The position numbers and the translations under genes are program-made. Below the pieces are notes generated by a model. The model saw nothing but the letters and a program-made list of their open reading frames with translations, did no database searches and was not told the origin of the DNA. DNA of 64,000 bases from NCBI GenBank assembly GCA_029834535.1, contig JAQMWT010000356.1:124001-188000 (forward strand), written 5' to 3'. This document shows positions 1 to 64,000 of this stretch, one piece after another. Position 1 is the stretch's first letter; every line of letters starts with the position of its first letter. The DNA is from Chrysophaeum taylorii. Its lineage: Eukaryota > Sar > Pelagophyceae > Pelagomonadales > Pelagomonadaceae.

Positions 1-747
1 CGGCCTTCCCGGTGCTGTCGCTCGCCGTCAGGGAGGTGGTCTGCCTCGCGCGAGCTAGGTTAGGTCTTACTCTTTCTTTGCCTGGTTAGGTCTTACGATG
101 TTTTGCCTGGTTGAGTCGTAGTGACTCCGCTCCCCGTTCGATCCGAATCACGTAAAATGAACCCTGCAGCGGTACCCGTGATCCCCTGGATCTTCACCCT
201 CAAATGCGTCGGCTTCGCACTCACTCGACCGTTACGAACCGACTCGCCGCCGAAAAACAGGAGATCGATAGTCCGGGAGTTGGACTATCGATTCCCGTTT
301 ATGAGACCACTGTAGCGGTTTTCTCAGATACCCGCCCCTCTTGGCCGGGCCAGAGGCCTCAACAACCCTCTCTCCCAACCCGCACCGCGGGTGAAACCAC
401 CACACGCCCGATCTCAGCGTAAACACTCACGCCATCTCAAAATCGGACAATCAAAATGAGGGTAATAACAACAAGAAGACAGCAAGAAAGCAATACAAAT
501 GCCTTGTACATTGGGTTCAGTGCAAGCGCAGGTAAGGGTGTCAATGCGACACCCCCCCCATAATCGCAAGATCAGCGCCAGGTCAACAACCAGGTAAGTC
601 AGGTGGCAGGAGGCAAGTGGGGGGATGGGCGTTACTGCCACAGCACCTGCAGGCACCTCGCCTCTCCGTAAATCTAAAGGGCAGCAGCATAAGTCCGAGC
701 GCGCGGGCGGGCGGGCGGCTTATGGTAGTGACGAAAATGGAGGGAAC
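1..747. other. Left-edge region without a recognised gene
   Basis: No open reading frame here looks like a real protein; the short frames have low-complexity, arginine/proline-rich translations typical of antisense or non-coding GC-rich DNA. The only structure I see is the inverted repeat listed separately at 264-292. The stretch may be the far end of a mobile element that begins outside the window. Confidence 0.5.
264..292. repeat. Inverted repeat with 7-nt loop
   Basis: ATCGATAGTCC (264-274) is followed after seven bases by its exact reverse complement GGACTATCGAT (282-292). Flanking bases extend the pairing imperfectly (AAACAGGAG on the left against TCCCGTTT on the right). It would fold as a stable hairpin in DNA or RNA. 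No gene borders are nearby, so its role is unknown; a transposon end or a transcribed hairpin are both possible. Confidence 0.7.
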
Positions 748-1416
748 TTAGTTGCCGTATGTGATAGTCGGGTAGATGTCCGGGATGAGGGCGCTGGTCT
801 GGGCGGGGTCGAGTGGGCCCGTGTAGTTAATGGCGTCGTAGTCGTAGGTGACGATGCGCACGAGAATGAGGGGAAACTGGTTGTCGTTGGCCCATCGGAT
901 TGTGTTGTTGGAAACTGGCCCGGTGTAAGAAGCGCTAGCCGCGGTTAGGACGTAGGAACCGTCCGGCTGGATGAAATCGTAGAAGGGCAGCGCGTCTTCG
1001 GTAGCCGTGGTGTTCTGGTTGACGGCGATGAAATCGAAGAAGGGCCGAACGCCGGTAATATTGAAGGTGCCCGTGATGGTGGCGACCTGGCCGGAGCCGA
1101 CAATGGAGAAGAGGTAGACATGGGACGGGTCGGAGAAGAGGGAGCTGGTGTCGCCGGGCAGCGCAAATTGAGTGGGCTCGGCCGAGGTCACGGTCGCGCT
1201 GGAGGCGGCGATAATGTCCTGAAAAAAAACCTCGACACGGTGGGAGAGGATTGTGCGGAGTGTCGTCGAGAGGGGCGGGACGGCGAAGGATAAGAACTTA
1301 TACTTCTTCGTCACTTTGAAGAGGTTTGCTTCGAGGTCAGAATCCGAAAAAATCTTGGGATCGAGATAGTAGCGCTGGAGGACGAATTTGATCGAGTCGT
1401 TGGTCGCGACGTCCAT
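748..1416 (-). CDS. Hypothetical protein, 222 aa
   Basis: This frame opens at an ATG (CAT on the plus strand at 1414-1416) and runs 222 codons with normal amino-acid composition, so it is probably coding or recently coding. I do not recognise it. It is rich in Thr, Ser, Phe and Asn, has no obvious signal peptide, membrane segment or zinc motif, and its middle and end look beta-rich (runs such as VATITGTFNITG and SYVLTAASASYTG). It overlaps nothing credible on its own strand and abuts a SWIM zinc-finger fragment running the other way from about 1392. Both may belong to one mobile or virus-like element, but that is only suggested by position. Confidence 0.45.
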   Translation of the reverse strand: MDVATNDSIKFVLQRYYLDPKIFSDSDLEANLFKVTKKYKFLSFAVPPLSTTLRTILSHRVEVFFQDIIAASSATVTSAEPTQFALPGDTSSLFSDPSHVYLFSIVGSGQVATITGTFNITGVRPFFDFIAVNQNTTATEDALPFYDFIQPDGSYVLTAASASYTGPVSNNTIRWANDNQFPLILVRIVTYDYDAINYTGPLDPAQTSALIPDIYPTITYGN

Positions 1417-2018
1417 TTGTCGTCGTCGCAGAAAACGGCGGCTTGTCTCGCACCCTGGACGGGAAGTCCCTGGACGAGGCTCTGAGCATCGTCGCGGCGG
1501 CCCACGTCCTCAAAAAGGCTGGACCCGGACATCAATCGCCCACGTTCTACACGTGCAGCTGCCCCAAATTCTGGCACTATTACAAGTGCAAGCACGTTCT
1601 CGCTCTCACAATCCGCCTCAAGCACGCTCAAGTCTCAGAAAACACAATTATCCTGCCCTTCCGCAAGCGCGGCCGTGGTCGCGGTGCCAAAGCGCACGGC
1701 GGAGAGGCGTTGAGCGCGAAGCCTGCTCGACAGCGGCCGCGGCCGCGGCCGCAACTAAGCGCGCTGCCATTCCAGGCTCGGCTGCCACCCCACCCCACAC
1801 CACACCACCCCACCCCACCCCACACCACACCACACCACACCACCCCACACCACACCACACCACACCACACCACACCACACCACACCACACCACACGACCT
1901 CTGTGCGCGTGCCCACACACCACACCAAAACCTTCAAGCACCCGCACCGCCACCACTGTGCGCGTCCCAATTTCTAGAGCGGTTTCAAGCGAGTCAGGGC
2001 AGGGTTGGAGCCACGTAG
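1392..2018 (+). pseudogene. SWIM zinc-finger protein fragment
   Basis: The frame is open from just after a TGA at 1389-1391 and has no upstream ATG, so the 5' part is missing or lies across an unseen intron. Around 1545-1610 it encodes YTCSCPKFWHYYKCKHVLAL, which fits the SWIM zinc-finger pattern CxCx(n)CxH. SWIM fingers occur in MULE/Mutator-type transposases as well as in host regulators; the lack of an upstream part and the repeat-rich setting favour a transposase remnant, but no DDE core is visible. The second half is Arg/Pro-rich and then dissolves into a His/Thr/Pro run produced by the CCACA microsatellite. The ORF at 748-1416 lies head-to-head with it. Confidence 0.5.
1785..1895. repeat. 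(CCACA/CCCCA)n microsatellite
   Basis: About 110 bp of near-perfect pentanucleotide CCACA units with some CCCCA variants. It is preceded by an alternating GCGGCC tract around 1734-1752. It sits inside the SWIM fragment frame and generates long artificial frames on both strands. Confidence 0.95.
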
Positions 2019-4747
2019 CACCATTAAACACTTGATCCCAACATTGGACTTCTTATAGTGCCGTAGGGGTACCCAAAATTTATTATCCATGGGTACGTAA
2101 ACCATTATCCCAAGAGCGACCCGGTCCGTAGAGTGGAGTCCCTGTTGTTGAAGCGAGCCGCGTAATCGGTTGGATCACAAACACCCGCAACCTTTGACAA
2201 AACACGCGCGGATCGTTTTGGAGCCTGTTTGTTGCATCGGGGTGGCTTGGCGACACGGCCGATTGATTTTCTTTGACAGTTTCGTCCACAGGGCCCACAA
2301 AACTTCGCGCACGCGCAGAATCAAAGATTCTTCGATTTCTTCACGTGGGGCCATCCGTTTTGCTGCGACACCAATCGCCGTCCAGAGCTGCGACTTTCTC
2401 GAATAGTCTTCCGGATTTCGCGAGTGTGTCTTTGAAGTCAACGTCGCCAGCAGTATCATTCTTAGCCGAGACCTCAAATCCAATCACAATTTGGGCGATC
2501 GTAAAACACGGCCGCGCTGAGGGGAGGCAGTTGGTTTTCTCCATGACGCTTTTAAGGACAATGAAGGTTGTGCTTCTGTGTTTGCACTTGTCGCCTGCCT
2601 GCCTGCCTGCCTGTCTGTCCATCCATCCTCCGAGGTGCAGATGAAACCCAATGCCCGTTCCGCCTTGAGCTTTTCTGAAACGCTTCGTATCGCCGCTCCG
2701 CATTCCGCAAGTGCGAGAACAATTTGATTGCATGTGGAGCGACAAAGCACGGCGGACACCGGATCGCGAAAAAAAAACCCTCGGCAAATTAAGCGGCCGC
2801 AGCTCGCTGGGCATGCTGTTACGTGGTATCGATATTTAGGGACGCTAACCGCGAGACGTTCCTCGAGCGGCTTTCTCGGACGGACCTCGTCGACGAAACT
2901 CTGCCTGGAGGAGAACGGCGACTTGCCTAGGATAAACTCGTCGTAGATGGCCGGATAGTGTCTTGTAATAATCTCAGTCATTCGTCTCCGGTGGTGGCTC
3001 ATTGATTAAGTCCTTCCTCCCGCGAGACCAGCAGCAGCTCGTTGCCGCCCGGCAAAATGCATCTCGTTTGAAACGCGACGCTCTTCTCTGAAACGCCGCC
3101 GTCGGTGGACGCGCGGTCAGTGGACGACACTTCGAAGAACGCCTTGACGATTGACTTCTAGCGGCAAGACTTGCCAGCCATCTCTTCGACGTCAGCATCC
3201 GAGACACGCGGCTGTTTCAAACTTAGTGACAGCGACGAAACCCTCATTCGCTTTTTCACCTTACCCTCTCGGACGATGCCTCTCGGCCTCCGACTCTTGC
3301 GCGACGTGTTAGGCGTCTTGGCGTCAGGTCCGCGCGCCCGACGCTGGCGGTGAGAGGGCCGGTTGTCCTGGAGGTCCTGCCGGCCCAGGACTTCGAGGCT
3401 TTGAGCGCCGACTCCTGCTTGCCGGCGCCCTTGGCGGATGCGCAGGGACGGTTCACCTCGTTGGCGACCTTGTGGATCGCCTCGCTGGCGTCCTCGGTGA
3501 AGAATCCGACCGTGTGCCAGCGTGTGGCGGCGGCGTACTTGACTTGATCATCGATGATGTGGAGCTTGAGCTGCACGTGGATGGTCGGGTACACCTTGCG
3601 CGCATCGGTTGACGCGGTGTCGCAGGCGGCACGGAGCCTGGAAGAGAGACGCGTAGGCGGGCTAGAGGAGATCGATGCGCTAGATGACGGCCTCGATCTC
3701 TTCCTTTGCCTTTGTCATCGTGTGACCATCCGTCTCCACGACCTCATCGGTGGGTAATCTAGTCCACGTGCCCTCGTCGATGTCATCCAGAAAGAGGCCT
3801 TCGTGGTTGCTCAGAAGGCCACGCTGTAGTACGCCCGACGCGCAGCCTGCGATGTATCAAATAAGGTCTTGAGCAAGGAAGTAAGAGATCGTTGGTATGC
3901 GCCGAATCCGCGGAATGCCTTGTTGAGACCCGGCACGTGGACTGTGGGGACTCGACTCGACTCGCGCGGATGTTTCGAGGCGCACCTTGATCGACTATAA
4001 ATCCTCGGGGTGTTTCGGGTCGTGGCAGGGCCTTGACGGGGTAGCCACGGGATCTAACGGGGTGAGGTAGGTGACCTAATATAGGGGCCTGCTGTTGTCG
4101 TCCGTGCCGAAGGGTTGGAGGTCAGGGTGCGTCCCCGAGCCCTTGACGCGGTAGATGCTGTGCAGCGCCGGTTGCTTCTTCCCGGGACTCCTCGGCCTGG
4201 TCGAAGTCCTCGGATTCGAGCTGGAGGACCTTGTACCAGGTGCACTTAGGGCGGCCAGCCCAAAAAGGTGCGACCGGGGAGGTGTCGCGCAGAAAGAAAG
4301 GAACGCCTTCGAGTGTGCCGTTGAGCTCGTCGTTGAGGTCCTCGAACGTATCCACCAGCATCGTTGGGTGTCGAGGTCCTGCGTCCAGAGCGTCGTCACT
4401 GCATGAGCGCGTGAATAAGAGCCCAGCGCCGGCGAAAAATTGCCCGATCACACGGGAAAAAAAAACGGCCCATACCATGGCCCAATAAAAAACGCATCGC
4501 GTCCATAATCTAAAAACAGACACCAAACACCGCCGCCCACGCGACACATACAAATTCGCGCGCCGCGGCGCCGCTTACCATGACAAGGGTATGTGTCAAG
4601 GAGGTCCCCCAGCAAGTTTGGTCACTCCTCCTCCACAAGCATCGACGGCCGGCGCCACGGCGTTCGGCATCTTTGAAATGTCGACTAGGGTTTCTGGCTG
4701 TCACTACGCCGGTGGAACCTGACAGGGTTAGATTGATTGCAGAGTTA
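2019..4747. other. Degenerate region with no intact gene
   Basis: Several frames of 60-170 codons occur but none is convincing. The minus strand carries the better-looking pieces (2484-3002, 3256-3594 and 4122-4553), which might be exons or decayed parts of one mobile element read right to left. A short CTGC run, (CTGC)4 followed by CTGT, lies at about 2596-2618. I see no RNA gene. Confidence 0.4.
3256..3594 (-). pseudogene. Possible transposon-protein relic
   Basis: The first 70 or so residues (IHVQLKLHIIDDQVKYAAAT, then WHTVGFFTEDASEAIHKVAN) have balanced, protein-like composition, unlike surrounding frames. The pattern of a His-rich strand followed by GFFxEDxxEAIHKVxN resembles conserved stretches in transposon-encoded proteins of algae and oomycetes, from general memory rather than a search. 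The second half becomes Arg/Ser/Thr-rich and probably frameshifted. No catalytic residues can be assigned. Confidence 0.25.
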
Positions 4748-5797
4748 TCCTAACTACTAATCGACAGATGTTTGTCTGTTTGTTTGTCTGTCTGTCCCTC
4801 GATTTAGGGTAAGGATCATGTAGGCGCGAGAGTAAGGATCAGGTAGGCGCGAGAGCCAGACAGTGATCCTCCAAGCCGTCTACGGCGACCTCGCAGACTA
4901 TTTCCACGACCCGCGGCGGCTCTTTCAGCGCGCCATTCTCACGCCCCGTCGAAACGATGTTGTCGATGCTGACAACGCGCGCATGACCGCGGCCTTTTTT
5001 TCCCGAAGACGAGGCGTCGGAGTTCTTTTCGGCCGACTAGGTTGGGTCGGAAGCCGACGCCTCGCTCTTTACAGTCGAGTTTTCAACTCCCTGACAACCA
5101 ACGGCATGCTGACTTTGATCGCGAGCTTAAAGTCTTCGCAACCTCGACCCGTCGCACGGCCACTGCAACGGTACCAGATACATCATCGATAGTGTCGTGT
5201 CACCGAGGCTCCTCCAACCTGTATCCCTCAAGCCCCACCGACGCCAAACGATCAACAAGAGCCAGAGGCAGACGCCCCGCAAGGTCGGCGTCCTCTTGCC
5301 CAAGCCCGTCTTCTGCCACGTCCAGCTCTACGTGGCTCTCTGTCGATCGGCAACCCCGAGGATATCCTCTTCTGAGTCGACGACTCCACCCTACCCCACA
5401 CGTGCTGCGCAATACCGATAAGCCCCCTCCCGGCGTCTACACGCGCACGGTAGGTGAACTTACTGGGACCAGGTGAACTTACTGGGGTTTGAGATTGGGA
5501 CTAGGTGAACTTAGTGACCAGGTGAACTTACTGAGACCAAGTGAACTTACAGGGGGTTTTAGAGTGAACGCAAAGGCGAGCGGCGTGTACGGATCAAAGC
5601 AGCTTAGATTGGCGGAGGTGAGAGCGACGAGCTCGAAGGAGAGTGGGGTGAGTGAATGTGAGCACGAGTGGGCTTACACCGAACTTACTGGGGTTAGAGA
5701 TTGGGACTAGGTGAACTTACTGGGACCACGTGAACTTACTGGGGTTAGAGATTGGGACTAGGTGAACTTACTGGCGAACTTACTGGCCTGCACTTGT
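4748..5797 (+). mobile_element. Helitron-type relic, copy 1
   Basis: The element begins at TCCTAACTACTAATCGACAG and ends at GGCCTGCACTTGT; the same ends recur in other copies. After a TGTC/TGTT-rich leader it carries decayed coding sequence of a PIF1-like helicase as found in Helitron Rep-helicase proteins. The 3' third is made of short interspersed direct repeats of AGGTGAACTTACTGGG and GGTTAGAGATTGGGACT. Helitron starts are classically TC, which fits the left end, but the right end lacks an obvious CTRR, so a Helentron/Helitron2-type end is more likely. No Rep (HUH) domain is present. Confidence 0.7.
4857..5430 (+). pseudogene. Broken PIF1-like Helitron helicase C-terminal part
   Basis: Three reading frames must be used in turn. 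At 4863-4985 the frame gives QAVYGDLADYFHDP and RAILTPRRNDVVDADNARM, matching the helicase stretch that usually reads ERAILTPRNxDVDxxN. Around 5090-5180 it gives NSLTTNGM and then LRNLDPSHGHCNGTRY, matching the LRNLDP...GLCNGTR block. At 5197-5421 it gives TINKSQRQT, PKPVFCHVQLYVALCR, matching the terminal TINKSQGQT...VFSHGQLYVALSR block of Helitron helicases. Walker motifs are upstream of what is preserved. The breaks show it cannot make a working helicase. The same arrangement recurs in the other four copies. Confidence 0.75.
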
Positions 5798-5805
5798 TAT
5801 AAATA

Positions 5806-6633
5806 ATGCTGTGGTTTTTGGCGTCGTTGGCCTTGTCGAAGCGACGCGCGCCGCAGTACGCCGAGATCAGCAGCACGAGGAACGAGGTGGTGAAGCTGGC
5901 GAAACGGCTGCATCGCAAGAAGCACCGCGACGCCGAGAAGCTGTGTTTGCTCGAGGGGAAAAGATTGATCGAGGACGTCGGCGAGGTCGCGACGTTAGTG
6001 ACGACGGCGAACGTAAATATCCAAGTCCGCGCGGAGCGCGTCGTGCGCGCCTCCGAAGGGGTTGTCGCGGCCTGCTGCGAGACGACGACGCCGCAGGGTG
6101 CCGTCGCGATCGCGCGAATGCCGAGAATAGAAGCGGTCGGAGCTCGTCTGGCTCTCGCGTTGGACCGCGTGAGCGACCCCGGAAACGTCGGAACGCTGAT
6201 AAGGACAGCCGCAGCCGTCGGGGCTGCGGTGGTGTGTGTTGGCGGCGCGGACCCGTTCTCGCCCAAGGCCCTCCGCGCGGCGATGGGCGGAACGTTCCGC
6301 GTTCCGGTCGTACGGGCCGACGCGTGGGACGCCGCGGCGGCCGCGTTGGCCGAGTGGAACTTAAAAACCATCGTGGCCGACCTCCACCCCGATTCGGTTC
6401 CGTATTATGCTGCTGGTGTAGACTGGGATCGGAGTGCGGTTGTTGTGGGGGGGGAAGTCGGCCTGAGCGCAGATCTCGAGGCCGTCCTCGACGCGCCCTC
6501 GAGGGTCTACATACCGATCGCCATCGAATCCCTCAACGCGGCCGTCGCGGGGTCCTTCCTCCTTTTGCACGCGCACCACCACCAGACCAGCTCAACAAGC
6601 TCCCGGTCGTCGTCGTCGTCGTCATCATCATAG
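5806..6633 (+). CDS. SpoU/TrmH-family RNA 2'-O-methyltransferase
   Basis: Predicted to transfer methyl from S-adenosylmethionine to ribose 2'-O in tRNA or rRNA. The 275-residue protein has an N-terminal substrate-binding region (about 20-110, with RNEVVKLAKRLHRKKHR) and then the knotted SPOUT catalytic domain. Motif 1 is DRVSDPGNVGTLIRTA (120-135), motif 2 VVVGGEVGLS (212-221) and motif 3 IPIAIESLNAAVAGSFLLL (236-254). Motif 2 has GGE where GNE is more usual, and motif 3 lacks the common Gly before ESLN; both may be tolerated. The first residues (MLWFLASLALS) are hydrophobic and could be an organelle-targeting leader, which would suit an organellar rRNA methylase. The C-terminus is a serine run from a TCG/TCA repeat. 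Its stop codon directly abuts that of TAF6. Confidence 0.88.
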   Translation: MLWFLASLALSKRRAPQYAEISSTRNEVVKLAKRLHRKKHRDAEKLCLLEGKRLIEDVGEVATLVTTANVNIQVRAERVVRASEGVVAACCETTTPQGAVAIARMPRIEAVGARLALALDRVSDPGNVGTLIRTAAAVGAAVVCVGGADPFSPKALRAAMGGTFRVPVVRADAWDAAAAALAEWNLKTIVADLHPDSVPYYAAGVDWDRSAVVVGGEVGLSADLEAVLDAPSRVYIPIAIESLNAAVAGSFLLLHAHHHQTSSTSSRSSSSSSSS

Positions 6634-7926
6634 AAAAATGGTGGGGGGGAGGGGTGCCGCGAAGGGGGCGAGGGCCTCGCCGCGGTCGAAAAGAACAGCC
6701 GTAACCTCCTCCTCCTTCTTCTTCTTCTTCTTCTTCTTCTTTGTGGTTACGCCGCGCGTCGAATCATCATCGTCGTCGGCTTCGGGGAGGCGGCGGCGCT
6801 TTTTTTTCCCCTTCTCCTCCTTCTCTTGAAGAGAGAGGAATCGGCGCGGCGTTCTCGGGAGTCGAAGGACGACGTCGTCCCCCGCGCGGGGTCGGCGGCT
6901 GCCGAACGCGTGATCCGCATAGAGGAGGATGGCCTGGAGGAGAGCGAAGCTGCAGGCCCGGGCGTCGGCGTGGTCCTTGGTTTGGAGCTTGTCCGCCAAG
7001 GCCGCCGCGTCCGGTATTAGTAACGTAGCTACGGCGAGAGGTCCGAGCGCGGTTATGCCGACGATCGCGCCGTACCGCGTCCCCATCGGCTTGTCGTCGG
7101 CGAGCGCGTCCGCTAGAGTTTTAGCGACGCGCGGGCGCAGCGTAGCGTACTTATCCCCAAACTCCTCGCAGATGTCCGCGACGCAGCGCGCTGCCTCCTC
7201 TCTAACAACCTCCGAGTTCAACTTCTTGGCCACGACGCACGTGAGGACGGCGGGCAGGACGTCGTGGAGCAGGAGTTCGACTCGCGCGCGCCGGTTCAGG
7301 ACGAGAGCACGGAGCGCGGCGACCACGTTCCGCAGGGTCCCCTCGCTCCTCTTTCTCCGCGTCTCGTCGGTGCAGAACTTGATCAGCGCGGGCGCGACTC
7401 CGGCCAAACCGTCGGCGGTTCTCAGCGAACGAAAAACTAACTTCCGTTCGTCGGACTCGCCGCCTTTGATCGTCTCGGTCACCTTCCGCACGTACAACTC
7501 GTGCTCGCGCGGCATCGGCTCGAGATCGTTCTCCGCAGTTTCTGGCTGGTTTCCGTCGACCGACAACCAATGAAGAGCGAGAGAAGGTTCTCTCGGCGGA
7601 GACGACGAGGACGGAAGCTTCTTGAGATCCAGTTCGCGCGACCCCGCCGAGCCTCGGAGGAGCGAGGGCTCGCCCCGCGACTCGAGGGCCCCGTTTATGT
7701 CTTCGACGGATAATTTCTCGCCGCGGCGGCCAACGCGTCTTCGGTGGGCTGTTTGTATCAAGCTCCGCACGCGCGTCTCCACGCGCAACGCCACCTCGGT
7801 CGCGATCTCCTCGACCCGCATCGCCGGGCTCGCCTTCTGGAGCTGCTCGTTCGCCTCGCCGCACACCACCTTGGCCCACTCGTGGACGAGGCTCGACGCG
7901 CTCTTTTTAGGTTTGCGCGCCGCCAT
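6628..7926 (-). CDS. TAF6: TAF6, TFIID histone-fold subunit
   Basis: Subunit of TFIID (and in many eukaryotes of SAGA-type complexes) that pairs with TAF9 through a histone fold. The 432-residue protein starts at ATG 7926. Residues about 10-85 form the histone fold (SLVHEWAKVVCGEANEQL ... LSVEDINGALES), where the LSVEDIN block is the usual TAF6 LTxDDVN. The linker motif LHWLSVDGNQP lies near 119-129, matching the family's LHWLAVDGVQP. Residues about 160-340 form the TAF6 HEAT-repeat domain (KVTETIKGG, RYGAIVGITALGPLAV). The C-terminal tail contains a long lysine run encoded by a TTC-repeat tract. It shares a 29-bp bidirectional intergenic space with the SAP-domain gene and its TGA stop abuts the TAG of the methyltransferase gene. 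Confidence 0.9.
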   Translation of the reverse strand: MAARKPKKSASSLVHEWAKVVCGEANEQLQKASPAMRVEEIATEVALRVETRVRSLIQTAHRRRVGRRGEKLSVEDINGALESRGEPSLLRGSAGSRELDLKKLPSSSSPPREPSLALHWLSVDGNQPETAENDLEPMPREHELYVRKVTETIKGGESDERKLVFRSLRTADGLAGVAPALIKFCTDETRRKRSEGTLRNVVAALRALVLNRRARVELLLHDVLPAVLTCVVAKKLNSEVVREEAARCVADICEEFGDKYATLRPRVAKTLADALADDKPMGTRYGAIVGITALGPLAVATLLIPDAAALADKLQTKDHADARACSFALLQAILLYADHAFGSRRPRAGDDVVLRLPRTPRRFLSLQEKEEKGKKKRRRLPEADDDDDSTRGVTTKKKKKKKKKEEEVTAVLFDRGEALAPFAAPLPPTIFL

Positions 7927-7955
7927 GAGTGAGTTAGTTAGTTACCCTCTGTGTT

Positions 7956-8816
7956 ATGAAGTGGTGGTGGGTTTTTGTGGTCGCCGTCTCGCAGGCCTTG
8001 ACGACGGACGGCTTCGAGAGGGCCTTGCGATCGATGACCGTCGCACAGCTCAAGTCCCACCTGCGGCGCCGGCACCTCAAGACGAGCGGCCGCAAGGCCG
8101 AGCTCATCGCGCGCGCCCTCGAGCACCGCGAGCCGCCAAAGCCCCCAGGACCCCGCCCCCTCGCCGAGCCCAGGATCGACGCCCTCCTCCGGGACACGGT
8201 CGACCTCGACGGAACAGAAGTTTACGTGTCCTCGACGCGATCGACCTGGAAGCCGCCATCTTCGGACAGATCTACGTGCGGCGTCGTCGTCCGCGCGCCC
8301 GTCGTCGACGCTGCTCTCCAACAGTTCGCCGACTCGATCGCCGCCGTCTGCAACGCGGTGGTGGTCGCGACCCCCATCGGAGGGGGCGAGAAGGCTTTGG
8401 AATGGCTCAGGACCGACCGACGAGCTGAATCGATCGGTATCGTAGCGTTCGGCGACCTTCCGACAAAAAACGACGACGCTTCTTTTGACGCTTCCGTCCT
8501 CTGGCGCCCCACCCAAGAGGCCGCGCAGCGGGCGGCGAAAGCCCCCCACCCCGTCCTCGCGCTCTTCGCCCCGGACAAAACAGACGACGCCCTCCTTCTC
8601 GCCCAAGCCCTCGCCAAGGGCGTCTGCCCCGACTACCTCGTTCGCGTCATTTCCCTCGCCGCTGACCCGGCCCACGACCTCCCCCTCGCCGACGACGACG
8701 AGCCCCTCCTCCTCTGCACGGCCTGGCTCGACCTCCACCTCGGCCGTCGATGGAACGCGAAGACGGCAGGCGACCCAGTCTCCCAGCTCTGGATCGACGA
8801 CGCAGCCCCCTCTTGA
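7956..8816 (+). CDS. SAP-domain protein with N-terminal signal peptide
   Basis: The 286-residue protein begins with MKWWWVFVVAVSQAL, a short hydrophobic segment that looks like a signal peptide. A SAP domain follows at about 27-58 (MTVAQLKSHLRRRHLKTSGR then KAELIARALEH), the helix-turn-helix fold that binds DNA. The rest (60-286) is not a domain I recognise; it has alternating beta strands and helices (VVVRAPVVDAALQQFADSIA, VVVATPIGGGEKALEWL, PVLALFAPDKTDDALLLAQA). A DNA-binding SAP module behind an ER-type leader suggests import into a complex plastid, where SAP proteins occur in nucleoids; this is inference. It is divergently transcribed from TAF6. Confidence 0.7.
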   Translation: MKWWWVFVVAVSQALTTDGFERALRSMTVAQLKSHLRRRHLKTSGRKAELIARALEHREPPKPPGPRPLAEPRIDALLRDTVDLDGTEVYVSSTRSTWKPPSSDRSTCGVVVRAPVVDAALQQFADSIAAVCNAVVVATPIGGGEKALEWLRTDRRAESIGIVAFGDLPTKNDDASFDASVLWRPTQEAAQRAAKAPHPVLALFAPDKTDDALLLAQALAKGVCPDYLVRVISLAADPAHDLPLADDDEPLLLCTAWLDLHLGRRWNAKTAGDPVSQLWIDDAAPS

Positions 8817-8877
8817 GTTGAGTTGACTGTTGAGTTGAGTTGATTACCCTGTCGATTTGTTTTTGTACCCGTTACTC

Positions 8878-8969
8878 TGTGACAACTGGCGTTACACGAG
8901 CGATAAGGGGATGACGTAGGGATACTGGATATGTGGCGCAGGGGTAAGTGTCACAGCTTCCTCACTACA
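8878..8969 (-). repeat. 3' LTR of copia element (shortened)
   Basis: On the minus strand it begins TGTAGTGAGG and ends CCAGTTGTCACA. It matches the 5' LTR at both ends (GGGGTAAGTGTCA, ACACGAGCGATAAGG and TGACGTAGGG on the plus strand) but lacks about 50 bp from the middle, including the CRE palindrome. Confidence 0.8.
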
Positions 8970-9054
8970 CAGGTGATGGAAAAAAAGAAGAAAAGGAAAA
9001 AAGGGTTAAGTGAGGCAGGCGCTCACAGAGGAGAAGCTTGAAGGAAGACAGACG

Positions 9055-9735
9055 TCAGGAAAGGCATTGTGGTAACGAAGTCACGAAGCCGGAGGAAGGG
9101 AGGAGCTTCCGTACTACGGGTGAAGATATCGCTAAGGTTGTCAAGGCGGGGATTGTGTTGGAGATCAATGATGTGGTTGCGATGATATTCAGCGGTGCTG
9201 TAAAAGCGAATGTCAATATGGCGGGTGCGCCTCGTGAGACATTGGAGACGGACTTGGGTGACGGTGGTGCTGCCGTCGACATACATTGGTACCGTGTGAC
9301 GAGGGAGATCAAAGTCATCAAAAAAAGTTTGAGAAGCCAAGAGAGCTCAGCAGTAGCGGCGTAAAGAGCGAGCAATTCAGCTTCAAAAGATGAGCGGGCG
9401 AGGAGGTACTGCGAGCGTGAGCAGTAGGCGATCATAGAGCCAGCAAGGAGAAAACAAAAGCCAGTAGTGGAGTGGCGGTCATCAGGATCGTCGGCCCAGC
9501 TGGAGTCGGAATAACCACAGAGACGAAGGGTAGAATCGCGACCAGGAACAAGGGCAAGATCATCTTGAGAACCATTGAGATAACGGAGGGTATGAGATAA
9601 AGCGTGCCAGTGGAGTTTACCAGGATTGTGTGTAAAACGCGCACACTGATTGACGGACCAAGTGATATCAGGGCGAGTCACAACAGAAATAAACAAGACA
9701 CAACCGACAATACGACGAAAAGGGATGCGAGCCAT
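9055..9735 (-). pseudogene. Copia RNase H region
   Basis: The frame encodes the end of the copia reverse transcriptase and its RNase H: FRRIVGCVLFISVVTRPDI, HWHALSHTLRYLNGSQD, GYSDSSWADDPDDRHSTTGF, and SFEAELLALYAATAELSWL. These match the well-known VGSLLYLSxxTRPDI, GYSDADWAGDxxDRRSTSG and SxEAEYxAL blocks, with the DDE-type acidic residues retained. The last 80 residues are out of frame relative to the family. It is separated from the reverse-transcriptase frame by a break near 9740-9810. Confidence 0.85.
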
Positions 9736-9810
9736 GAAGACGTGATCGATCGGGGGAGCCAGGTGCAGGACAATCAGCCGCAGAAAGATGAAGACCGTTG
9801 GGAGCGGGAG

Positions 9811-10965
9811 TCAATTATTATGGTTTGCTGTTGTTGATGAAGCGATGTTCGGTGAGGATTTCACGGATAGCGTGGGATTGGTCGATTGCGAGCGTGCGAC
9901 GTGCGCGATCACGCGTAATGCGGAGACCAACGTAAGTGTGAAGATCGAGCTCGTTGACATCAGTGAAGGCTTTGAAACGGAGGAATAAGGCTTGGTAATG
10001 GCCAAGGCAATGACGAGGGTGCGCCACAAGAAGAAGATCATCAACGACAAGAACGAGACGGAGAACGACAGCAGGATTGAGCACGAGCTTGTAACTGCAA
10101 GTGTCGCCAGATCCGCGGACGAAGCCACAATCATTGACAAGGAAGCGTTCCAAATAAAGCCACCAATTACGACAAGCTTGTTTGCAACCATACCAAGAGC
10201 GACGGAGCTTGTAAACGATTTTGGAACCATCTGTGGGTTGGCGAGGAGCATAACCTTCGGGTGGCCAGACATAGATGTCTTCGTCAATGGGAGCTTGGAT
10301 AAAGCGGAGCTGACATCCAACTTATGCAAATCCCAGTCGTGAACGGTAACAAAGGTGAGAAAGAAGCGCATGGTGACGATGTTGGCAACTGGAGAATACG
10401 TATCGTGATAATCAATACCGTGAACCTGGGTGCAACCGCGGACAACGAGGCGAGCCTTGTACGATGTGAAGCGGTCAGATTCATACTTCTTGCGGAGGAC
10501 CCACTTTAAAGTGCAGATGTTGCCAGAAAAAGTAGAAGGAACGCGAACAACATCCCAGCAACCGCGCTGACCGAGGGAATGATATTCTTTGGCGATGGCT
10601 TGTAACCAGCCAGGACGTTCAGGATTTGTTTGAGCTAAAGCTTCGCGTAAATTTGTGGAAGTGATAGCGCCGTCATCAATATAAGAATATTGAGAGGTTT
10701 CTTTGGAAGCAGAGTAATGAACGTGGACAGATTGGGGATCAACAAGGGTATGAGCTAGACAACGGGGAAGGAAGACATAATGAACTAACAAACGAAAGCT
10801 AGAATAAGTGACATACCAGAGAGTGACAGGAGGAAACAGAATCGACATTGCGTTGTGGACAAACGCTAGAATGTGAGTTCGAAGGTTCGTGAGTAGGGTC
10901 TGTTTCAGCATGATATGCGCGTTGGTCGACTTTGCGCTGTCGGCTCCGTTTGGCTCGACGTACAC
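9811..10965 (-). pseudogene. Copia reverse transcriptase region
   Basis: The RVT_2 domain is recognisable by LREALAQTNPERPGWLQAIA, then CTLKWVLRKKYESDRFTSYK, ARLVVRGCTQVHGIDYHDTY and SPVANIVTMRFFLTFVTVHD. The catalytic YVDD-type box reads VVDDLLLVA in an overlapping frame at about 9818-10153, which shows a frameshift between the palm's front part and its active site. The upstream part overlaps the end of the integrase frame. Confidence 0.85.
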
Positions 10966-12241
10966 TTTTCGTATTGTTTGCTGATGGTTGTGGTATTGTT
11001 TCTGGGGTGATCAGTCCCGATAAGGCCGGCTCCTGAGCATCAAAAACAGGAGACAAGGGAGCAACAGCGGAAGACAAACGAGGGTCATAATAATAAAATA
11101 AGTCGGGGAAACGAGAATCCACAAGAGGAGGAGGAAGGGGTTGGGAGGACAGGGACTTACGCATAGCAACATTCTCGTCGAAAACGACATCAATAGAAGT
11201 GTGGATGACAGGACCGGTGGAGCGTTGAAGCAGAATGCGGTAACCAGGTCCTGCAGAGGGATACCCAATGAAGATGCCAGTAATAGCTTTGGTAGGCCAT
11301 TTGTCGCCAGTAAGAATAGCAGCAGGGCAGCCCCAAACACGAAGAAAATCGACGCGGGGCAAGGTTTCGTGAAGCATTTCATGTGGCGTCATGTAACCAG
11401 GGTTGGAGGCGTTTGGCATGAGCTCGGAGATGAACTCAGCCGCTTCCATGGCCCAACGCCAAAAATCAGGTGGACGGTGCGCACGCACCAAAAGAGTGCG
11501 AGTAATATCAGCAGTTGCGCGATGAGAGCGTTCCACAACACCAGAGAAAGCGTGCGCCTGTGAAGTTTTGGACTGAGCAGCAGGAGCCCGTTTGAGGGCG
11601 ATGTTGTTGCCCAGACAGAAGGTTTCGAATTGGCCCATAAGAGAGCGGTCACGATCTGTGTAGATGAGGGCAATACGATAGCCAAAGGGTCGAACCACAG
11701 TACACAAAAAAAGTTCGAGTTGACGAGCGTTCGTGAGTGCATCGTGTCGTGGAGCAAAGTAACGTGTGCGGCGGCGCGTATGATCATCGACAAACGTAAG
11801 GATGGCACGGTCTTGGTAAATCAAAGAAGGAACACCGGTAAACATGAGATCTGCGTGGATAATGAGATAGGGTGCAACGGCACGTGGGCGGGACAAAATT
11901 TCGTTTGCAGGAAGAGAGCTGGGAGTGGATGCACGTGTTTTACGTTGGCCAACATGCGCAGCATGCATTTTACCTAAAGCACGAGCAGGACAAAAAGAAA
12001 GAGACGCGGAGCTTGGGAAAAGAGGTGCACCAACATCGAGAGAAGACAAACGCCGAATATAGGGAGGACTATAATGACCAAGACGAGCATGCCAAATGTC
12101 ATAATTGAGTTGAGTACGTTGAGACACAACGGGAAACGCAGAAGGGTCTTGTACGCGAGGGCAAGAAGAAAATGCCACAAAAGGGGAAACAAAATCCACG
12201 TAGGGCGCAGCGGTCGTATTGCAGATCCAACAGACGATCAA
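10799..12241 (-). pseudogene. Copia integrase region
   Basis: The frame starts with the pre-integrase zinc-binding motif WHARLGHYSPPYIRRL and continues into an rve integrase core. The expected acidic residues sit in HADLMFTG, in YTDRDRSLMGQFETF and near SGVVERSHRATADI. The downstream MTPHEMLHETLP, LRVWGCPA and FIGYPSAGPGYRI blocks are typical of copia polyproteins. It is the longest intact stretch of the element. The cysteines of the HHCC finger are not all visible, so the finger may be damaged. Confidence 0.88.
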
Positions 12242-12513
12242 GAGAAGACCACAGCGACGAAGCAGAGGAATGACATGATGCGTCTGGCGGTGACGTAAGA
12301 TTCGTTGCGGATGAGTAGGGCCAGCATCCTGGATCGTATGACAGTCGTAACCAACTTGTTCAAGGGCATGATCAGAAAGAATCCGTTTGTCGCCAAGGCC
12401 AGGAGAGATGAGGGTATGCGGGAACGCGACATGGATGATGCCATGAGGGGCGGAAAGAGTGGGTGCAGGAGAAGGAAGACCACGATTGTCAAGAGGACCA
12501 ATGGAAGGGAACG

Positions 12514-14016
12514 TTAAGCGAGCAGTGCCAGAACCAGAAACAGAGCCAGTGCCGAGAGCCGAACTGATTGAGTGCTGTTGAGTGTTGTCAAGGTCAGTAA
12601 GACCTTCAGGGGAATTGAAGAGATTGACGTTGGCACCTGTATCGTAGACAACGAGGCGAAGATTGTTGAAGTGAAGATAATCGCGCTCACGGGCTGTAAG
12701 CAGAGCGGCAAGGGCATTGGTGGATTGAAAGGACTTGGTGTGGGGGAGATGGAAAAAAGATGGAAATTGAAAGACGGGTAGGTGGGTGCAGAAAAAGATG
12801 GGTCAGGAGGGGATATGGTGGTGGAAGGCGGGACAGGGGGCGTGGTGGAGGGTGGCAACGCAAGAAGCGGCGGAGAGGGTTGAGAGGGAGGCAAGAGTGG
12901 GATGGGGGCGGAGATATAGTTTTGGTAGAATGGTGGATTGGGGGGAGGTGGGTATTGGGGACGAGGGCGAGGTGGGTATGGGGGACGAAAAAGAGGGCGG
13001 GTGGCGGCTTGGGGGAGTAAGTAGCGATGGCGCTTGCGACAATCCTTCTTGTGATGGCCAGGAATGCCACAAAAAGTGACAAAGGTCAGTAGGGCGTGGG
13101 CGCTTGGGATTAGGAGAGCCACGGGAAAATGGGGGCGGGGGCCTGGAACGGAAAGGTGGGCGAGGGCCGGAACGTGGATTGAAGCGCAAAGCATTGAGAC
13201 GATGAAGGCATTTGGCAGTAGGATGGTTGGTGCGACCACAAAAGTCGCAACGATCGCGACGGCGGGGACTCTCACGTATAGCAACGGTGACAAGCGGAGA
13301 CTTGGTCTGGAGATAATCGAAGACTTTGCTGTTGAGGCGATCAACGAAACCATCATATGTGCGCAGTTTAGGGTCAAGTGCAATGAGATCCTTAGACAAG
13401 ATCGAGTCGGGGATTTTGGTCTGAAGCAATTGCAATGCAAGAGCGTCAGGGAAATCTTGATGATGCCGAGCAACTTGAACACCGGTGATGAACTTGTTAA
13501 GAAAAGACTCAAGTTCATCGAGATTATTGTATTGCACACCAAGGAATGCAGTGAAGCAATTGCAGACTGAGCGGCGCGATCCCCATGGCCCGTGTAGACA
13601 TCGGTAATGCGCTTGTAGAGCCGCGTGAAGTTCATATCACGGTTTTCTCGGATATCCGCACGATCAGTATCATGCATCGGGAGAGCCATAAACAGAGCAG
13701 AGTACCAACGTTGCTGCTTGACGCCAAATTCTTCTTCTTCAGAGCAGCCAGAGGTTGAGATGCTGGTCCAAGTTTCGTTGGTCAAAATAATGCGATCGCC
13801 GGTGGAAATGATCATGTTTTCAAGACGACGTGTCCATTGGTGGAAAAGATGTCGCTCCCCACTGAAAAAACAAAGCATCAAGTTTTTGAGAAAGTTTACT
13901 GTCTTTAATTTCGATCGAGGACATGATAGACGACAACGAACCGAACACGTAGCAATGAACTGAAGCCGAGGAGGAGTCGCCGCGAAGTCAAGCACAGGTT
14001 CGATCGAAACGAACAC
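12514..14016 (-). pseudogene. Copia gag and protease region
   Basis: The right half (about 13540-14016) encodes an N-terminal gag region (NETWTSI, QQRWYSALFMALPMHDTDRA). Gag continues in another frame at 12803-13537, where CDFCGRTNHPTAKC is a CX2CX4HX4C zinc knuckle. Near 12625-12645 a third frame reads VVYDTGANVNLF, the aspartic protease active site. Between knuckle and protease is a long proline-rich spacer with a biased T/C-rich coding strand. At least two frameshifts separate these parts, so a full Gag-Pol cannot be made. Confidence 0.8.
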
Positions 14017-14025
14017 CTGCTACCA
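14010..14025 (-). other. Retrotransposon primer-binding site
   Basis: Directly next to the inner edge of the 5' LTR the minus strand reads TGGTAGCAGGTGTTCG. It begins TGGTAGCAG, which complements the 3' end of eukaryotic initiator methionine tRNA, the usual primer of copia elements. Position and sequence together support the LTR boundary at 14026. Confidence 0.7.
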
Positions 14026-14172
14026 TGTGACAACTGGAATGGGGCGTTACACGAGCGATAAGGGAATGACGTAGGGTCCAAGGATTGATGACGTCATTCA
14101 CGGTATCCCCTAACACTCCCCCCAAACTGGATACGAGATGCAGGGGTAAGTGTCATAGCTTCGTCAGTTACA
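14026..14172 (-). repeat. 5' LTR of copia element
   Basis: It runs from TGTAACTGACGAAGC to CCAGTTGTCACA on the minus strand, with TG...CA ends. It is about 147 bp, short for copia. A perfect TGACGTCA palindrome (14089-14096) and another TGACGTA half-site lie inside and may be bZIP-factor sites driving the element. Confidence 0.8.
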
Positions 14173-14571
14173 GTAATTATAGTCATAGAGTTCCGGTCAT
14201 CTTCCAGGAATGAAATAATGGATCCTTTTTTTGGATGGATGAATCTCTCTCTGACCACATATAGAAGAGAGGAGTGTTCATCATCGAGGGCCGCTGGCTC
14301 GACGAAGAAGGAGCCTCTGCTGGAAAGTAGTCCAGGCGGCGGACATCATTACATTCGGCAAGAAGAAAGAAGGAAAGAAAGAAAGAAAGAAAGAAGCTCC
14401 AGGAATAATATTATCAAAAGAACCATAAAACTTGAAAAAAGAGAGAGATACCCCCGTAGTTAGTTGCATGAAAAATAAATATAATAGGCCGGCGGCGCTC
14501 AGGAACGAGGAGTAGTGCAAGGACCAACAGCCTCCTCGAGGTGGCGCGCACTTTTATTTATAATGATATTG
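14173..14571. other. Intergenic, microsatellite-bearing
   Basis: No gene seen. A GAAA/GGAAA-rich tract lies around 14360-14395. The right end is the 3' flank of the GT29 gene. Confidence 0.6.
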
Positions 14572-15426
14572 TCACCGGCGATGGTGGCGTTTGTGGTGGC
14601 GGGGAGGGGTGAGGACGTCGACGCAGCGCGCGCTTTGGAGGTACTCGGTGCGCCACTTGTCCTCCGCCGCGATGTCGTGCGTGGAGACTGGGACGAGGTG
14701 CTTTGTGGAGTCGTTTTTAAACCCCTCGGTCTCGTGACCCGGGTGTCGTTTGTCAAAGTAGTGGTAGGGATGCGGGAATGCCTCGTGTCGTCGCATCGCG
14801 TCGGAGATTTCGAGGTAGTCCTCGTGGGAATCAAAGCCGAAGAAGACGACGTATTGGCACAAGTTGAGGGCGACGGCGGTGGCGAGCATGCCGGTGGTAA
14901 GTTTTGGCGCGTTGGGCGGGAGCTCGATCGACAGGTTCAAGGACGGCGACTGGAGGCAGTGAAGAGCAGCCACGTCACTGGCGTGGACGATAGGGAGCGC
15001 GGGGAGATCCTTTTTTTCCAGTTTTTCGCGGCAATCTTTGCCGCGCTTTTTTTTGACTAGCATTTCGTCGCCGGTGATGTTTTTGTTGGCGATTCTGACG
15101 GTCGTCCGACTCCCGACGTCTGCCTCGAAGCCCTGGAAGGGCGCGTAGTTTGCCCTGAAGACCGCATCGTGGGCGTCGATCGTCGGGCCGAGTCCCTCGT
15201 TGAGGAGCGCTCCAGATGACCCGACGACAGCGCAGGTCCGCCACCACGGCCGGTTGTAGTACGTCGCGTTCGGCATTGTCCCCGACCTCGCGACGAAGTT
15301 CTCGATGCTCTGCGACTTGCCGCAGGTGCTCGAGCAGTTGAGGTGGGCGAGGCATTTCCTCTCGGACGCAACCGCGTAGCCTCGACCTCTCGTCGTCGTC
15401 GGAATGATTATGATGATGAGTGCCAT
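14572..15426 (-). CDS. GT29 sialyltransferase-like glycosyltransferase
   Basis: Predicted type II Golgi enzyme of the sialyltransferase fold. An ATG at 15426 gives [12 protein letters not shown] as a short membrane anchor; an upstream ATG at 15450 adds eight residues. The L sialylmotif is clear ([19 protein letters not shown] ... [20 protein letters not shown]), followed by the S motif ([18 protein letters not shown] ... FFGF), motif III (PYHYFD) and a VS motif of the HX4E type (HDIAAE). Cysteines needed for the L-S disulphide are present (CAVVG and ALNLC). Algal GT29 proteins may not use sialic acid, so donor and acceptor are unknown. It is divergent to a second glycosyltransferase-like gene with only about 31 bp between start codons. 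Confidence 0.9.
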
Positions 15427-15457
15427 AATTTTTGGACAGAAGAAAAACATCTATAGG
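15427..15457. promoter_or_regulatory. Very short bidirectional start region
   Basis: Only 31 bp lie between the preferred ATGs of the GT29 gene (minus) and the next glycosyltransferase-like gene (plus). If the outer ATGs (15450 minus, 15404 plus) are used the two coding regions overlap antisense. Promoter elements for each gene must therefore lie within the other gene's 5' end. Confidence 0.5.
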
Positions 15458-16507
15458 ATGTTGTTGTTGTTGTTGGTCGCTAGGATTATTATGGCCAAGG
15501 AGTGCCGCGTTTGCGTGGAAAGCGGGCCGCGGCTGTACGTGCACGCGCGGCGCGATGGTCCCGGTGCGACCGTGCACAACCTGATCTACGCTTTGGCCAT
15601 TGCTGCGCGGCACGAGATGCGATTTGGGGGGGCCATCTCTTCGGCCCCAACCCATTTTTTCAAGGGCATCGACGTCGCCGACTTCGCCGCCAAAGCACTA
15701 GGGTTCTCGGACCCCAAGACGTTCCTGACTCCTCCGTCGGTGGCGCCGGCGCTCAATTTCAGCTCGGTCTTCGAGTTCGAAGAGTACGTGAAGAAGAAGC
15801 ACGGAGGCGGCGCGCCGGATCGCGACGCTATCCTTTCGACCTCTCACATGATCAAGAAGCAGGGCCTCGAGGGCGTCAAGAAGAAGCGGCCCCACACGCG
15901 CCTCGACGAGTACCTGACGAAAGACTTCCTCAAAAAACTCCGGGGCTGCCGCCCCCCTTGGATGAATTCTACGACCCGGATTCGCGCGCCCGCGACTACG
16001 CCGCCGTTGCGGGTTGTGATGCACGCGCGGCGCGGCGACCGCGAAGGAACGCCCGACGCCGAGTTTTTCAGGGTGGCCCGGTTCATCAAACATCTCGTCC
16101 GCGACGCCGAACTTTCTGTGTATTCTTTGCCCGAAGGCTTCAACGAATCTGCGTTCCGACGCGAGGATTTCACTCCGCACGTCGACACCATGAAGGCCAA
16201 CAACGAGCACCTGTTGTTCGAAGTCTGGACTACCTTCGCGACGGCCGACGTTTTGTTGGTGGACACCTCGAGCTTTTCTTGGGCTCCAGCTTTTTTTAAT
16301 CCCCGCTGCGTCCTCTACCACCCGTATCGCCTGGCCTACCCCGAAGACCGGCTCGCCCTCGGCTCGTGGGTCCCGAGCACCGACCTCGACCGCGTCCGAC
16401 ACTGCGTCGCCGACCTCATCCTCCAGAAGAAGACAAATCAACAGAACCAAAGGTGGTGGCGCGAACAAAGAAAAAACCAAGAAGAAGAAGAAGAAGAGTG
16501 CGGGTAA
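15458..16507 (+). CDS. Putative glycosyltransferase (HARRGD-motif, fucosyltransferase-like)
   Basis: The 349-residue protein starts MLLLLLVARIIMAKECRVC, a good signal peptide or signal anchor; an upstream in-frame ATG at 15404 is less likely. The core has VVMHARRGDREGTPDAEFF at about 187-205, like the HxRRGD nucleotide-sugar-binding motif of GT23 and related fucosyltransferases. Near 265-285 it has TADVLLVDTSSFSWAPAFFN followed by VLYHPYR, a block common in related bacterial and algal glycosyltransferases where the Ser cluster follows a DVLVxSxSSFS pattern. The tail is Gln/Glu-rich. Secretory location and pairing with GT29 suggest a role in glycan synthesis. The exact reaction is unknown. Confidence 0.68.
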   Translation: MLLLLLVARIIMAKECRVCVESGPRLYVHARRDGPGATVHNLIYALAIAARHEMRFGGAISSAPTHFFKGIDVADFAAKALGFSDPKTFLTPPSVAPALNFSSVFEFEEYVKKKHGGGAPDRDAILSTSHMIKKQGLEGVKKKRPHTRLDEYLTKDFLKKLRGCRPPWMNSTTRIRAPATTPPLRVVMHARRGDREGTPDAEFFRVARFIKHLVRDAELSVYSLPEGFNESAFRREDFTPHVDTMKANNEHLLFEVWTTFATADVLLVDTSSFSWAPAFFNPRCVLYHPYRLAYPEDRLALGSWVPSTDLDRVRHCVADLILQKKTNQQNQRWWREQRKNQEEEEEECG

Positions 16508-16527
16508 CTTTTTTTAGATTTATTATT

Positions 16528-17856
16528 TCATGAAGGAGACATGGAGAATACCGCGTAGGACGCGACGAGGAAGAGGGCGGCCAGGTAAAAGGGCGCCGCG
16601 AGGATCGCGCGCTGATGGTGGCCGCCGCCAGTCGTGGTGGCGGCCGCGCTCGCTCTGATCGCCGCGGCGAAGACGCGGCCGTAGAGCGGGTAGGCTGCCG
16701 CGGCCACGAGTTCCTGGGAGGTCTGGAGCGCGCCGAGGGTCGCGCCGCGTCGGTCGTCTTTGGCCTCGGAGGCCACTTTAGCGACGAGAGCGGGGATCAC
16801 CACCGAGCCGAGACCGCAGACGAAAATCGCGAGGAAAAAGTGGGCCGGCGTGGCGCACGCGCCTATAGCAACATAACCGGCCGCGTACACGAGGGCTCCG
16901 AGCGTGATGGACTTGGCCAAGCCGAGTCTAGGCACGGCGAAGCGCGGAAACATCGCGAGCGTGAATCCGACGACGACCAATAGCGGGCCCGCCTGCTGCG
17001 GTCCCCAGCCGAACGCCTTGTTCACGTAGTTGACGAAGGTCGTGTTGAGGGCCAGGTTCGCCATCCACGCAAACGCGAACGCGAGGCTCGCGAATTTGGC
17101 AGTTTGTCCGAGGAGCGCGAGAGCAGCGACTGGATTCGATTTCTTCGCGTCGAAGTTCCGCAGCGGAAGCTTGGCCTTCACCGACTCGGGGGTCACGAAC
17201 AGCGCCAGCAGACAGTTCATCAGCTGGATGCCGCAGGCGATCCACATCGGGAGCCGCAGGCTCTTCCGCGCGAGGATCCCAGCGAGCGGAAAGCCCAACA
17301 CGAACGCCCCCGCGGCGCTCAAGCCTTGGAACGTCCCGACGGCTACCGCGCGACGGTCGTCCGCGGGTGTCGCGTCCACTACGTACGCCGAGCACACGGC
17401 GTTCATGCACGAGGTTGCTCCGTCGATCAAATCCGCCGCGTATAGATGCCAGCGTAGTTTCGTCGACGCTTGAATCGCTACGGTCGACGCGTACCCGATG
17501 GCCGACGCCGCGATCAACGGCTTCCTACCCACGTGGTCCGAGAGTGCTCCCAGCGCGCCAACGGTCAGGAAGGTCAGGAGCTTGTCGAGTCCCTCGACGT
17601 CCCCGCCGACCTGGCTCGAGGCCGCCGACACCACCGTCGAGCCATCGGGGTTCACCACCGACGCCACAACCCGCGGCAAAACCGGAATGCACAACCCGAG
17701 GGACAAGAAGTACAGCCAGTTGTGGAGCACGGCCCACCCGTAATTCGGCTTCGGGACCGGCGGCATCCGGGACTTGGGCTGTTGCAACGCATGGCTCAAA
17801 GAAGAAGAAGAATTAGAGCATATTAATGCAACAACAACAACGAGACGACGACGCAT
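16528..17856 (-). CDS. MFS transporter, TetA/HIAT1-like
   Basis: Membrane transporter of the major facilitator superfamily with about 12 predicted helices over 442 residues. After a hydrophobic leader (MRRRLVVVVALICS) comes helix 1 (YGWAVLHNWLYFLSLGLCIP). The loop 2-3 signature is GALSDHVGRKPLIAASAIGY (about 100-119), the MFS motif A in the form typical of drug:H+ antiporters and the HIAT/TetA group. GTFQGLSAAGAFVLGFPLAG in helix 5 resembles motif C of antiporters. The substrate cannot be told. It follows the PH-domain gene on the same strand by 38 bp and converges with the glycosyltransferase-like gene at 16507, with 20 bp between stops. Confidence 0.88.
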   Translation of the reverse strand: MRRRLVVVVALICSNSSSSLSHALQQPKSRMPPVPKPNYGWAVLHNWLYFLSLGLCIPVLPRVVASVVNPDGSTVVSAASSQVGGDVEGLDKLLTFLTVGALGALSDHVGRKPLIAASAIGYASTVAIQASTKLRWHLYAADLIDGATSCMNAVCSAYVVDATPADDRRAVAVGTFQGLSAAGAFVLGFPLAGILARKSLRLPMWIACGIQLMNCLLALFVTPESVKAKLPLRNFDAKKSNPVAALALLGQTAKFASLAFAFAWMANLALNTTFVNYVNKAFGWGPQQAGPLLVVVGFTLAMFPRFAVPRLGLAKSITLGALVYAAGYVAIGACATPAHFFLAIFVCGLGSVVIPALVAKVASEAKDDRRGATLGALQTSQELVAAAAYPLYGRVFAAAIRASAAATTTGGGHHQRAILAAPFYLAALFLVASYAVFSMSPS

Positions 17857-17894
17857 CTTGTCTTGTCAACGGCACTATTATTATTTATTACTAC

Positions 17895-18893
17895 CTACTG
17901 CTGGAGTTTGGCGAGGAGGCAGGGCACAGCCGAGATCGGGAGCCAGGCGTCGGCGAAAAACACCTTGGTCTCGGGGGAGATGTCGCCGGCCTGGAACTTG
18001 AGCTTGATGGTGCGGACGTCGACTTTGTCGAAGGACATGGAATGATCGTCGTAGACGTAAAGATTGCTGCTATCATCCAGGACCTCGTCGCCGTCGTCGT
18101 CGCCACCGTCGTCGTCGTCAATGTGGGGAACGGGTCTCTTCGGGGGCGAACGGCGCTTGAAGACGAGGCCGAGGGGCCTCGGGGCACCGCGCACCGTGGC
18201 GAGGAGTTTCTCGAAGCCAGCGACGTCGAGATTTGGAGGTACCGGCGTGGCGTTGTATTCGGGGCATTCGAAGTCAAAGTCGTGCGTTTCGTGTAATCCC
18301 ACGAGCTCGTCGTCTGGGCGGAGCAAGGCGTGGGCAACGCCGTCGCCCTTATCGGGACAGGTCCTCGCGACAGCAACGGTCGTCCTCCCCGTGTCTTTCT
18401 CGCGACTCAGAGCGAGAGACAAGCCCAGCTCGACCGTCTCAAAGACCACAAGAGCGACGTCCTGGGCCCGTCGCACGGTCGGTTTGAGCTGTCGCACGCA
18501 AAAACTCAAGCTCCGAAGCCAGTCATCGTACTCGACCTGCGTAAACGCTCGCAGAGCGAACGGAAACGGACGCGGACGGCCGGTCGCGTCCGTCACCTTA
18601 TGAAGTTCAAAATAATAAGAATCCTCGCCCCCCGATGGCGCGTGTCGGCCCTTGAGGAGCGGGTCCCGCACCACGATCTCCGACTCGGCGAGCAACACCA
18701 CAACTCCCGCCTCGCGCAACAACTTAGGGTCTTCGTAATACCGGAACCGCCCGCCCCGGGGCTCCAGCACGAACCACCGCTTCGACCAGTTCCGACGACC
18801 CCCCCTTGACCCGCCCTTCTTCAGCAGACCACCCGTCACGCGCACGGCCGCGCCCTCCTCGTCCTTCTCGAGCCAGTACTCGGGCATCGGCAT
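17895..18893 (-). CDS. PH-domain protein with GYF-like C-terminus
   Basis: The first ATG is at 18893 (MPMPEYW), giving 332 residues. A pleckstrin-homology domain covers about 12-130: GGLLKKGG, RRNWSKRWFVLEPRGGRFRY, and the C-terminal helix with EYDDWLRSLSF, whose Trp is the hallmark of PH domains. A middle region (130-270) is of unknown type and may be PDZ-like (FETVELGLSLALSREKDTG). The last 50 residues (VDVRTIKLKFQAGDISPETK, VFFADAWLPISAVPCL) fit the GYF_2/DUF4339 pattern seen as KxGxISPxTxVWxxGMxxWxPxSxxP. It probably binds phosphoinositides at a membrane. An acidic DDDGGDDDGD stretch precedes the tail. Confidence 0.75.
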   Translation of the reverse strand: MPMPEYWLEKDEEGAAVRVTGGLLKKGGSRGGRRNWSKRWFVLEPRGGRFRYYEDPKLLREAGVVVLLAESEIVVRDPLLKGRHAPSGGEDSYYFELHKVTDATGRPRPFPFALRAFTQVEYDDWLRSLSFCVRQLKPTVRRAQDVALVVFETVELGLSLALSREKDTGRTTVAVARTCPDKGDGVAHALLRPDDELVGLHETHDFDFECPEYNATPVPPNLDVAGFEKLLATVRGAPRPLGLVFKRRSPPKRPVPHIDDDDGGDDDGDEVLDDSSNLYVYDDHSMSFDKVDVRTIKLKFQAGDISPETKVFFADAWLPISAVPCLLAKLQQ

Positions 18894-18949
18894 CCTCAAC
18901 GCCTCCAACGGCCTTTTTACCGGACATGTCGTGTGTCATCAACGGTTCT

Positions 18950-21900
18950 TTTTTTCTGTCTCTCTCGCACCAAAGGGAAGGAGAGGAGAGGGTAAAGTGA
19001 TGTGGAGGATCCTCCAAAGACTTTGGATTGCAGCGACAGGGAAGGGGCTGAGAGGTGGCCTGTGTCTTCCAGAGGCGAAGGGGACAAGCAAAAAGCTGTA
19101 GCTTCGTCTCGTCGTGATCGGATAGGCGCAATGAGCTTGTGCGCATGATGGTGGTGGTGCGCTTACCCGTGTCTTCATGATGTGCCTTTGTGTCCTGTGG
19201 TGGTGCTTCTGCGAACGGGACATATCTTAAGGATTGGTCCATCGGATGGGGTGCATCCTTTACGAATAAGACAGGAGCCAGTAGCAGTGCAAGGTCAGGT
19301 GACAGAACGTTTGCGTGGTCAACTAATTGAGCGTTGGACCTGAGCATCGTCTGCATAGTCTGGAACCGTGCTGTGCAGTTGGTTTGCGTTGTCTCGTCTG
19401 CTGCATCAATGAGCTGGCTGGTGTAGCTGGCCGTTGTGGTCTTATCATTCGTCTTGTCGTCCAATAGGGACTGCGAGATAGGACTCGTTGCTATGTGCGA
19501 GACTTTAAGTAGCTGTTGAGCAGTTGTTGAGAGCTGAGTGCTCTCTTGTCTGGCAGTTTCTGTTGTTGCTTTGGAGTTCCAGAGACATGATTGCGCAGCT
19601 TCAAACGTCTTGGCATTGGGGATTGCCATAAAGTAACTCGCAAGTTCAAAGTCGGACGTCGGATAATGCATCATCGAAAGACCTGTGAGGTCACCAATTG
19701 AAATACGCCCTCGTAAGGCGTGCGCGACGTGGTGCGGGCGCGAGCGACTTAGGTTGGTGATCTGAAGGTCGTGAGATACGTTGCGGCGCGCAGTGTCGGT
19801 TGAAATGACGAGTGTCGTAGTGTTAGATGCGGTGACGCGGAGAGCATCGAAAAGCGTGTCATGCTCCAAGAGCGAAAGCGCGTGATGCGGGTGGTCCGAA
19901 GTCAGTGCCAAAAGGAGTGTGGCTCGCGGCTGACCTGTCTGCAAGGTAGGGCAGATGGGCGCGTGAACTGAGATCCCGTGGTGGAGAGTATCCGGCCTGA
20001 AATGCTTGGGGTCCAGTGCGGGAATTCGAAAAGAGGGGTCGCCGAAGGAGAGTGCACTTGAACCAAGGGCGATGTAAGGGTCAGTCCTGCTGGGTGCATC
20101 CTCCTCAATAGCGGAGAAGCTGGGACCAGAGCGGTGAGTGCCGGAGTGACCAGGGTTGCCCTTAGGCGTGTAGAGCATTCGAAGGTGCGGGCATGTGACA
20201 TGCGCCCTCAAATGAGGAGTGACGTGCTGAGCGATAAGACGCTTTTGAGGGAGGCAACGTACGTGACTTGGGTGCATGTTTGTGGTGGAGCCGGCAGCTG
20301 GCGTGGAACGTTTGTCGCGCGTTCCAGTGATGCGAAAATGCTTACAGAAGTGGTTCAGTTGAAGCGAGTCTGTGCACAGTGCGCGGAGAATGTTTCCCGA
20401 GAGCGCAACGTCGATTTTCCGGAGGCAGCGCAAGCGTGTGGCGTCCAGAAGAGAGCTATGCAAGGGGGCACACAGGACCGAAGTGGTCGCAATGGAATCG
20501 TGCATAGTTTGCGGCTGATCGGGTCGTTCAGAACTCTCGAAATCTGTGTCTGTTACTGCAGCCATGGGGAAAGGTTTCCAGAGGCTTGGTCGCGGTGAGA
20601 CATAAGGATCGGTAGTCGAAAGGAGTGCGTCCTCTGACTGAGAGTTGGTGAGCGGGTGATCAGGTGTTGCGACTGGTGCTCGTGCGAAGACATCCATCAA
20701 ATCGCTATACGTTGGTCGCAGATGGGTCCATGCAACCTGCTGAGCAGTGTCATCCAGTGCATCCAACCGAGAAGGTGGATGGTGGGTGCAGCAGCAAGTG
20801 CCGGTGAGCGGCAGTGCGCGCCTGTCTTCGAGGAGGGGAGGCGGCGAGGCGGAACCAGCTTCGAAGTGATCGGGAGCTGCTGATCGAGAGATATTGAATA
20901 AGGCGGGAATGCTTTGTGAATCTGAGCTGATACCTGCAGGTGCGATGAGTGCCTGCGAGTATGTTGACCGTGGGACCGTTGACGGCGTGCTTTGTCCTTG
21001 TGGGTTCGGCATTGCGGGGGTCATTGGTGGTGTTTGGATCAGGCGGCTGATCTGGAATGGTCGAGGAGACCACCTTCGAGACTTGTGAAGTGGGTCTTGC
21101 TACTTCGCTGTATGCATCATACCAGGGGACTGAATCAGAGGGGATGTTGTCAGTGGCCTGCGGCTCTTGCGCCCGGTGCATGGAATACGGCGGAGCTTTA
21201 GATTCTTGGGTGTGGTTGCCATAGTCGATGTAGGCGTAATACTCGGGAACATCTCGAGGTGTCTTGGTCTTTGACTTGTCGAAAGTGGGAACGAGATAGC
21301 TTGGTGTTTCTTCGACAAGATTGCTTCCTGGGCCGTTGTGCCCGAAGAGAGAAGAAGCCCTTATGCATGTCTTGGCAGCATGATGGTGAGCATGACCATC
21401 TGGCAAAGAGCTGTCTTTTGATAGTTCGGAACTTGTCGACTCTCGATGTGGGTGGTTTTGATTATTGGTGGGACTTTGCACGAGGTGATCGTCGCTGATG
21501 GTAGGGGAAAGGTCGCCGGTGTTGAATGTACGCCCTCGCAACTCGGACGCGGGGATGTGGTCGAGTTGGAATGAACCAGGTAGTTGATAAGGCGAGCGGG
21601 TGCAAAGTGGTTCAGGGGGTGCCAAAGAGGCGAAGAGTGAGTGGGTAGAGGAGGAGGGGCCAGAGATGGCGGGGGTTTGAGAACAGATAGGCGGAGTGGG
21701 TGGTGAACCAGGAGAACCAGGTCCGGGGCATCCGTGGAGGTGGTGATGATACTCGGGGAAAATCGGGGGAGAGGCATTGGAGGTTGGTTCGGAAGGGGAT
21801 GAGGGTTGGTTGTGGATGGGGAAAGGAGGTAAAAGACGCGATGCAGCATCTTGGGTGGGGGGAGTGGCATCCAATGAGGTAAGAATGGTTTGGAGGACGG

Positions 21901-23154
21901 CGTTGGTTTCAAGGTGGGAGCTGCGGATGTCAGCGTGGGCAGTTTCGAGTGCCTTGAGCTGGGTGTGGGTTATATGGTGTTCGGCTTGGGTGGAGACCAG
22001 CTCGTCGGCTTGGATGGCGAGCTGGGCAGTGGCGAAAGCCAGGGCGGCGTCGGTGGTGGTGAGTTTGTTGGCTGTAGAGGACAAAGCGTCATCCTTGCGA
22101 ATGTGCAGAGCCTTGGTTGCGGCCAATTCAGCGGTTTGGTAGCGGAATGCAGCCGTAGTGGCGGCAAACTCGCAGACGGAGGTGCATTGGAACTTGGAGA
22201 AAGGTGGTGGAGTGTTGCTTGAGTGGGGACTCGAGTGGGGACGGAGGAATGGTCGTAGTCGTAGAATGCATAGTCACGCGGGTGAAGGTGCAAATCGGGG
22301 GAACAGCGACTTTCGAAAGGTGATGAAGGTCTGTCAGGAGGGTCCGATGGTGGGGCGGCAGGAACTTGAGCCGCGGAAGGAGCTGTGGTAGAAATGGAAG
22401 TGCCGGGGCCGTCGTGGCCGTAGGTGGCATGGTCTTGTGGATGGAGAGGAAAGTCCGGAGGAGAGCGACTTGCGGAAGATGATGGATATCGGACAAGGGA
22501 ATCCGACAGTGGGGCGGCATGAGCTTGAGCCGCGGTGGGGGCTTGGTCAGGGATGAAGGTGCCGGGGCCGTCATGGCCGTATATGGCATGATCATCAATG
22601 AGATGGGTGGTGCGGCGAGGGGGTTGACGAGGATGTTGGGGAACTACAAGTTGTATAGGTGGTGTAGCGGGAGTCGCCGATAGTGGGGAGTTAGGCTCCA
22701 GTGAAGGAGGTGGAGGCTCCGGTGGGGTTGGCGGAGTGAAGGGAGCAATGGTTATTGGTGGTGGTGTGTTCAACATTGCTGGTGCGATGTTTGAACAAGG
22801 TGGAGTGTCCTCGTGAATGTGGGGTATGCCAGGTTGTGGAGTAACCTTGGCTATGCCTGGGTCCGGAGGGAAGGCAGTGGGGTCTGAGACTTTGCCGTGG
22901 GGTGTTTGACATCCGGTGGGGTTGTCGGCAGGAGAGGGGGTGACCATCGAGATGATCGGGTCTTGGGTCGCGACTTCGTGAGAAGTTCGCTTTTGCTCGA
23001 GGGGGGTTGCCGTAGGAACAGCTGGTTGGGGAGCTTGTTCAAGTTGCTCGTCTTGATCGAGTTGCACTTCTTGATCAAGTTGCTCGTCTTGATCATTTGC
23101 GGCAGTGAGTTTGGCTCTGATATCAGCGTAACCAGCAGCGATTTTGGCTTGCAA
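18950..23154 (-). pseudogene. Broken proline/serine-rich large ORF
   Basis: The minus strand is open almost throughout, in three successive frames: 23154-21970, 22126-20750 and 21024 to about 18950. Their overlaps (about 150 and 270 bp) suggest one original reading frame of about 1,400 codons broken by two frameshifts, or sequencing indels. An extra open frame at 23189-23626 may be its N-terminal part. The start has a Gln/Asp/Leu coiled-coil-like run (EQLDQEVQLDQDEQLEQ); the middle is proline-rich with degenerate repeats around GHDGPG; the last 700 residues are Ser/Thr/His-rich without motifs I know. It may be a gag-like or structural protein of an unrecognised element. No polymerase or integrase is nearby. 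The open frame continues past 18950 into the PH gene, but that part is a shadow. Confidence 0.4.
22240..22600 (-). repeat. In-frame tandem repeat, about 160 bp period
   Basis: The segment has two clear and one partial copy of a unit containing, on the plus strand, GTGCCGGGGCCGTCGTGGCC, a GTGGGGCGGCA block and a TTGAGCCGCGG block. It encodes repeated GHDGPGTxI ... AAQxxAAPxSD ... SPxxxLHPxDxAxYxxD units in the proline-rich ORF. A diverged copy occurs near 21330 (GHNGPGSN). Confidence 0.7.
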
Positions 23155-23703
23155 GGCAGCATTATCAGCGGCATGTCGATCTAAGATATCATCTAGGAGC
23201 TGGTTGAGCGGTTGCCAGAAAGCTTGTGGGTCTTGTGGTGTAGCGAATGGCTTCGCTACTTCCAGACTCGTGACTTGTGGGTCTTGAGTCGCCGTCGTTT
23301 TCGGGGTTGCTTTTTGCGCGTTGTTGGTTGCCTTTCACACTTTGTTCACACTTGTTCACCAGTAGCAAGCGATGAAACTTGACTACGGTCTTAAAACTTT
23401 CAGGAACTTCAGGAGATTGCTCTTGCCTGGAAATCCTGAGCCTTTTTCCGAGACGTCGATCGAGATCGATGTCTTTCGGAGGACGTTTCTCTACCAGTAC
23501 CGGACTGGGCCCAGAACCTAGAGAACAGTAAAAATCACTGTGCCTCTGGTAGAGAATGATGGCAGTGGTAGTGCTGCCTTTCGTCCTGTCCTCTAACGAC
23601 ACAAAGAGCAGCACGGTGTGCGACACAGCGTTTAGTGGTTGTAAGTGTGGTGGTGATGAAGGTTAAGGGGAAAGGGGGGGGGTTCCTAACCCTAAATGGA
23701 ATT

Positions 23704-23748
23704 TCCCTTACTACTAATCGACAGATGTTTGTTTGTCTGTTTCAAAAG
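23704..23748 (+). mobile_element. Isolated Helitron-type 5' end
   Basis: CTTACTACTAATCGACAGAT followed by a TGTT/TGTC run matches the left end of the Helitron relics at 4748, 35118 and 36048. Here it is followed not by helicase sequence but by the 23749-24697 repeat array. It may be the left end of relic copy 2, split from its helicase part. Confidence 0.5.
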
Positions 23749-24697
23749 GAAGGGTAGGAATGCCGGTCCTGGTGTGTGCGAGTGCCCGGGGCTATATATA
23801 CCCCTGTGCTTCCCCATCATAGTGAAACGTGAACATCTGGGGCGAGTCAAGCATGTATGTGTACGCGAGACGATGGGGACCCAGCAGACGACGACGCCAT
23901 CTGCTTAAGATGAACATCTGCGTCGGAGATGAACACCCGGTCCTGGTAAGTGAAAGCGCCCAGATGAGGGGGGTCTAGTGTTTGTGCTAGACGACGGGGC
24001 TCCAGCAGTTGGCGATGGCAACTGCTTCGAAGGCACTCACACACTCCTTGCGGCGCAGCGGTGGGGCGGATTCGAACGCGCGATCCACCTCGAGCGCTTT
24101 AAGGGCCCATAACCAAAAGGTAAGGTAGGAATGCCGGTCCTGGTGTGTGTGAGTGCCCGGGGCTATATATACCCCTGTGCTTCCCCATCATAGTGAAACG
24201 TGAACATCTGGGGCGAGTCAAGCATGTATGTGTATGCGAGACGATGGGGACCCAGCAGACGACGACGCCATCTGCTTAAGATGAACATCTGCGTCGGAGA
24301 TGAAAACCCGGTCCTGGTAAGTGAAAGCGCCCAGATGAACATCTGGGGCGAGTCAAGCATGTATGTGTCAAGCATGTATGTGTATGCGAGACGATGGGGA
24401 CCCAGCAGACGACGACGCCATCTGCTTAAGATGAACATCTGCGTCGGAGATGAAAACCCGGTCCTGGTAAGTGAAAGCGCCCAGATGAGGGGGGTCTAGT
24501 GTTTGTGCTAGACGACGGGGCTCCAGCAGATGGTACGCAACTGCTTCGTAGACACTCACACACTCCTTGCGACGCAGCGGTGGAGCGGATTCGAACGCGC
24601 GATCCACCTCGAGCGCTTTAAGGGCCCATAACCAAAAGGTAAGGTAGGAATGCCGGTCCTGGCGTGTGTGAGTGCCCGGGGCTATATATACCCCTGT
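23749..24697. repeat. TATA-bearing tandem repeat array
   Basis: Two long units (about 23749-24117 and 24118-24640) and the start of a third share the same sequence. Each begins GGAATGCCGGTCCTGG, then CCCGGGGCTATATATACCCC, an inverted repeat around a TATA box. A 135-bp subunit (CATCTGGGGCGAGTCAAGCA to GTAAGTGAAAGCGCCCAGAT) is present once in unit 1 and twice in unit 2. It is followed by two hairpins: GTCTAG...CTAGAC and, in unit 1, GCAGTTG...CAACTGC. Units end GGCCCATAACCAAAAGG. Short minus-strand frames exist but differ between units, so I doubt it is protein coding. Confidence 0.8.
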
Positions 24698-24887
24698 GTG
24701 TTTGTCTGTCTGTCTGTTTGCTTGTTTGTTTGTCTTTAAATGCCGACTGCGAAGAGGGGGGTGTGTGTGGGGAGCATGAAGGATGTGGGTGGGTTTGTGG
24801 GGTATGAGGGATGTGCCTGACGGGCGGAGATAAGTACGCGGGACCTAGTCGGGGTCATCGCCGAGGCGTGGGGCATGCGAAGAGAGG
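24698..24887. other. TGTC/TGTT tract and spacer
   Basis: A TGTC/TGTT simple repeat runs to about 24735, as in the leaders of the Helitron relics. It is followed by unique G-rich sequence. No gene seen. Confidence 0.6.
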
Positions 24888-25857
24888 AGTTGTTTGTCCC
24901 CCGATTTAGGGTAAGGATCAGGTAGGCCCGCGAGCTAGACAGTGATCCTCCAAGCCGTCTACGGCGACCTCGCAGACTATTTCCACGACCCGCGGCGGCT
25001 CTTTTAGCCAGCGCGCCATTCTCACGCCCCGTCGAAAAAATGTTGTCGATGCTGACAACGCGCGCATGACCGCGGCCTTTTTTTCCCGGAGACGAGGCGT
25101 CGGAGTTCTTTTCGGCCGACTAGGTTGGGTCGGAAGACGACGCCTCGCTCTTTACAGTCGAGTTTTCGACTCCCTGACAACCAACGGCATGCTGACTTTG
25201 ATCGCGAGCTTAAAGTCTTCGCAACCTCGACCCGTCGCACGGCCACTGCAACGGTACCAGATACATGATCGATCGTGTCGTGTCACCGAGGCTCCTCAAA
25301 CCTGTATCCCTTAAGGCCCGCCGACGCCAAACGATCAACAAGAACCAGGGCCAGACGCCCCGCGAGGTCGGCGTCCTCTTGCCCACAAGCCCGTCTTCTG
25401 CCACGTCCAGCTCTACGTGGCTCTCTGTCGATCGGCAACCCCGAGGATATCCTCTTCTGGGTCGACGACTCCACCCTACCCCACACGTGCTGCGCAATAT
25501 CGATAAGCCCCCTCCCGGCGTCTACACGCGCACTATAGGTGAATTTACTGAGGATAGAGATTGGGATTAGGTGAATATAGTGACCAGGTGAACTTACTGG
25601 GACCAGGTGAACTTACTGGGGGTTTTAGAGTAAACTCAAAGGTTAGCGGGGTGTGCGGATCAAAGCACCTTGGATTGGCGGAGGCGAGAGCGACGAGCTC
25701 GAAGGAGTGGATGTGAGCACGAGTGGGTTTACGCCGAACTTACTGGGGTTAGAGATTTGGACTAGGTGAACTTACTGACCAGGTGAACTTACTGGGACTA
25801 GGTGAACTTATTGGGGTTAGAGATTGGGACTAGGTGAACTTACTGGCCTGCACTTGT
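24888..25857 (+). mobile_element. Helitron-type relic, copy 2
   Basis: Shares with copy 1 the sequence from CCCGATTTAGGGTAAGGATC to the right end GGCCTGCACTTGT. The helicase remnants are in the same order (around 24942-25080, 25190-25260 and 25275-25540, including TINKNQGQTPREVGVLLP and QLYVALCR-like sequence) with frame breaks. The 3' part again consists of AGGTGAACTTACTGGG repeats. The left-end signature is absent here and may be the one at 23704. Confidence 0.7.
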
Positions 25858-27230
25858 AGGATAACTAACTAACTAACTGAGTCGTGTAGACGCGGCAGTG
25901 GACTGCTCAAGATTTCTGAACGACGAGCAAGCAACATCGGCCGAACACTGACCCTGACAGAACGATGCCTCGGGGGAGGGAGGGACCTTCAGCAGCGAAA
26001 GCGCATCGCGACAAGCGTGCTGAGGAACAGCAGATAGCTGTGAAACAGAGGCGACGCTGCAGAGGCTCGAAGGGCCTTCTTCCAGCAGCAGCGACCAGCT
26101 GCGAAGAAACGAGCCAAGTCCGTCAGGGACAACGGTGGAGTGCGTGACGACGAGGACGACGTACACAATGAGGTGATGTCAGAAGCAGAACAGGTCAGGC
26201 CAACTCCTGTCAGAAGTACCGACCCGAGCGACCTCGACGTCGACGCGACCGATATTAAGAATCCAAGCAATTCGTGTGGGCTCGGCGCCTTCGACCTGCA
26301 AGAGTAGTACAGAGCTCTAGCGTCGGGTTTTGTACCGACAGCACTCGATCGCGAAGGCGTCATGAGCTCCTGCGCGGATGGACAATTATGTCTCGTTCTT
26401 CGGCTGACTGTAGTCGCTCTTGGCCCCAAGGAATTGTCCTCCGTCCTGCGGAAGCCGACACGACGCTCTGTTCGCATGTGCGAATGGGCGACTCGGTAGT
26501 CGACCTCTTGTTGGCCCCGTCGCACTACAGGGATGGGCTTGGCGTCGCGGCTTCGGAAAAACCGCCCTCTTGGTTTCGGATCGTAGGCAATGCGGATTTC
26601 GCCGCCGACGACGTGATGCGCAGTCTTATCGACGACGAGCAAAAAAATGACGGAATGCGGACGCCGACGGCAGAACACAAGAGGTGGGCGACGGGCACTG
26701 TGGCTACCGCGGTAGCGTGCGGCAGGTTCTCCTCCTGAAATGCGGAATTTTTTGCGTCGACGCAACCACTGCTGCGCACGTCGAGATGTCACGCGATGTG
26801 GTTGCAAGAGGAATGGAGGACAACCCTGACGCCATCGTCAAGAAGCTGTCGCTCGACCCCGACTTCGCGGAGCACGTTGTTGCAAGGAGGAGGCCATCCG
26901 ATCTTCGTGGACCCGTCGACTGACTACTCAGGCCTGCTGTAGACCGCCACTACTGGTTCGGCGGCACCGACTCGATGGAAGGTCTAGTTGGCCCAGGCCA
27001 ATGTTTTTTACTCGACATCGCTTTTGGACGGACATCGCTGTTCGGAGATCCAACGCTGATGGGACCTTCCTTCGAAGACGTGCCGATCAGACGCTGGATC
27101 TCCGAGAGTCTTGATGACCTGGTATTTTTTAAGCACGACGGCAGAGTTCACTACACACATCCTGTGCAAGCGTCGAACTTGAGCAGGCTGCCATCACAGT
27201 ACATAGATGGCTACCCGTAGCCTGGTTATT
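25858..27230. other. Region with unassigned ORF fragments
   Basis: The plus strand has short consecutive open stretches (26274-26738, 26684-26923 and 26975-27220) with moderately protein-like translations, such as SRDVVARGMEDNPDAIVKKL and FFKHDGRVHYTHPVQASNLS. They might be remains of one gene or a transposon-encoded protein, but I recognise no family. A (TTTA)n tract at 27226-27245 closes the region. CTAA tandem units lie at 25861-25880 next to the Helitron end. Confidence 0.35.
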
Positions 27231-28703
27231 TATTTATTTATTTATGCGCTCGCAACGAGCGACACTTAGTGCTAATGCTCGCGCTTGCCGCATTGACGGA
27301 AGATACACAGTGCGCAAGCTAGATAGGGCGCGGGAGTGCGAGGTGCGAGCTCGACCAATCAGCGTCGAGACGAGGACGAACTTCCCTGTCTTTTCGCACA
27401 CCAAAACAATAGAATTTCTCGAGCTCGCGCTATAAAACCAGATCCGCAGAACCTTGATGCATTGGGGCCAACTCCCGGAAGGTCTTTGAATTATTATTAT
27501 TATCGCTCTAACTTCTTTCTCCTTAGAGGAATCCCGCCGCCTCCAGAAGATTCGTCAACATCTCCACACCATCGAGCCGCCGAGCCCAGCACCTGCATCC
27601 GCACCTTGGTGTGTCCGACGACGAGATGTTCACGCGCGCGCGTGTTCAAAGCTATACGTGTCCTCATCATCATCTCTTCGGTCGAGCTTGTGGTCTTCGT
27701 TCGCGGTCCCCGGGACCGCGCTTACCGTTCTCTACAAAAAAAAAAAAAAAAACTGCAGGATCGAACGCGCGCTCTTCGCTTTCGAGGGAGTCGGTGGAAG
27801 CAACGACACACTCCAGTGTTGCGTATTGACGCGTGCTTCGGCTGGTGCGGAGGCAAGAGAGTGGCGCCGTGTTGTATGTACAAAGCGGAAACACACCATA
27901 GCGAAGAAGAAGCTTAATGAACAAATCCGCCAAAAATGTGCAGTTGTACGAGGCGGCGCCTGACGAAAAGGAGGAGGCCACCTCGGTAGGTTCGAGGGTC
28001 TGCGAGTTGCGAATCCACCATACTCCGGAATCCGCAGGCCGTAGTATGAAGAAGGAGAATGAATGCCAGCTTGTCGAGAAAATGAATACCTGTATGTACG
28101 ACGACGAAGGGGGCATTGCCATTACGGCATAGCTTGGCCTCAACATCTCGCGCGAAAAAAAAAGCCAACCAAGAGACACGGTGCGTGTTGGCAAGCCACT
28201 CGGTTCCTGCGAAGACCACGAGGCAATTTTTTTGGGCTAGACTCGACGAGGACAAGCAGCGGTGTCGACTTTGAGACATCATAAATCAACTTCTAAGCGA
28301 CATGATTTTTTTTTGCGCGAGACAACAGCAAACGCGAACTAGAGTGCAACATCACGCTTGTTCCCTTCCCGTTGGAAACATACTCGCAAGTAAAGGTCGT
28401 CAGACTGGCTGTTACTCACTGGTCCACCTTGTCGGCCGCAATTTTGGAACCTCTGCTTTGGAATGTCAGTTGCGGATGCTTTTCTTTTTCACCAGAAAGA
28501 AAACCCGTGCGGTGTTCCGGTCCGGAGTCAGTAAAAAGTGACCAGCACAGGCCATGGGGCGTAGGTTGATCCCAACACGAATCACAGGGCCAAGAGACGA
28601 GGGGGAGAGTTGAAGCCTGCCACCACCACCACGGAGACCGCGATGTGACTGCAAACCACCTCGTCGTTGACTTTTTAGGCCGTATGACCCTTGGCCACCC
28701 CCA
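27231..28703. other. Gene-poor region
   Basis: Only short, compositionally odd frames occur. A poly-A tract lies at about 27736-27752. I see no RNA gene, domain or terminal repeat. Confidence 0.45.
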
Positions 28704-28957
28704 CTCCCGGGCGGGCCGGTTGGCAGCCGGAACGTTCGCAGTGGGACGGGTTATGGCCGGGGGGCGAAGACGGAAGGTTATCGACGAGTTGGTTGTCAGC
28801 ACATCGCGGTCTCCTCGTCGCATGGCGACAAGCTTGATGGTCACTCTCCGCCGACCGACCTTTCGGCGCTCCTCGTCTACAGGCCCGTGATTCCGGACTG
28901 GCTCCTGTCGGTCCGGCCGGGCTCCCATGCTCGGGAGAGGTCTGAAGTTAGTTAGTT
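28704..28957. repeat. Dispersed 254-bp repeat, copy A
   Basis: Nearly identical to 48700-48953, starting CTCCCGGGCGGGCCGG and ending GGAGAGGTCTGAAGTTAGTT. Differences are a handful of single bases and small indels. Inside is a short frame on the minus strand (VDEERRKVGRRRVTIKLVAM) shared by both copies, too short to call a gene. The ends CTCCCGGGC and GCTCGGGAG are near-inverted repeats, so a small non-autonomous DNA element is possible. Confidence 0.8.
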
Positions 28958-30810
28958 TAGTTATGACCCTTGGCCCCCATTGGACCACGGTTTTAGGCGG
29001 CGAGGCGGTGATATTGTGGCATTATAAAAATACGAGGAAATAAGAGAGAGGGGAGCTTGGTGTTGTGCGTTCACCCCGCGTGCCACCATCGGTCCTGCCC
29101 GAGTCCTGACCACCGACTTTTCAAGCACGAACCGGAGTTATTGATTGCGCGACCCCCCCCCCCTCCTTCAGGGCCGCCGCCACGGTTATCCGCATCGGCC
29201 CCGAGCGCGCGAATGCAATCTACTCATCACCTCGATCGTGGTCATAAACACAGCGCCTGCGTTTCCAGGCGGCTGAATACCCCACTATGGGGTATCCTTC
29301 GACGTAGTAACTGTGCGGCGCTGTGAGTTTCGCGTGGCTCGGTTGCCACGCTTGCCGATGGTGAGTGATATTATTGCTCTTTTTTTTCCCCAAGCTGCTG
29401 CGAGTTGACCGGGATCTCGTCCTCGCGCGTGTTAGCAGGTCGACGATCCCGGGTGGGTAGGCCTCTGGCTAGTCTGGGCTCGAGGATCCTCGAGGCCCGC
29501 GTCGACGCGTGGTGCGCTGATGACCTGAAGGTCTGAAAGGAAGACTCGTCGCGCCGTCTGCAGGCGCTGAGGTGCATGGGGCATGGGATCCGCCGGAGAT
29601 GGGTCGTCGAGGCTGGAAGCGTTGGACGCTGATCTCTGGGTACGTTCATGGTCGTTTTATTGACGGCCTCGCCGTCAATTCTTCGTTACCAGAGTGCGGG
29701 GCCTCCACCTCTGTCGGCTCAGCTTTGAGCCGCGGCCATTCGCTCGCGAGGTACGCGCTTTCTCCGCGGCTCTGTATCGTGCGATCTCCTCATCCGTGAA
29801 CCGCTTGTGTTGTTACTTGTCCGTCGATTTTCCGATCGTAAGTAAGCTGGCAGATGGAACAGTTCGGGGGGGACCAATAACGGCGAAAAAGCAATCGGTC
29901 GCGCTTTTAATCCTTTGGTCGAAAAAGTACAGAGGCCGCGCTCCCAATAACCCGCGCAGGCGGCGAACCTCAATGACCTCGAAGAACTGCTGACTTGAAC
30001 GCTGCGTTATATTGTAGTTCTGACTTGAAGGCTGCACTTGTTTCTTATACAACAACAACCTGTCGCGCCGAGAAAAGTCCTAGAAAACAATCACCATGGT
30101 GACTTGTTGTCCTGACGTGTCACATAAGAACCAATCAGTGCCTTCAGAATGAGGAGGAGAAAAAAGGGTCCGAAAAAAAAAAAAAAGGCGGTGTCCGAAA
30201 GAAGGCCAGGGTTGATGGATGCCCTCGCACCAGAGGGCCTCGCAGAGTGGCAAATCGGTTGGCACTTGGTGCTCACCACAGGCGGGCGCGCGGGCGGGCG
30301 GGCGGGCAATGAGGAACCGTAGTAGGCTCCCTCCTGACAGATAGAGATGTCTCCCTCTCGACAGATAGAGATGTCTCCCTCCCGACAGATAGAGACGTAA
30401 GACCCCAGATTTTTTTTTTTTGTGTCCCGACTACGGCGGCGGCGGCTCTATGTACCAAGGGAAGGGTGTAATTTGAAGGCGGAGGGCGCCCAAAAGAAAG
30501 GGCCGAGTAGGAATATCATCAGAGTCGGGACAGTCATGATGATATGGTCGGAGGAGGCGCGACAATAGAAGAAGGGTGGCCGCGCGCTCAGGGGTAGGTC
30601 GTACAACACCTGCCTGGGGGCTTTTTTTTTGTGTGTGTGTGTGCGTGCGTGCGTGTGTGGTCGGTAAGTAAAGGCGTGCCGCCAACGTAGTATAAGAGCC
30701 ACCAGCGACGACGTATAATAATGTAATACGACGTTTCGTTTTGGGTTGGGCGCGTGCAATGATCTTTAAACTTTTGGTAAAAAAGGTCGGTCTTAATCTT
30801 TTTTTGTCTC
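28958..30810. other. Gene-poor region
   Basis: No convincing coding sequence. It contains poly-A at about 30175-30186, a GGGC-repeat run at 30285-30306 and a (GT)n tract near 30630-30658, apart from the minisatellite listed separately. The right end is the 3' flank of the bZIP-PAS gene. Confidence 0.5.
30328..30398. repeat. Minisatellite, three 24-bp units
   Basis: Three near-identical copies of GACAGATAGAGATGTCTCCC followed by a short C/T spacer. Confidence 0.85.
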
Positions 30811-32280
30811 TCAGCCGATGACGTTCTGGAGGACTCCGAGCATGTGCGATATCTTGGTAGAACCGTCGTCATCGACGAGAGGGAAGACGCGGAGGTAGTT
30901 GTTGAACTTGGCGCCTTCTTTGTTGTAATTCGCGAGGAGCGCCGAGGTCGCGTGCCCCTTGGATGCGTCGGCGTTGATTTTTTGGACCGTCTCTTGCGCG
31001 GTCTCCGGACCCTGAAGAATGGCCAAAGTTTTTCCCAGGCACTCGTCGGGATCGTAGCCGCAGAGCTTGGTCCAGGCGCCGTTGACGTGCTCGATGACGA
31101 AGGGCCTCGAGGCTGACGTGATGACCCGTGCCTCGTCGGAGGGCTGGAGGGCCTGGTCGAGGGTGTTGGGCACGGGTTTGTAGACGCGGTCGGGTCTCAC
31201 GCCGCGCTGAAGTTGCTGCCAAAAAGATACCGTATCGAAGGTCAGTTCGAGAGTAGCCGCGCGCTCTTGCTGCTGGTGTTTCGCTTCGCCGTCGTCGGCG
31301 TCGCCGCCGCCTCGAGAAGAAGAAGAAGAAGAAGAAGAAGAACGGCCTCGGAAGGTCGCGCGAAGCATGCCGCGCTGCTGGAGGATGACCTGGCGCTTGG
31401 CGTCCGAGATTCGGAGCGTCCACGGCGCCATCAACGAGCCGTCGGTCGACCACGCTAAACCCGAGCGTTCGAGGACACATTCCGTTTCGCAGGCCACGTC
31501 ACCGTCCGACGAGGAGCAGGACTGGGGATCGTTCTCCTCGGGTCTTCGCGACGACGACGACGACGACGACGACGTGAGTCGTCGCTTGAGCGTGCCGAGG
31601 CAGACGCGGAGCGACTTGACGTCCGCGACGATCGCGGGAATACCCGAGACGGTCCGACCGTTGGCCGTGGCCTCGTAAGCCGCGAAGGACCGGTAGGGCG
31701 TGTGCGGCAGCTTGAGCTCGAAGTCGGGCTCGACGACCTCGGCCCATTGCGCGGCGACGTCGGGGTCGTCCTCTTCCTTAACCCTCAGCTCGAGGATCCT
31801 CGCGACGCTCGCCGCTCGCCTCTCGCGCTCCTGCGCCCTCTCGTCGAGATTCGAAAGCCGCGCCGCCATAATCTCGTTCTCGCGACCCAGCTGCTGCACG
31901 CTCACTTGCAGCGATTCCACAAATTCCTTCTTGCGGCGCCGCGTCTGCCTCGCGTGCTCGCGGTTCCTCGCGCGACAACGGTCGGCCTTGTCCTGGAGCT
32001 CGGCGTCCCCCGCGGGCATCAGCCGCGCCCGCTTGTTGTCTGGCGGCGGCATCCCCCCCAAGGTCGGCGGGTTCACGCTCTCCCGCCGCCCAAACCCCTG
32101 CTGCTGCTGCTGCTGCTGCTGCTGGGGCGCCGGTTGCTGCTCGCCCGTCATCGCGTACGACGTCGCCGAGTACCGCCGCCCGCGACTCCCCCCACTCTGG
32201 TACCCATCGATCGGCTGCGCCGTATCCAAAAAATCGTACGGCCCAAACAAGCAGTCGAGTGCATTCGTGTCGTGAGCCAT
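30811..32280 (-). CDS. bZIP-PAS transcription factor (stramenopile type)
   Basis: The 489-residue nuclear regulator starts at ATG 32280. A glutamine run (53-61) comes first. The bZIP basic region is RCRARNREHARQTRRRKKEF (101-120), followed by the zipper (VESLQVSVQQLGRENEIM and on). A central domain contains LMAPWTLRI, QQRGMLRATFRG and LTFDTVSFWQQLQRG, a block conserved in stramenopile bZIP factors. The C-terminus (about 385-489) is a PAS domain: RPFVIEHVNGAWTKLCGYDP, GKTLAILQGPET and NYNKEGAKFNNYLRVFPLVD. This last part is built like the LOV domain of aureochromes, but the photoactive cysteine (the NCRFLQ position) is replaced by TLAILQ. It should therefore not be a blue-light receptor of the usual type. 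Serine runs come from codon repeats. Confidence 0.88.
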   Translation of the reverse strand: MAHDTNALDCLFGPYDFLDTAQPIDGYQSGGSRGRRYSATSYAMTGEQQPAPQQQQQQQQQGFGRRESVNPPTLGGMPPPDNKRARLMPAGDAELQDKADRCRARNREHARQTRRRKKEFVESLQVSVQQLGRENEIMAARLSNLDERAQERERRAASVARILELRVKEEDDPDVAAQWAEVVEPDFELKLPHTPYRSFAAYEATANGRTVSGIPAIVADVKSLRVCLGTLKRRLTSSSSSSSSRRPEENDPQSCSSSDGDVACETECVLERSGLAWSTDGSLMAPWTLRISDAKRQVILQQRGMLRATFRGRSSSSSSSSSRGGGDADDGEAKHQQQERAATLELTFDTVSFWQQLQRGVRPDRVYKPVPNTLDQALQPSDEARVITSASRPFVIEHVNGAWTKLCGYDPDECLGKTLAILQGPETAQETVQKINADASKGHATSALLANYNKEGAKFNNYLRVFPLVDDDGSTKISHMLGVLQNVIG

Positions 32281-32920
32281 ATTGTCATGCGACTCGACTC
32301 CTCTCCGCGAGTCTCACTCCTAACCGAACTTCACGCTTCAACTTCAACTGACGCAGACACGTCCCATGAACTCACGTACTGAACTGATGAAACGAACTAA
32401 CGCACGATCGATCGATATCGATCTCCTAGGGTTATTATTCTTACGTCTTTACTACTAACGGTCGGTATACCCGCTCTATTCGAAGAAGAAGAAGGGCGCG
32501 TATACACGTATACTCACTCACTCACTCGTATAGTGTGTACGTTGTGTATTGTTGTTACGCAAAAAAATAAGTTGTACAACAACAAACAAACAATACAATA
32601 ATATGGTCGTCGTGGAAAAAAAAATAAACATGGAAATTTCAAAAAAAAAAAAAAAAAGTACCACACCAGCACACGTCGTCGTCGTCGTTCGTGGCACGAC
32701 ACATACGTCATCATGTCCGTCATTATGAATGAATGAATGAATGAATCCGTTGTTGTTGTCGTTCCGAACTCCACCGATAGGGTTTAGGATCGATGAGAGA
32801 GCACCACCACGAACCAATCGTTCGTGTTGAAGACCAACAACGTCTTCTATTTAACGGTCAGAAGAAGTGCGGATTTCTGGGCGCGAATTATTCCTTCCTT
32901 CCACCTTGTTGTTGTTGCCT
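32281..32920. other. AT-richer intergenic region, likely divergent promoter
   Basis: Lies between the starts of the bZIP-PAS gene (minus) and the sulfotransferase gene (plus). It holds a GATCGATCGATATCGATC palindromic run near 32406-32424, a poly-A tract (32641-32657), a CGTCGT run and a (GAAT)n tract at about 32726-32746. No coding sequence. Confidence 0.6.
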
Positions 32921-33898
32921 ATGATGATGATGGCACACTTGATGGTCGTGTGGTGTGCTGCGCGCGACGAGAGGCCCCCGGCGGTGGTGTTCATAAAGTT
33001 TCACAAAGTGAGCGGGACCGTGATGGCATACGACGTGTGGCAAGCAATGAAACGAACCTACGGCTTGGAATTTGTCTATTCGCTTCGCAAGGAAGAGACG
33101 CACCTTTGCAGCGGCCGAGAGCTGGCAGCATGCGCGTCGCGCAGCTGCCTGAGCATCCAGCACACGGGGATGCCGGTATTCGCGGAGGGTGGTGCGCGGG
33201 CGTTTTTAAATTGCTTTCGGACTTCTTCTATCAAGCTGATGACGGTGCTGCGCGAGCCAACCTCGCGGACGGTGAGCGGTTTCTTTTACCAAAGGTGCGG
33301 CGAGGTGCGGAGCGTCGAGGATTTTTTAGAGTACCTCGACCACAACTTCTCGACGTCGTGCGGCTGGCCGAACGAATACGGGAGAGTGTTCGGCCGAACG
33401 ATGGAGCGGACCGGAACGTATTTTGAGGAAAACATGCTCGTCATGACGCTCGAGGGCAGACATCTCGCCCCCCTCGCCCTCGCGACCTATTTGAATTTGG
33501 AGATCGAACAGTTTGCGACCTCCTTGCCGTTGATGGTCAAGGGGCCTCCGCCGTTTTTAAATCTCGAGGACTTCGTGACGCTCAAGCGCGACCTCAATTC
33601 GGACTCGCGCGTCGCTCGCAAGCTCCGCACCCTCGCACCCCTCGAGTACGACATCTACGACGAGGGTGCGCGAAGATGGGAATCGTGGCTGACCGACAAC
33701 CTCCCGCCCTCCAAGCGACGAGACCTTTCGGAGCGCCTAGGGGGTGCGAGGGCAAATTTTACGACCTCCCTCGGCCCCGCCTACCCAATCACCTGCCCCC
33801 TCACGCCCCAAGCGAAAACCATTTTGCCTCCCCTCGACTACGCGGGCTCTGGCCTCGGTCTCGCCGGGACCGGCGCCGCTTTCCGCTACTGTGTGTGA
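32921..33898 (+). CDS. Golgi-type sulfotransferase family protein
   Basis: First ATG at 32921 gives 325 residues with a hydrophobic N-terminal anchor (MMMMAHLMVVWCAA). The PAPS 5'-phosphosulfate loop is FIKFHKVSGTVMAYDVW (about 24-40), in the position of the KTxGTTL-type loop of carbohydrate sulfotransferases. The 3'-phosphate-binding segment is LMTVLREPTSRTVSGFFYQ (about 106-124), matching the LREPxSRxxSxxxY pattern. Several cysteines in the following region fit a lumenal enzyme. It would move sulfate from PAPS to a glycan or lipid hydroxyl in the Golgi; the acceptor is unknown. Confidence 0.75.
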   Translation: MMMMAHLMVVWCAARDERPPAVVFIKFHKVSGTVMAYDVWQAMKRTYGLEFVYSLRKEETHLCSGRELAACASRSCLSIQHTGMPVFAEGGARAFLNCFRTSSIKLMTVLREPTSRTVSGFFYQRCGEVRSVEDFLEYLDHNFSTSCGWPNEYGRVFGRTMERTGTYFEENMLVMTLEGRHLAPLALATYLNLEIEQFATSLPLMVKGPPPFLNLEDFVTLKRDLNSDSRVARKLRTLAPLEYDIYDEGARRWESWLTDNLPPSKRRDLSERLGGARANFTTSLGPAYPITCPLTPQAKTILPPLDYAGSGLGLAGTGAAFRYCV

Positions 33899-34425
33899 TA
33901 TATACCCTTCTTCTTCTTCTTCTTCTTCTTCTTCCAGGTGTTCGATGGTGGTTGCACCCCCCCCCCCGAAGAGAGTGGCACGATGATGGGGGGTCCAAGA
34001 ATAGTCGAGCGGCAGGAGGAACGAGTCTCTAGAAGTACGAGGGAGAGTTGGCGGCGAGTGTCGTCGTCGTGATGCGGCGCGGAGACCGCGAATGGATGTA
34101 CAACAAGCGCAAGTTTTTTAGAAGGCTGCGTCGTCCGCTGACGTGAGCAGGGCTTATAAGGGCTTATACCAAAGACCTGCGAAGCCCCCACTTAGCCCCC
34201 GCGAAGCCCCAACGCCGCCGCAGCCGGCGCCGAGATAAGATCACGACAAAGAATCGCAGCAGCAGCAGCAGCAGCAGCAGCGCAGCAGTCATATTAATTA
34301 GGATGAAGTTTTTGATCTACATCCATCCCGGCGCCGGTTCGTTTCCCCGACCCACACTTCTAGAGGGAAGTGGCAGGAGAAGCGTCGTCGTGAATACTGG
34401 AAGATGATGTTATTACAAAGCAAAA
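33899..34425. other. Intergenic with microsatellites
   Basis: Includes (TTC)n at about 33908-33935, a poly-C run at 33957-33967, the direct repeat GGGCTTATA at 34149-34167 and (GCA)n at about 34255-34286. No gene seen. Confidence 0.7.
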
Positions 34426-34653
34426 CTAGGTGATTGTGAAGAGATCGAAGAGGGATGGACGGGGCTCGGTGCGCATACCGATGAAAATGACTGCTGGCAA
34501 GAAGGAATAGTAGACTATCGGATGCAAGGCGGCGCAGGTGTTGGCAAATATTTTGTAGAGGCGCGACACGGTCGTCTCTTTCGGCCGGCGCCGCGGCACG
34601 ACTGCCTTGGCTTTCTCCTTGTCCGCGTCTCGCCGCTTGTTCCGCTTCGCCAT
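34426..34653 (-). CDS. TOM7: TOM7-like mitochondrial import subunit
   Basis: A 75-residue protein beginning MAKRNKRRDADKEKAKAV at ATG 34653; the longer frame upstream is unlikely. The basic N-terminus is followed by one membrane segment, HPIVYYSFLPAVIFIGMRTEPRPS, and LFDLFTIT at the end. This matches plant and algal TOM7, where the segment reads like HYGFIPLVIIIGMNSxPxPxLxxLL. TOM7 is a small single-pass subunit of the outer-membrane TOM complex and modulates its assembly. Length, the Pro within the membrane helix and the G-M-x-x-x-P-x-P pattern support the call. It is divergent to the next gene with 33 bp between ATGs. Confidence 0.75.
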   Translation of the reverse strand: MAKRNKRRDADKEKAKAVVPRRRPKETTVSRLYKIFANTCAALHPIVYYSFLPAVIFIGMRTEPRPSLFDLFTIT

Positions 34654-34686
34654 TTCCACACAACCCTTACCCTTTGTCGTTTGGTG

Positions 34687-35109
34687 ATGCGCGCGCTCGT
34701 GGGTTTGGCGCTCGCGTCGATGAACGGGACGGTTGACCAGGAGGCGACCTGGGCGCCGTCGTGGGCGGCGCCGTCGCCGGTTCCAACACCACTGCCCACC
34801 GTCCTCCCGAGTCCTCCGAGTTGTATAGCGGATGGGAGCGAATGCACCACCACGGCCGGAAGCGTCGTCGTCGTCGCGTGCTGCGCGGGGCTCGATTGTG
34901 AGGGGGTCTGCGTCGCGAGACGGGAAAGCAGCAGCAGCAGGAGCAGCCACAAGAAGAAGAAGCTCGACAACTTTACGCATCCGCTAGCCATTCCAGTGAT
35001 CGCGTTGCTCGCTGTCCTCGTCGTCGACGTCGTCGCGAGGGGACTTTACAACTGGAACTGGCGGCGGAAGGCAGACCGGAGGACCTACGCCGGCCTCGAG
35101 CTCGCCTAG
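34687..35109 (+). CDS. Small cysteine-rich single-pass membrane protein
   Basis: ATG 34687 gives 140 residues. MRALVGLALASMNG is a likely signal peptide, then comes a Pro/Thr/Trp-rich linker. A six-cysteine cluster (C46, C53, C65, C66, C71, C75) follows in the order CxxDGSEC...CCxGLxCxxxxC, like inhibitor cystine-knot or defensin-like modules (pattern recognition only). A membrane helix follows at about 99-119 (LAIPVIALLAVLVVDVVARG), with a short basic cytosolic tail. It is probably a surface protein. An alternative longer start upstream would run through the TOM7 promoter. Confidence 0.5.
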   Translation: MRALVGLALASMNGTVDQEATWAPSWAAPSPVPTPLPTVLPSPPSCIADGSECTTTAGSVVVVACCAGLDCEGVCVARRESSSSRSSHKKKKLDNFTHPLAIPVIALLAVLVVDVVARGLYNWNWRRKADRRTYAGLELA

Positions 35110-35117
35110 TTGTGGGA

Positions 35118-35138
35118 TCCTAACTACTAATCGACAGA

Positions 35139-35177
<39 letters not shown>

Positions 35178-36044
35178 TTGTTTGTCCCTCGATTTAGGGT
35201 AAGGATCAGGTAGGCGCGAGAGTAAGGATCAGGTAGGCGCGCGAGCCACAGACAGTGATCCTCCAAGCCGTCTACGGCGACCTCGCAGACTATTTCCACG
35301 ACCCGCGGCGGCTCTTTCAGCGCGCCATTCTCACGCCCCGTCGAAACGATGTTGTCGATGCTGACAACGCGCGTATGACCGCGGCCTTTTTTTCCCGGAG
35401 ACGAGGCGTCGGAGTTCTTTTCGGCTGACTAGGCTGGGTCGGAAGACGACGCCTCGCTCTCAAGAGTCGAGTTTTGAACTCCCTGACAACCAACGGCATG
35501 CTGACTTTGATCGCGAGCTTAAAGTCTTCGCAACCTCGACCCGTCGCACGGCCACTGCAACGGTACCAGATACATGATCGATCGTGTCGTTGTCACCGAG
35601 GCTCCTCCAACCTGTATCCCGTAAGGCCCGCCGACGCCAAACGATCACCAAGAGCCAGGGCCAGACGCCCCGCGAGGTCGGCGTCCTCTTGGCGAAGCCC
35701 GTCTTCTGCCACGTCCAGCTCTACGTGGCTCTCTGTCGATCGGCAACCCCGAGGATATCCTCTTCTGAGTCGACGACTCCACCCTACCCCACACGTGCTG
35801 CGCAATACCGATAAGCCCCCTCCCGGCGTCTACACGCGCACTGTAGGTGAACTTACTGGGACCAGGTGAACTTACTGGGGTTGGAGCAGGTGATCTTACT
35901 GGGTTTTTTAGAGTAAAGGGTTTTTAGAGCAAACTCAAAGGTTATCGGCGTGTGCGGATCGAAGCGCCTTAGATTGGCGGAGGCGAGAGCGACGAGCTCA
36001 AAGGAGTTGGTGTGAGCTAGGTGAACTTACTGGCCTGCACTTGT
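35118..36044 (+). mobile_element. Helitron-type relic, copy 3
   Basis: Has both ends: TCCTAACTACTAATCGACAG on the left and GGCCTGCACTTGT on the right. The helicase relic occupies 35258-35814, with NSLTTNGM, LRNLDP-type and TKSQGQTPREVGVLLAKPVF blocks in different frames, as in copy 1. It starts nine bases after the stop of the preceding gene, so it may supply that gene's 3' end. Confidence 0.72.
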
Positions 36045-36047
36045 TTA

Positions 36048-37084
36048 TCCTAACTACTAATCGACAGATGTTTGTCTGTCTGTTTGTTTGTCCCTCGATT
36101 TAGGGTAAGGATCAGGTAGGCCCGAGAGTAAGGATCAGGTAGGCGCGAGAGCCAGACAGTGATCCTCCAAGCCGTCTACGGCGACCTCGCAGACTATTTC
36201 CACGACCCGCGGCGGCTCTTTCAGCGCGCCATTCTCACGCCCCGTCGAAACGATGTTGTCGATGCTGACAACGCGCGCATGACCGCGGCCTTTTTTTCCC
36301 GGAGACGAGGCGTCGGAGTTCTTTTCGGCTGACTAGGCTGGGTCGGAAGACGACGCCTCGCTCTTTACAGTAGAGTTTTCAACTCCCTGACAACCAACGG
36401 CATGCTGACTTTGATCGCGAGCTTAAAGTCTTCGCAACCTCGACCCGTCGCACGGCCACTGCAACGGTACCAGATACATGATCGATCGTGTCGTTGTCAC
36501 CGAGGCTCCTCCACCGAGGCTCCTCCAACCTGTATCCCTTAAGGCCCGCCTACGCCAAGCGATCAACAAGAGCCAGGGCCAGACGCCCCGCGAGGTCGGC
36601 GTCCTCTTGGCGAAGCCCGTCTTCTGCCACGTCTAGCTCTACGTGGCTCTCTGTCTATCGGCGACCCCGAGGATATCCTCTTCTTGGTCGACGACTCCAC
36701 CCTACTCCACCCACACGTGCTGCGCAATACCGATAAGCCCCCTCCCAGCGTCTACACGCGCACTATAGGTTAACTTACTGGGACCAGGTGAACTTACTGG
36801 GGTTTGAGATTGGGACTAGGTGAACTGAGTGACCAGGTGAAACTGGGACCAGGTGAACATACTGGGGTTTTTAGAGTAAAGTTTTTAGAGTAAACTCAAA
36901 GGTTGGCGGCGCGTGCGGATCAAAGCAGCTTAGATTGGCGGAGGCGAGAGCGACGAGCTCAAAGGAGTTGGTGTGAGCTAGGTGAACTTACTGACCAGGT
37001 GGACTTATACGAAAAATAATGGGACCACGTGAACTTACTGGGGTTAGAGATTGGGAGTAGGCGAACTTACTGGCCTGCACTTGT
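36048..37084 (+). mobile_element. Helitron-type relic, copy 4
   Basis: Begins three bases after the end of copy 3 with TCCTAACTACTAATCGACAG and ends GGCCTGCACTTGT. A short internal duplication ACCGAGGCTCCTCC is present near 36499-36525. Helicase relic blocks are in the same order as in the other copies. Confidence 0.72.
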
Positions 37085-38115
37085 GTTTGTCGTTTGTCTG
37101 TTTGTTTGTTTGTCTGTCTGTCTGTTTGTCCCTCGATTTAGGGTAAGGATCAGGTAGGCGCGAGAGTAAGGATCAGGTAGGCGCGAGAGCCAGACAGTGA
37201 TCCTCCAAGCCGTCTACAGCGACCTCGCAGACTATTTCCACGACCCGCGGCGGCTCTTTTAGCCAGCGCGCCATTCTCACGCCCCGTCGAAACGATGTTG
37301 TCGATGCTGACAACGCGCGCATGACCGCGGCCTTTTTCCCGGAGACGAGGCGTCGGAGTTCTTTTCGGCTGACTAGGCTGGGTCGGAAGACGACGCCTCG
37401 CTCTTTACAGTAGAGTTTTCAACTCCCTGACAACCAACGGCATGCTGACTTTGATCGCGAGCTTAATGTCTTCGCAACCTCGACCCGTCGCACGGCCACT
37501 GCAACGGTACCAGATACATGATCGATCGTGTCGTTGTCACCGAGGCTACTCCAACCTGTATCGCTTAAGGCCCGCCTACGCCAAACGATCAACAAGAGCC
37601 AGGGCCAGACGCCCCGCGAGGTCGGCGTCCTCTTTCCCAAGCCCGTCTTCTGCCACGTCCAGCTCTACGTGGCTCTCTGTCGATCGGCAACCCCGAGGAG
37701 ATATACTCATCTGGGTCGACGACTCCACCCTACCCCACACGTGCTGCGCAATACCGATAAGCCCCCTCCCGGCGTCTACACGCGCACTGTAGGTTAACTT
37801 ACTGGGACCAGGTGAACTTACTGGGGTTTGAGATTGGGACTAGGTGAGCTGAGTGACCAGGTGAACTTACTGGGACCAGGTGAACATACTGGGGTTTTTA
37901 GAGTAAAGGGTTTTTAGAGTAAACTCAAAGGTTGGCGGCGCGTGCGGATCAAAGCAGCTTAGATTGGCGGAGGCGAGAGCGACGAGCTCAAAGGAGTTGG
38001 TGTGAGCTAGGTGAACTTACTGACCAGGTGAACTTATATGAAACTTACTGGGACCAGACCTGAACTTACTAGGGTTAGAGATTGGGACTAGGTGAACTTA
38101 CTGGCCTGCACTTGT
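37085..38115 (+). mobile_element. Helitron-type relic, copy 5
   Basis: Joined directly to copy 4. The left-end signature is missing; it starts inside the TGTT/TGTC leader. The right end GGCCTGCACTTGT is intact. It keeps TINKSQGQTPREVGVLFPKP and QLYVALCR-like sequence (37528-37797), again out of frame with the upstream helicase part. Confidence 0.72.
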
Positions 38116-38225
38116 TATTTATTTAACATGGTGCACTACGTAACAATTAATCCGGCGGCGGTCATCTATCCTAAAAAAATGGGGCCGTTCTTGTTCAATG
38201 CTTACCCTGCGTCCCTATCATCGTC

Positions 38226-39680
38226 ATGATGTGGCCAGTAATTGTCGCACGGCACTACTACTACTACTTATGGTGGTGGTCGATGATGGTGTGCGCGACC
38301 GACGGAACGTCGCTGTTCCGGCAGGTGTTGCGCGTGACGGGCGATGCGAACGCCTCGACCGTGCTGCTGAACTCGAACTTTGAGTTCATCCGCGACAACG
38401 AGGACGTCGTGGAGATCGCGAGCCGCGCGAGCGCGAAAAAAGCGGCCTCGCGTGTCCGCAAGGACATGAAAAAAAAGAAGCGATGGGTGTTTAGGATCCG
38501 ATTCGACGGCGCTTCTATCGATGAATTCCGCGTCGGGTTGAACCACGCGCCGGAAGTCGACGGATTCTGCGAATTTTTGAGCAGCGCGGTCCCCGCTTTG
38601 AGGGGAGCCGAGTACGTTATCCTGACCGTCGGCACGCACGGGTTGGGGTCGCCCTTCCACCCGCAGATCCGCAAGAAGCTCAAGGACGAATGCGGGATCG
38701 GGCTTCCGCAGCTCGTGCGAACTTTGGAAGAAAAGTCTCTCGTCCGTTGGTTCGTGTCGCAACACTGGCCGTCGCTCGCGGACGGCGACCGCATGGAGCC
38801 CGGCTGGAACCCCGCGACCATGCCGTGGCCTCTCGCGACGACAACAACAACAACAAAAGGGGCCTGCCACGGCCACCCGAAGCTCGCGGTGGTACCGATG
38901 GGCTTGGCGGGAAACGTCCGAGCGAGAACGCTCGCTTTCAGCCAGGTCTTCGACGCGATGAGGCGGTCTGTGGCGGAGGGCAAAACCAGAACGACGGTCG
39001 AGACGCCCTTCAACACGACCCTCAACCTCACGTTTCCCCGCAACGGCGACGACGTCCGACGCCCGCGGCTCGTGTCGTCGGCGATGCAACTTCACAAGGG
39101 CAGGAAAGAGAAGTTAGAGGCGACGGGGTTGCGAAACGAGCTCACCACCGGGACGCGGCCGACGAATTATCATAATTTTGTCGACTACTTCAAGATCCTC
39201 GCCACATCCAAGTTCGTCCTCTCCCCGATTGGATCGGGCCTCGACTGCTTCCGCCATTGGGAAGCCCTCGCGCTCGGCGCTATTCCGATCGTCGACTACT
39301 CCCCCGTCGCCGCAAAGCTCTTCGCGGGACTTCCCGTGCTCCTCATGTCCTCGTGGGACGTGCCTCTCGCCAACCTCGACCAGTTCTACGAGGATCACGT
39401 CGTCTACGCGACGACGCAGTTCTTCGATTTCGAGAGGCTCGCGACCAGGTTCTGGGGCAACCTTCTACAAACCGCCTTTCTGCAGCAGCACCACCCAAGC
39501 CCGGCGGATCTCCTCCGGTGTCGTGTCGCCCCCTTCGTCGCCGTCTGCCGCGACATGTGGGCTCCCCCCATCCCCCGAGCAGTCAACAGAACCGCCCGCG
39601 TCTTCCAGCTTCGAGCCAACCAATCCTCGTGCCGCGAACCCGAGATTGCGCTCACGCTAGCGGACCTCCTCCAAGTCTAA
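38226..39680 (+). CDS. Exostosin-like (GT47-type) glycosyltransferase
   Basis: The 484-residue protein has an N-terminal hydrophobic segment (YYYYLWWWSMMVCA) fitting a type II Golgi anchor. Near residues 327-360 it has SKFVLSPIGSGLDCFRHWEA then LALGAIPIVDYSP, the exostosin-family signature FxxSPxGxGxDCxRxWEAxxxGxIPIV. Upstream regions (VILTVGTHGLGSPFHPQ, LAVVPMGLAGN) are compatible with the N-terminal Rossmann half. Cysteine pairs and N-glycosylation sites suit a lumenal enzyme. Donor and acceptor are not predictable. Its TAA stop (39678-39680) overlaps the TAG of the opposite-strand gene ending at 39677. Confidence 0.75.
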   Translation: MMWPVIVARHYYYYLWWWSMMVCATDGTSLFRQVLRVTGDANASTVLLNSNFEFIRDNEDVVEIASRASAKKAASRVRKDMKKKKRWVFRIRFDGASIDEFRVGLNHAPEVDGFCEFLSSAVPALRGAEYVILTVGTHGLGSPFHPQIRKKLKDECGIGLPQLVRTLEEKSLVRWFVSQHWPSLADGDRMEPGWNPATMPWPLATTTTTTKGACHGHPKLAVVPMGLAGNVRARTLAFSQVFDAMRRSVAEGKTRTTVETPFNTTLNLTFPRNGDDVRRPRLVSSAMQLHKGRKEKLEATGLRNELTTGTRPTNYHNFVDYFKILATSKFVLSPIGSGLDCFRHWEALALGAIPIVDYSPVAAKLFAGLPVLLMSSWDVPLANLDQFYEDHVVYATTQFFDFERLATRFWGNLLQTAFLQQHHPSPADLLRCRVAPFVAVCRDMWAPPIPRAVNRTARVFQLRANQSSCREPEIALTLADLLQV

Positions 39681-40114
39681 TAAATAACATTATTGTGGCA
39701 CTTGACTTTCCTTCGCCCGAACAACGGCAGAGCTTCGGTGATAATCTCCTCGCTCTTTGCTGATTTTTTCGTCGTCGTCGTCGTTGTTGTTGGGAGTGGC
39801 TTCTCTTGGGCCGCTACCGGCGCGTGATCCTCCTCCTCCTCCTCCGAGGCGCCGGCGTGGCGGAACATGAGGTCCCGCGAGAGGCCTTCGCGGGGGAGGC
39901 GTGGTTTCTCCTTGGCGAAGCCCTCGGGCGGCGGCGGCGGCGGGCAGAAGTTCGCGCGACTCTCGGTGGTCACAAGTTTGGCCGCGCCGCGCGCCGGGTC
40001 GAGGGCGAGCCTGCGACCGAACTCGTCCTCGACCCAGTTCCCCAACCGCGCGCAGGTGCTGAAGCTGTTTTTGTGTCCGGCGATACCGAATCCGTAGGAG
40101 GAGGAGGAGGACAT
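39677..40114 (-). CDS. Small protein of unknown function, 145 aa
   Basis: ATG 40114. The first 40 residues (MSSSSSYGFGIAGHKNSFST, then CARLGNWVEDEFGRRLA) look structured and conserved. The rest is Pro-, Glu- and Lys-rich and probably disordered. The short aromatic/Gly start followed by NWVEDEFG is reminiscent of small microtubule-inner or cilium-associated proteins, but I cannot name a family. It is convergent with the exostosin-like gene and divergent from the PARP-type zinc finger gene (180 bp apart). Confidence 0.5.
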   Translation of the reverse strand: MSSSSSYGFGIAGHKNSFSTCARLGNWVEDEFGRRLALDPARGAAKLVTTESRANFCPPPPPPEGFAKEKPRLPREGLSRDLMFRHAGASEEEEEDHAPVAAQEKPLPTTTTTTTKKSAKSEEIITEALPLFGRRKVKCHNNVIY

Positions 40115-40294
40115 CGCGCGTTAGTTCGTTCGAGTGTGTATCCAAACAAATTGGATGACGTCGGAAGAAAGAAAGAAAAAATTGTCCCCCCCCACAACAC
40201 AATTCCCCCACTACGAAACGAAACAACACAAAACAAAACACAAAACAAACTGTGTTGTTGTTGTCGCGTGTGTCGTTCGGAGTATTTAACGACT

Positions 40295-40945
40295 ATGTCG
40301 GCGGCAGCTTCAGCGGCGGCGGCAGCTTCAGCCGCGGAGGAGTCGAGCCGGAAGCGGCTGAGCTCCGAGCTGTCGGCGCAGGTGTCCAAGGCGGTCCTCG
40401 GAAGCAAGAGCGGGAGCGCGCGGGAGCACGGCCACCTCGGAGGGTTGCTCGCGGGTAAGTTGGGTAAGAACAAGTTCGTGACAGACTATGCCGTCGACGA
40501 GAGGTCAAAGTGCCGCCTCGCGAGCTGCAAACGCGTCATCCCAAAGCACAGCCTTCGTCTCGGGAAGATACCGCCGGCGTTCAAGTCGGGGCACGCGATT
40601 CGAACTCATTGGTTTCATGCGGAGTGTTTATTCAAGAGTTTTCAGCGCATGTGTAAGACGAGCAAGGCGATTACGCGCGTCGAGGACATCGAAGGCTTCG
40701 AGAAGCTGCGGCCCGAAGACAAGCAACGGATCGAGAATTGCATCGCGAGCATGGACGACCGGGGGGGGGCGCACGTCGTCGCTACCGCTCAGCGCCCTTC
40801 GCTTCCCGCGCCCGTGCCGTTTGTCCCGCGCCAGGAGGACCAGAATACCCTCGCCGTCGCCCTCGCTGCTCTTCCGACCGAAGAAGACGACGCCCCCGAG
40901 ACCTGGTGGCTCGACGCCGCCTGGCGACGGGCCAAACTTGTTTAA
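40295..40945 (+). CDS. Stand-alone PARP-type zinc finger protein
   Basis: ATG 40295 (MSAAASAAAAASAAEESS) gives 216 residues; the frame is open further upstream but that part reads like non-coding sequence. Residues about 65-150 form a PARP-type zinc finger: FVTDYAVDERSKCRLASCKR, VIPKHSLRLGKIPP and THWFHAECLFKSFQR, followed by the helix ITRVEDIEGFEKLRPEDKQ. Ligands would be C, C, H, C; the first pair is spaced CX4C rather than the usual CX2C. Such fingers recognise DNA breaks. There is no ADP-ribosyltransferase, BRCT, WGR or ligase domain, so it is a finger on its own with a C-terminal tail ending in WWLDAAWRRAKLV. Confidence 0.8.
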   Translation: MSAAASAAAAASAAEESSRKRLSSELSAQVSKAVLGSKSGSAREHGHLGGLLAGKLGKNKFVTDYAVDERSKCRLASCKRVIPKHSLRLGKIPPAFKSGHAIRTHWFHAECLFKSFQRMCKTSKAITRVEDIEGFEKLRPEDKQRIENCIASMDDRGGAHVVATAQRPSLPAPVPFVPRQEDQNTLAVALAALPTEEDDAPETWWLDAAWRRAKLV

Positions 40946-40992
40946 TCCTCGAAAGGTACGACGGGCCACACTTGTTGTTGTTGTTGTTTACA

Positions 40993-43161
40993 CTAAAAAA
41001 GGTTCTCCTCCTCTCGTATCTCCGCCGGGGTCCCGTCGGGGGCGCAGAAGACGCGGTCGCCGACGGTGACGGAGGCGTCCGGGGAAATCGAAAAGAGGGG
41101 CTGGGCCTCTTTTTCCCAGAGTTTTTTGTTTTTGACTTGGGACGGAGGCGCGGGCTCGACGTCGTGGCAGCCGGAGGGCGCGATCCGTGTTCCCGGCGCG
41201 ACGGACGAAGGAACGACGACGAGTTTTTCGTCGACGAAAAGCAAGACCCCCTGGCTCTCAAAGCCCCCGAATTTCCGGGGTTTTGTGTTTTTGAGGACCA
41301 CGACGACGACGACGTCGTTTTTTTCGGCAGAAGGAACCGAAGAAACGACTACGGCTCTCGGCTCGGGACACGCGACCTCCAAACACCAGAGACCCTCCGA
41401 GGTTGGGTGCGGCTCGCAGCTCGTCACGGTCCCCGCGACAAATTCGAGCTTGGACACAGCATCGAGCACGGGGGGGATCTCTTTTTTTGGGGGAGGGGTC
41501 CACTTGGCTCTCAGCGGGACGATCCTGTTGAACGAAGAATCGATATCTCGGCGGAAGTAACCGAGACGCTCGAATTGCACGATTTCGTGATCCGTCGGCT
41601 CGACGACTGCGTTCGGATAATCCCGGACGCTCCTGGGATTCAATTCTAGTGTTGGGAGGAAGAGGGGTTCAAAAATCCGAACCCTCCTCGCCTCGCCTCG
41701 CTCCTCGCTCATCCAATGGATAATCCCTTTCGCCTTGCCGTTCGCTCCGGTCTTCCCCCCGAATGTGTCGCGCTCGACCTTGCATTTCAGACGCAACGGA
41801 TTTCGTAGCACCTCCTCGCACCGAATCACGCACGCGTACCGGAGCCGGACGCGCCCGCCCGGCACGACGAGCCGATTCCACCCCGTCGGCGGCGGCATCC
41901 CTCGTTCCTCCGAATCCCAGACGTCGTCCGCGTCGATAACGAGATTTTTCGACAACAAGAGGCGCCGCGTCCCAAGGCTTTCGACCTTGGGGTGCACCGG
42001 AGCCTCCAGTTCTTCTTCTTCTTCAATATCATCGAGGACGAGGGGAATAGGGTCCAGCACGCAGAACGCGCGAGGCGCGTCTTCCAGCGCGTCGCGCGCG
42101 CAGTCGTCCAACAACGCCGGGTCTATCTCCGAGTCGACTTTGGAGATGCCGATGCGCTCGCAGAACAGCCGGATCGCAGCAGCAGGCACCCCGCGGCGCC
42201 GCAGCCCTGCGATCGTCGGGAGTCGCGGGTCGTCCCAGCCGTCGACCGCGCCGTCGCGCACCAAGCCCGCGAGCTCGCGTTTCGAGGTGACCGCGTGCTT
42301 CAAATTGAGACGACTAAATTCGATCTGCCGCGGCGACGACGACGAGCACGATACATTATTAAAGTGCTCCACCACCCAATCATACAACGGTCGATGGTCC
42401 TCGAACTCGAGAGTACAGAGACTATGAGTGATGTTCTCGATCGCGTCGCTCGCCGCGTGCGCGAGATCGTACATAGGATAGACGCGCCACTCGTTTCCGG
42501 TCCGAGGATGGCGCGCGAACTTTATCCGGTACAAAGCCGGGTCCCGGAGATTCAGGTTTGGCGAGCCCATGTCGATCTTCGCCCGGAGCACGGCGCTGCC
42601 TTCTTCCAACTTCCCGCGTCTCATTTCCTCGAACAACCGCAAGTTCTCCTCGACGCCGCGATCTCGATACGGCGAATTCACCCCCGGCCGCGTCAGCGTC
42701 CCCCGCGACGCGCGCATCTCAGCCGGGCTCTGCGAATCCACGTACGCTAGGCCCTTCCGGATCAACTCCACGGCAAACTCGTATATAACTCCAAAGTAGT
42801 CCGAAGCGTGCCGAACCGGACCAAACCACGGCACCTCGTCCCCGCCCACGACCCACTTCACGTCCTCCAGGATCGCTTCCGTATACTCGATCTCTTCCTT
42901 CTCGGGATTCGTGTCGTCGAGCCGCATGTGAGTCCGACCGCCGTACTCGGCCGCGAGCCCAAAGTTCAGACAGATAGACTTGGCGTGACCGATGTGCAGG
43001 TACCCGTTCGGTTCGGGCGGAAACCGCGTAACTACATCTCCGAGTCCCCCGGCAATGTCCCGTTCCACGATCTCGCGAATAAAGTGCTGCCGTCGCCCTG
43101 GTGCTGCTGGTGGTTGCAGCGCGCGGCCGACTTTTAGACTCATAATGAACAACAACAACAT
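40993..43161 (-). CDS. QARS: Glutaminyl-tRNA synthetase with EMAPII-like tRNA-binding tail
   Basis: Charges tRNA-Gln with glutamine. The 722-residue protein has the class I HIGH motif in PEPNGYLHIGHAKSICLN (HIGH at 56-59), the substrate loop RLDDTNPEKE (80-89) and a KMSKS-like loop in VTSKRELAGL (291-300). The GlnRS-specific GWDDPRLPTIAGLRRRG follows, then the two anticodon-binding beta barrels (to about 555). From about 569 it has an EMAPII/Arc1p-type tRNA-binding OB fold: KLEFVAGTVTSCEPHPTSEG, LKNTKPRKFGGFESQGVLLF and KLWEKEAQPLF. The N-terminus is MLLLFIMSLKVGRALQPPA; a second ATG at 43143 (MSLKV) would remove the hydrophobic leader. The family normally has no such tail. Confidence 0.93.
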   Translation of the reverse strand: MLLLFIMSLKVGRALQPPAAPGRRQHFIREIVERDIAGGLGDVVTRFPPEPNGYLHIGHAKSICLNFGLAAEYGGRTHMRLDDTNPEKEEIEYTEAILEDVKWVVGGDEVPWFGPVRHASDYFGVIYEFAVELIRKGLAYVDSQSPAEMRASRGTLTRPGVNSPYRDRGVEENLRLFEEMRRGKLEEGSAVLRAKIDMGSPNLNLRDPALYRIKFARHPRTGNEWRVYPMYDLAHAASDAIENITHSLCTLEFEDHRPLYDWVVEHFNNVSCSSSSPRQIEFSRLNLKHAVTSKRELAGLVRDGAVDGWDDPRLPTIAGLRRRGVPAAAIRLFCERIGISKVDSEIDPALLDDCARDALEDAPRAFCVLDPIPLVLDDIEEEEELEAPVHPKVESLGTRRLLLSKNLVIDADDVWDSEERGMPPPTGWNRLVVPGGRVRLRYACVIRCEEVLRNPLRLKCKVERDTFGGKTGANGKAKGIIHWMSEERGEARRVRIFEPLFLPTLELNPRSVRDYPNAVVEPTDHEIVQFERLGYFRRDIDSSFNRIVPLRAKWTPPPKKEIPPVLDAVSKLEFVAGTVTSCEPHPTSEGLWCLEVACPEPRAVVVSSVPSAEKNDVVVVVVLKNTKPRKFGGFESQGVLLFVDEKLVVVPSSVAPGTRIAPSGCHDVEPAPPSQVKNKKLWEKEAQPLFSISPDASVTVGDRVFCAPDGTPAEIREEENLF

Positions 43162-43265
43162 GACGTACGTATGATAAGGCGATAGATTGAAAAGGGGTTT
43201 AAGATTGATTATTAGGGAGGAGCGCGAACCTTACCTCCCTTCTTCCATCGGTCAACCAATCAAAA

Positions 43266-45333
43266 TCACGACGAGTCCGAAGAAGAAGAAGAAGAGGCGA
43301 CGACCCTGGTAACGAGGTTCTCGACCGCCTTGTGGACGTCCAGCTGGATCGCCTCGGATTGCGCGGTGAGGACGACATCCTTGACATAGGGCGCGTGAGC
43401 TTCCAGGCCGGCGCGCGAGAGGCTGTCCAACGTAAACTTCTCCGAGTCGGGGGGGCACTGGCACTCGAGTCTTGCGAAAATTTGCTCCCAGTGTTTTTTC
43501 TTCACGCAAGGCGAGCCAAGCGCCGAGAGGAGGTCGAGCTTGTCGCAAAACCCTTCGATACTCCGCTCGAGGGTAACAACAATCTTGCTCGTCGTCGTCG
43601 GAGAAAGCTCGTCGACAGCGGCGACTTTGTATAAATTTGCGCGCTCCCGTAGGGTGGCCGTATCCAAACCTCGGATGTCATCGTGCATCCATGCATTGTA
43701 ATCGTGGTCCCAGCCTTCTACGATTTGTCGCAGCGTCTCGATACTCTCGACCTTGTCCGAGAGTATTTTAAAAGCGAACTGTTGGTCCCGCGGCTGAGGA
43801 TGTCTGAAGAGATCGTGCTTGTGGCGAAGGTCGGCGTCGGCTTTCGCGATCTCGTCCAGCCGCGGCTTGACGACGCCGTCGCGCGCCTCGAGGAGTTTTC
43901 TTAATAAGTCGGAAACAGTCGACGACGAATCCGACGAATCCGACGACGACGACGACGCCGACGCCAAAGTCTCCTCCTCCTCCCGCAGGTCGCGGTCCAG
44001 AGCCTCGATTTTTTCTTTGAGTTGCGCCGCGCGCGCGTCGAGCACCTCGAGCATCGAGGGGCGCTTGGCGGCACAATACGCCGAAGCAGCCTCGATCTCC
44101 TCGAGATACTCGTTTTGCAGCGACCTTAGATTATCCATTCGAGTGCCGTCGTCTTCGGTGATTCCTCTGACCTCGAAGTCATTCACGAGGTGGTAGAGCT
44201 GTTCGGCTGCGTGCGTTTGTTTCGCGAGCGACCTCGACTGGTCCCGCTGGTAATCGAGCCTCTCCAGCAACGACGCGAACGGCTCGAGCTCGGTTGGTCT
44301 CTCTTCGATCTTGCCGAGCCCCGCCTCGAACTTGGCCCGTTGATCTCGGCACTTGGCGCGACTCAACTGGAGCGCGTAGTCTTTGAGTTGCTCCATTCGT
44401 TCCTTGGTGAGAGGGATCAGAATCTCCTTGAGCTTTCGGCTTTCGACCTCGATCAAACCGATCGTCTGCCGAGTCCGCATCTTGTCGAGGTCTTTTTGCC
44501 ACGACGAGACTTTCTCGAGCTCGTGCTTGAGCGAAACCACAGTTTGCGCTCTCGACTTGAAGGCTTGAAAATCCCAGTTCCGAGTATACTCGTAAATTGG
44601 CTGAATGCGTTCGAACGCGGCGTCGACGTACCCTCGAGCGCGCTCGAAATCTGACGCGACCTTGGCGTTAATCGACGCCCGAATGCTCTGGTACTCCGAG
44701 CTCTGGTGGATCATCTCGACGACAGAGTTGGTCGCGTTGACGTCAGAAGAAGAAGAAGAAGAAGAAGAAGAAACGTCTATCGCACGTTCGACGGCGCCCG
44801 AGGGCGGCTTGCGATACAATATCCTGAGGACTCGTCCCAGCGCGGACACGACCTCGTCGGCCGTGTTGGAGAGGAGCGTCTGGACGTAGTTGCACGTAGG
44901 ATGGAAGGTGCTTCCGGACTCGGTGAATCTGACTTGGGACTCGAGGAGGCCCGTCTTCGGTTTTGTGAGTTCGACGAGAAAGCTGCGCCACGACCTGATC
45001 AGTAGCGTCACGAGCGACTCGACCCCGACGTAGTCGGCCAGTCGCACGAACTCGGGCAGCAATCGGCGTTCGAGGAGGGCGCGGCGATGCGCGGCCTTGC
45101 GTTTCGCCTGGAGCTCTCGCAGCGCCGAAATCGATTTCGGCTCTTCTTCTTCTAAAACAACAAACGTGTCGCCGTCCAGTCGTCGCGTCGGCGACCTCGC
45201 CGCCGCGGCGATCACGGTCTCGCACACGGCGTGGATGGCCTTGGCAGCCTCGTCCATCGTATCGTTCAGCTGCTTGGACGCCGCCTCGCGCGCCTTTTGC
45301 TGCCGGGATTCGAAGCTGCTGTTCGTGTCTTTC

Positions 45334-45371
<38 letters not shown>

Positions 45372-46196
45372 GTGGTGCTGCTGGACGTCGAGCTTGTGGT
45401 CGACGAGGACGGGGCACGCGTAATACATTTTCTCCTTGAGCGCGATCAGCGCGGGCGCGAACGACGGCATGCCGAGAAAAAGTCGTTCGGCGAGCCGCTG
45501 GCGCTGCCGTCGAAACATCAAAAACGACGCGTTGAGGCGCCAGGTCTTGAAGCACTTGTTCCTCAAAAAATCCCGAAAAAAGGGTATCGAGGACAGCATG
45601 TTGAAGCACGCGGCTTCGCGCATCCACCTCGTCAACGGGATAAACTCGGAGGGCTTCGAGCCCATCCGCACGAGGCCCTCGGCCGACATCGTATAGTACT
45701 CCTTGGCGAGTCGCGCCAGCGTGTCCCCGGCGGATGGGGGCAGCACCACGAGGTCGTACGGTCGAAACAGCCGCGAATCCCTCGGCGGCATTGTCCCGAG
45801 CTCGGCCGGCAGCTTGACGGGACTGATCAGGTACACGAACTTCAACCCTTGCTTCGACTGAGAAAAGAAGTGGATCGCGTCCTCGGAAGTCTTGAGGTTG
45901 AACTTTTCGATCGCTTCGTCATCGCCAACGTACTTGGATGTCGTCGTCGTCGTCGTCTCGGTCTTGATACTGCGGCGCCGCGGCGGCCTTTCCGTTGCGG
46001 CCCCGGTTCGCGATTCTTCATCTTCTTCCTGTTTGGGCGGCACCAAGAACTTGAGTTTTGGCGCAGAACTCTTGAGTCCCTTGACATCCCACAGCTCCTC
46101 CGTCTTGGTGAGGAACCGGGCCTTGGGCCCCTGCGCCTTGCGGCGGCGGCGGACTCGCCCCCAGGACTCGGGCGGACGGACGCAAGGATATTCCAT
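43266..46196 (-). CDS. Dynein heavy-chain tail without motor domain
   Basis: The preferred ATG is 46196 (MEYPCVRPPESWGRV), giving 976 residues; codons upstream overlap the antisense ankyrin gene. Around 210-280 it has RWMREAACFNMLSSIPFFRD and FKTWRLNASFLMFRRQRQRL, typical of axonemal dynein heavy-chain tails. A Gln run follows. The second half is helical (VVSLKHELEKVSSWQKDLDK) and ends with the start of the DHC_N2/linker region: WDHDYNAWMHDDIRGL, then ALGSPCVKKKHWEQIFARL and VVLTAQSEAIQ. The frame stops in a Ser run shortly after. No AAA+ P-loop follows: the next gene's ATG is 104 bp away. It is either a truncated dynein relic or a tail-only protein that could dock on dynein partners. Confidence 0.78.
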
Positions 46197-46228
46197 AAGG
46201 ATATATAGATTTAGTGACGTCACTGGCG
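46197..46228. promoter_or_regulatory. Bidirectional promoter with CRE palindrome
   Basis: Thirty-two bases separate the ATGs of the dynein-tail gene (minus) and the ankyrin gene (plus). They hold a TATATA stretch (46200-46207) and a perfect TGACGTCA (46215-46222), the site for CREB/ATF-type and aureochrome-like bZIP dimers. Confidence 0.55.
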
Positions 46229-46561
46229 ATGGGGACGGTGGAGTTGTTGCTGGCCATTCGGTTGGGGGACGTGGCGGCGTGCAGGGAGTGCCTCGAAGCG
46301 GGAGCCTCGCTCGGGGTCCACCTCCTGACGCGCGAGACGCCTCTTCACCTCGCAGCGCGGCGCGCCCACCTCGGGGTAACCAAGCTTCTGCTCGCCCACG
46401 GCGCCGACGCGAGCGCGCGCACGCCTTCCGGGAAGCTCGCGAGCGATCTCGTCGACCCCCCGCACCGCCACTCGATGGTCCGAGAAGCGCTGAGAACCGC
46501 CGAGCGCGACGCTGCGCAAGCCACGGAGGCCGCCCGCCTCGCATCATCGTCGTCATCATAA
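46229..46561 (+). CDS. Small ankyrin-repeat protein
   Basis: ATG 46229 (MGTVELLLAIRLGD) gives 110 residues. Two to three ankyrin repeats are visible: LLLAIRLGDVAACRECLEAG, then TPLHLAARRAHLGVTKLLLA with HGADASARTPSGKLASDL. The rest is helical and Ala-rich (RTAERDAAQATEAARLA) with a short Ser tail. It acts presumably as a protein-binding adaptor. The stop lies 30 bp from the stop of the MAP kinase gene on the other strand. Confidence 0.8.
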   Translation: MGTVELLLAIRLGDVAACRECLEAGASLGVHLLTRETPLHLAARRAHLGVTKLLLAHGADASARTPSGKLASDLVDPPHRHSMVREALRTAERDAAQATEAARLASSSSS

Positions 46562-46591
46562 TCAGAGGTTGACATTATCAACAACAACTCC

Positions 46592-48112
46592 CTAGCGCGC
46601 CGAGACTGAGCGGAGGCGGGAAAGCATGGCCGTGACGGTTCTGGTTTTGTCGGCCGAATCGATTGAGTTGTCTGAGGGGGTGGAGGAGGGCGAGGGGCGG
46701 ACGCGATGGGTCGTCTTCTTGTTCTTGCGGAGGAGGGGCAGGCCGAAGAGCCGGCGCGAAGGCCTCTTGCTCTCGTCGTCGTGGGATGGTGGCACGGCGA
46801 TGGGGGACTTGTGGCCGCCGAAGAAGAGGGTCTCGGGCTTGTCGAGAAGGCGCTTGTCGCGCGAGCGCGAGACGCGGCGGACGTCATCTCTGACGGCGTC
46901 GCGAAGGTCGTCGAGCGTCGTGTGGGAGTTCTCGAAGCCAAATTCGAAGCCCTCGTCGTCGAGGACCGCGTCGCGGAAGGCGCAGGCGGCGCGCGAGACG
47001 CCGTCCTCGGGAAAAAAGTGTCGCGACCGACCGGGAAGCTCGGGGGCGTCGTTGAAGTACGAATCGGCGAGGGCCTCCTCGACGGAAGCGCGCGAGCGCG
47101 GATTGAAACGAAGGAGCGTTCCCGCGAATCGGAGCTGCTGGGGGGTGGCGCCGGGCATGAGCGCCTTCAAGCCCGGCGGCTTGTGCGCGGGCTGCTTGGC
47201 GAGGAACCGCGCCGCGTCCTCGCGCGGCTCGAACCCGAGATCCTCGGGCGTCCCGAGGCGCTCGAGGATGACCTGGACCTGGTTGACAAAATTCTTGCCA
47301 CAAAACGCCGGCTTGCGCCGGACGAGCTCGGCAAAAATGCACCCGGCCGACCAGCAGTCGACCGCCGTCGTGTAGGGCAAATGCGGCGCCAACAACACCT
47401 CCGGACATCGATACCATCGCGTCACGACGTACTCCGTCAAAGGATTCTTGAGCAAATACGGTTTCTTCGTCTCCTCCTCCTCCTCCTCCGACTCTTCCCC
47501 TTCCTTCCTCTCGTACTCCCGCTCGGCCGCGTGCCCGACGTACCGACTCAGCCCAAAGTCCGTGATCCGCAGCTGGCATCCCCGGCTCACCAGCAAGTTC
47601 CCCGGCTTGAGGTCGCGGTGGAGGACGCCGATCGAGTGCATCGCTTGGATCCCCAACAGCAGCTGCGCGCTCAGGCAGCTCACGTGCGCCGGCGTCAACA
47701 CCTGCTTGCTCGCGATGATCCGATGCAAGTCGCTTTCCATGAGCTCCATCACTATAAAAAGATCGTTCGAGCCCTCCGGACAAAGCACCGAATCCACCAA
47801 AGTGATTACGTTTGGATGCCCGCACAACAGCCGCATCAGACGGAGCTCCCGGAGCGTATGCCGCGCGTCCCACTCGTCGTCCGCCCACGGATGCACGCGC
47901 TTTATCGCAACCTTGCTCCCGCGCGCGTCCACGCCGCTGCACACGACCCCGTACGCACCCGAACCGATCTTCGCGAAACCCGAATACCTCCCCGCGAGCA
48001 CGTGGAACGGCTGACATTCGTCAAACCCTCGCTTCGGCGTCTTCTCGCCCTTCTCCGAATCGCTGCTGAACCGCAAGTCTTTCTTCGTCTTCACGCCGCT
48101 CATCATCATCAT
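46592..48112 (-). CDS. MAP kinase with TEY activation motif
   Basis: First ATG 48112, 506 residues. Protein Ser/Thr kinase of the CMGC/MAPK group: Gly loop IGSGAYGVVCSG (GSGAYG 50-55), catalytic lysine in VAIKRVHP, HRDLKPGNLLV (165-175), DFGLSRYVG (from 185), TEY dual-phosphorylation site (226-228) in LTEYVVTRWYRCPEVLL, and a MAPK-type insert later on. Between DFG and TEY there are about 39 residues instead of about 15, because of an acidic insert (EREYERKEGEESEEEEEET). A 150-residue C-terminal extension is basic and Ser-rich with no domain I recognise. It would be activated by a MAPKK on Thr and Tyr. Confidence 0.92.
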   Translation of the reverse strand: MMMMSGVKTKKDLRFSSDSEKGEKTPKRGFDECQPFHVLAGRYSGFAKIGSGAYGVVCSGVDARGSKVAIKRVHPWADDEWDARHTLRELRLMRLLCGHPNVITLVDSVLCPEGSNDLFIVMELMESDLHRIIASKQVLTPAHVSCLSAQLLLGIQAMHSIGVLHRDLKPGNLLVSRGCQLRITDFGLSRYVGHAAEREYERKEGEESEEEEEETKKPYLLKNPLTEYVVTRWYRCPEVLLAPHLPYTTAVDCWSAGCIFAELVRRKPAFCGKNFVNQVQVILERLGTPEDLGFEPREDAARFLAKQPAHKPPGLKALMPGATPQQLRFAGTLLRFNPRSRASVEEALADSYFNDAPELPGRSRHFFPEDGVSRAACAFRDAVLDDEGFEFGFENSHTTLDDLRDAVRDDVRRVSRSRDKRLLDKPETLFFGGHKSPIAVPPSHDDESKRPSRRLFGLPLLRKNKKTTHRVRPSPSSTPSDNSIDSADKTRTVTAMLSRLRSVSAR

Positions 48113-48699
48113 TCTCGCATCAACTTGGGTCACATCTTCGTCGTTCACCGACTGCCGGCGTCGAGTGTTTTCCGGAGACGTATCCTGTAACGCCCACCTA
48201 TTAATACCCTATAGGACTTGTACTCACTACTCTTGTACCTTCTCTGCGATTGATCGACCATTGGTCGGAAAGAAAAGTAAATAAAAGGGTTCAACTACAC
48301 AGATGCAGAGCAACCAGCATCCGGAGGTATCGATCGATCTCCAACACACCCACCACCTGCTTCTGCCGACGGTCACAGACAAAATTCTAATGAAAAAGCG
48401 ACGAGAGACACAACCTGAAATTCAGACCCGGCAGCGGCGCGAAGCTAATACGAAGGAAGGAAGGAAGGAAGGAAGGCTGCCCCCCTGCTATAATAGCAAC
48501 AGGGCCTTCTTGTTGTTGGACGCTAAGCAGTGTAATATTATTTTACGAGAAGAGGTGTTGCATTTTTATTAGCGTTTCTTTTTTGTTTGTTTGTTTGTGC
48601 CCTGATCGCCGACTGCGGTTGCGATGGAGGACGGTGCCTCATGAATCCTGAGCCTTGCGAGGGCATCCGCCCTCCCGGCGTAGGTTGGCACCTATTCGC
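48113..48699. other. Intergenic region upstream of MAP kinase
   Basis: No gene seen. A (GGAA)n run lies at 48453-48475 and (TTTG)n near 48583-48597. Confidence 0.6.
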
Positions 48700-48953
48700 C
48701 TCCCGGGCGGGCCGGTTGGCAGCCGGAACGTTCGCAGTGGGACGGGGTATGGCCGGGGGGCGAAGACGGAAGGTTATCGACGAGTTGGTTGTCAGTCACA
48801 TCGCGGTCTCCTCGTCGCATGGCGACAAGCTTGATGGTCACTCTCCGCCGACCGACCTTTCGGCGCTCCTCGTCTACAGGCCCGTGATTCCGGACTGGCT
48901 CCTGTCGGTCCGGCCTGGCTCCCATGCTCGGGAGAGGTCTGAAGTTAGTTAGT
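48700..48953. repeat. Dispersed 254-bp repeat, copy B
   Basis: Matches copy A (28704-28957) almost base for base, in the same orientation. It is followed by (GTTA)n. Sequences outside the repeat differ between the two places, so the unit has moved or been copied. Confidence 0.8.
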
Positions 48954-50775
48954 TAGTTAGTTGTTTGTGACGTCTCTCCAAGAAAAGACGCAGTGACTTG
49001 GGCGTCATCATCAGGCTGGTTCTGGCGGTGGTTCCTGGGTCGGTACTCTGTGAGGCGACGCGGTGGACACACACAAAACACGCGCGCCCGCTCCAGAAGA
49101 GGGACCTGCGGACAGACAGACAGACAAACAACCCAGGCGTTTTGTCGTCGAGATTTTTCCCCAAGAGGATGACGACGACGTTCGGCGAAGCAATACGAGA
49201 AACCCATCACGCAGTCGACCCGATCTTATAAGCTCTCTTTCTGGAGTGACGACGCTTCGGCGGTTTGTGGAGGTTCAACAGAACATGAAGACGAGAAAGG
49301 TGATTTGGGCGAAGATGAAGACGGGCGACCAACAACGTTCACATACCGTCGGAAACACGTTCGTTCCGGATGGATGGCGCTCGGGAGATGGATCATCGCC
49401 GCCACGCTCGAAATGAATGAAAAGGTCGCCCGACGCTCGCCCTGGACTGTTTCATTCGTGCGGAGGACCGACGTCGGGCCGCAGAGAGACAGGAAGTCGA
49501 CCAGTCCTGCAAAGTCATAATCGCATGTACAAGATGGTGAAGCAGCAGCAGAGTAGTCGAGTAATAACTCTGTCGCGCCGTCGTCAAAGTGAGATGTGTG
49601 CACGTAGTTAAGCGACTCGGAAGAATCCAAGGCGCCGCCGACATCAGCGACGCGCGTGGTCGGGGACGACATTGACACTCCCAGGCAGCACCAAAGCGCG
49701 CTGTCTGTCGGGTGGCTAATAATTGCGCCATGCGGAACTTTAAGTTTGTTATTCCGGCAGAGCTATCCCCAAGTTTGCCGTTGATGGGCTTTCGTGCGAT
49801 GCCATATTTTTTTTTTACTGGGTACCCCTCCGCTTTGCAATTTCCCCTTTTTTCCGCAAAATGGTGGTGGTGGATACAAGAGCCTGGGACTTGCCATGAA
49901 TACCATTGCCGCTGGAACCCTCTCTCCTTCACCACCGAGTCGTATTGCTTCAACCGCCCTTGTCGTTTTGGAGCTTGATCCCCCCCTGCTGCTTCTCTAA
50001 GCGTTTCTGCATATCCCTGTCTTCGTTGGCCTCCTTGCTCTCTGCTTTGTCGTCCTCAGCGGTCCTCTGTTGTCTTATCTTCTTTTTTTCTCTTCCTCCC
50101 TCCGAGCGATCATCGATTCTGGCTCTCCGAGCCTGAGTTGTTAACCACAAAAAAATCTCATTTTTGCTCCTGCTTTTTCCTTGTTTCCCTCTGCGATGCT
50201 CGCTCGCTCGCTCGCTCGCTCACAGGAAGTAAGTTGCCAGCCTTCGTCCAGCAGCAACAAGAGACTGTGGGACCTTCCTGTGAGCGAGCGAGCGAGCGAG
50301 CGACAATAATGGTGGCTTGCGCATCTCTGGACAAAAATAAAAGTGGACCATCAATGAATTATGAAGCGCGCGCCGGGTGTATTGACAAGCTACCGGCGGC
50401 GCCAGGAGTTTTTCTTCGCGATGTCGGTCGCGAGGAATATATATCCTCTAGTTTGCCGTCGTCGTCGTCGTCGGGATTCAGGTTTTCCAATGGCCGTTTC
50501 GTACAACAATCTGGAGCCAAAGACCGGTCGCTGCCAACATTGGGTGTCCGCGCTAATGACGGACGGCCCTTATTCTCTGCGTGTAGTTCTATCTATATCT
50601 AATAAGCCGCGGGCGTCGTTTTGGTGTGCTGATGGATGGTTGAGACATCCGCAGTCGCTCCACATATTATTCCTGGAGTTTTCCCCGAAGGAATATATCC
50701 CTGGTGTGATCTCGAGAAACCTCGTCGTCGTCGTCGGTTGAGGCTAAGCCTGAAGTTGCAGCCAGGTCAGCGATC
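48954..50775. other. Gene-poor region
   Basis: Short frames only, the longest being a minus-strand stretch at 49226-49678 (YVHTSHFDDGATELLLDYSA) that has no recognisable domain and no neighbours to support it. Includes (GACA)n at about 49112-49128 and the long inverted repeat listed at 50200-50303. The right end is the promoter of the lumenal protein gene. Confidence 0.45.
50200..50303. repeat. Perfect 30-bp inverted repeat with 44-bp spacer
   Basis: Arm 1 (50200-50229) is a TCGC/GCTC run ending in CACAGGAAG; arm 2 (50274-50303) is its exact reverse complement, beginning CTTCCTGTG and continuing as GAGC units. Twenty or so bases of each arm are tetranucleotide repeat, but the nine-base unique parts also match. 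It would form a long cruciform or RNA hairpin. Confidence 0.85.
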
Positions 50776-51357
50776 ATGACGCTGGTGTCACTCGCGGTGG
50801 TGGTCGTCTCGTGTGCCGACGCGCTCGCCTTTGGCGGCGGCGGCGGCGGCGGCGGCGTAAGCCGGCAACAGGTGCTCCAGGGCGTGTTGGTGCAGCCCGT
50901 GTTGGTGCAGCCCGCGTTGGCGTACGAGGGTATTTATGGGATGGAGATCGTGAAAGCGAAGGACGCCGTGATCGACGAGGAGGCCCTGGGGTCGAGCGAA
51001 GTGAAGGCGGCGTTGAAAGACCTGAAGAGTCTGTCGGCGAGCGTCAAGCAGCTCCGGATGGACGTGGCCTCGGACGCGCAGTACGATGTGACCAAGGTGT
51101 TGCGGGCCGAGTTCGATCCGACGAAGGTTCGCGACACTTTCAACAAGCTCAACGTCCTCTTCGACAAGGACACCCAAAAAGGAACAGACCGACTCCAGCG
51201 CGGTATTCTCCAGGACCTCGTCGAGGTCGACACCAACGCGAAGATCGTCCCGGGCAAGGGACGGTCCCCGAAAAAGCTCGCGGCCGTAAACGAAAAGCTC
51301 CTCAAACTCGAGACAACCTTTACCAAGCTTGAAGAGTACTTTGGCTCCGCTATGTAA
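50776..51357 (+). CDS. Probable thylakoid-lumen four-helix protein
   Basis: The 193-residue protein starts with a signal peptide (MTLVSLAVVVVSCADALAF). The DALAF junction at 15-19 resembles the ASAF motif that marks entry into complex red-type plastids. After a Gly run and a repeated VLVQP segment, QPALA/YEG (about 45-52) looks like a thylakoid processing peptidase site (AxA). The mature part (about 50-193) is nearly all helix: VKAALKDLKSLSASVKQLRM, TFNKLNVLFDKDTQKGTDRL and KLLKLETTFTKLEEYF. Length and helical make-up resemble PsbQ-like or Psb31-type extrinsic photosystem II proteins, but I cannot assign it. The stop is 30 bp from that of the coiled-coil gene opposite. Confidence 0.7.
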   Translation: MTLVSLAVVVVSCADALAFGGGGGGGGVSRQQVLQGVLVQPVLVQPALAYEGIYGMEIVKAKDAVIDEEALGSSEVKAALKDLKSLSASVKQLRMDVASDAQYDVTKVLRAEFDPTKVRDTFNKLNVLFDKDTQKGTDRLQRGILQDLVEVDTNAKIVPGKGRSPKKLAAVNEKLLKLETTFTKLEEYFGSAM

Positions 51358-51387
51358 AAAAAGGACAACACATCTGCGGCGGTAGAT

Positions 51388-52812
51388 TTAGGCGAGAGGG
51401 GCGGAGTCGTCGAGGACGAGGAGGTCGGGGAGCGCGGCGGAAGCCGGGGGCGGGGCGTCGATGATCGCGTCGAGCGTCGTGTACTTGTTGGTGATGCGCA
51501 TCGTGTCGACGGCCGCACGTATCTTGGACTTGCGGAGGAAGGCCTCGTGGGCAATGTGCTTGCGCTGGGTGATGAGCTTGGCGCGCGTTAGCTCGAGGAG
51601 CGTCGAGCGGTCGGCGTCGAATTGGAGTTTGCGGAGGATTTTGAGACGGTGGAAGTCGTCTTTCCGTCGAATGCGCGCGACGTTGTCGAGGCGAGCCTCC
51701 TTTTCGAGGTCGCTGTCGAGCTTGTGCAGAACGAGCTGGCGCTGGCGTTCTTTCGCGATCTCGGCGAAGTAGGCCTCGCGGCGGCGCCGGCTTTTGACTA
51801 TCTCGTCGCGTTTCTCCCGACTCGCTCGCACAGCCTCCTCCAACCGCGCCCGACGTTCCTTGTCCTTAGCCAGTTTGGCTTGGTGCTGCATCTCGGCCTT
51901 AATCTTCATCTCGTCGTTCTTTTCCTTAGTTCGCGCGGAGGCCTCGTCCCGTCGCTTCTCGAACGCTTCTCTTTCCTTCTGTCGACGCGCGCGATGATGC
52001 TCGAGCGCTTTTGCGATCCGAAGCGTCGCCTTCTCGCGCGCCGCCTCGACCTGGCGCTTCTTCTCCTCGGCCTTCTTCTCCAGCTGCTCCCGGAGCCGCC
52101 GTTCTCTCTCTACGATTTTGTTCCGCGACTCGACCGCGCGCGCTTCTATCTTCTCCAAAGCCTCTCGCGACCGCGCGTCCCTCTCGGCAACCTTCTGCGC
52201 TCGTTCGGCCTCCCTCTTCCGCATCAGCATCTCCTGCGCCTGCCGCTTCTGGACCTCCTCGGTCTTCCGCTTCTCCTCTCTCTCCCTTTCCTTGGTCGCG
52301 ACCTCGGCCGCGCGACGACTCTCAGATTCGACCTGCTCCTTCGCTCTTCGCATCCGCTCCCGCTCGCGCTCTTCGGTTTTGGCCCTCGACTCCTTCAGCT
52401 GCGCCTCGTGCGCCAGGGCCCGCTCTTTTGCATCTATCTGGTCTTTCACGAGCCGCGCCTGGAGTCGCGACGTCCGCTCCTCCGCCTCCACCATACGCTC
52501 CACCTCGCGCGCTTGCCGCCGCTTGGCCGCCTCCAACCGCTTGGCCTCGTTCTCGAGCATCGTCGACGAGTTCACCGCGATGTCCGCGAGGCTCCGCGAC
52601 CGCTCCGGCGCCTTGCCTCGCGACTTGGCGACCATCTCCAGCCGTTCTCGCCGCCGTCGCTCCCAAAATTCGCGCTTCCGTTCCACCAACTCGGCCGACA
52701 AACCCGGCCCCTCCAACGCGCTCCGCGGCTTTGGCTCGAGGTCCGCCGCCACGATCCCGTTCTCCAGCAACGCCTCCAAGGTCCGCGGACTCTTCAGGTC
52801 GACCTCCTCCAT
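51388..52812 (-). CDS. Long charged coiled-coil protein
   Basis: ATG 52812, 474 residues. The start MEEVDLKSPRTLEALLENGI, followed by VAADLEPKP, is a short folded lead found at the front of protist coiled-coil proteins of the SPRTLEAxxxxGI type. Residues about 40-420 are an almost unbroken Arg/Lys/Glu/Ala helix (KRREFW-like RKREFWERRRRERLEMVAK to RREAYFAEIAKERQRQLVL), likely a coiled coil or single alpha helix. The last 50 residues are less charged (TNKYTTLDAIIDAPPPASAA). A cytoskeletal or flagellar role is plausible, as for many such proteins, but unproven. Confidence 0.75.
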   Translation of the reverse strand: MEEVDLKSPRTLEALLENGIVAADLEPKPRSALEGPGLSAELVERKREFWERRRRERLEMVAKSRGKAPERSRSLADIAVNSSTMLENEAKRLEAAKRRQAREVERMVEAEERTSRLQARLVKDQIDAKERALAHEAQLKESRAKTEERERERMRRAKEQVESESRRAAEVATKEREREEKRKTEEVQKRQAQEMLMRKREAERAQKVAERDARSREALEKIEARAVESRNKIVERERRLREQLEKKAEEKKRQVEAAREKATLRIAKALEHHRARRQKEREAFEKRRDEASARTKEKNDEMKIKAEMQHQAKLAKDKERRARLEEAVRASREKRDEIVKSRRRREAYFAEIAKERQRQLVLHKLDSDLEKEARLDNVARIRRKDDFHRLKILRKLQFDADRSTLLELTRAKLITQRKHIAHEAFLRKSKIRAAVDTMRITNKYTTLDAIIDAPPPASAALPDLLVLDDSAPLA

Positions 52813-55528
52813 TCTTAGATACCGTATCCTTAAAAGTCGTCCTAGATCCTAGATAGGGGGGGCCGGCTCCGCCGCCGGATATATCTGTGTCCGTTGGGGA
52901 AAGGAAGGAAAAAAAAAGTGCCGCTCCACTGAGAGCTTTTACGGAAGAGCGACCGACCGAACGCATCACGAAGAAAAGCATCACGGGACTCGACGGCAAC
53001 CTTCACTTTATTAGCTCTCGCAGGCGAGACTTCGCGCCAATTGGGCGGTCCGGTGCAAGCGCTATCCTCGCGCTCGCGCCGACTCTTGGGCATCTCGAGA
53101 CGCGAATTCGGTCGGACGATGAGACGGCGTGTCACGACCATTCGAGCGAGCGGTCAAAGAGGGGCTGCCCAGGGGAAGACGAGTTACGACCGACCACCCC
53201 GGGATGCGATGCGATGCGATGCGATGCGTGGCCTTTTCGTCGGCAGGAGCGCAGGCAGAAGGAGAACAATGGTCCTTCGGCGGCACGCGTAGAGGTGCGG
53301 AGCCGCGAGCGACCAAATTTTCAACCTCCTCGACCACCCGTTGCACGCGCAGCCCGCGGGTCCTCTATTTTTTTCGGTAGCGAGTAGCACAGAAGGTCTC
53401 GAAGCGAAGAAGGAGCGCTGTCGTTGCCGAGCACGAGACGGAGATGTCCCACGCCGACGCCTTCGCGAGAGAGGAGGCAATGGCTAGTAACGGAGACGCG
53501 CGGACGGCCGCCGAGAGGAAGCACGAGCAGAGAGGACCGGGACAAACGCGGCACTTTGAGAGGAGCGGTCCTGATCGAGTGCCACGATGATGCCGTAAAG
53601 GAGAAGCAGCGCGGGAAGGAAGGATATGGCGAAAAGCGCGATAGACAAGTTAGAGGCGGCGAAGGAAGATGATAAGGCGGGAACGAACGAAGGAGTTGAG
53701 CAGTATGACCCTTTGACAAAAGCTCTGCCGACGACTCGAGGACCGCCACGCTGCGATTTATCGCAGCGCGAAGCGCACTCGAACTCGCCGCTTCCAAGAG
53801 GAATCTGACCTCTTCATCGCGCTCAAGAGGTCATCGGCACCTTATAGGCCCCACGGCGTCATCTACTACAAGCTCATCATATCCTTCGAATTCTTTGCCA
53901 CCACCTCTCTCGGCGACTGGTCTCCATTCTCAAAAAAAACGTCGCGAATCGACGCGCAAGTTATTCGAGACTTGCCCGGACGACCAACAGATCGTGGCGG
54001 CAGCTGAGAGCCGTGCGACGTGTCCTCCGTGGAGGCCTACGCCGAGTTTATCAGACTGTCGGTCGAAGATCTTTGAAGTCGCTGTCGCGACTCTACTACG
54101 ATGTTCGACTTGGCGTGGACGACAATCCCCGGAGAGAGCACGCATGCCCCTCCGGGTAATCCAAGCCCGGGGCTGCATCCGCGCCTTCGAGAATAGACCT
54201 AACGGCGGCCAAGAAGACATCGAGCCCCACCGAGGCTTGCGACGGTGATGATGATGCTCCGTACTTCTCGTGCCTGGCAACAACAAGACGTAGCGCAGTT
54301 GTTGCGGATGAAGAAGCCGCGAATTTTGTACAGCATCGGCATGTGGAGAACCTCAAGCCGGAGTCCTACCCTACACGCGTCCAGGGGCCGGTACCGCCGA
54401 GAACGTGGCCTTTTCAGCCCCGCATTTTACGGGTCGGAAGAAGCGGCGGAGGCAACGATCGGATCGTCGCTCGCGACTGACGCGGCGTTGGTTGTTGGCA
54501 ATCGGGGCTTAGGGGCCTCGGCGTCATTGAGACGATCTCGAGTTATTAGTTCAAAGACGGACGCCAGATTAAAGATAGGGCCCGAAAGTACGATGACGGC
54601 TGAGGCGTATTGTCCAACGGTGATGACGACGACGGGGACGAGGAGATCGACGGGGAAAACGAGAAGGGGTTTAGGAATGCGGATGCACCTCAAGTTCGAC
54701 GCAAGCTACGTGGCGACGACCATCCTGGAACTCCATACCGTTCTGCCGTTTATAACCTATTATGCCCCCGTCTTTCGTGGCAGCAAATGACGAACCCACA
54801 ACCCCCCGACGAACTAGATCCAGAGTGGAATTAGGGTGTTAAAAAAATCCGGCGGGCCATTATTTTCTTCGCAACGCGGGACTACCACCTTTTTTTCATC
54901 GTACTCCCGATGTACGGTAATACTACCAGTGGTCCACTCGAAACGGACAATGGTGGTTGCCGCCGGCGGATGAGTTCGCGGGGGTCTTCTACGGCACTTC
55001 TTTTTCTCAGGGCAGCTACAAGATCCCCAGCAGCAGTAGGGTGTCGACACGTCCTGGAGGGCGGAGGTGCAAAAAAACTCGAGCGTCGGTCCGTGCCAGC
55101 TCTCAAAAAAAACCTTTTTTTGATCAAATTCTCTCGAAAGCCAGCCAGCCAGCCAGCCAGATTTCGAAATGGCGGGATGCAACAAAAATGGTTGTACCTG
55201 CTTGCAGAGGCTCGACGACGACGACGACGACGCCACGCGTCTAACTGAGCCTCGCGCCGAGATCGTGCTCGTAGCACCGGCGGCCAAAGGACGGGCGCCA
55301 CCCACCACGTCCGTGGATGCCAATAGATATCTGATAGGGCCAATCAAACTATAACTCGGAGAAGATTTTGCTGCAAATCTCGTAGGTGACCAACCGGCTC
55401 CGGGTCCCAAAAAAGAACTATGCTACGAGACTGACTGAGCGTTGTTGTTGTTGTTCGAGTCGCGATTGCGTCGCAGGGCTCCCTCCCTCCCTCCCTCCCT
55501 CCCTCCCTCCATGAGAGAGTGTTACCCC
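52813..55528. other. Long region without a convincing gene
   Basis: Frames of 60-200 codons appear on both strands but with skewed composition and no motifs. Notable pieces are a GATGC tandem run at about 53204-53227, the (AGCC)n run near 55141-55159, the GACGAC run near 55214-55230, (GTT)n at 55442-55455 and (CCCT)n at about 55481-55508. Exons of a gene with introns could be hidden here. Confidence 0.4.
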
Positions 55529-56092
55529 TTAGCAGATTCGACCGAGGTATTCGGCTTTGGGATATTTGCGGAGGAGACTCGGCCAATGGACGATAAACCG
55601 GCTTGATATTGGATAGAGAATTTTGCCCGTGACCGAGAGGTCCCTGACGCGACACCAGGACTCGCAGAAGATGAGCCTCGCGCCCGCAAAGCGAGCGACG
55701 AGGCAGATCGGCACGCAAGTCCCTGGTCCGTTGGCGAGGACGAGATCTGGACGGGTAGTCGCAACAACACGAACTGACGCGACGAGGGCCCCCCAAGCCG
55801 TCAGGACGGTCGAGGCCCAGGGCTGGTGGACCTCGCGGGCCCTCGGGATGCGGATCCACGGCCCACGCAGCGCTGAGGACGCCTCGAATTTCGCTTGAGA
55901 TGTCGTGTCGGTGTCTGCGGCGACCAAGGTGACATCATAGCCCCTCAGCGCTTGCGTCAGCCGCAGCATCTCGGCCGCATGCCCTCCGCTCCCGATGATC
56001 ACGAGCGTCCTGCGACTTTGCCGCCGTGATGTGGCAGCAAGACAACAAAGGAGTCCTCCTCCAAGCACCAGCAGCACCAGGAGCCACAACAT
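55529..56092 (-). CDS. ALG14: ALG14, UDP-GlcNAc transferase membrane subunit
   Basis: Recruits ALG13 to the ER membrane so that the pair adds the second GlcNAc to dolichol-PP-GlcNAc in N-glycan synthesis. ATG 56092 gives 187 residues. MLWLLVLLVLGGGLLCCLAA is the membrane anchor. Then comes TLVIIGSGGHAAEMLRL (the GSGGHxxEM motif), TRPDLVLANGPGTCVPICLV and ARLIFCESWCRVRDLSVTGK, and it ends with KAEYLGRIC, all in the order and length normal for ALG14. It is divergent from the HMG-box gene (87 bp). Confidence 0.92.
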   Translation of the reverse strand: MLWLLVLLVLGGGLLCCLAATSRRQSRRTLVIIGSGGHAAEMLRLTQALRGYDVTLVAADTDTTSQAKFEASSALRGPWIRIPRAREVHQPWASTVLTAWGALVASVRVVATTRPDLVLANGPGTCVPICLVARFAGARLIFCESWCRVRDLSVTGKILYPISSRFIVHWPSLLRKYPKAEYLGRIC

Positions 56093-56179
56093 AACCCTTG
56101 GGTCGTTTGAACAAACAAACAAACAAACTAACTAACTAACAAAGCCCTTGGTTTGAAGGCAAGCACGACGGCGGCGGTT

Positions 56180-56769
56180 ATGAGCGAGGAGATATCGGAC
56201 GAAAGAAAGAACAAGCCGGTGCAGGTGGGCGCTATCGTGGCGGAGCTCGGGGTTCTGTTCGAGGAGGTGTCCGAGGTTTTTAAAAGGCACGCCGAGACGT
56301 TTAAAGCGCTTGCGACAGGAACAGAAAAGAACAGAAAGCGACGGACGCCATGGGTTGAGACGGGGTATCAGCGGTTCATGAGCAAGCGCCGGGAGGAATT
56401 CAAGACGACGGGGCAAGTTAAGGGTCGCGAGATCATGAGGGTCGCGGCGCAGGAGTGGAACTCGATGACGGAGGCCGAGAAGTCGGTGTACAACACGGCT
56501 GCTAAGGAGGCCAGGGATACGGACGTCAAAGACGAGCCGCCGCCGCCGATCCCCAAGGAAGAAGAGGAGGAGGAGGAGGCGCCGCCGCCGCCGCCGCCGC
56601 CGTCGGCGCTGTTGCCGGCGGCGGCAGCCCCCCCCCCCCAGAAGGAGGAAAAGAAGAAGAAAAAGAAGAAAAAGGAAGCCGAAGAGGACACCAGCGCTAC
56701 CACCCCGAAAAAAAAGAAAAAGAAAAAGGATAAGAGCACCCCAGTTTCAGCAGCAGCAGCAGCAGGAGG

Positions 56770-56800
<31 letters not shown>

Positions 56801-56803
56801 TGA
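56180..56803 (+). CDS. HMG-box protein with poly-Lys/Pro/Thr tail
   Basis: ATG 56180 gives 207 residues. After a helical lead (VAELGVLFEEVSEVFKRHAE) comes an HMG box at about 58-115: TPWVETGYQRFMSKRREEFK, GREIMRVAAQEWNSMTEAEK and SVYNTAAKEA. The Trp in EWNSM and the aromatic GYQRF are the usual core residues. The tail alternates acidic, proline and lysine runs and ends in a threonine run from an ACA repeat. It is probably a chromatin-associated nuclear protein. Confidence 0.8.
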
Positions 56804-56909
56804 GCAGCAGCCAGCGGCGGCGGCCGGCCGCCGCGCCGCGCCGCGCCGCGCTCCAGGGTAGGTACTATTATTAATTTCAGTCCCCCTCCTCCTCCTCCTC
56901 CTCCTCCTT

Positions 56910-59060
56910 TTAGAGGGACTTGATGTAGTCGGCGAGGGGTTTGGCGGACTTGTGCCATTTTTTGGAGAAGTTTTTCCACATGTAGAGGGTGACGCGGCCG
57001 TGCTTATTTCGAAGTTTGTCGAGGAATTTTGCCAGGGCGTCGTCGCCGAGGTCGTCAAAATCGAGATCGTCGAAGTAGTTTTCGACGGCGATCGCGAAGT
57101 CCGCGTCGGCATCGATCTCCGTCGCCTCGTCGCAGCCGAGCTCGCGTTTGAGGGCGTCGAAGACCGCCTCGGCGTTGTTGTCCTCGAGCCTCGGATTATT
57201 ATTGGGTGCCGAATCATCCTCCGAGGAGACGTTGCTGGACGACTGCTGAACCCACTCGACGACGACGCGGGGAGCGTCGCCGTTGCAGACGAGGCAGGCC
57301 TTGACGAAAGCAGCAGCCTGGACGTGGAGGACGTCGATTTTCTGGTCCCGGACGCTCTCGTGGAGCGGTCGTTCGACGAGAGATTCGAGGTTTTCGTCCG
57401 ATGCGATGAGCTCGAGGGGCGCGGGGTCGCGGCGCCAGGATCCGGCCGCTTTTCGCCGCAGACCGTCGACGACGTGGCGAGTGTCGGAGAAGTCGACGAC
57501 TTTGCTAAAGATGTCCGTGACGCCGATGGTCGAGAAGGCTGCGATCACCGCGTTCAAAAGGTCCATCGCCGCGCGTCTTTTTGTTTTTTTGATCTTCCCG
57601 AGGTCGGCGTCGACGCGCCTCGCGTAGTCGAGGGCCGAGGCCCGGTTCTGCGAATTTGAGGAGACCGCGAGGACGCACTTGGTGTACTCGGCGAACGAGG
57701 TCCGGAGCTTGAGGCTCGCGACGCGCTGCACGAGGCCGACGTACCTCTCGTCCCGCGACGTCTCGGCCCGGTCCACGAGCCAGTCGAGGCGGAGCGCTTT
57801 GGATCTGTCGACGACGCCGTCGTTCTCCGCTTTCTCGATCACCAGCTTCAACGCCATGGCGACACGTTTTTCCTTGTCGAACTGGAAGCCGCGCGGCGCC
57901 TTGGAGAGGACGTCGCAGATCATCTTGCGCTTGTCCTCGAGGGCGATGTCTCCGTGCTTGTACGCGGCGCTCGCTGCGGAATAAAAAAGCGTGAGCTCGT
58001 TCACGTCGCACACGGCCTCGCCGAGGCGATCGAGGGCCTTTTCGCTCGACCACGACTCGCGGTCGGCCTCGACGAACACCCGAAAAAAAGCGGGCATCGC
58101 GTCGGCGAGACCCCAGAGTTTGACCGTGCTGTCGGAAGCTCCCGTCGCCAGGACGTCGCCGGCCGGCGAAAACGCGACCGCCGCGACGACGTCCGCGTGG
58201 CCTTCGAACGTATGGACCAACGACCGCGACCTCACGTCCCAGAGCCGCGCCATCTCGTCCCCCGATCCCGTCGCGAGCAAGTCCCCCGACGGCGAAAACG
58301 CGACCGCCACCAAATCTGCCGCCAAAAACGCCTTGTGTCCCTCGAACGTGTGAACCAGACTTCGAGATCGCACGTCCCACAGACTCGCCGTGTTGTCGAC
58401 GTAGCCCGTCGCGAGCAGGTCTCCCGACGGCGAAAACGCGACCGCCACGATGTCGGCGACCAGATATCTCGAAAACACCTTGAAGTTGTGCACCAAGGTC
58501 TTCGACTTGGTGTCCCACAGCTTGGCCGTGTTATCGCTCGAGCCGGTAGCCAACAGATCCCCCGCGGGCGAGAAAGCCGCCGACGCGACCCCCGTCTCGT
58601 GCCCCTCCAAGGCGTGCACGAGCTTCCGGACGCGCACGTCCCAGAACTTGAGGCTCTTGTCGCCGGCCCCCGTCGCGAGGACGTCGTCGGCCGGCGAGAA
58701 CGCGACCGTCGCGACACCACCCTTGAACCCCCGAAACGTGTGCGCGAGGCTTCGACTCTGCACGTCCCAGAGCTTGGCCGAGTTGTCGTCGGAGGCCGTC
58801 GCCAGAAACTCGCCAGAGGGCGAGAACGCGACCGACCGCACGGCCGCCGTGTGTCCCTCGAAGCTTTGGACTAATTTCCTCGACGGCAGGTCCCAGAGCT
58901 TGGCTGTGCGGTCCTTCGACCCCGTCGCCAGGAGGTTCCGGGAAAATGTCACCGCCAATATCTTGCCCGAACTGCAAAACGTGTGCTGGAGGGCGTACTT
59001 CCCCTTGGCGGCCTGCTGCTGCTGCTGCTGCGTACCCGCCACCTGGGCAAACAGGAACAT
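56910..59060 (-). CDS. WD40 protein with helical middle and novel C-terminal module (copy 1)
   Basis: First ATG 59060, 716 residues. After a Gln run, seven WD40 blades fill about 22-325 (repeats of VAFSPSGDLLATGSxDNTAKLWD), forming a single propeller. Residues 330-600 are a helical region with FFRVFVEADRESWSSEKALD, LTLFYSAASAAYKHGDIALE and VVDFSDTRHVVDGLRRKAA. The last 80 (VFDALKRELGCDEATEIDAD, FAIAVENYFDDLDFDDLGDD and LYMWKNFSKKWHKSAKPLAD) form a compact acidic/aromatic module. I know no family for the last two. The next gene upstream (59443-61587) is a full-length paralogue in the same orientation, so this is a tandem duplication. Confidence 0.8.
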   Translation of the reverse strand: MFLFAQVAGTQQQQQQAAKGKYALQHTFCSSGKILAVTFSRNLLATGSKDRTAKLWDLPSRKLVQSFEGHTAAVRSVAFSPSGEFLATASDDNSAKLWDVQSRSLAHTFRGFKGGVATVAFSPADDVLATGAGDKSLKFWDVRVRKLVHALEGHETGVASAAFSPAGDLLATGSSDNTAKLWDTKSKTLVHNFKVFSRYLVADIVAVAFSPSGDLLATGYVDNTASLWDVRSRSLVHTFEGHKAFLAADLVAVAFSPSGDLLATGSGDEMARLWDVRSRSLVHTFEGHADVVAAVAFSPAGDVLATGASDSTVKLWGLADAMPAFFRVFVEADRESWSSEKALDRLGEAVCDVNELTLFYSAASAAYKHGDIALEDKRKMICDVLSKAPRGFQFDKEKRVAMALKLVIEKAENDGVVDRSKALRLDWLVDRAETSRDERYVGLVQRVASLKLRTSFAEYTKCVLAVSSNSQNRASALDYARRVDADLGKIKKTKRRAAMDLLNAVIAAFSTIGVTDIFSKVVDFSDTRHVVDGLRRKAAGSWRRDPAPLELIASDENLESLVERPLHESVRDQKIDVLHVQAAAFVKACLVCNGDAPRVVVEWVQQSSSNVSSEDDSAPNNNPRLEDNNAEAVFDALKRELGCDEATEIDADADFAIAVENYFDDLDFDDLGDDALAKFLDKLRNKHGRVTLYMWKNFSKKWHKSAKPLADYIKSL

Positions 59061-59133
59061 CCCCAACACCACGACGACGAACGACCACCTCCCTCCCTCC
59101 CTCCTGAGATTACGATTAGTTTCTCTGAGCGCT

Positions 59134-59141
59134 TGACGTCA
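59134..59141. promoter_or_regulatory. CRE-type bZIP palindrome TGACGTCA
   Basis: It lies 74 bp upstream of the start codon of WD40 copy 1, a plausible promoter position. Confidence 0.4.
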
Positions 59142-59351
59142 TCTTGAAGCCTCGCCCTGGGAATTATTTGGGATTCGGATATGATTCAGCTCCTGCTTTG
59201 TCAACCTCGACTCCTCAGATTCGAACAACTAAGGGGGGTTCTTGCAAGATACGTTCTTGTTGCCTCCGCGATCACTCGCGGAACCAAAATACGCGACCAC
59301 CCTTCAACATACTCTTTTGGTAGACCTTTGGTTACAGACAGACATCCCGCG

Positions 59352-59354
<3 letters not shown>

Positions 59355-59414
<60 letters not shown>
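59355..59414. repeat. (CTG/CAG)n trinucleotide repeat, about 20 units
   Basis: An uninterrupted CTG run between the two WD40 paralogues, 28 bp beyond the stop codon of copy 2, so probably in its 3' untranslated region (read as CAG on the transcribed strand). Confidence 0.95.
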
Positions 59415-59415
<1 letters not shown>

Positions 59416-59442
59416 GAGCGTTAAGATCATGGGTGGTCAGAG

Positions 59443-61587
59443 TCAGAGGGAGGCGAGGTAATCCGGGAGTGGCTTGTTGGACTTGTGCCACTTTTTGCAG
59501 AGGTTCTTCCACATGTAGAGGCTGACGTGGCCGTTCTTGTTCTTGAGCTTTGCCAAGAACCTGTCGCGGACAGCAACTCCGAGGTCTTCGAAATCGAGGT
59601 CGTCGAAGTAATTTTCGACGACGATCGCAAAGTCGACGTCGGCATCAATCTCGGTCGCATCGTCGTCGCAGCCGAGGTCGCGCTTGAGCGCGGCGAAGAC
59701 GGCTTCCGACGACGACGAGGAATCCGGCGGCTCTGTCTCGAGGTCTTCGTCGGAGTTGTTGCAGACGAGGCAGGTCTTGACCAAAGCCGCCGCTTGGACG
59801 AGCTGGAGGTCCATCTTGTGTTGTCTGACGGCGTCGTGAAGCGGCGCGCCGACGACGCAGGCCTCGAAGTTGTCGTCGGAAACGAGGAGATCCAGCGCGG
59901 TCGCGTCGGCGCTCGAGGCGGCCGATTGTCGCATGGCGTCGACGACGTGCGACGTGTCCGAGAAGTCGACGACGCGGTTGAATACATCGCCGCCGCCGCC
60001 GTCGGGCATGTCCATCGCAGCAAAGGCCCCGACGATGGCCGAGAGGATGTTGACGGCGGCGTTGCCTTTCGCTCGCGCGCGGCGCTCGAAGCGAACGAGT
60101 TCCCTATCAACTCGACGCGCGTAGTCGAGGATAGCCGTCGTGGCCGGATAGTCCCAGCCGATGTCGAGGGCGTAGTCGGCGATGCGGTCGGAGCGCATGC
60201 TCGAGAGTCGCGCGACCAATCCGACGAAGCGATCGTCGCTCGGCGCGTCTGCTCGCTCGAGAAGCCGGTCCAACCGAAGGGCCTCCGAGCGGTCGACGAG
60301 CCCGTCCTCCTGGGCCTTCTCGATGATGAGTTTGAGGGCGGTCGCGACGCGCGAATCGCGGTCGAAGCGGAACTCGATCGGAGCCTTGGCGAGGACCTTC
60401 CGGACGAGGTCGCGTTTTTCGTCCAGCGATACGTCGCCGTGCCTGTGCGCCGCGCTCGCCGCCGAATACAACAACGTGAGCTCGTTGGTGTCGCCGACGG
60501 TGGCGGCGAGGCGTTCGAGGGCCTTGGTACTCCCCCAGGACTCGCGCTCGGCCTGGGCGAAGACCTGGAAAAACTCGGACGGCGTCGACGTTCGCCCGAG
60601 GTCCCAGAGCTTGACGGTCGCGTCCGCCGATCCCGTCGCCAGCGCGTCGCCCGCGGGCGAGAAGGCGACCGAAAACACGATGGAGGAGTGGTCGTCCAGG
60701 GTGTGGAGCAGCTTGCGCGCTCCCACGTCCCACAGCTTGGCCGTCTTGTCCCTAGAGCCCGTCGCGAGAAGCTCGCCCGAGGGCGAGAAAGCGACCGACC
60801 GCACCCAGTCGCCGTGACCCCTAAAGTTGTGGACGAGACTCAACTCCTGCAAATCCCACAGCTTGGCCATCTTGTCGGCGGAGCCCGTCGCGAGGAGGTC
60901 GCCCGCGGGCGAGAAGGCGACGGCAAACACCTGATTCGAATGACCTCGGAAGACGTACACGAGATTCATCGATCGCACGTCCCAGATTTTCGCCGTCTTG
61001 TCGCCGCAGCCCGTCGCCAGAAAATCACCCCCGGCCGAGAAGTGCGCCGAGTGCACCACGTCCGACGGACATTCTTCCGGCGGCGCCGCCGCGTCGGAGC
61101 TCGTTCGATTCACGAAAGACGCGACGAGTTTGCGAGATCTCGCGTCCCACATCTTGACCGTGTTGTCGTACGAGCCCGTCGTCAAGCGGTAGCCCGAGGG
61201 CGCGAACGCGACAGACTGGACCCAACTCGAATGTCCCTCGAAGATGTGTACGAGCCGCCGCGATCTCAGGTCCCACAGCATGGCCGTGTTGTCCCCCGAC
61301 CCCGTCGCCAACAACCGACCCCGAGGCGAGAACGCCACCGAGAACACCGTCGCCGAATGTCCTTCGAACGTGTGCACGTGCGTCCGCGACCGCACCTCCC
61401 ACACCTCGGCCGCGTTGTTGTTGCACCCCATCGCCATCAGATTGCCTGCCGTCGAAAACGCGACACAAAACACGGCGCCCGAATGTCCTGACAGCGTCTG
61501 CTGGAGACCGTACTTGCTCTCTTGCTGCTGCCGTCGATCCACCACCATGCTCGGCCACCGCCCTTTGTTCTTGTCGATGCACAACAT
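59443..61587 (-). CDS. WD40 protein with helical middle and novel C-terminal module (copy 2)
   Basis: ATG 61587, 714 residues, paralogue of the neighbour at 56910-59060. Seven WD40 blades occupy about 28-335 (LSGHSGAVFCVAFSTAGNL to TGSADATVKLWDLG); blade 4 has an insert with TSSDAAAPPEECPSDVV. The helical middle keeps FFQVFAQAERESWGSTKALE, LTLLYSAASAAHRHGDVSLD and VVDFSDTSHVVDAMRQSA. The C-terminus keeps VFAALKRDLGCDDDATEIDA, FAIVVENYFDDLDFEDLGVA and LYMWKNLCKKWHKSNKPLPD. The conservation of the two unrecognised parts alongside the propeller argues that they are functional domains. It lacks a signal peptide and is probably cytosolic or nuclear. Confidence 0.8.
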   Translation of the reverse strand: MLCIDKNKGRWPSMVVDRRQQQESKYGLQQTLSGHSGAVFCVAFSTAGNLMAMGCNNNAAEVWEVRSRTHVHTFEGHSATVFSVAFSPRGRLLATGSGDNTAMLWDLRSRRLVHIFEGHSSWVQSVAFAPSGYRLTTGSYDNTVKMWDARSRKLVASFVNRTSSDAAAPPEECPSDVVHSAHFSAGGDFLATGCGDKTAKIWDVRSMNLVYVFRGHSNQVFAVAFSPAGDLLATGSADKMAKLWDLQELSLVHNFRGHGDWVRSVAFSPSGELLATGSRDKTAKLWDVGARKLLHTLDDHSSIVFSVAFSPAGDALATGSADATVKLWDLGRTSTPSEFFQVFAQAERESWGSTKALERLAATVGDTNELTLLYSAASAAHRHGDVSLDEKRDLVRKVLAKAPIEFRFDRDSRVATALKLIIEKAQEDGLVDRSEALRLDRLLERADAPSDDRFVGLVARLSSMRSDRIADYALDIGWDYPATTAILDYARRVDRELVRFERRARAKGNAAVNILSAIVGAFAAMDMPDGGGGDVFNRVVDFSDTSHVVDAMRQSAASSADATALDLLVSDDNFEACVVGAPLHDAVRQHKMDLQLVQAAALVKTCLVCNNSDEDLETEPPDSSSSSEAVFAALKRDLGCDDDATEIDADVDFAIVVENYFDDLDFEDLGVAVRDRFLAKLKNKNGHVSLYMWKNLCKKWHKSNKPLPDYLASL

Positions 61588-63366
61588 CCTAAACTCAGAC
61601 TACTACTACTACTACTACATGTTGTTGTTGTTTTTCGTCGTCGTCGTCCTCCTCTAAAATTGATTTACCTGATTTTGGGTGGCTAGCAAAAAAGTAAACA
61701 CGTCGCTAAGTACTCGCGCTGCGCGAACTTATCGGAAATGATCCGTACGGTCGTCGGATCCGAGTGGTTTCTTTCGCGGCTCGCCAAGAATGAATGAATG
61801 AATGAATGAGAAAGAACACGCTTCTCATCATTATTACCACCACCACCACCACCACCACCTGGGCGCCGCCGCGAGGACGGACATGTCGTGAAATCTCTCT
61901 TCTCTAGACTCCACTTTTTTCTCCGCTGTTGTTAGCTAGCTAGACACCCTCTTTTCTTTCTTTTAGATGCTGCGACAACAAACAAACAAACAAACAAACA
62001 AACTTCAGAGCATGCCCGTGGGCCGCGCTACGTGCCTAGCAGCAGCAGCAGCAGCAGCACGTCGATGGCATTGGATTTCGATCGTTGAAGAAATGATCTT
62101 CGCCTCGAGGCGCGCGACAGAGTTGGCTCGTGACACGCAGCGGTTCGGTGGTGCTCGACGCTCGAGGGGAGTACGCCGCGGGGCTCGACATCTGCGCCAC
62201 AAGAGTCGCCCGACGCAAGGACGGTGCGAGCCTTTTCCGACCCATCACCACGCGCCATGGATGAACTAAGCTGCCTTCTTCAATTCACTCGCCGCTTTAA
62301 AAAAACTCTGTTGTCTACTTCGCTGCTGTTTCGATGTTTATTACCACCTCAGTGTTTGGCGTCACAAGGCATTTCGGTTTTCTCCTTCCGCCGGACGAAT
62401 CATCTCGTGCTCCAAACTTCGTCTGATCTGCCAAACTGGATTGGAACGCGTGCTTATTATAACTCAAGCGCTGATTTGTTCGTGTTATTATTTAAACGCG
62501 CATGAATCGATCTTGCCTTGCCCGGGAAGGATAGTCGACGACTTTTGAGTGTTTGGGGCGTCGCGTGCGTTGCACTCGCCTTTGGGGAGGCTGGCACCAT
62601 TCGCGCAGCGACGACATCCAAACCCCATTGCAAGCAGGGCCAGTTCATTCCTCCAGGCGAACGGACGGACGGACGGACGGACGGACGGACTTTACGTCAA
62701 AGAAGATGCTAACCCTGGTCTACGTGCCGTGCAACATTGGCGGAGGTTTAGGAGGAGGATTGCGAATGCCCCCGACGAATACAAAGATGATCGATGTGCT
62801 TGCGACAGATACGTCGGAGGTCATCCCGCCGCGCCCTTAGTTTCTCATCAAATGGTGCGATAAGAGCCGGCTGGGTCTTTGATTTCTGAATAACGGACGG
62901 CCCCATTGGCTCCCGGGAGAACGAGGAACTACGATGTGGGTGCCGCCGAGCCTTCTTCTTTGGGGGCGGTTTGATTTCAAGTTCGCAATAATGGAGGCAG
63001 GCAGCATTCGAACTTAGTTGCGCCGAGTTGCATTTGGGGCTTTAAATGCGACGATCAAGGTTGTTGTTAAGCAACGGCCCTATCACGTGGTTTGCGGGCT
63101 CGAAGAAGAAGAAGAGGCAGAATTGAATAACGGCGGCTCCCTTTGTCCAGGAGTGTGCGCGACGCATATACTTTCTTTCGAGTGTTAGTGCTTTATATAT
63201 ATTTTGAGTCGCTCTCCCCTCGGCGTCACATCGACGAAGAAAGGCGAGACCTTGTTGCTTGCCGTATAATAACGCAAGAAAAATCCCACCCACTCGCTAT
63301 CCTACGTCGTACGACGCGGGGTGTGGCTACATTTTCGCGCCTGATCTGATAAAAATGGGTGAGATA
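61588..63366. other. Gene-poor region
   Basis: No convincing gene. It contains (CTA)n at 61599-61617, (GAAT)n at 61788-61808, (CAC)n at 61840-61858, (CAAA)n near 61979-62002, (AGC)n at 62039-62057 and (GGAC)n at about 62663-62690. Confidence 0.5.
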
Positions 63367-64000
63367 TTACTTCCACTTGTAGAAGTCGGTAGGAGGCGTG
63401 CCGGGGTCGGGGACCTCGTCAGTGTCGAGGAACATGCGTGTCCAGTAGAGTTGGCCGGCGTGGAGGGCCGTGCCCCTATCTAAACTTTGGAATTTTTGGA
63501 GTTGGAAAACAAGGATAGGTCCTTGGAGAGCGATGTCGTCGAATTGCGGCTTAGTCACGTGCCATAGCGAGTCATCGACCTTTATCTTGCGCGAGGTCTG
63601 GAGGTCGAGGAGGGTAATCGTTTCAGGGAGAGTCACGTCGGGGTGTTGGGGTCCAACAACACCCTCTTCTTCTTCTTCTTCTTCTTCTTCGTCATCTAGG
63701 ACCTCGATGATCGGTTCTTCTTCTTCTTCTTCTTCTTCTTCTTCGTCGTCGTCGAGCGCCTCGACGACTGGTTCATCACCTACGTTGTCTCTCTTGGCAG
63801 CATGAAAAGCAGCAAGCGCGGATTGATGTTGACGGATCTCTACCGGATCGACGTCGTCCTCTTCTTCCGGATCGTCGTCGTCGTCCGGAGGAGGAGGAGT
63901 TTCGGCGGAGGGTAAGCGCGGGCCGACATCAACGATCCGCGACCAGGCGTTCCGGACGTAGGGCCAAAACCCCAAGCCCGATCGCTTGACGACGACCTTG
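63367..64000 (-). CDS. Acidic protein of unknown function, 3' part only
   Basis: The frame is open to the right window edge without an ATG, so the N-terminus lies outside. The visible part starts VVVKRSGLGFWPYVRNAWSR, then a disordered region with two long Glu/Asp runs (from TTC repeats). It ends with a folded-looking 80 residues (TITLLDLQTSRKIKVDDSLW, LVFQLQKFQSLDRGTALHAG and WTRMFLDTDEVPDPG). No family recognised. Balanced composition in the last part suggests genuine coding. Confidence 0.5.
   Translation of the reverse strand, partial: KVVVKRSGLGFWPYVRNAWSRIVDVGPRLPSAETPPPPDDDDDPEEEDDVDPVEIRQHQSALAAFHAAKRDNVGDEPVVEALDDDEEEEEEEEEEPIIEVLDDEEEEEEEEEGVVGPQHPDVTLPETITLLDLQTSRKIKVDDSLWHVTKPQFDDIALQGPILVFQLQKFQSLDRGTALHAGQLYWTRMFLDTDEVPDPGTPPTDFYKWK

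Follow-up and report, generated by a model that had tools for sequence, protein, structure and literature searches.

Head-to-tail arrays of a non-autonomous Helitron with a non-canonical 3' end in Chrysophaeum taylorii probably form mostly by insertion at resident left ends

The window analyzed here (the whole stretch of 64,000 nt, C356:124001-188000; G+C content 57.8%) contains five copies of a short Helitron-type element, three of which form a head-to-tail array (Table 1). All five copies share one right end and a broken PIF1-type helicase, and their bodies represent a single repeat family; uninterrupted short copies are 0.93-1.05 kb in length. The right end, GGCCTGCACTTGT, showed five exact matches in the window (at 5785, 25845, 36032, 37072 and 38103), as compared to 0.05 matches expected from shuffled sequences, and the left end, TCCTAACTACTAATCGACAG, was found exactly at 4748, 35118 and 36048 and with two mismatches at 23705 (0 expected in the window). 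The first-pass annotation of this DNA had described five copies with a common right end and, in most cases, a common left end; this description holds, except that the second copy does not start at 24888, as its left end lies at 23705. Inside this left end (approx. 23740-24700) are about 960 bp of other DNA carrying a 150-bp tandem repeat, which may represent another mobile element or captured DNA. Joints of 0-3 bp had also been described for the array, and these copies do nearly abut: the first joint is TTTA (3 or 4 bp), and at the second (37083/37084) CACTTG is directly followed by TGTTTGTC, the third copy being truncated at its left end.

Table 1. Features of the short Helitron copies in the window (window coordinates)
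Feature	Position	Strand	Remarks
Solitary short Helitron copy 1 (TCCTAAC...CACTTG)	4748..5796	+	Flanks GAGTTA^TTATAAAT
Copy 2	23705..25856	+	Variant left end at 23705, other DNA, then dead helicase core (24908-25535) and right end
Array copy 1	35118..36043	+	Left and right ends
Core of array copy 1, dead helicase stretch	35182..35842	+	Homologous to putative parent positions ~5868-6571
Helicase piece LRNLDPSHGHCNGTR...	35523..35621	+	Pif1_2B_dom match, E = 1.1e-5, 25.4 bits (cut-off 23.9)
3' tail with near-repeats of GTGAACTTACTGG	35845..36043	+	4 to 9 near-repeats per element among the five window copies
TTTA joint between array copies 1 and 2	36044..36047	+	3 bp or, with the T that follows CTTG taken as flank, 4 bp
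Array copy 2	36048..37083	+	
Array copy 3	37084..38114	+	Left end shortened by its first 21 bp; starts with TGTTTGTC

The window also contains other features. An open reading frame directly to the right of the array (38175-39680) matches RXYLT1_C (E = 5.2e-8; 33 bits, cut-off 27), which suggests a putative glycosyltransferase. Two repeat blocks with a period of mostly 126 bp are located at 58111-61473; we presume these repeats to be WD40-like. A segment of about 250 bp is duplicated with 99% identity at 28704-28957 and 48700-48954, i.e., 20 kb apart. No Rfam families or tRNAs were reported within the 64-kb window.

Six helicase pieces were searched against domain profiles. One of them (Table 1) scored above the Pif1_2B_dom cut-off, a second one (36427-36633; E = 4.1e-5) scored just below it, and the other four of the six showed no convincing match. 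The piece above the cut-off agrees with the PIF1/Helitron helicase identity that had initially been read from the translated fragments.

Searches of the genome (70.8 Mb in 697 contigs) yielded 2,605 exact right ends and 2,943 left ends (with up to 2 mismatches), and reversed-pattern controls yielded 0. Assuming approx. 1 kb per right end, as in the window, the family would total roughly 2.6 Mb. The first array copy was found at seven other loci with 100% identity (rounded) over 927-930 of 930 bases; some copying has therefore been recent.

Genome-wide profile searches showed 40 matches to Helitron_like_N and 45 to PIF1, several of which are pieces of one element, and twenty loci were examined. 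At one of these (L029), an element of 6,781 bp (6.78 kb) extends from TCCTAACTACTAATCGACAG to GGCCTGCACTTG and directly abuts short copies on both sides (0-bp joints). Its first 20 bases are identical to those of window copies W1, W3 and W4, its last 20 bases (ACTTACTGGCCTGCACTTGT, flanking T included) are identical as well, and its body matches at approx. 80-87%. A long Rep and helicase element with the same termini, which the first-pass annotation had proposed to look for, is present in this genome. Seven further loci contain helicase regions 96-99% like that of the L029 element, and the L029-type right terminus is also found in L025, L026, L027, L030 and L032. The long elements at L026 (C6) and L027 (C268) have the same right flank and therefore probably represent a duplicated locus, not two insertions.

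At L027, one frame spans Rep and most of the helicase, with Rep, PIF1 and Pif1 2B domains (Helitron_like_N, E = 3.5e-59; PIF1, E = 3.4e-63), and matches the Helraiser Helitron transposase by sequence (PDB 7LCC; E = 9.4e-185, residues 42 to 1086). Two stretches, KRGLPHAHILLILD and KYIHKYVYKGHD, align between this frame and Helraiser, and we take them to hold the catalytic HUH motif and the tyrosine pair. With these presumed catalytic labels, the long element shows the RepHel arrangement, in which a PIF1-type helicase is fused to a Rep carrying the HUH motif and the tyrosine pair. Not all long copies are intact; the L029 element has a frame change within the helicase and the L028 copy has several small indels in the region compared. 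A second RepHel lineage (L033, L034, L035, L040 and others) shows approx. 66% DNA identity to the L029 lineage and ends in CTTACTAG at the two joints read (L033 and L035), i.e., in CTAG, which has the canonical CTRR form. In L035, Rep and helicase are encoded in a frame of 1,862 aa, and a strong hairpin is predicted upstream of the CTAG end.

When aligned to the L029 element, the first array copy matches positions 1-52, 85-122, 5868-6247 and 6345-6571, plus the terminus; the short element has kept both termini and, between them, a part of the helicase C-terminus in which the frame is broken. The cores of the short copies were compared in an alignment of 47 near-complete cores drawn from 80 BLAST rows, from which L001 and L009-L024 were omitted as they overlap other loci. 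Nine helicase indels relative to L029, six of them frameshifting (not multiples of three), are present in all 47 short cores and absent from all 8 long copies aligned. A further 4-bp insertion is present in 46 and a 4-bp deletion near the core start in 45 of the 47 cores, the T-run at 6007 varies among cores, and the remaining internal indels occur in 1 to 9 of 47. The frame breaks therefore precede the spread of the short element; they are common to the copies and not independent, and the initial proposal that the helicase had died before the copies spread is borne out by this alignment. The short cores have a median identity of 96.8% to each other vs. 84.7% to the best long copy, and a direct parent copy was not found, every long copy aligned being approx. 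14-17% away from the short cores. Judged by these alignments, the short element is best explained as an internal-deletion derivative of a 6.78 kb RepHel Helitron with relatives still in the genome. It shares its termini with a RepHel element of the same genome and has lost its coding capacity, as is the case for non-autonomous Helitrons; the presence of RepHel elements with the same termini agrees with the earlier suggestion that it was mobilized by another source, which is most likely.

The 5' end of the element begins with TC (TCCTAAC), as placed with a one-base ambiguity by means of nested empty sites. The 3' end of the short copies and of long family A is CTTG, not CTRR. A 3' hairpin (16-20 nt palindrome approx. 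11 bp from the end) was not detected, as 5 of 5 ends (three short, two long) fold no better than shuffled sequences with DNA parameters; the end of the first array copy shows an imperfect stem with RNA parameters. Overall, the family belongs to the Helitrons, but its 3' end, CTTG without a hairpin, is non-canonical. Among the loci examined, the 3' flanking base is T in 28 of 30 flanks (nested insertions aside), and the 28 flanks read on the 5' side show A (14), G (10) or T (4) as the flanking base; nested stubs account for five of the As. Further into the 3' flank, positions 3-9 are rich in T and positions 10-19 mostly rich in A. Genome-wide, 298 right ends have a TTTAAA within 25 bases; among 100 listed of these 298, exactly six bases separate CTTG from TTTAAA in 73 cases, 63 of which fall into four types (the remaining ten being others). 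These 63 cases look like one dispersed repeat entered from both sides. The left boundary itself departs from this TTTAAA preference.

A dispersed short repeat, TTTAAATGTCGACTGCTAAGAGGGGGG(TG)nGGGGAGCATGAAGGATGT or variants of it, is found in the window at approx. 24735-24800, at loci such as L026 and L048 and, in the long element, close to the left end. Helitron copies lie six bases from the TTTAAA of this repeat on either side, with their 3' ends facing the repeat. At listed joints, the spacers CTT, CTTCTT and CTTAT precede TCCTAAC, which suggests a variant left end, TCTTCCTAAC, or slippage at the 5' terminus.

Insertions of one copy into another were found as a nested class of joints, in which 21 bp of a resident left end (...CGACAGA) are followed by a complete left end, and in which, after the CTTG of the inserted copy, the resident continues with TGTTTGTC. 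At all five loci read, both halves of the nested self-insertion are present and the resident left end is restored exactly; the insertions are precise, at A^T, and without target duplication (or with an equivalent one-base shift). Empty sites had been called for initially, and these five loci serve as nested ones. Genome-wide, we found 28 joints of the stub type, and the other half occurs 65 times. A partner joint is located 0.9-1.3 kb downstream for 14 of the 28 stubs and within 5 kb for 16 of 28 (17 pairings), and no stub among the 28 has a partner on the wrong side within 5 kb.

Exact 0-bp joints of a right end to a left end (head-to-tail) occur 357 times in the genome, and head-to-tail joints with 1-30 bp between the ends gave 100 matches, some of which overlap the 0-bp class. 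The pattern used found no exact 0-bp head-to-head joints, and a head-to-head pattern with 0-10 bp matched in one place only (C351; two joints, each with 4 bp in between). Insertions at the stub site all follow the orientation of the resident (28 vs. 0 in the opposite orientation). Among the loci examined, end pairs within 60 bp comprise 21 head-to-tail pairs, 8 doubled left ends and 2 tail-to-tail pairs (5 and 57 bp). In L006, a resident left end was entered in the opposite orientation, at a TTTTAAAA stretch, so that three inverted neighbor pairs (L006 and the two tail-to-tail pairs) are found among these loci; matches to the first array copy also have opposite-strand neighbors on C432 and C309. 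As far as searched, the exact boundary (357:0) and the stub site (28:0) thus show a fixed orientation, but the inverted pairs show that this does not hold everywhere.

We also compared the cores of neighboring copies, using 15 adjacent pairs (the L045 pair, 4537 to 6437, was excluded due to a partial copy in between). Median core identity is 97.5% for adjacent pairs as compared to 96.8% for 1,037 pairs from different loci (P = 0.012, with pairs that are not independent). None of the 15 adjacent pairs are mutual best matches; the first array copy, for example, is 97.3% like its neighbor and has a core identical to copies elsewhere, and copies with identical cores at different loci adjoin partners that are 96.6-97.8% alike. 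The slightly higher likeness of adjacent copies makes some local duplication or concatemers likely, but the absence of mutual best matches indicates that the sampled arrays were assembled mainly from separate insertions.

One explanation for head-to-tail arrays would be rolling-circle concatemers, in which replication of a single template runs through the right end repeatedly and the resulting multimer integrates in one piece. The 0-bp joints equal the expected circle junction (CTTG/TCCT), adjacent copies are slightly more alike than others, and arrays on C377 and C444 repeat one spacer at a constant period; on C377, three joints have an identical TAAA spacer and are 1,032 bp apart. Arrays with repeated identical spacers (C377, C444 and C29) may be local duplications or concatemers. 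Neighbors are not each other's closest relatives in the pairs described above, however, copies with identical cores stand beside different partners, and a 6.78 kb RepHel element is found between two short copies at 0 bp. Concatemers thus appear unlikely to explain the arrays in general, and as their sole source they are disfavored by neighbor identity. The earlier statement that the tandem joins fit rolling-circle copying is weakened by the neighbor comparison (0 of 15) and by self-insertion with exact restoration of the target (5 of 5 loci read).

Less probable still is that ordinary insertions were multiplied into arrays by unequal crossing-over or satellite-like expansion. The repeated identical spacers in C377, C444 and C29 would be consistent with such expansion, but flanking sequence would be expected between the units, whereas 357 joints have none, and units within one array differ in length and sequence. 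The tail repeats had also been said to recall Helentron-associated elements (HINE/DINE-like), a reading to which the T-rich 3' flank could be added but which we reject as very improbable, since the RepHel frames reach within approx. 180 bp of the right end of the L029 element, the scanned RepHel frames of L027, L029 and L035 showed no endonuclease, OTU or RPA match, no 12-15 bp subterminal inverted repeats (no inverted word >5 bp) were found between the terminal 60 bases in W1, W3 and the L029 element, and insertion is not at TT (5' T in 4 of 28 flanks, nested sites at A^T).

Overall, we favor serial insertion at the resident left boundary over simple rolling-circle concatemers. The short element is probably a non-autonomous RepHel derivative mobilized in trans, with arrays formed mostly by same-orientation insertion at resident left ends. 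The RepHel protein would recognize the common ends and move short copies in trans; in most sampled arrays, the incoming copy would have inserted in the same orientation as a resident copy, either precisely at the left end of the resident or slightly within it. Rep may nick the left boundary of the resident on one strand to start transposition, and this nick could provide an oriented landing site, which would account for the exactness of the joints, the orientation at the boundary, the mixed long and short neighbors and the unlike siblings. More tentatively, this would amount to self-targeting, in which the nick serves as acceptor and each insertion recreates the site, so that head-to-tail arrays of unrelated siblings could grow without a rolling-circle multimer; we regard this as possible but somewhat doubtful. 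Growth at the left boundary predicts that the 5' copy is the younger one, but the 5' and 3' neighbors were younger in 8 vs. 8 of 16 neighbor pairs (by a crude measure of age). The likeness of adjacent copies, the C377 spacers and the inverted pairs (L006, the two tail-to-tail pairs, C351, C432 and C309) also count against the favored explanation, as do the missing direct parent copy, the poor agreement of the left boundary with the TTTAAA preference and the presence of a 5' flanking A in only 14 of 28 flanks.

Arrays of Helitrons in head-to-tail order have previously been taken to support rolling-circle transposition (PMC5876387). The 357 self-joints, the 28 stub joints and the presence of both long and short partners allow the question of concatemers vs. 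serial insertion to be asked directly in this genome, and the small sample read points to serial insertion. Literature on the present family was not found in searches that mostly did not extend to subscription journals; as far as these searches go, new aspects are the joint count, the evidence of self-insertion from both halves of the joints, and a non-canonical end with a preference for TTTAAA. For Helraiser, cleavage of the plus strand at the left end has been reported, together with circles and double-stranded intermediates; the same paper mentions that plant and bat genomes contain tandem arrays and head-to-tail junctions (PMC5876387). Myotis, Drosophila, rice and maize are reported to carry tandem Helitrons; for a tandem case in Metarhizium, insertion into a 5' end and rolling-circle replication are offered as alternatives (PMC5148889).

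As compared to the bat Helitron Helraiser (PDB 7LCC for the sequence; PMC5876387), the present family is similar in Rep and PIF1-type helicase, aligned HUH and tyrosine stretches, a 5' TC and insertion without target duplication, but differs by its CTTG 3' end, the lack of a predicted hairpin, a 5' flank that is often G or T and a preference for TTTAAA six bases downstream. DINE-1 and HINE elements, which derive from Helentrons (PMC4067079), are likewise high-copy non-autonomous rolling-circle elements with tandem repeats; unlike these, the present family shows no subterminal inverted repeats, no endonuclease match in the parent and no TT insertion (A^T in nested copies). The FoHeli elements of Fusarium oxysporum also have atypical termini, and the corresponding paper discusses self-insertion at the 5' end (PMC5148889). 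FoHeli have asymmetric terminal inverted repeats, none of which were found here, and resemble Helitron2; conversely, hundreds of joints can be counted in the present genome.
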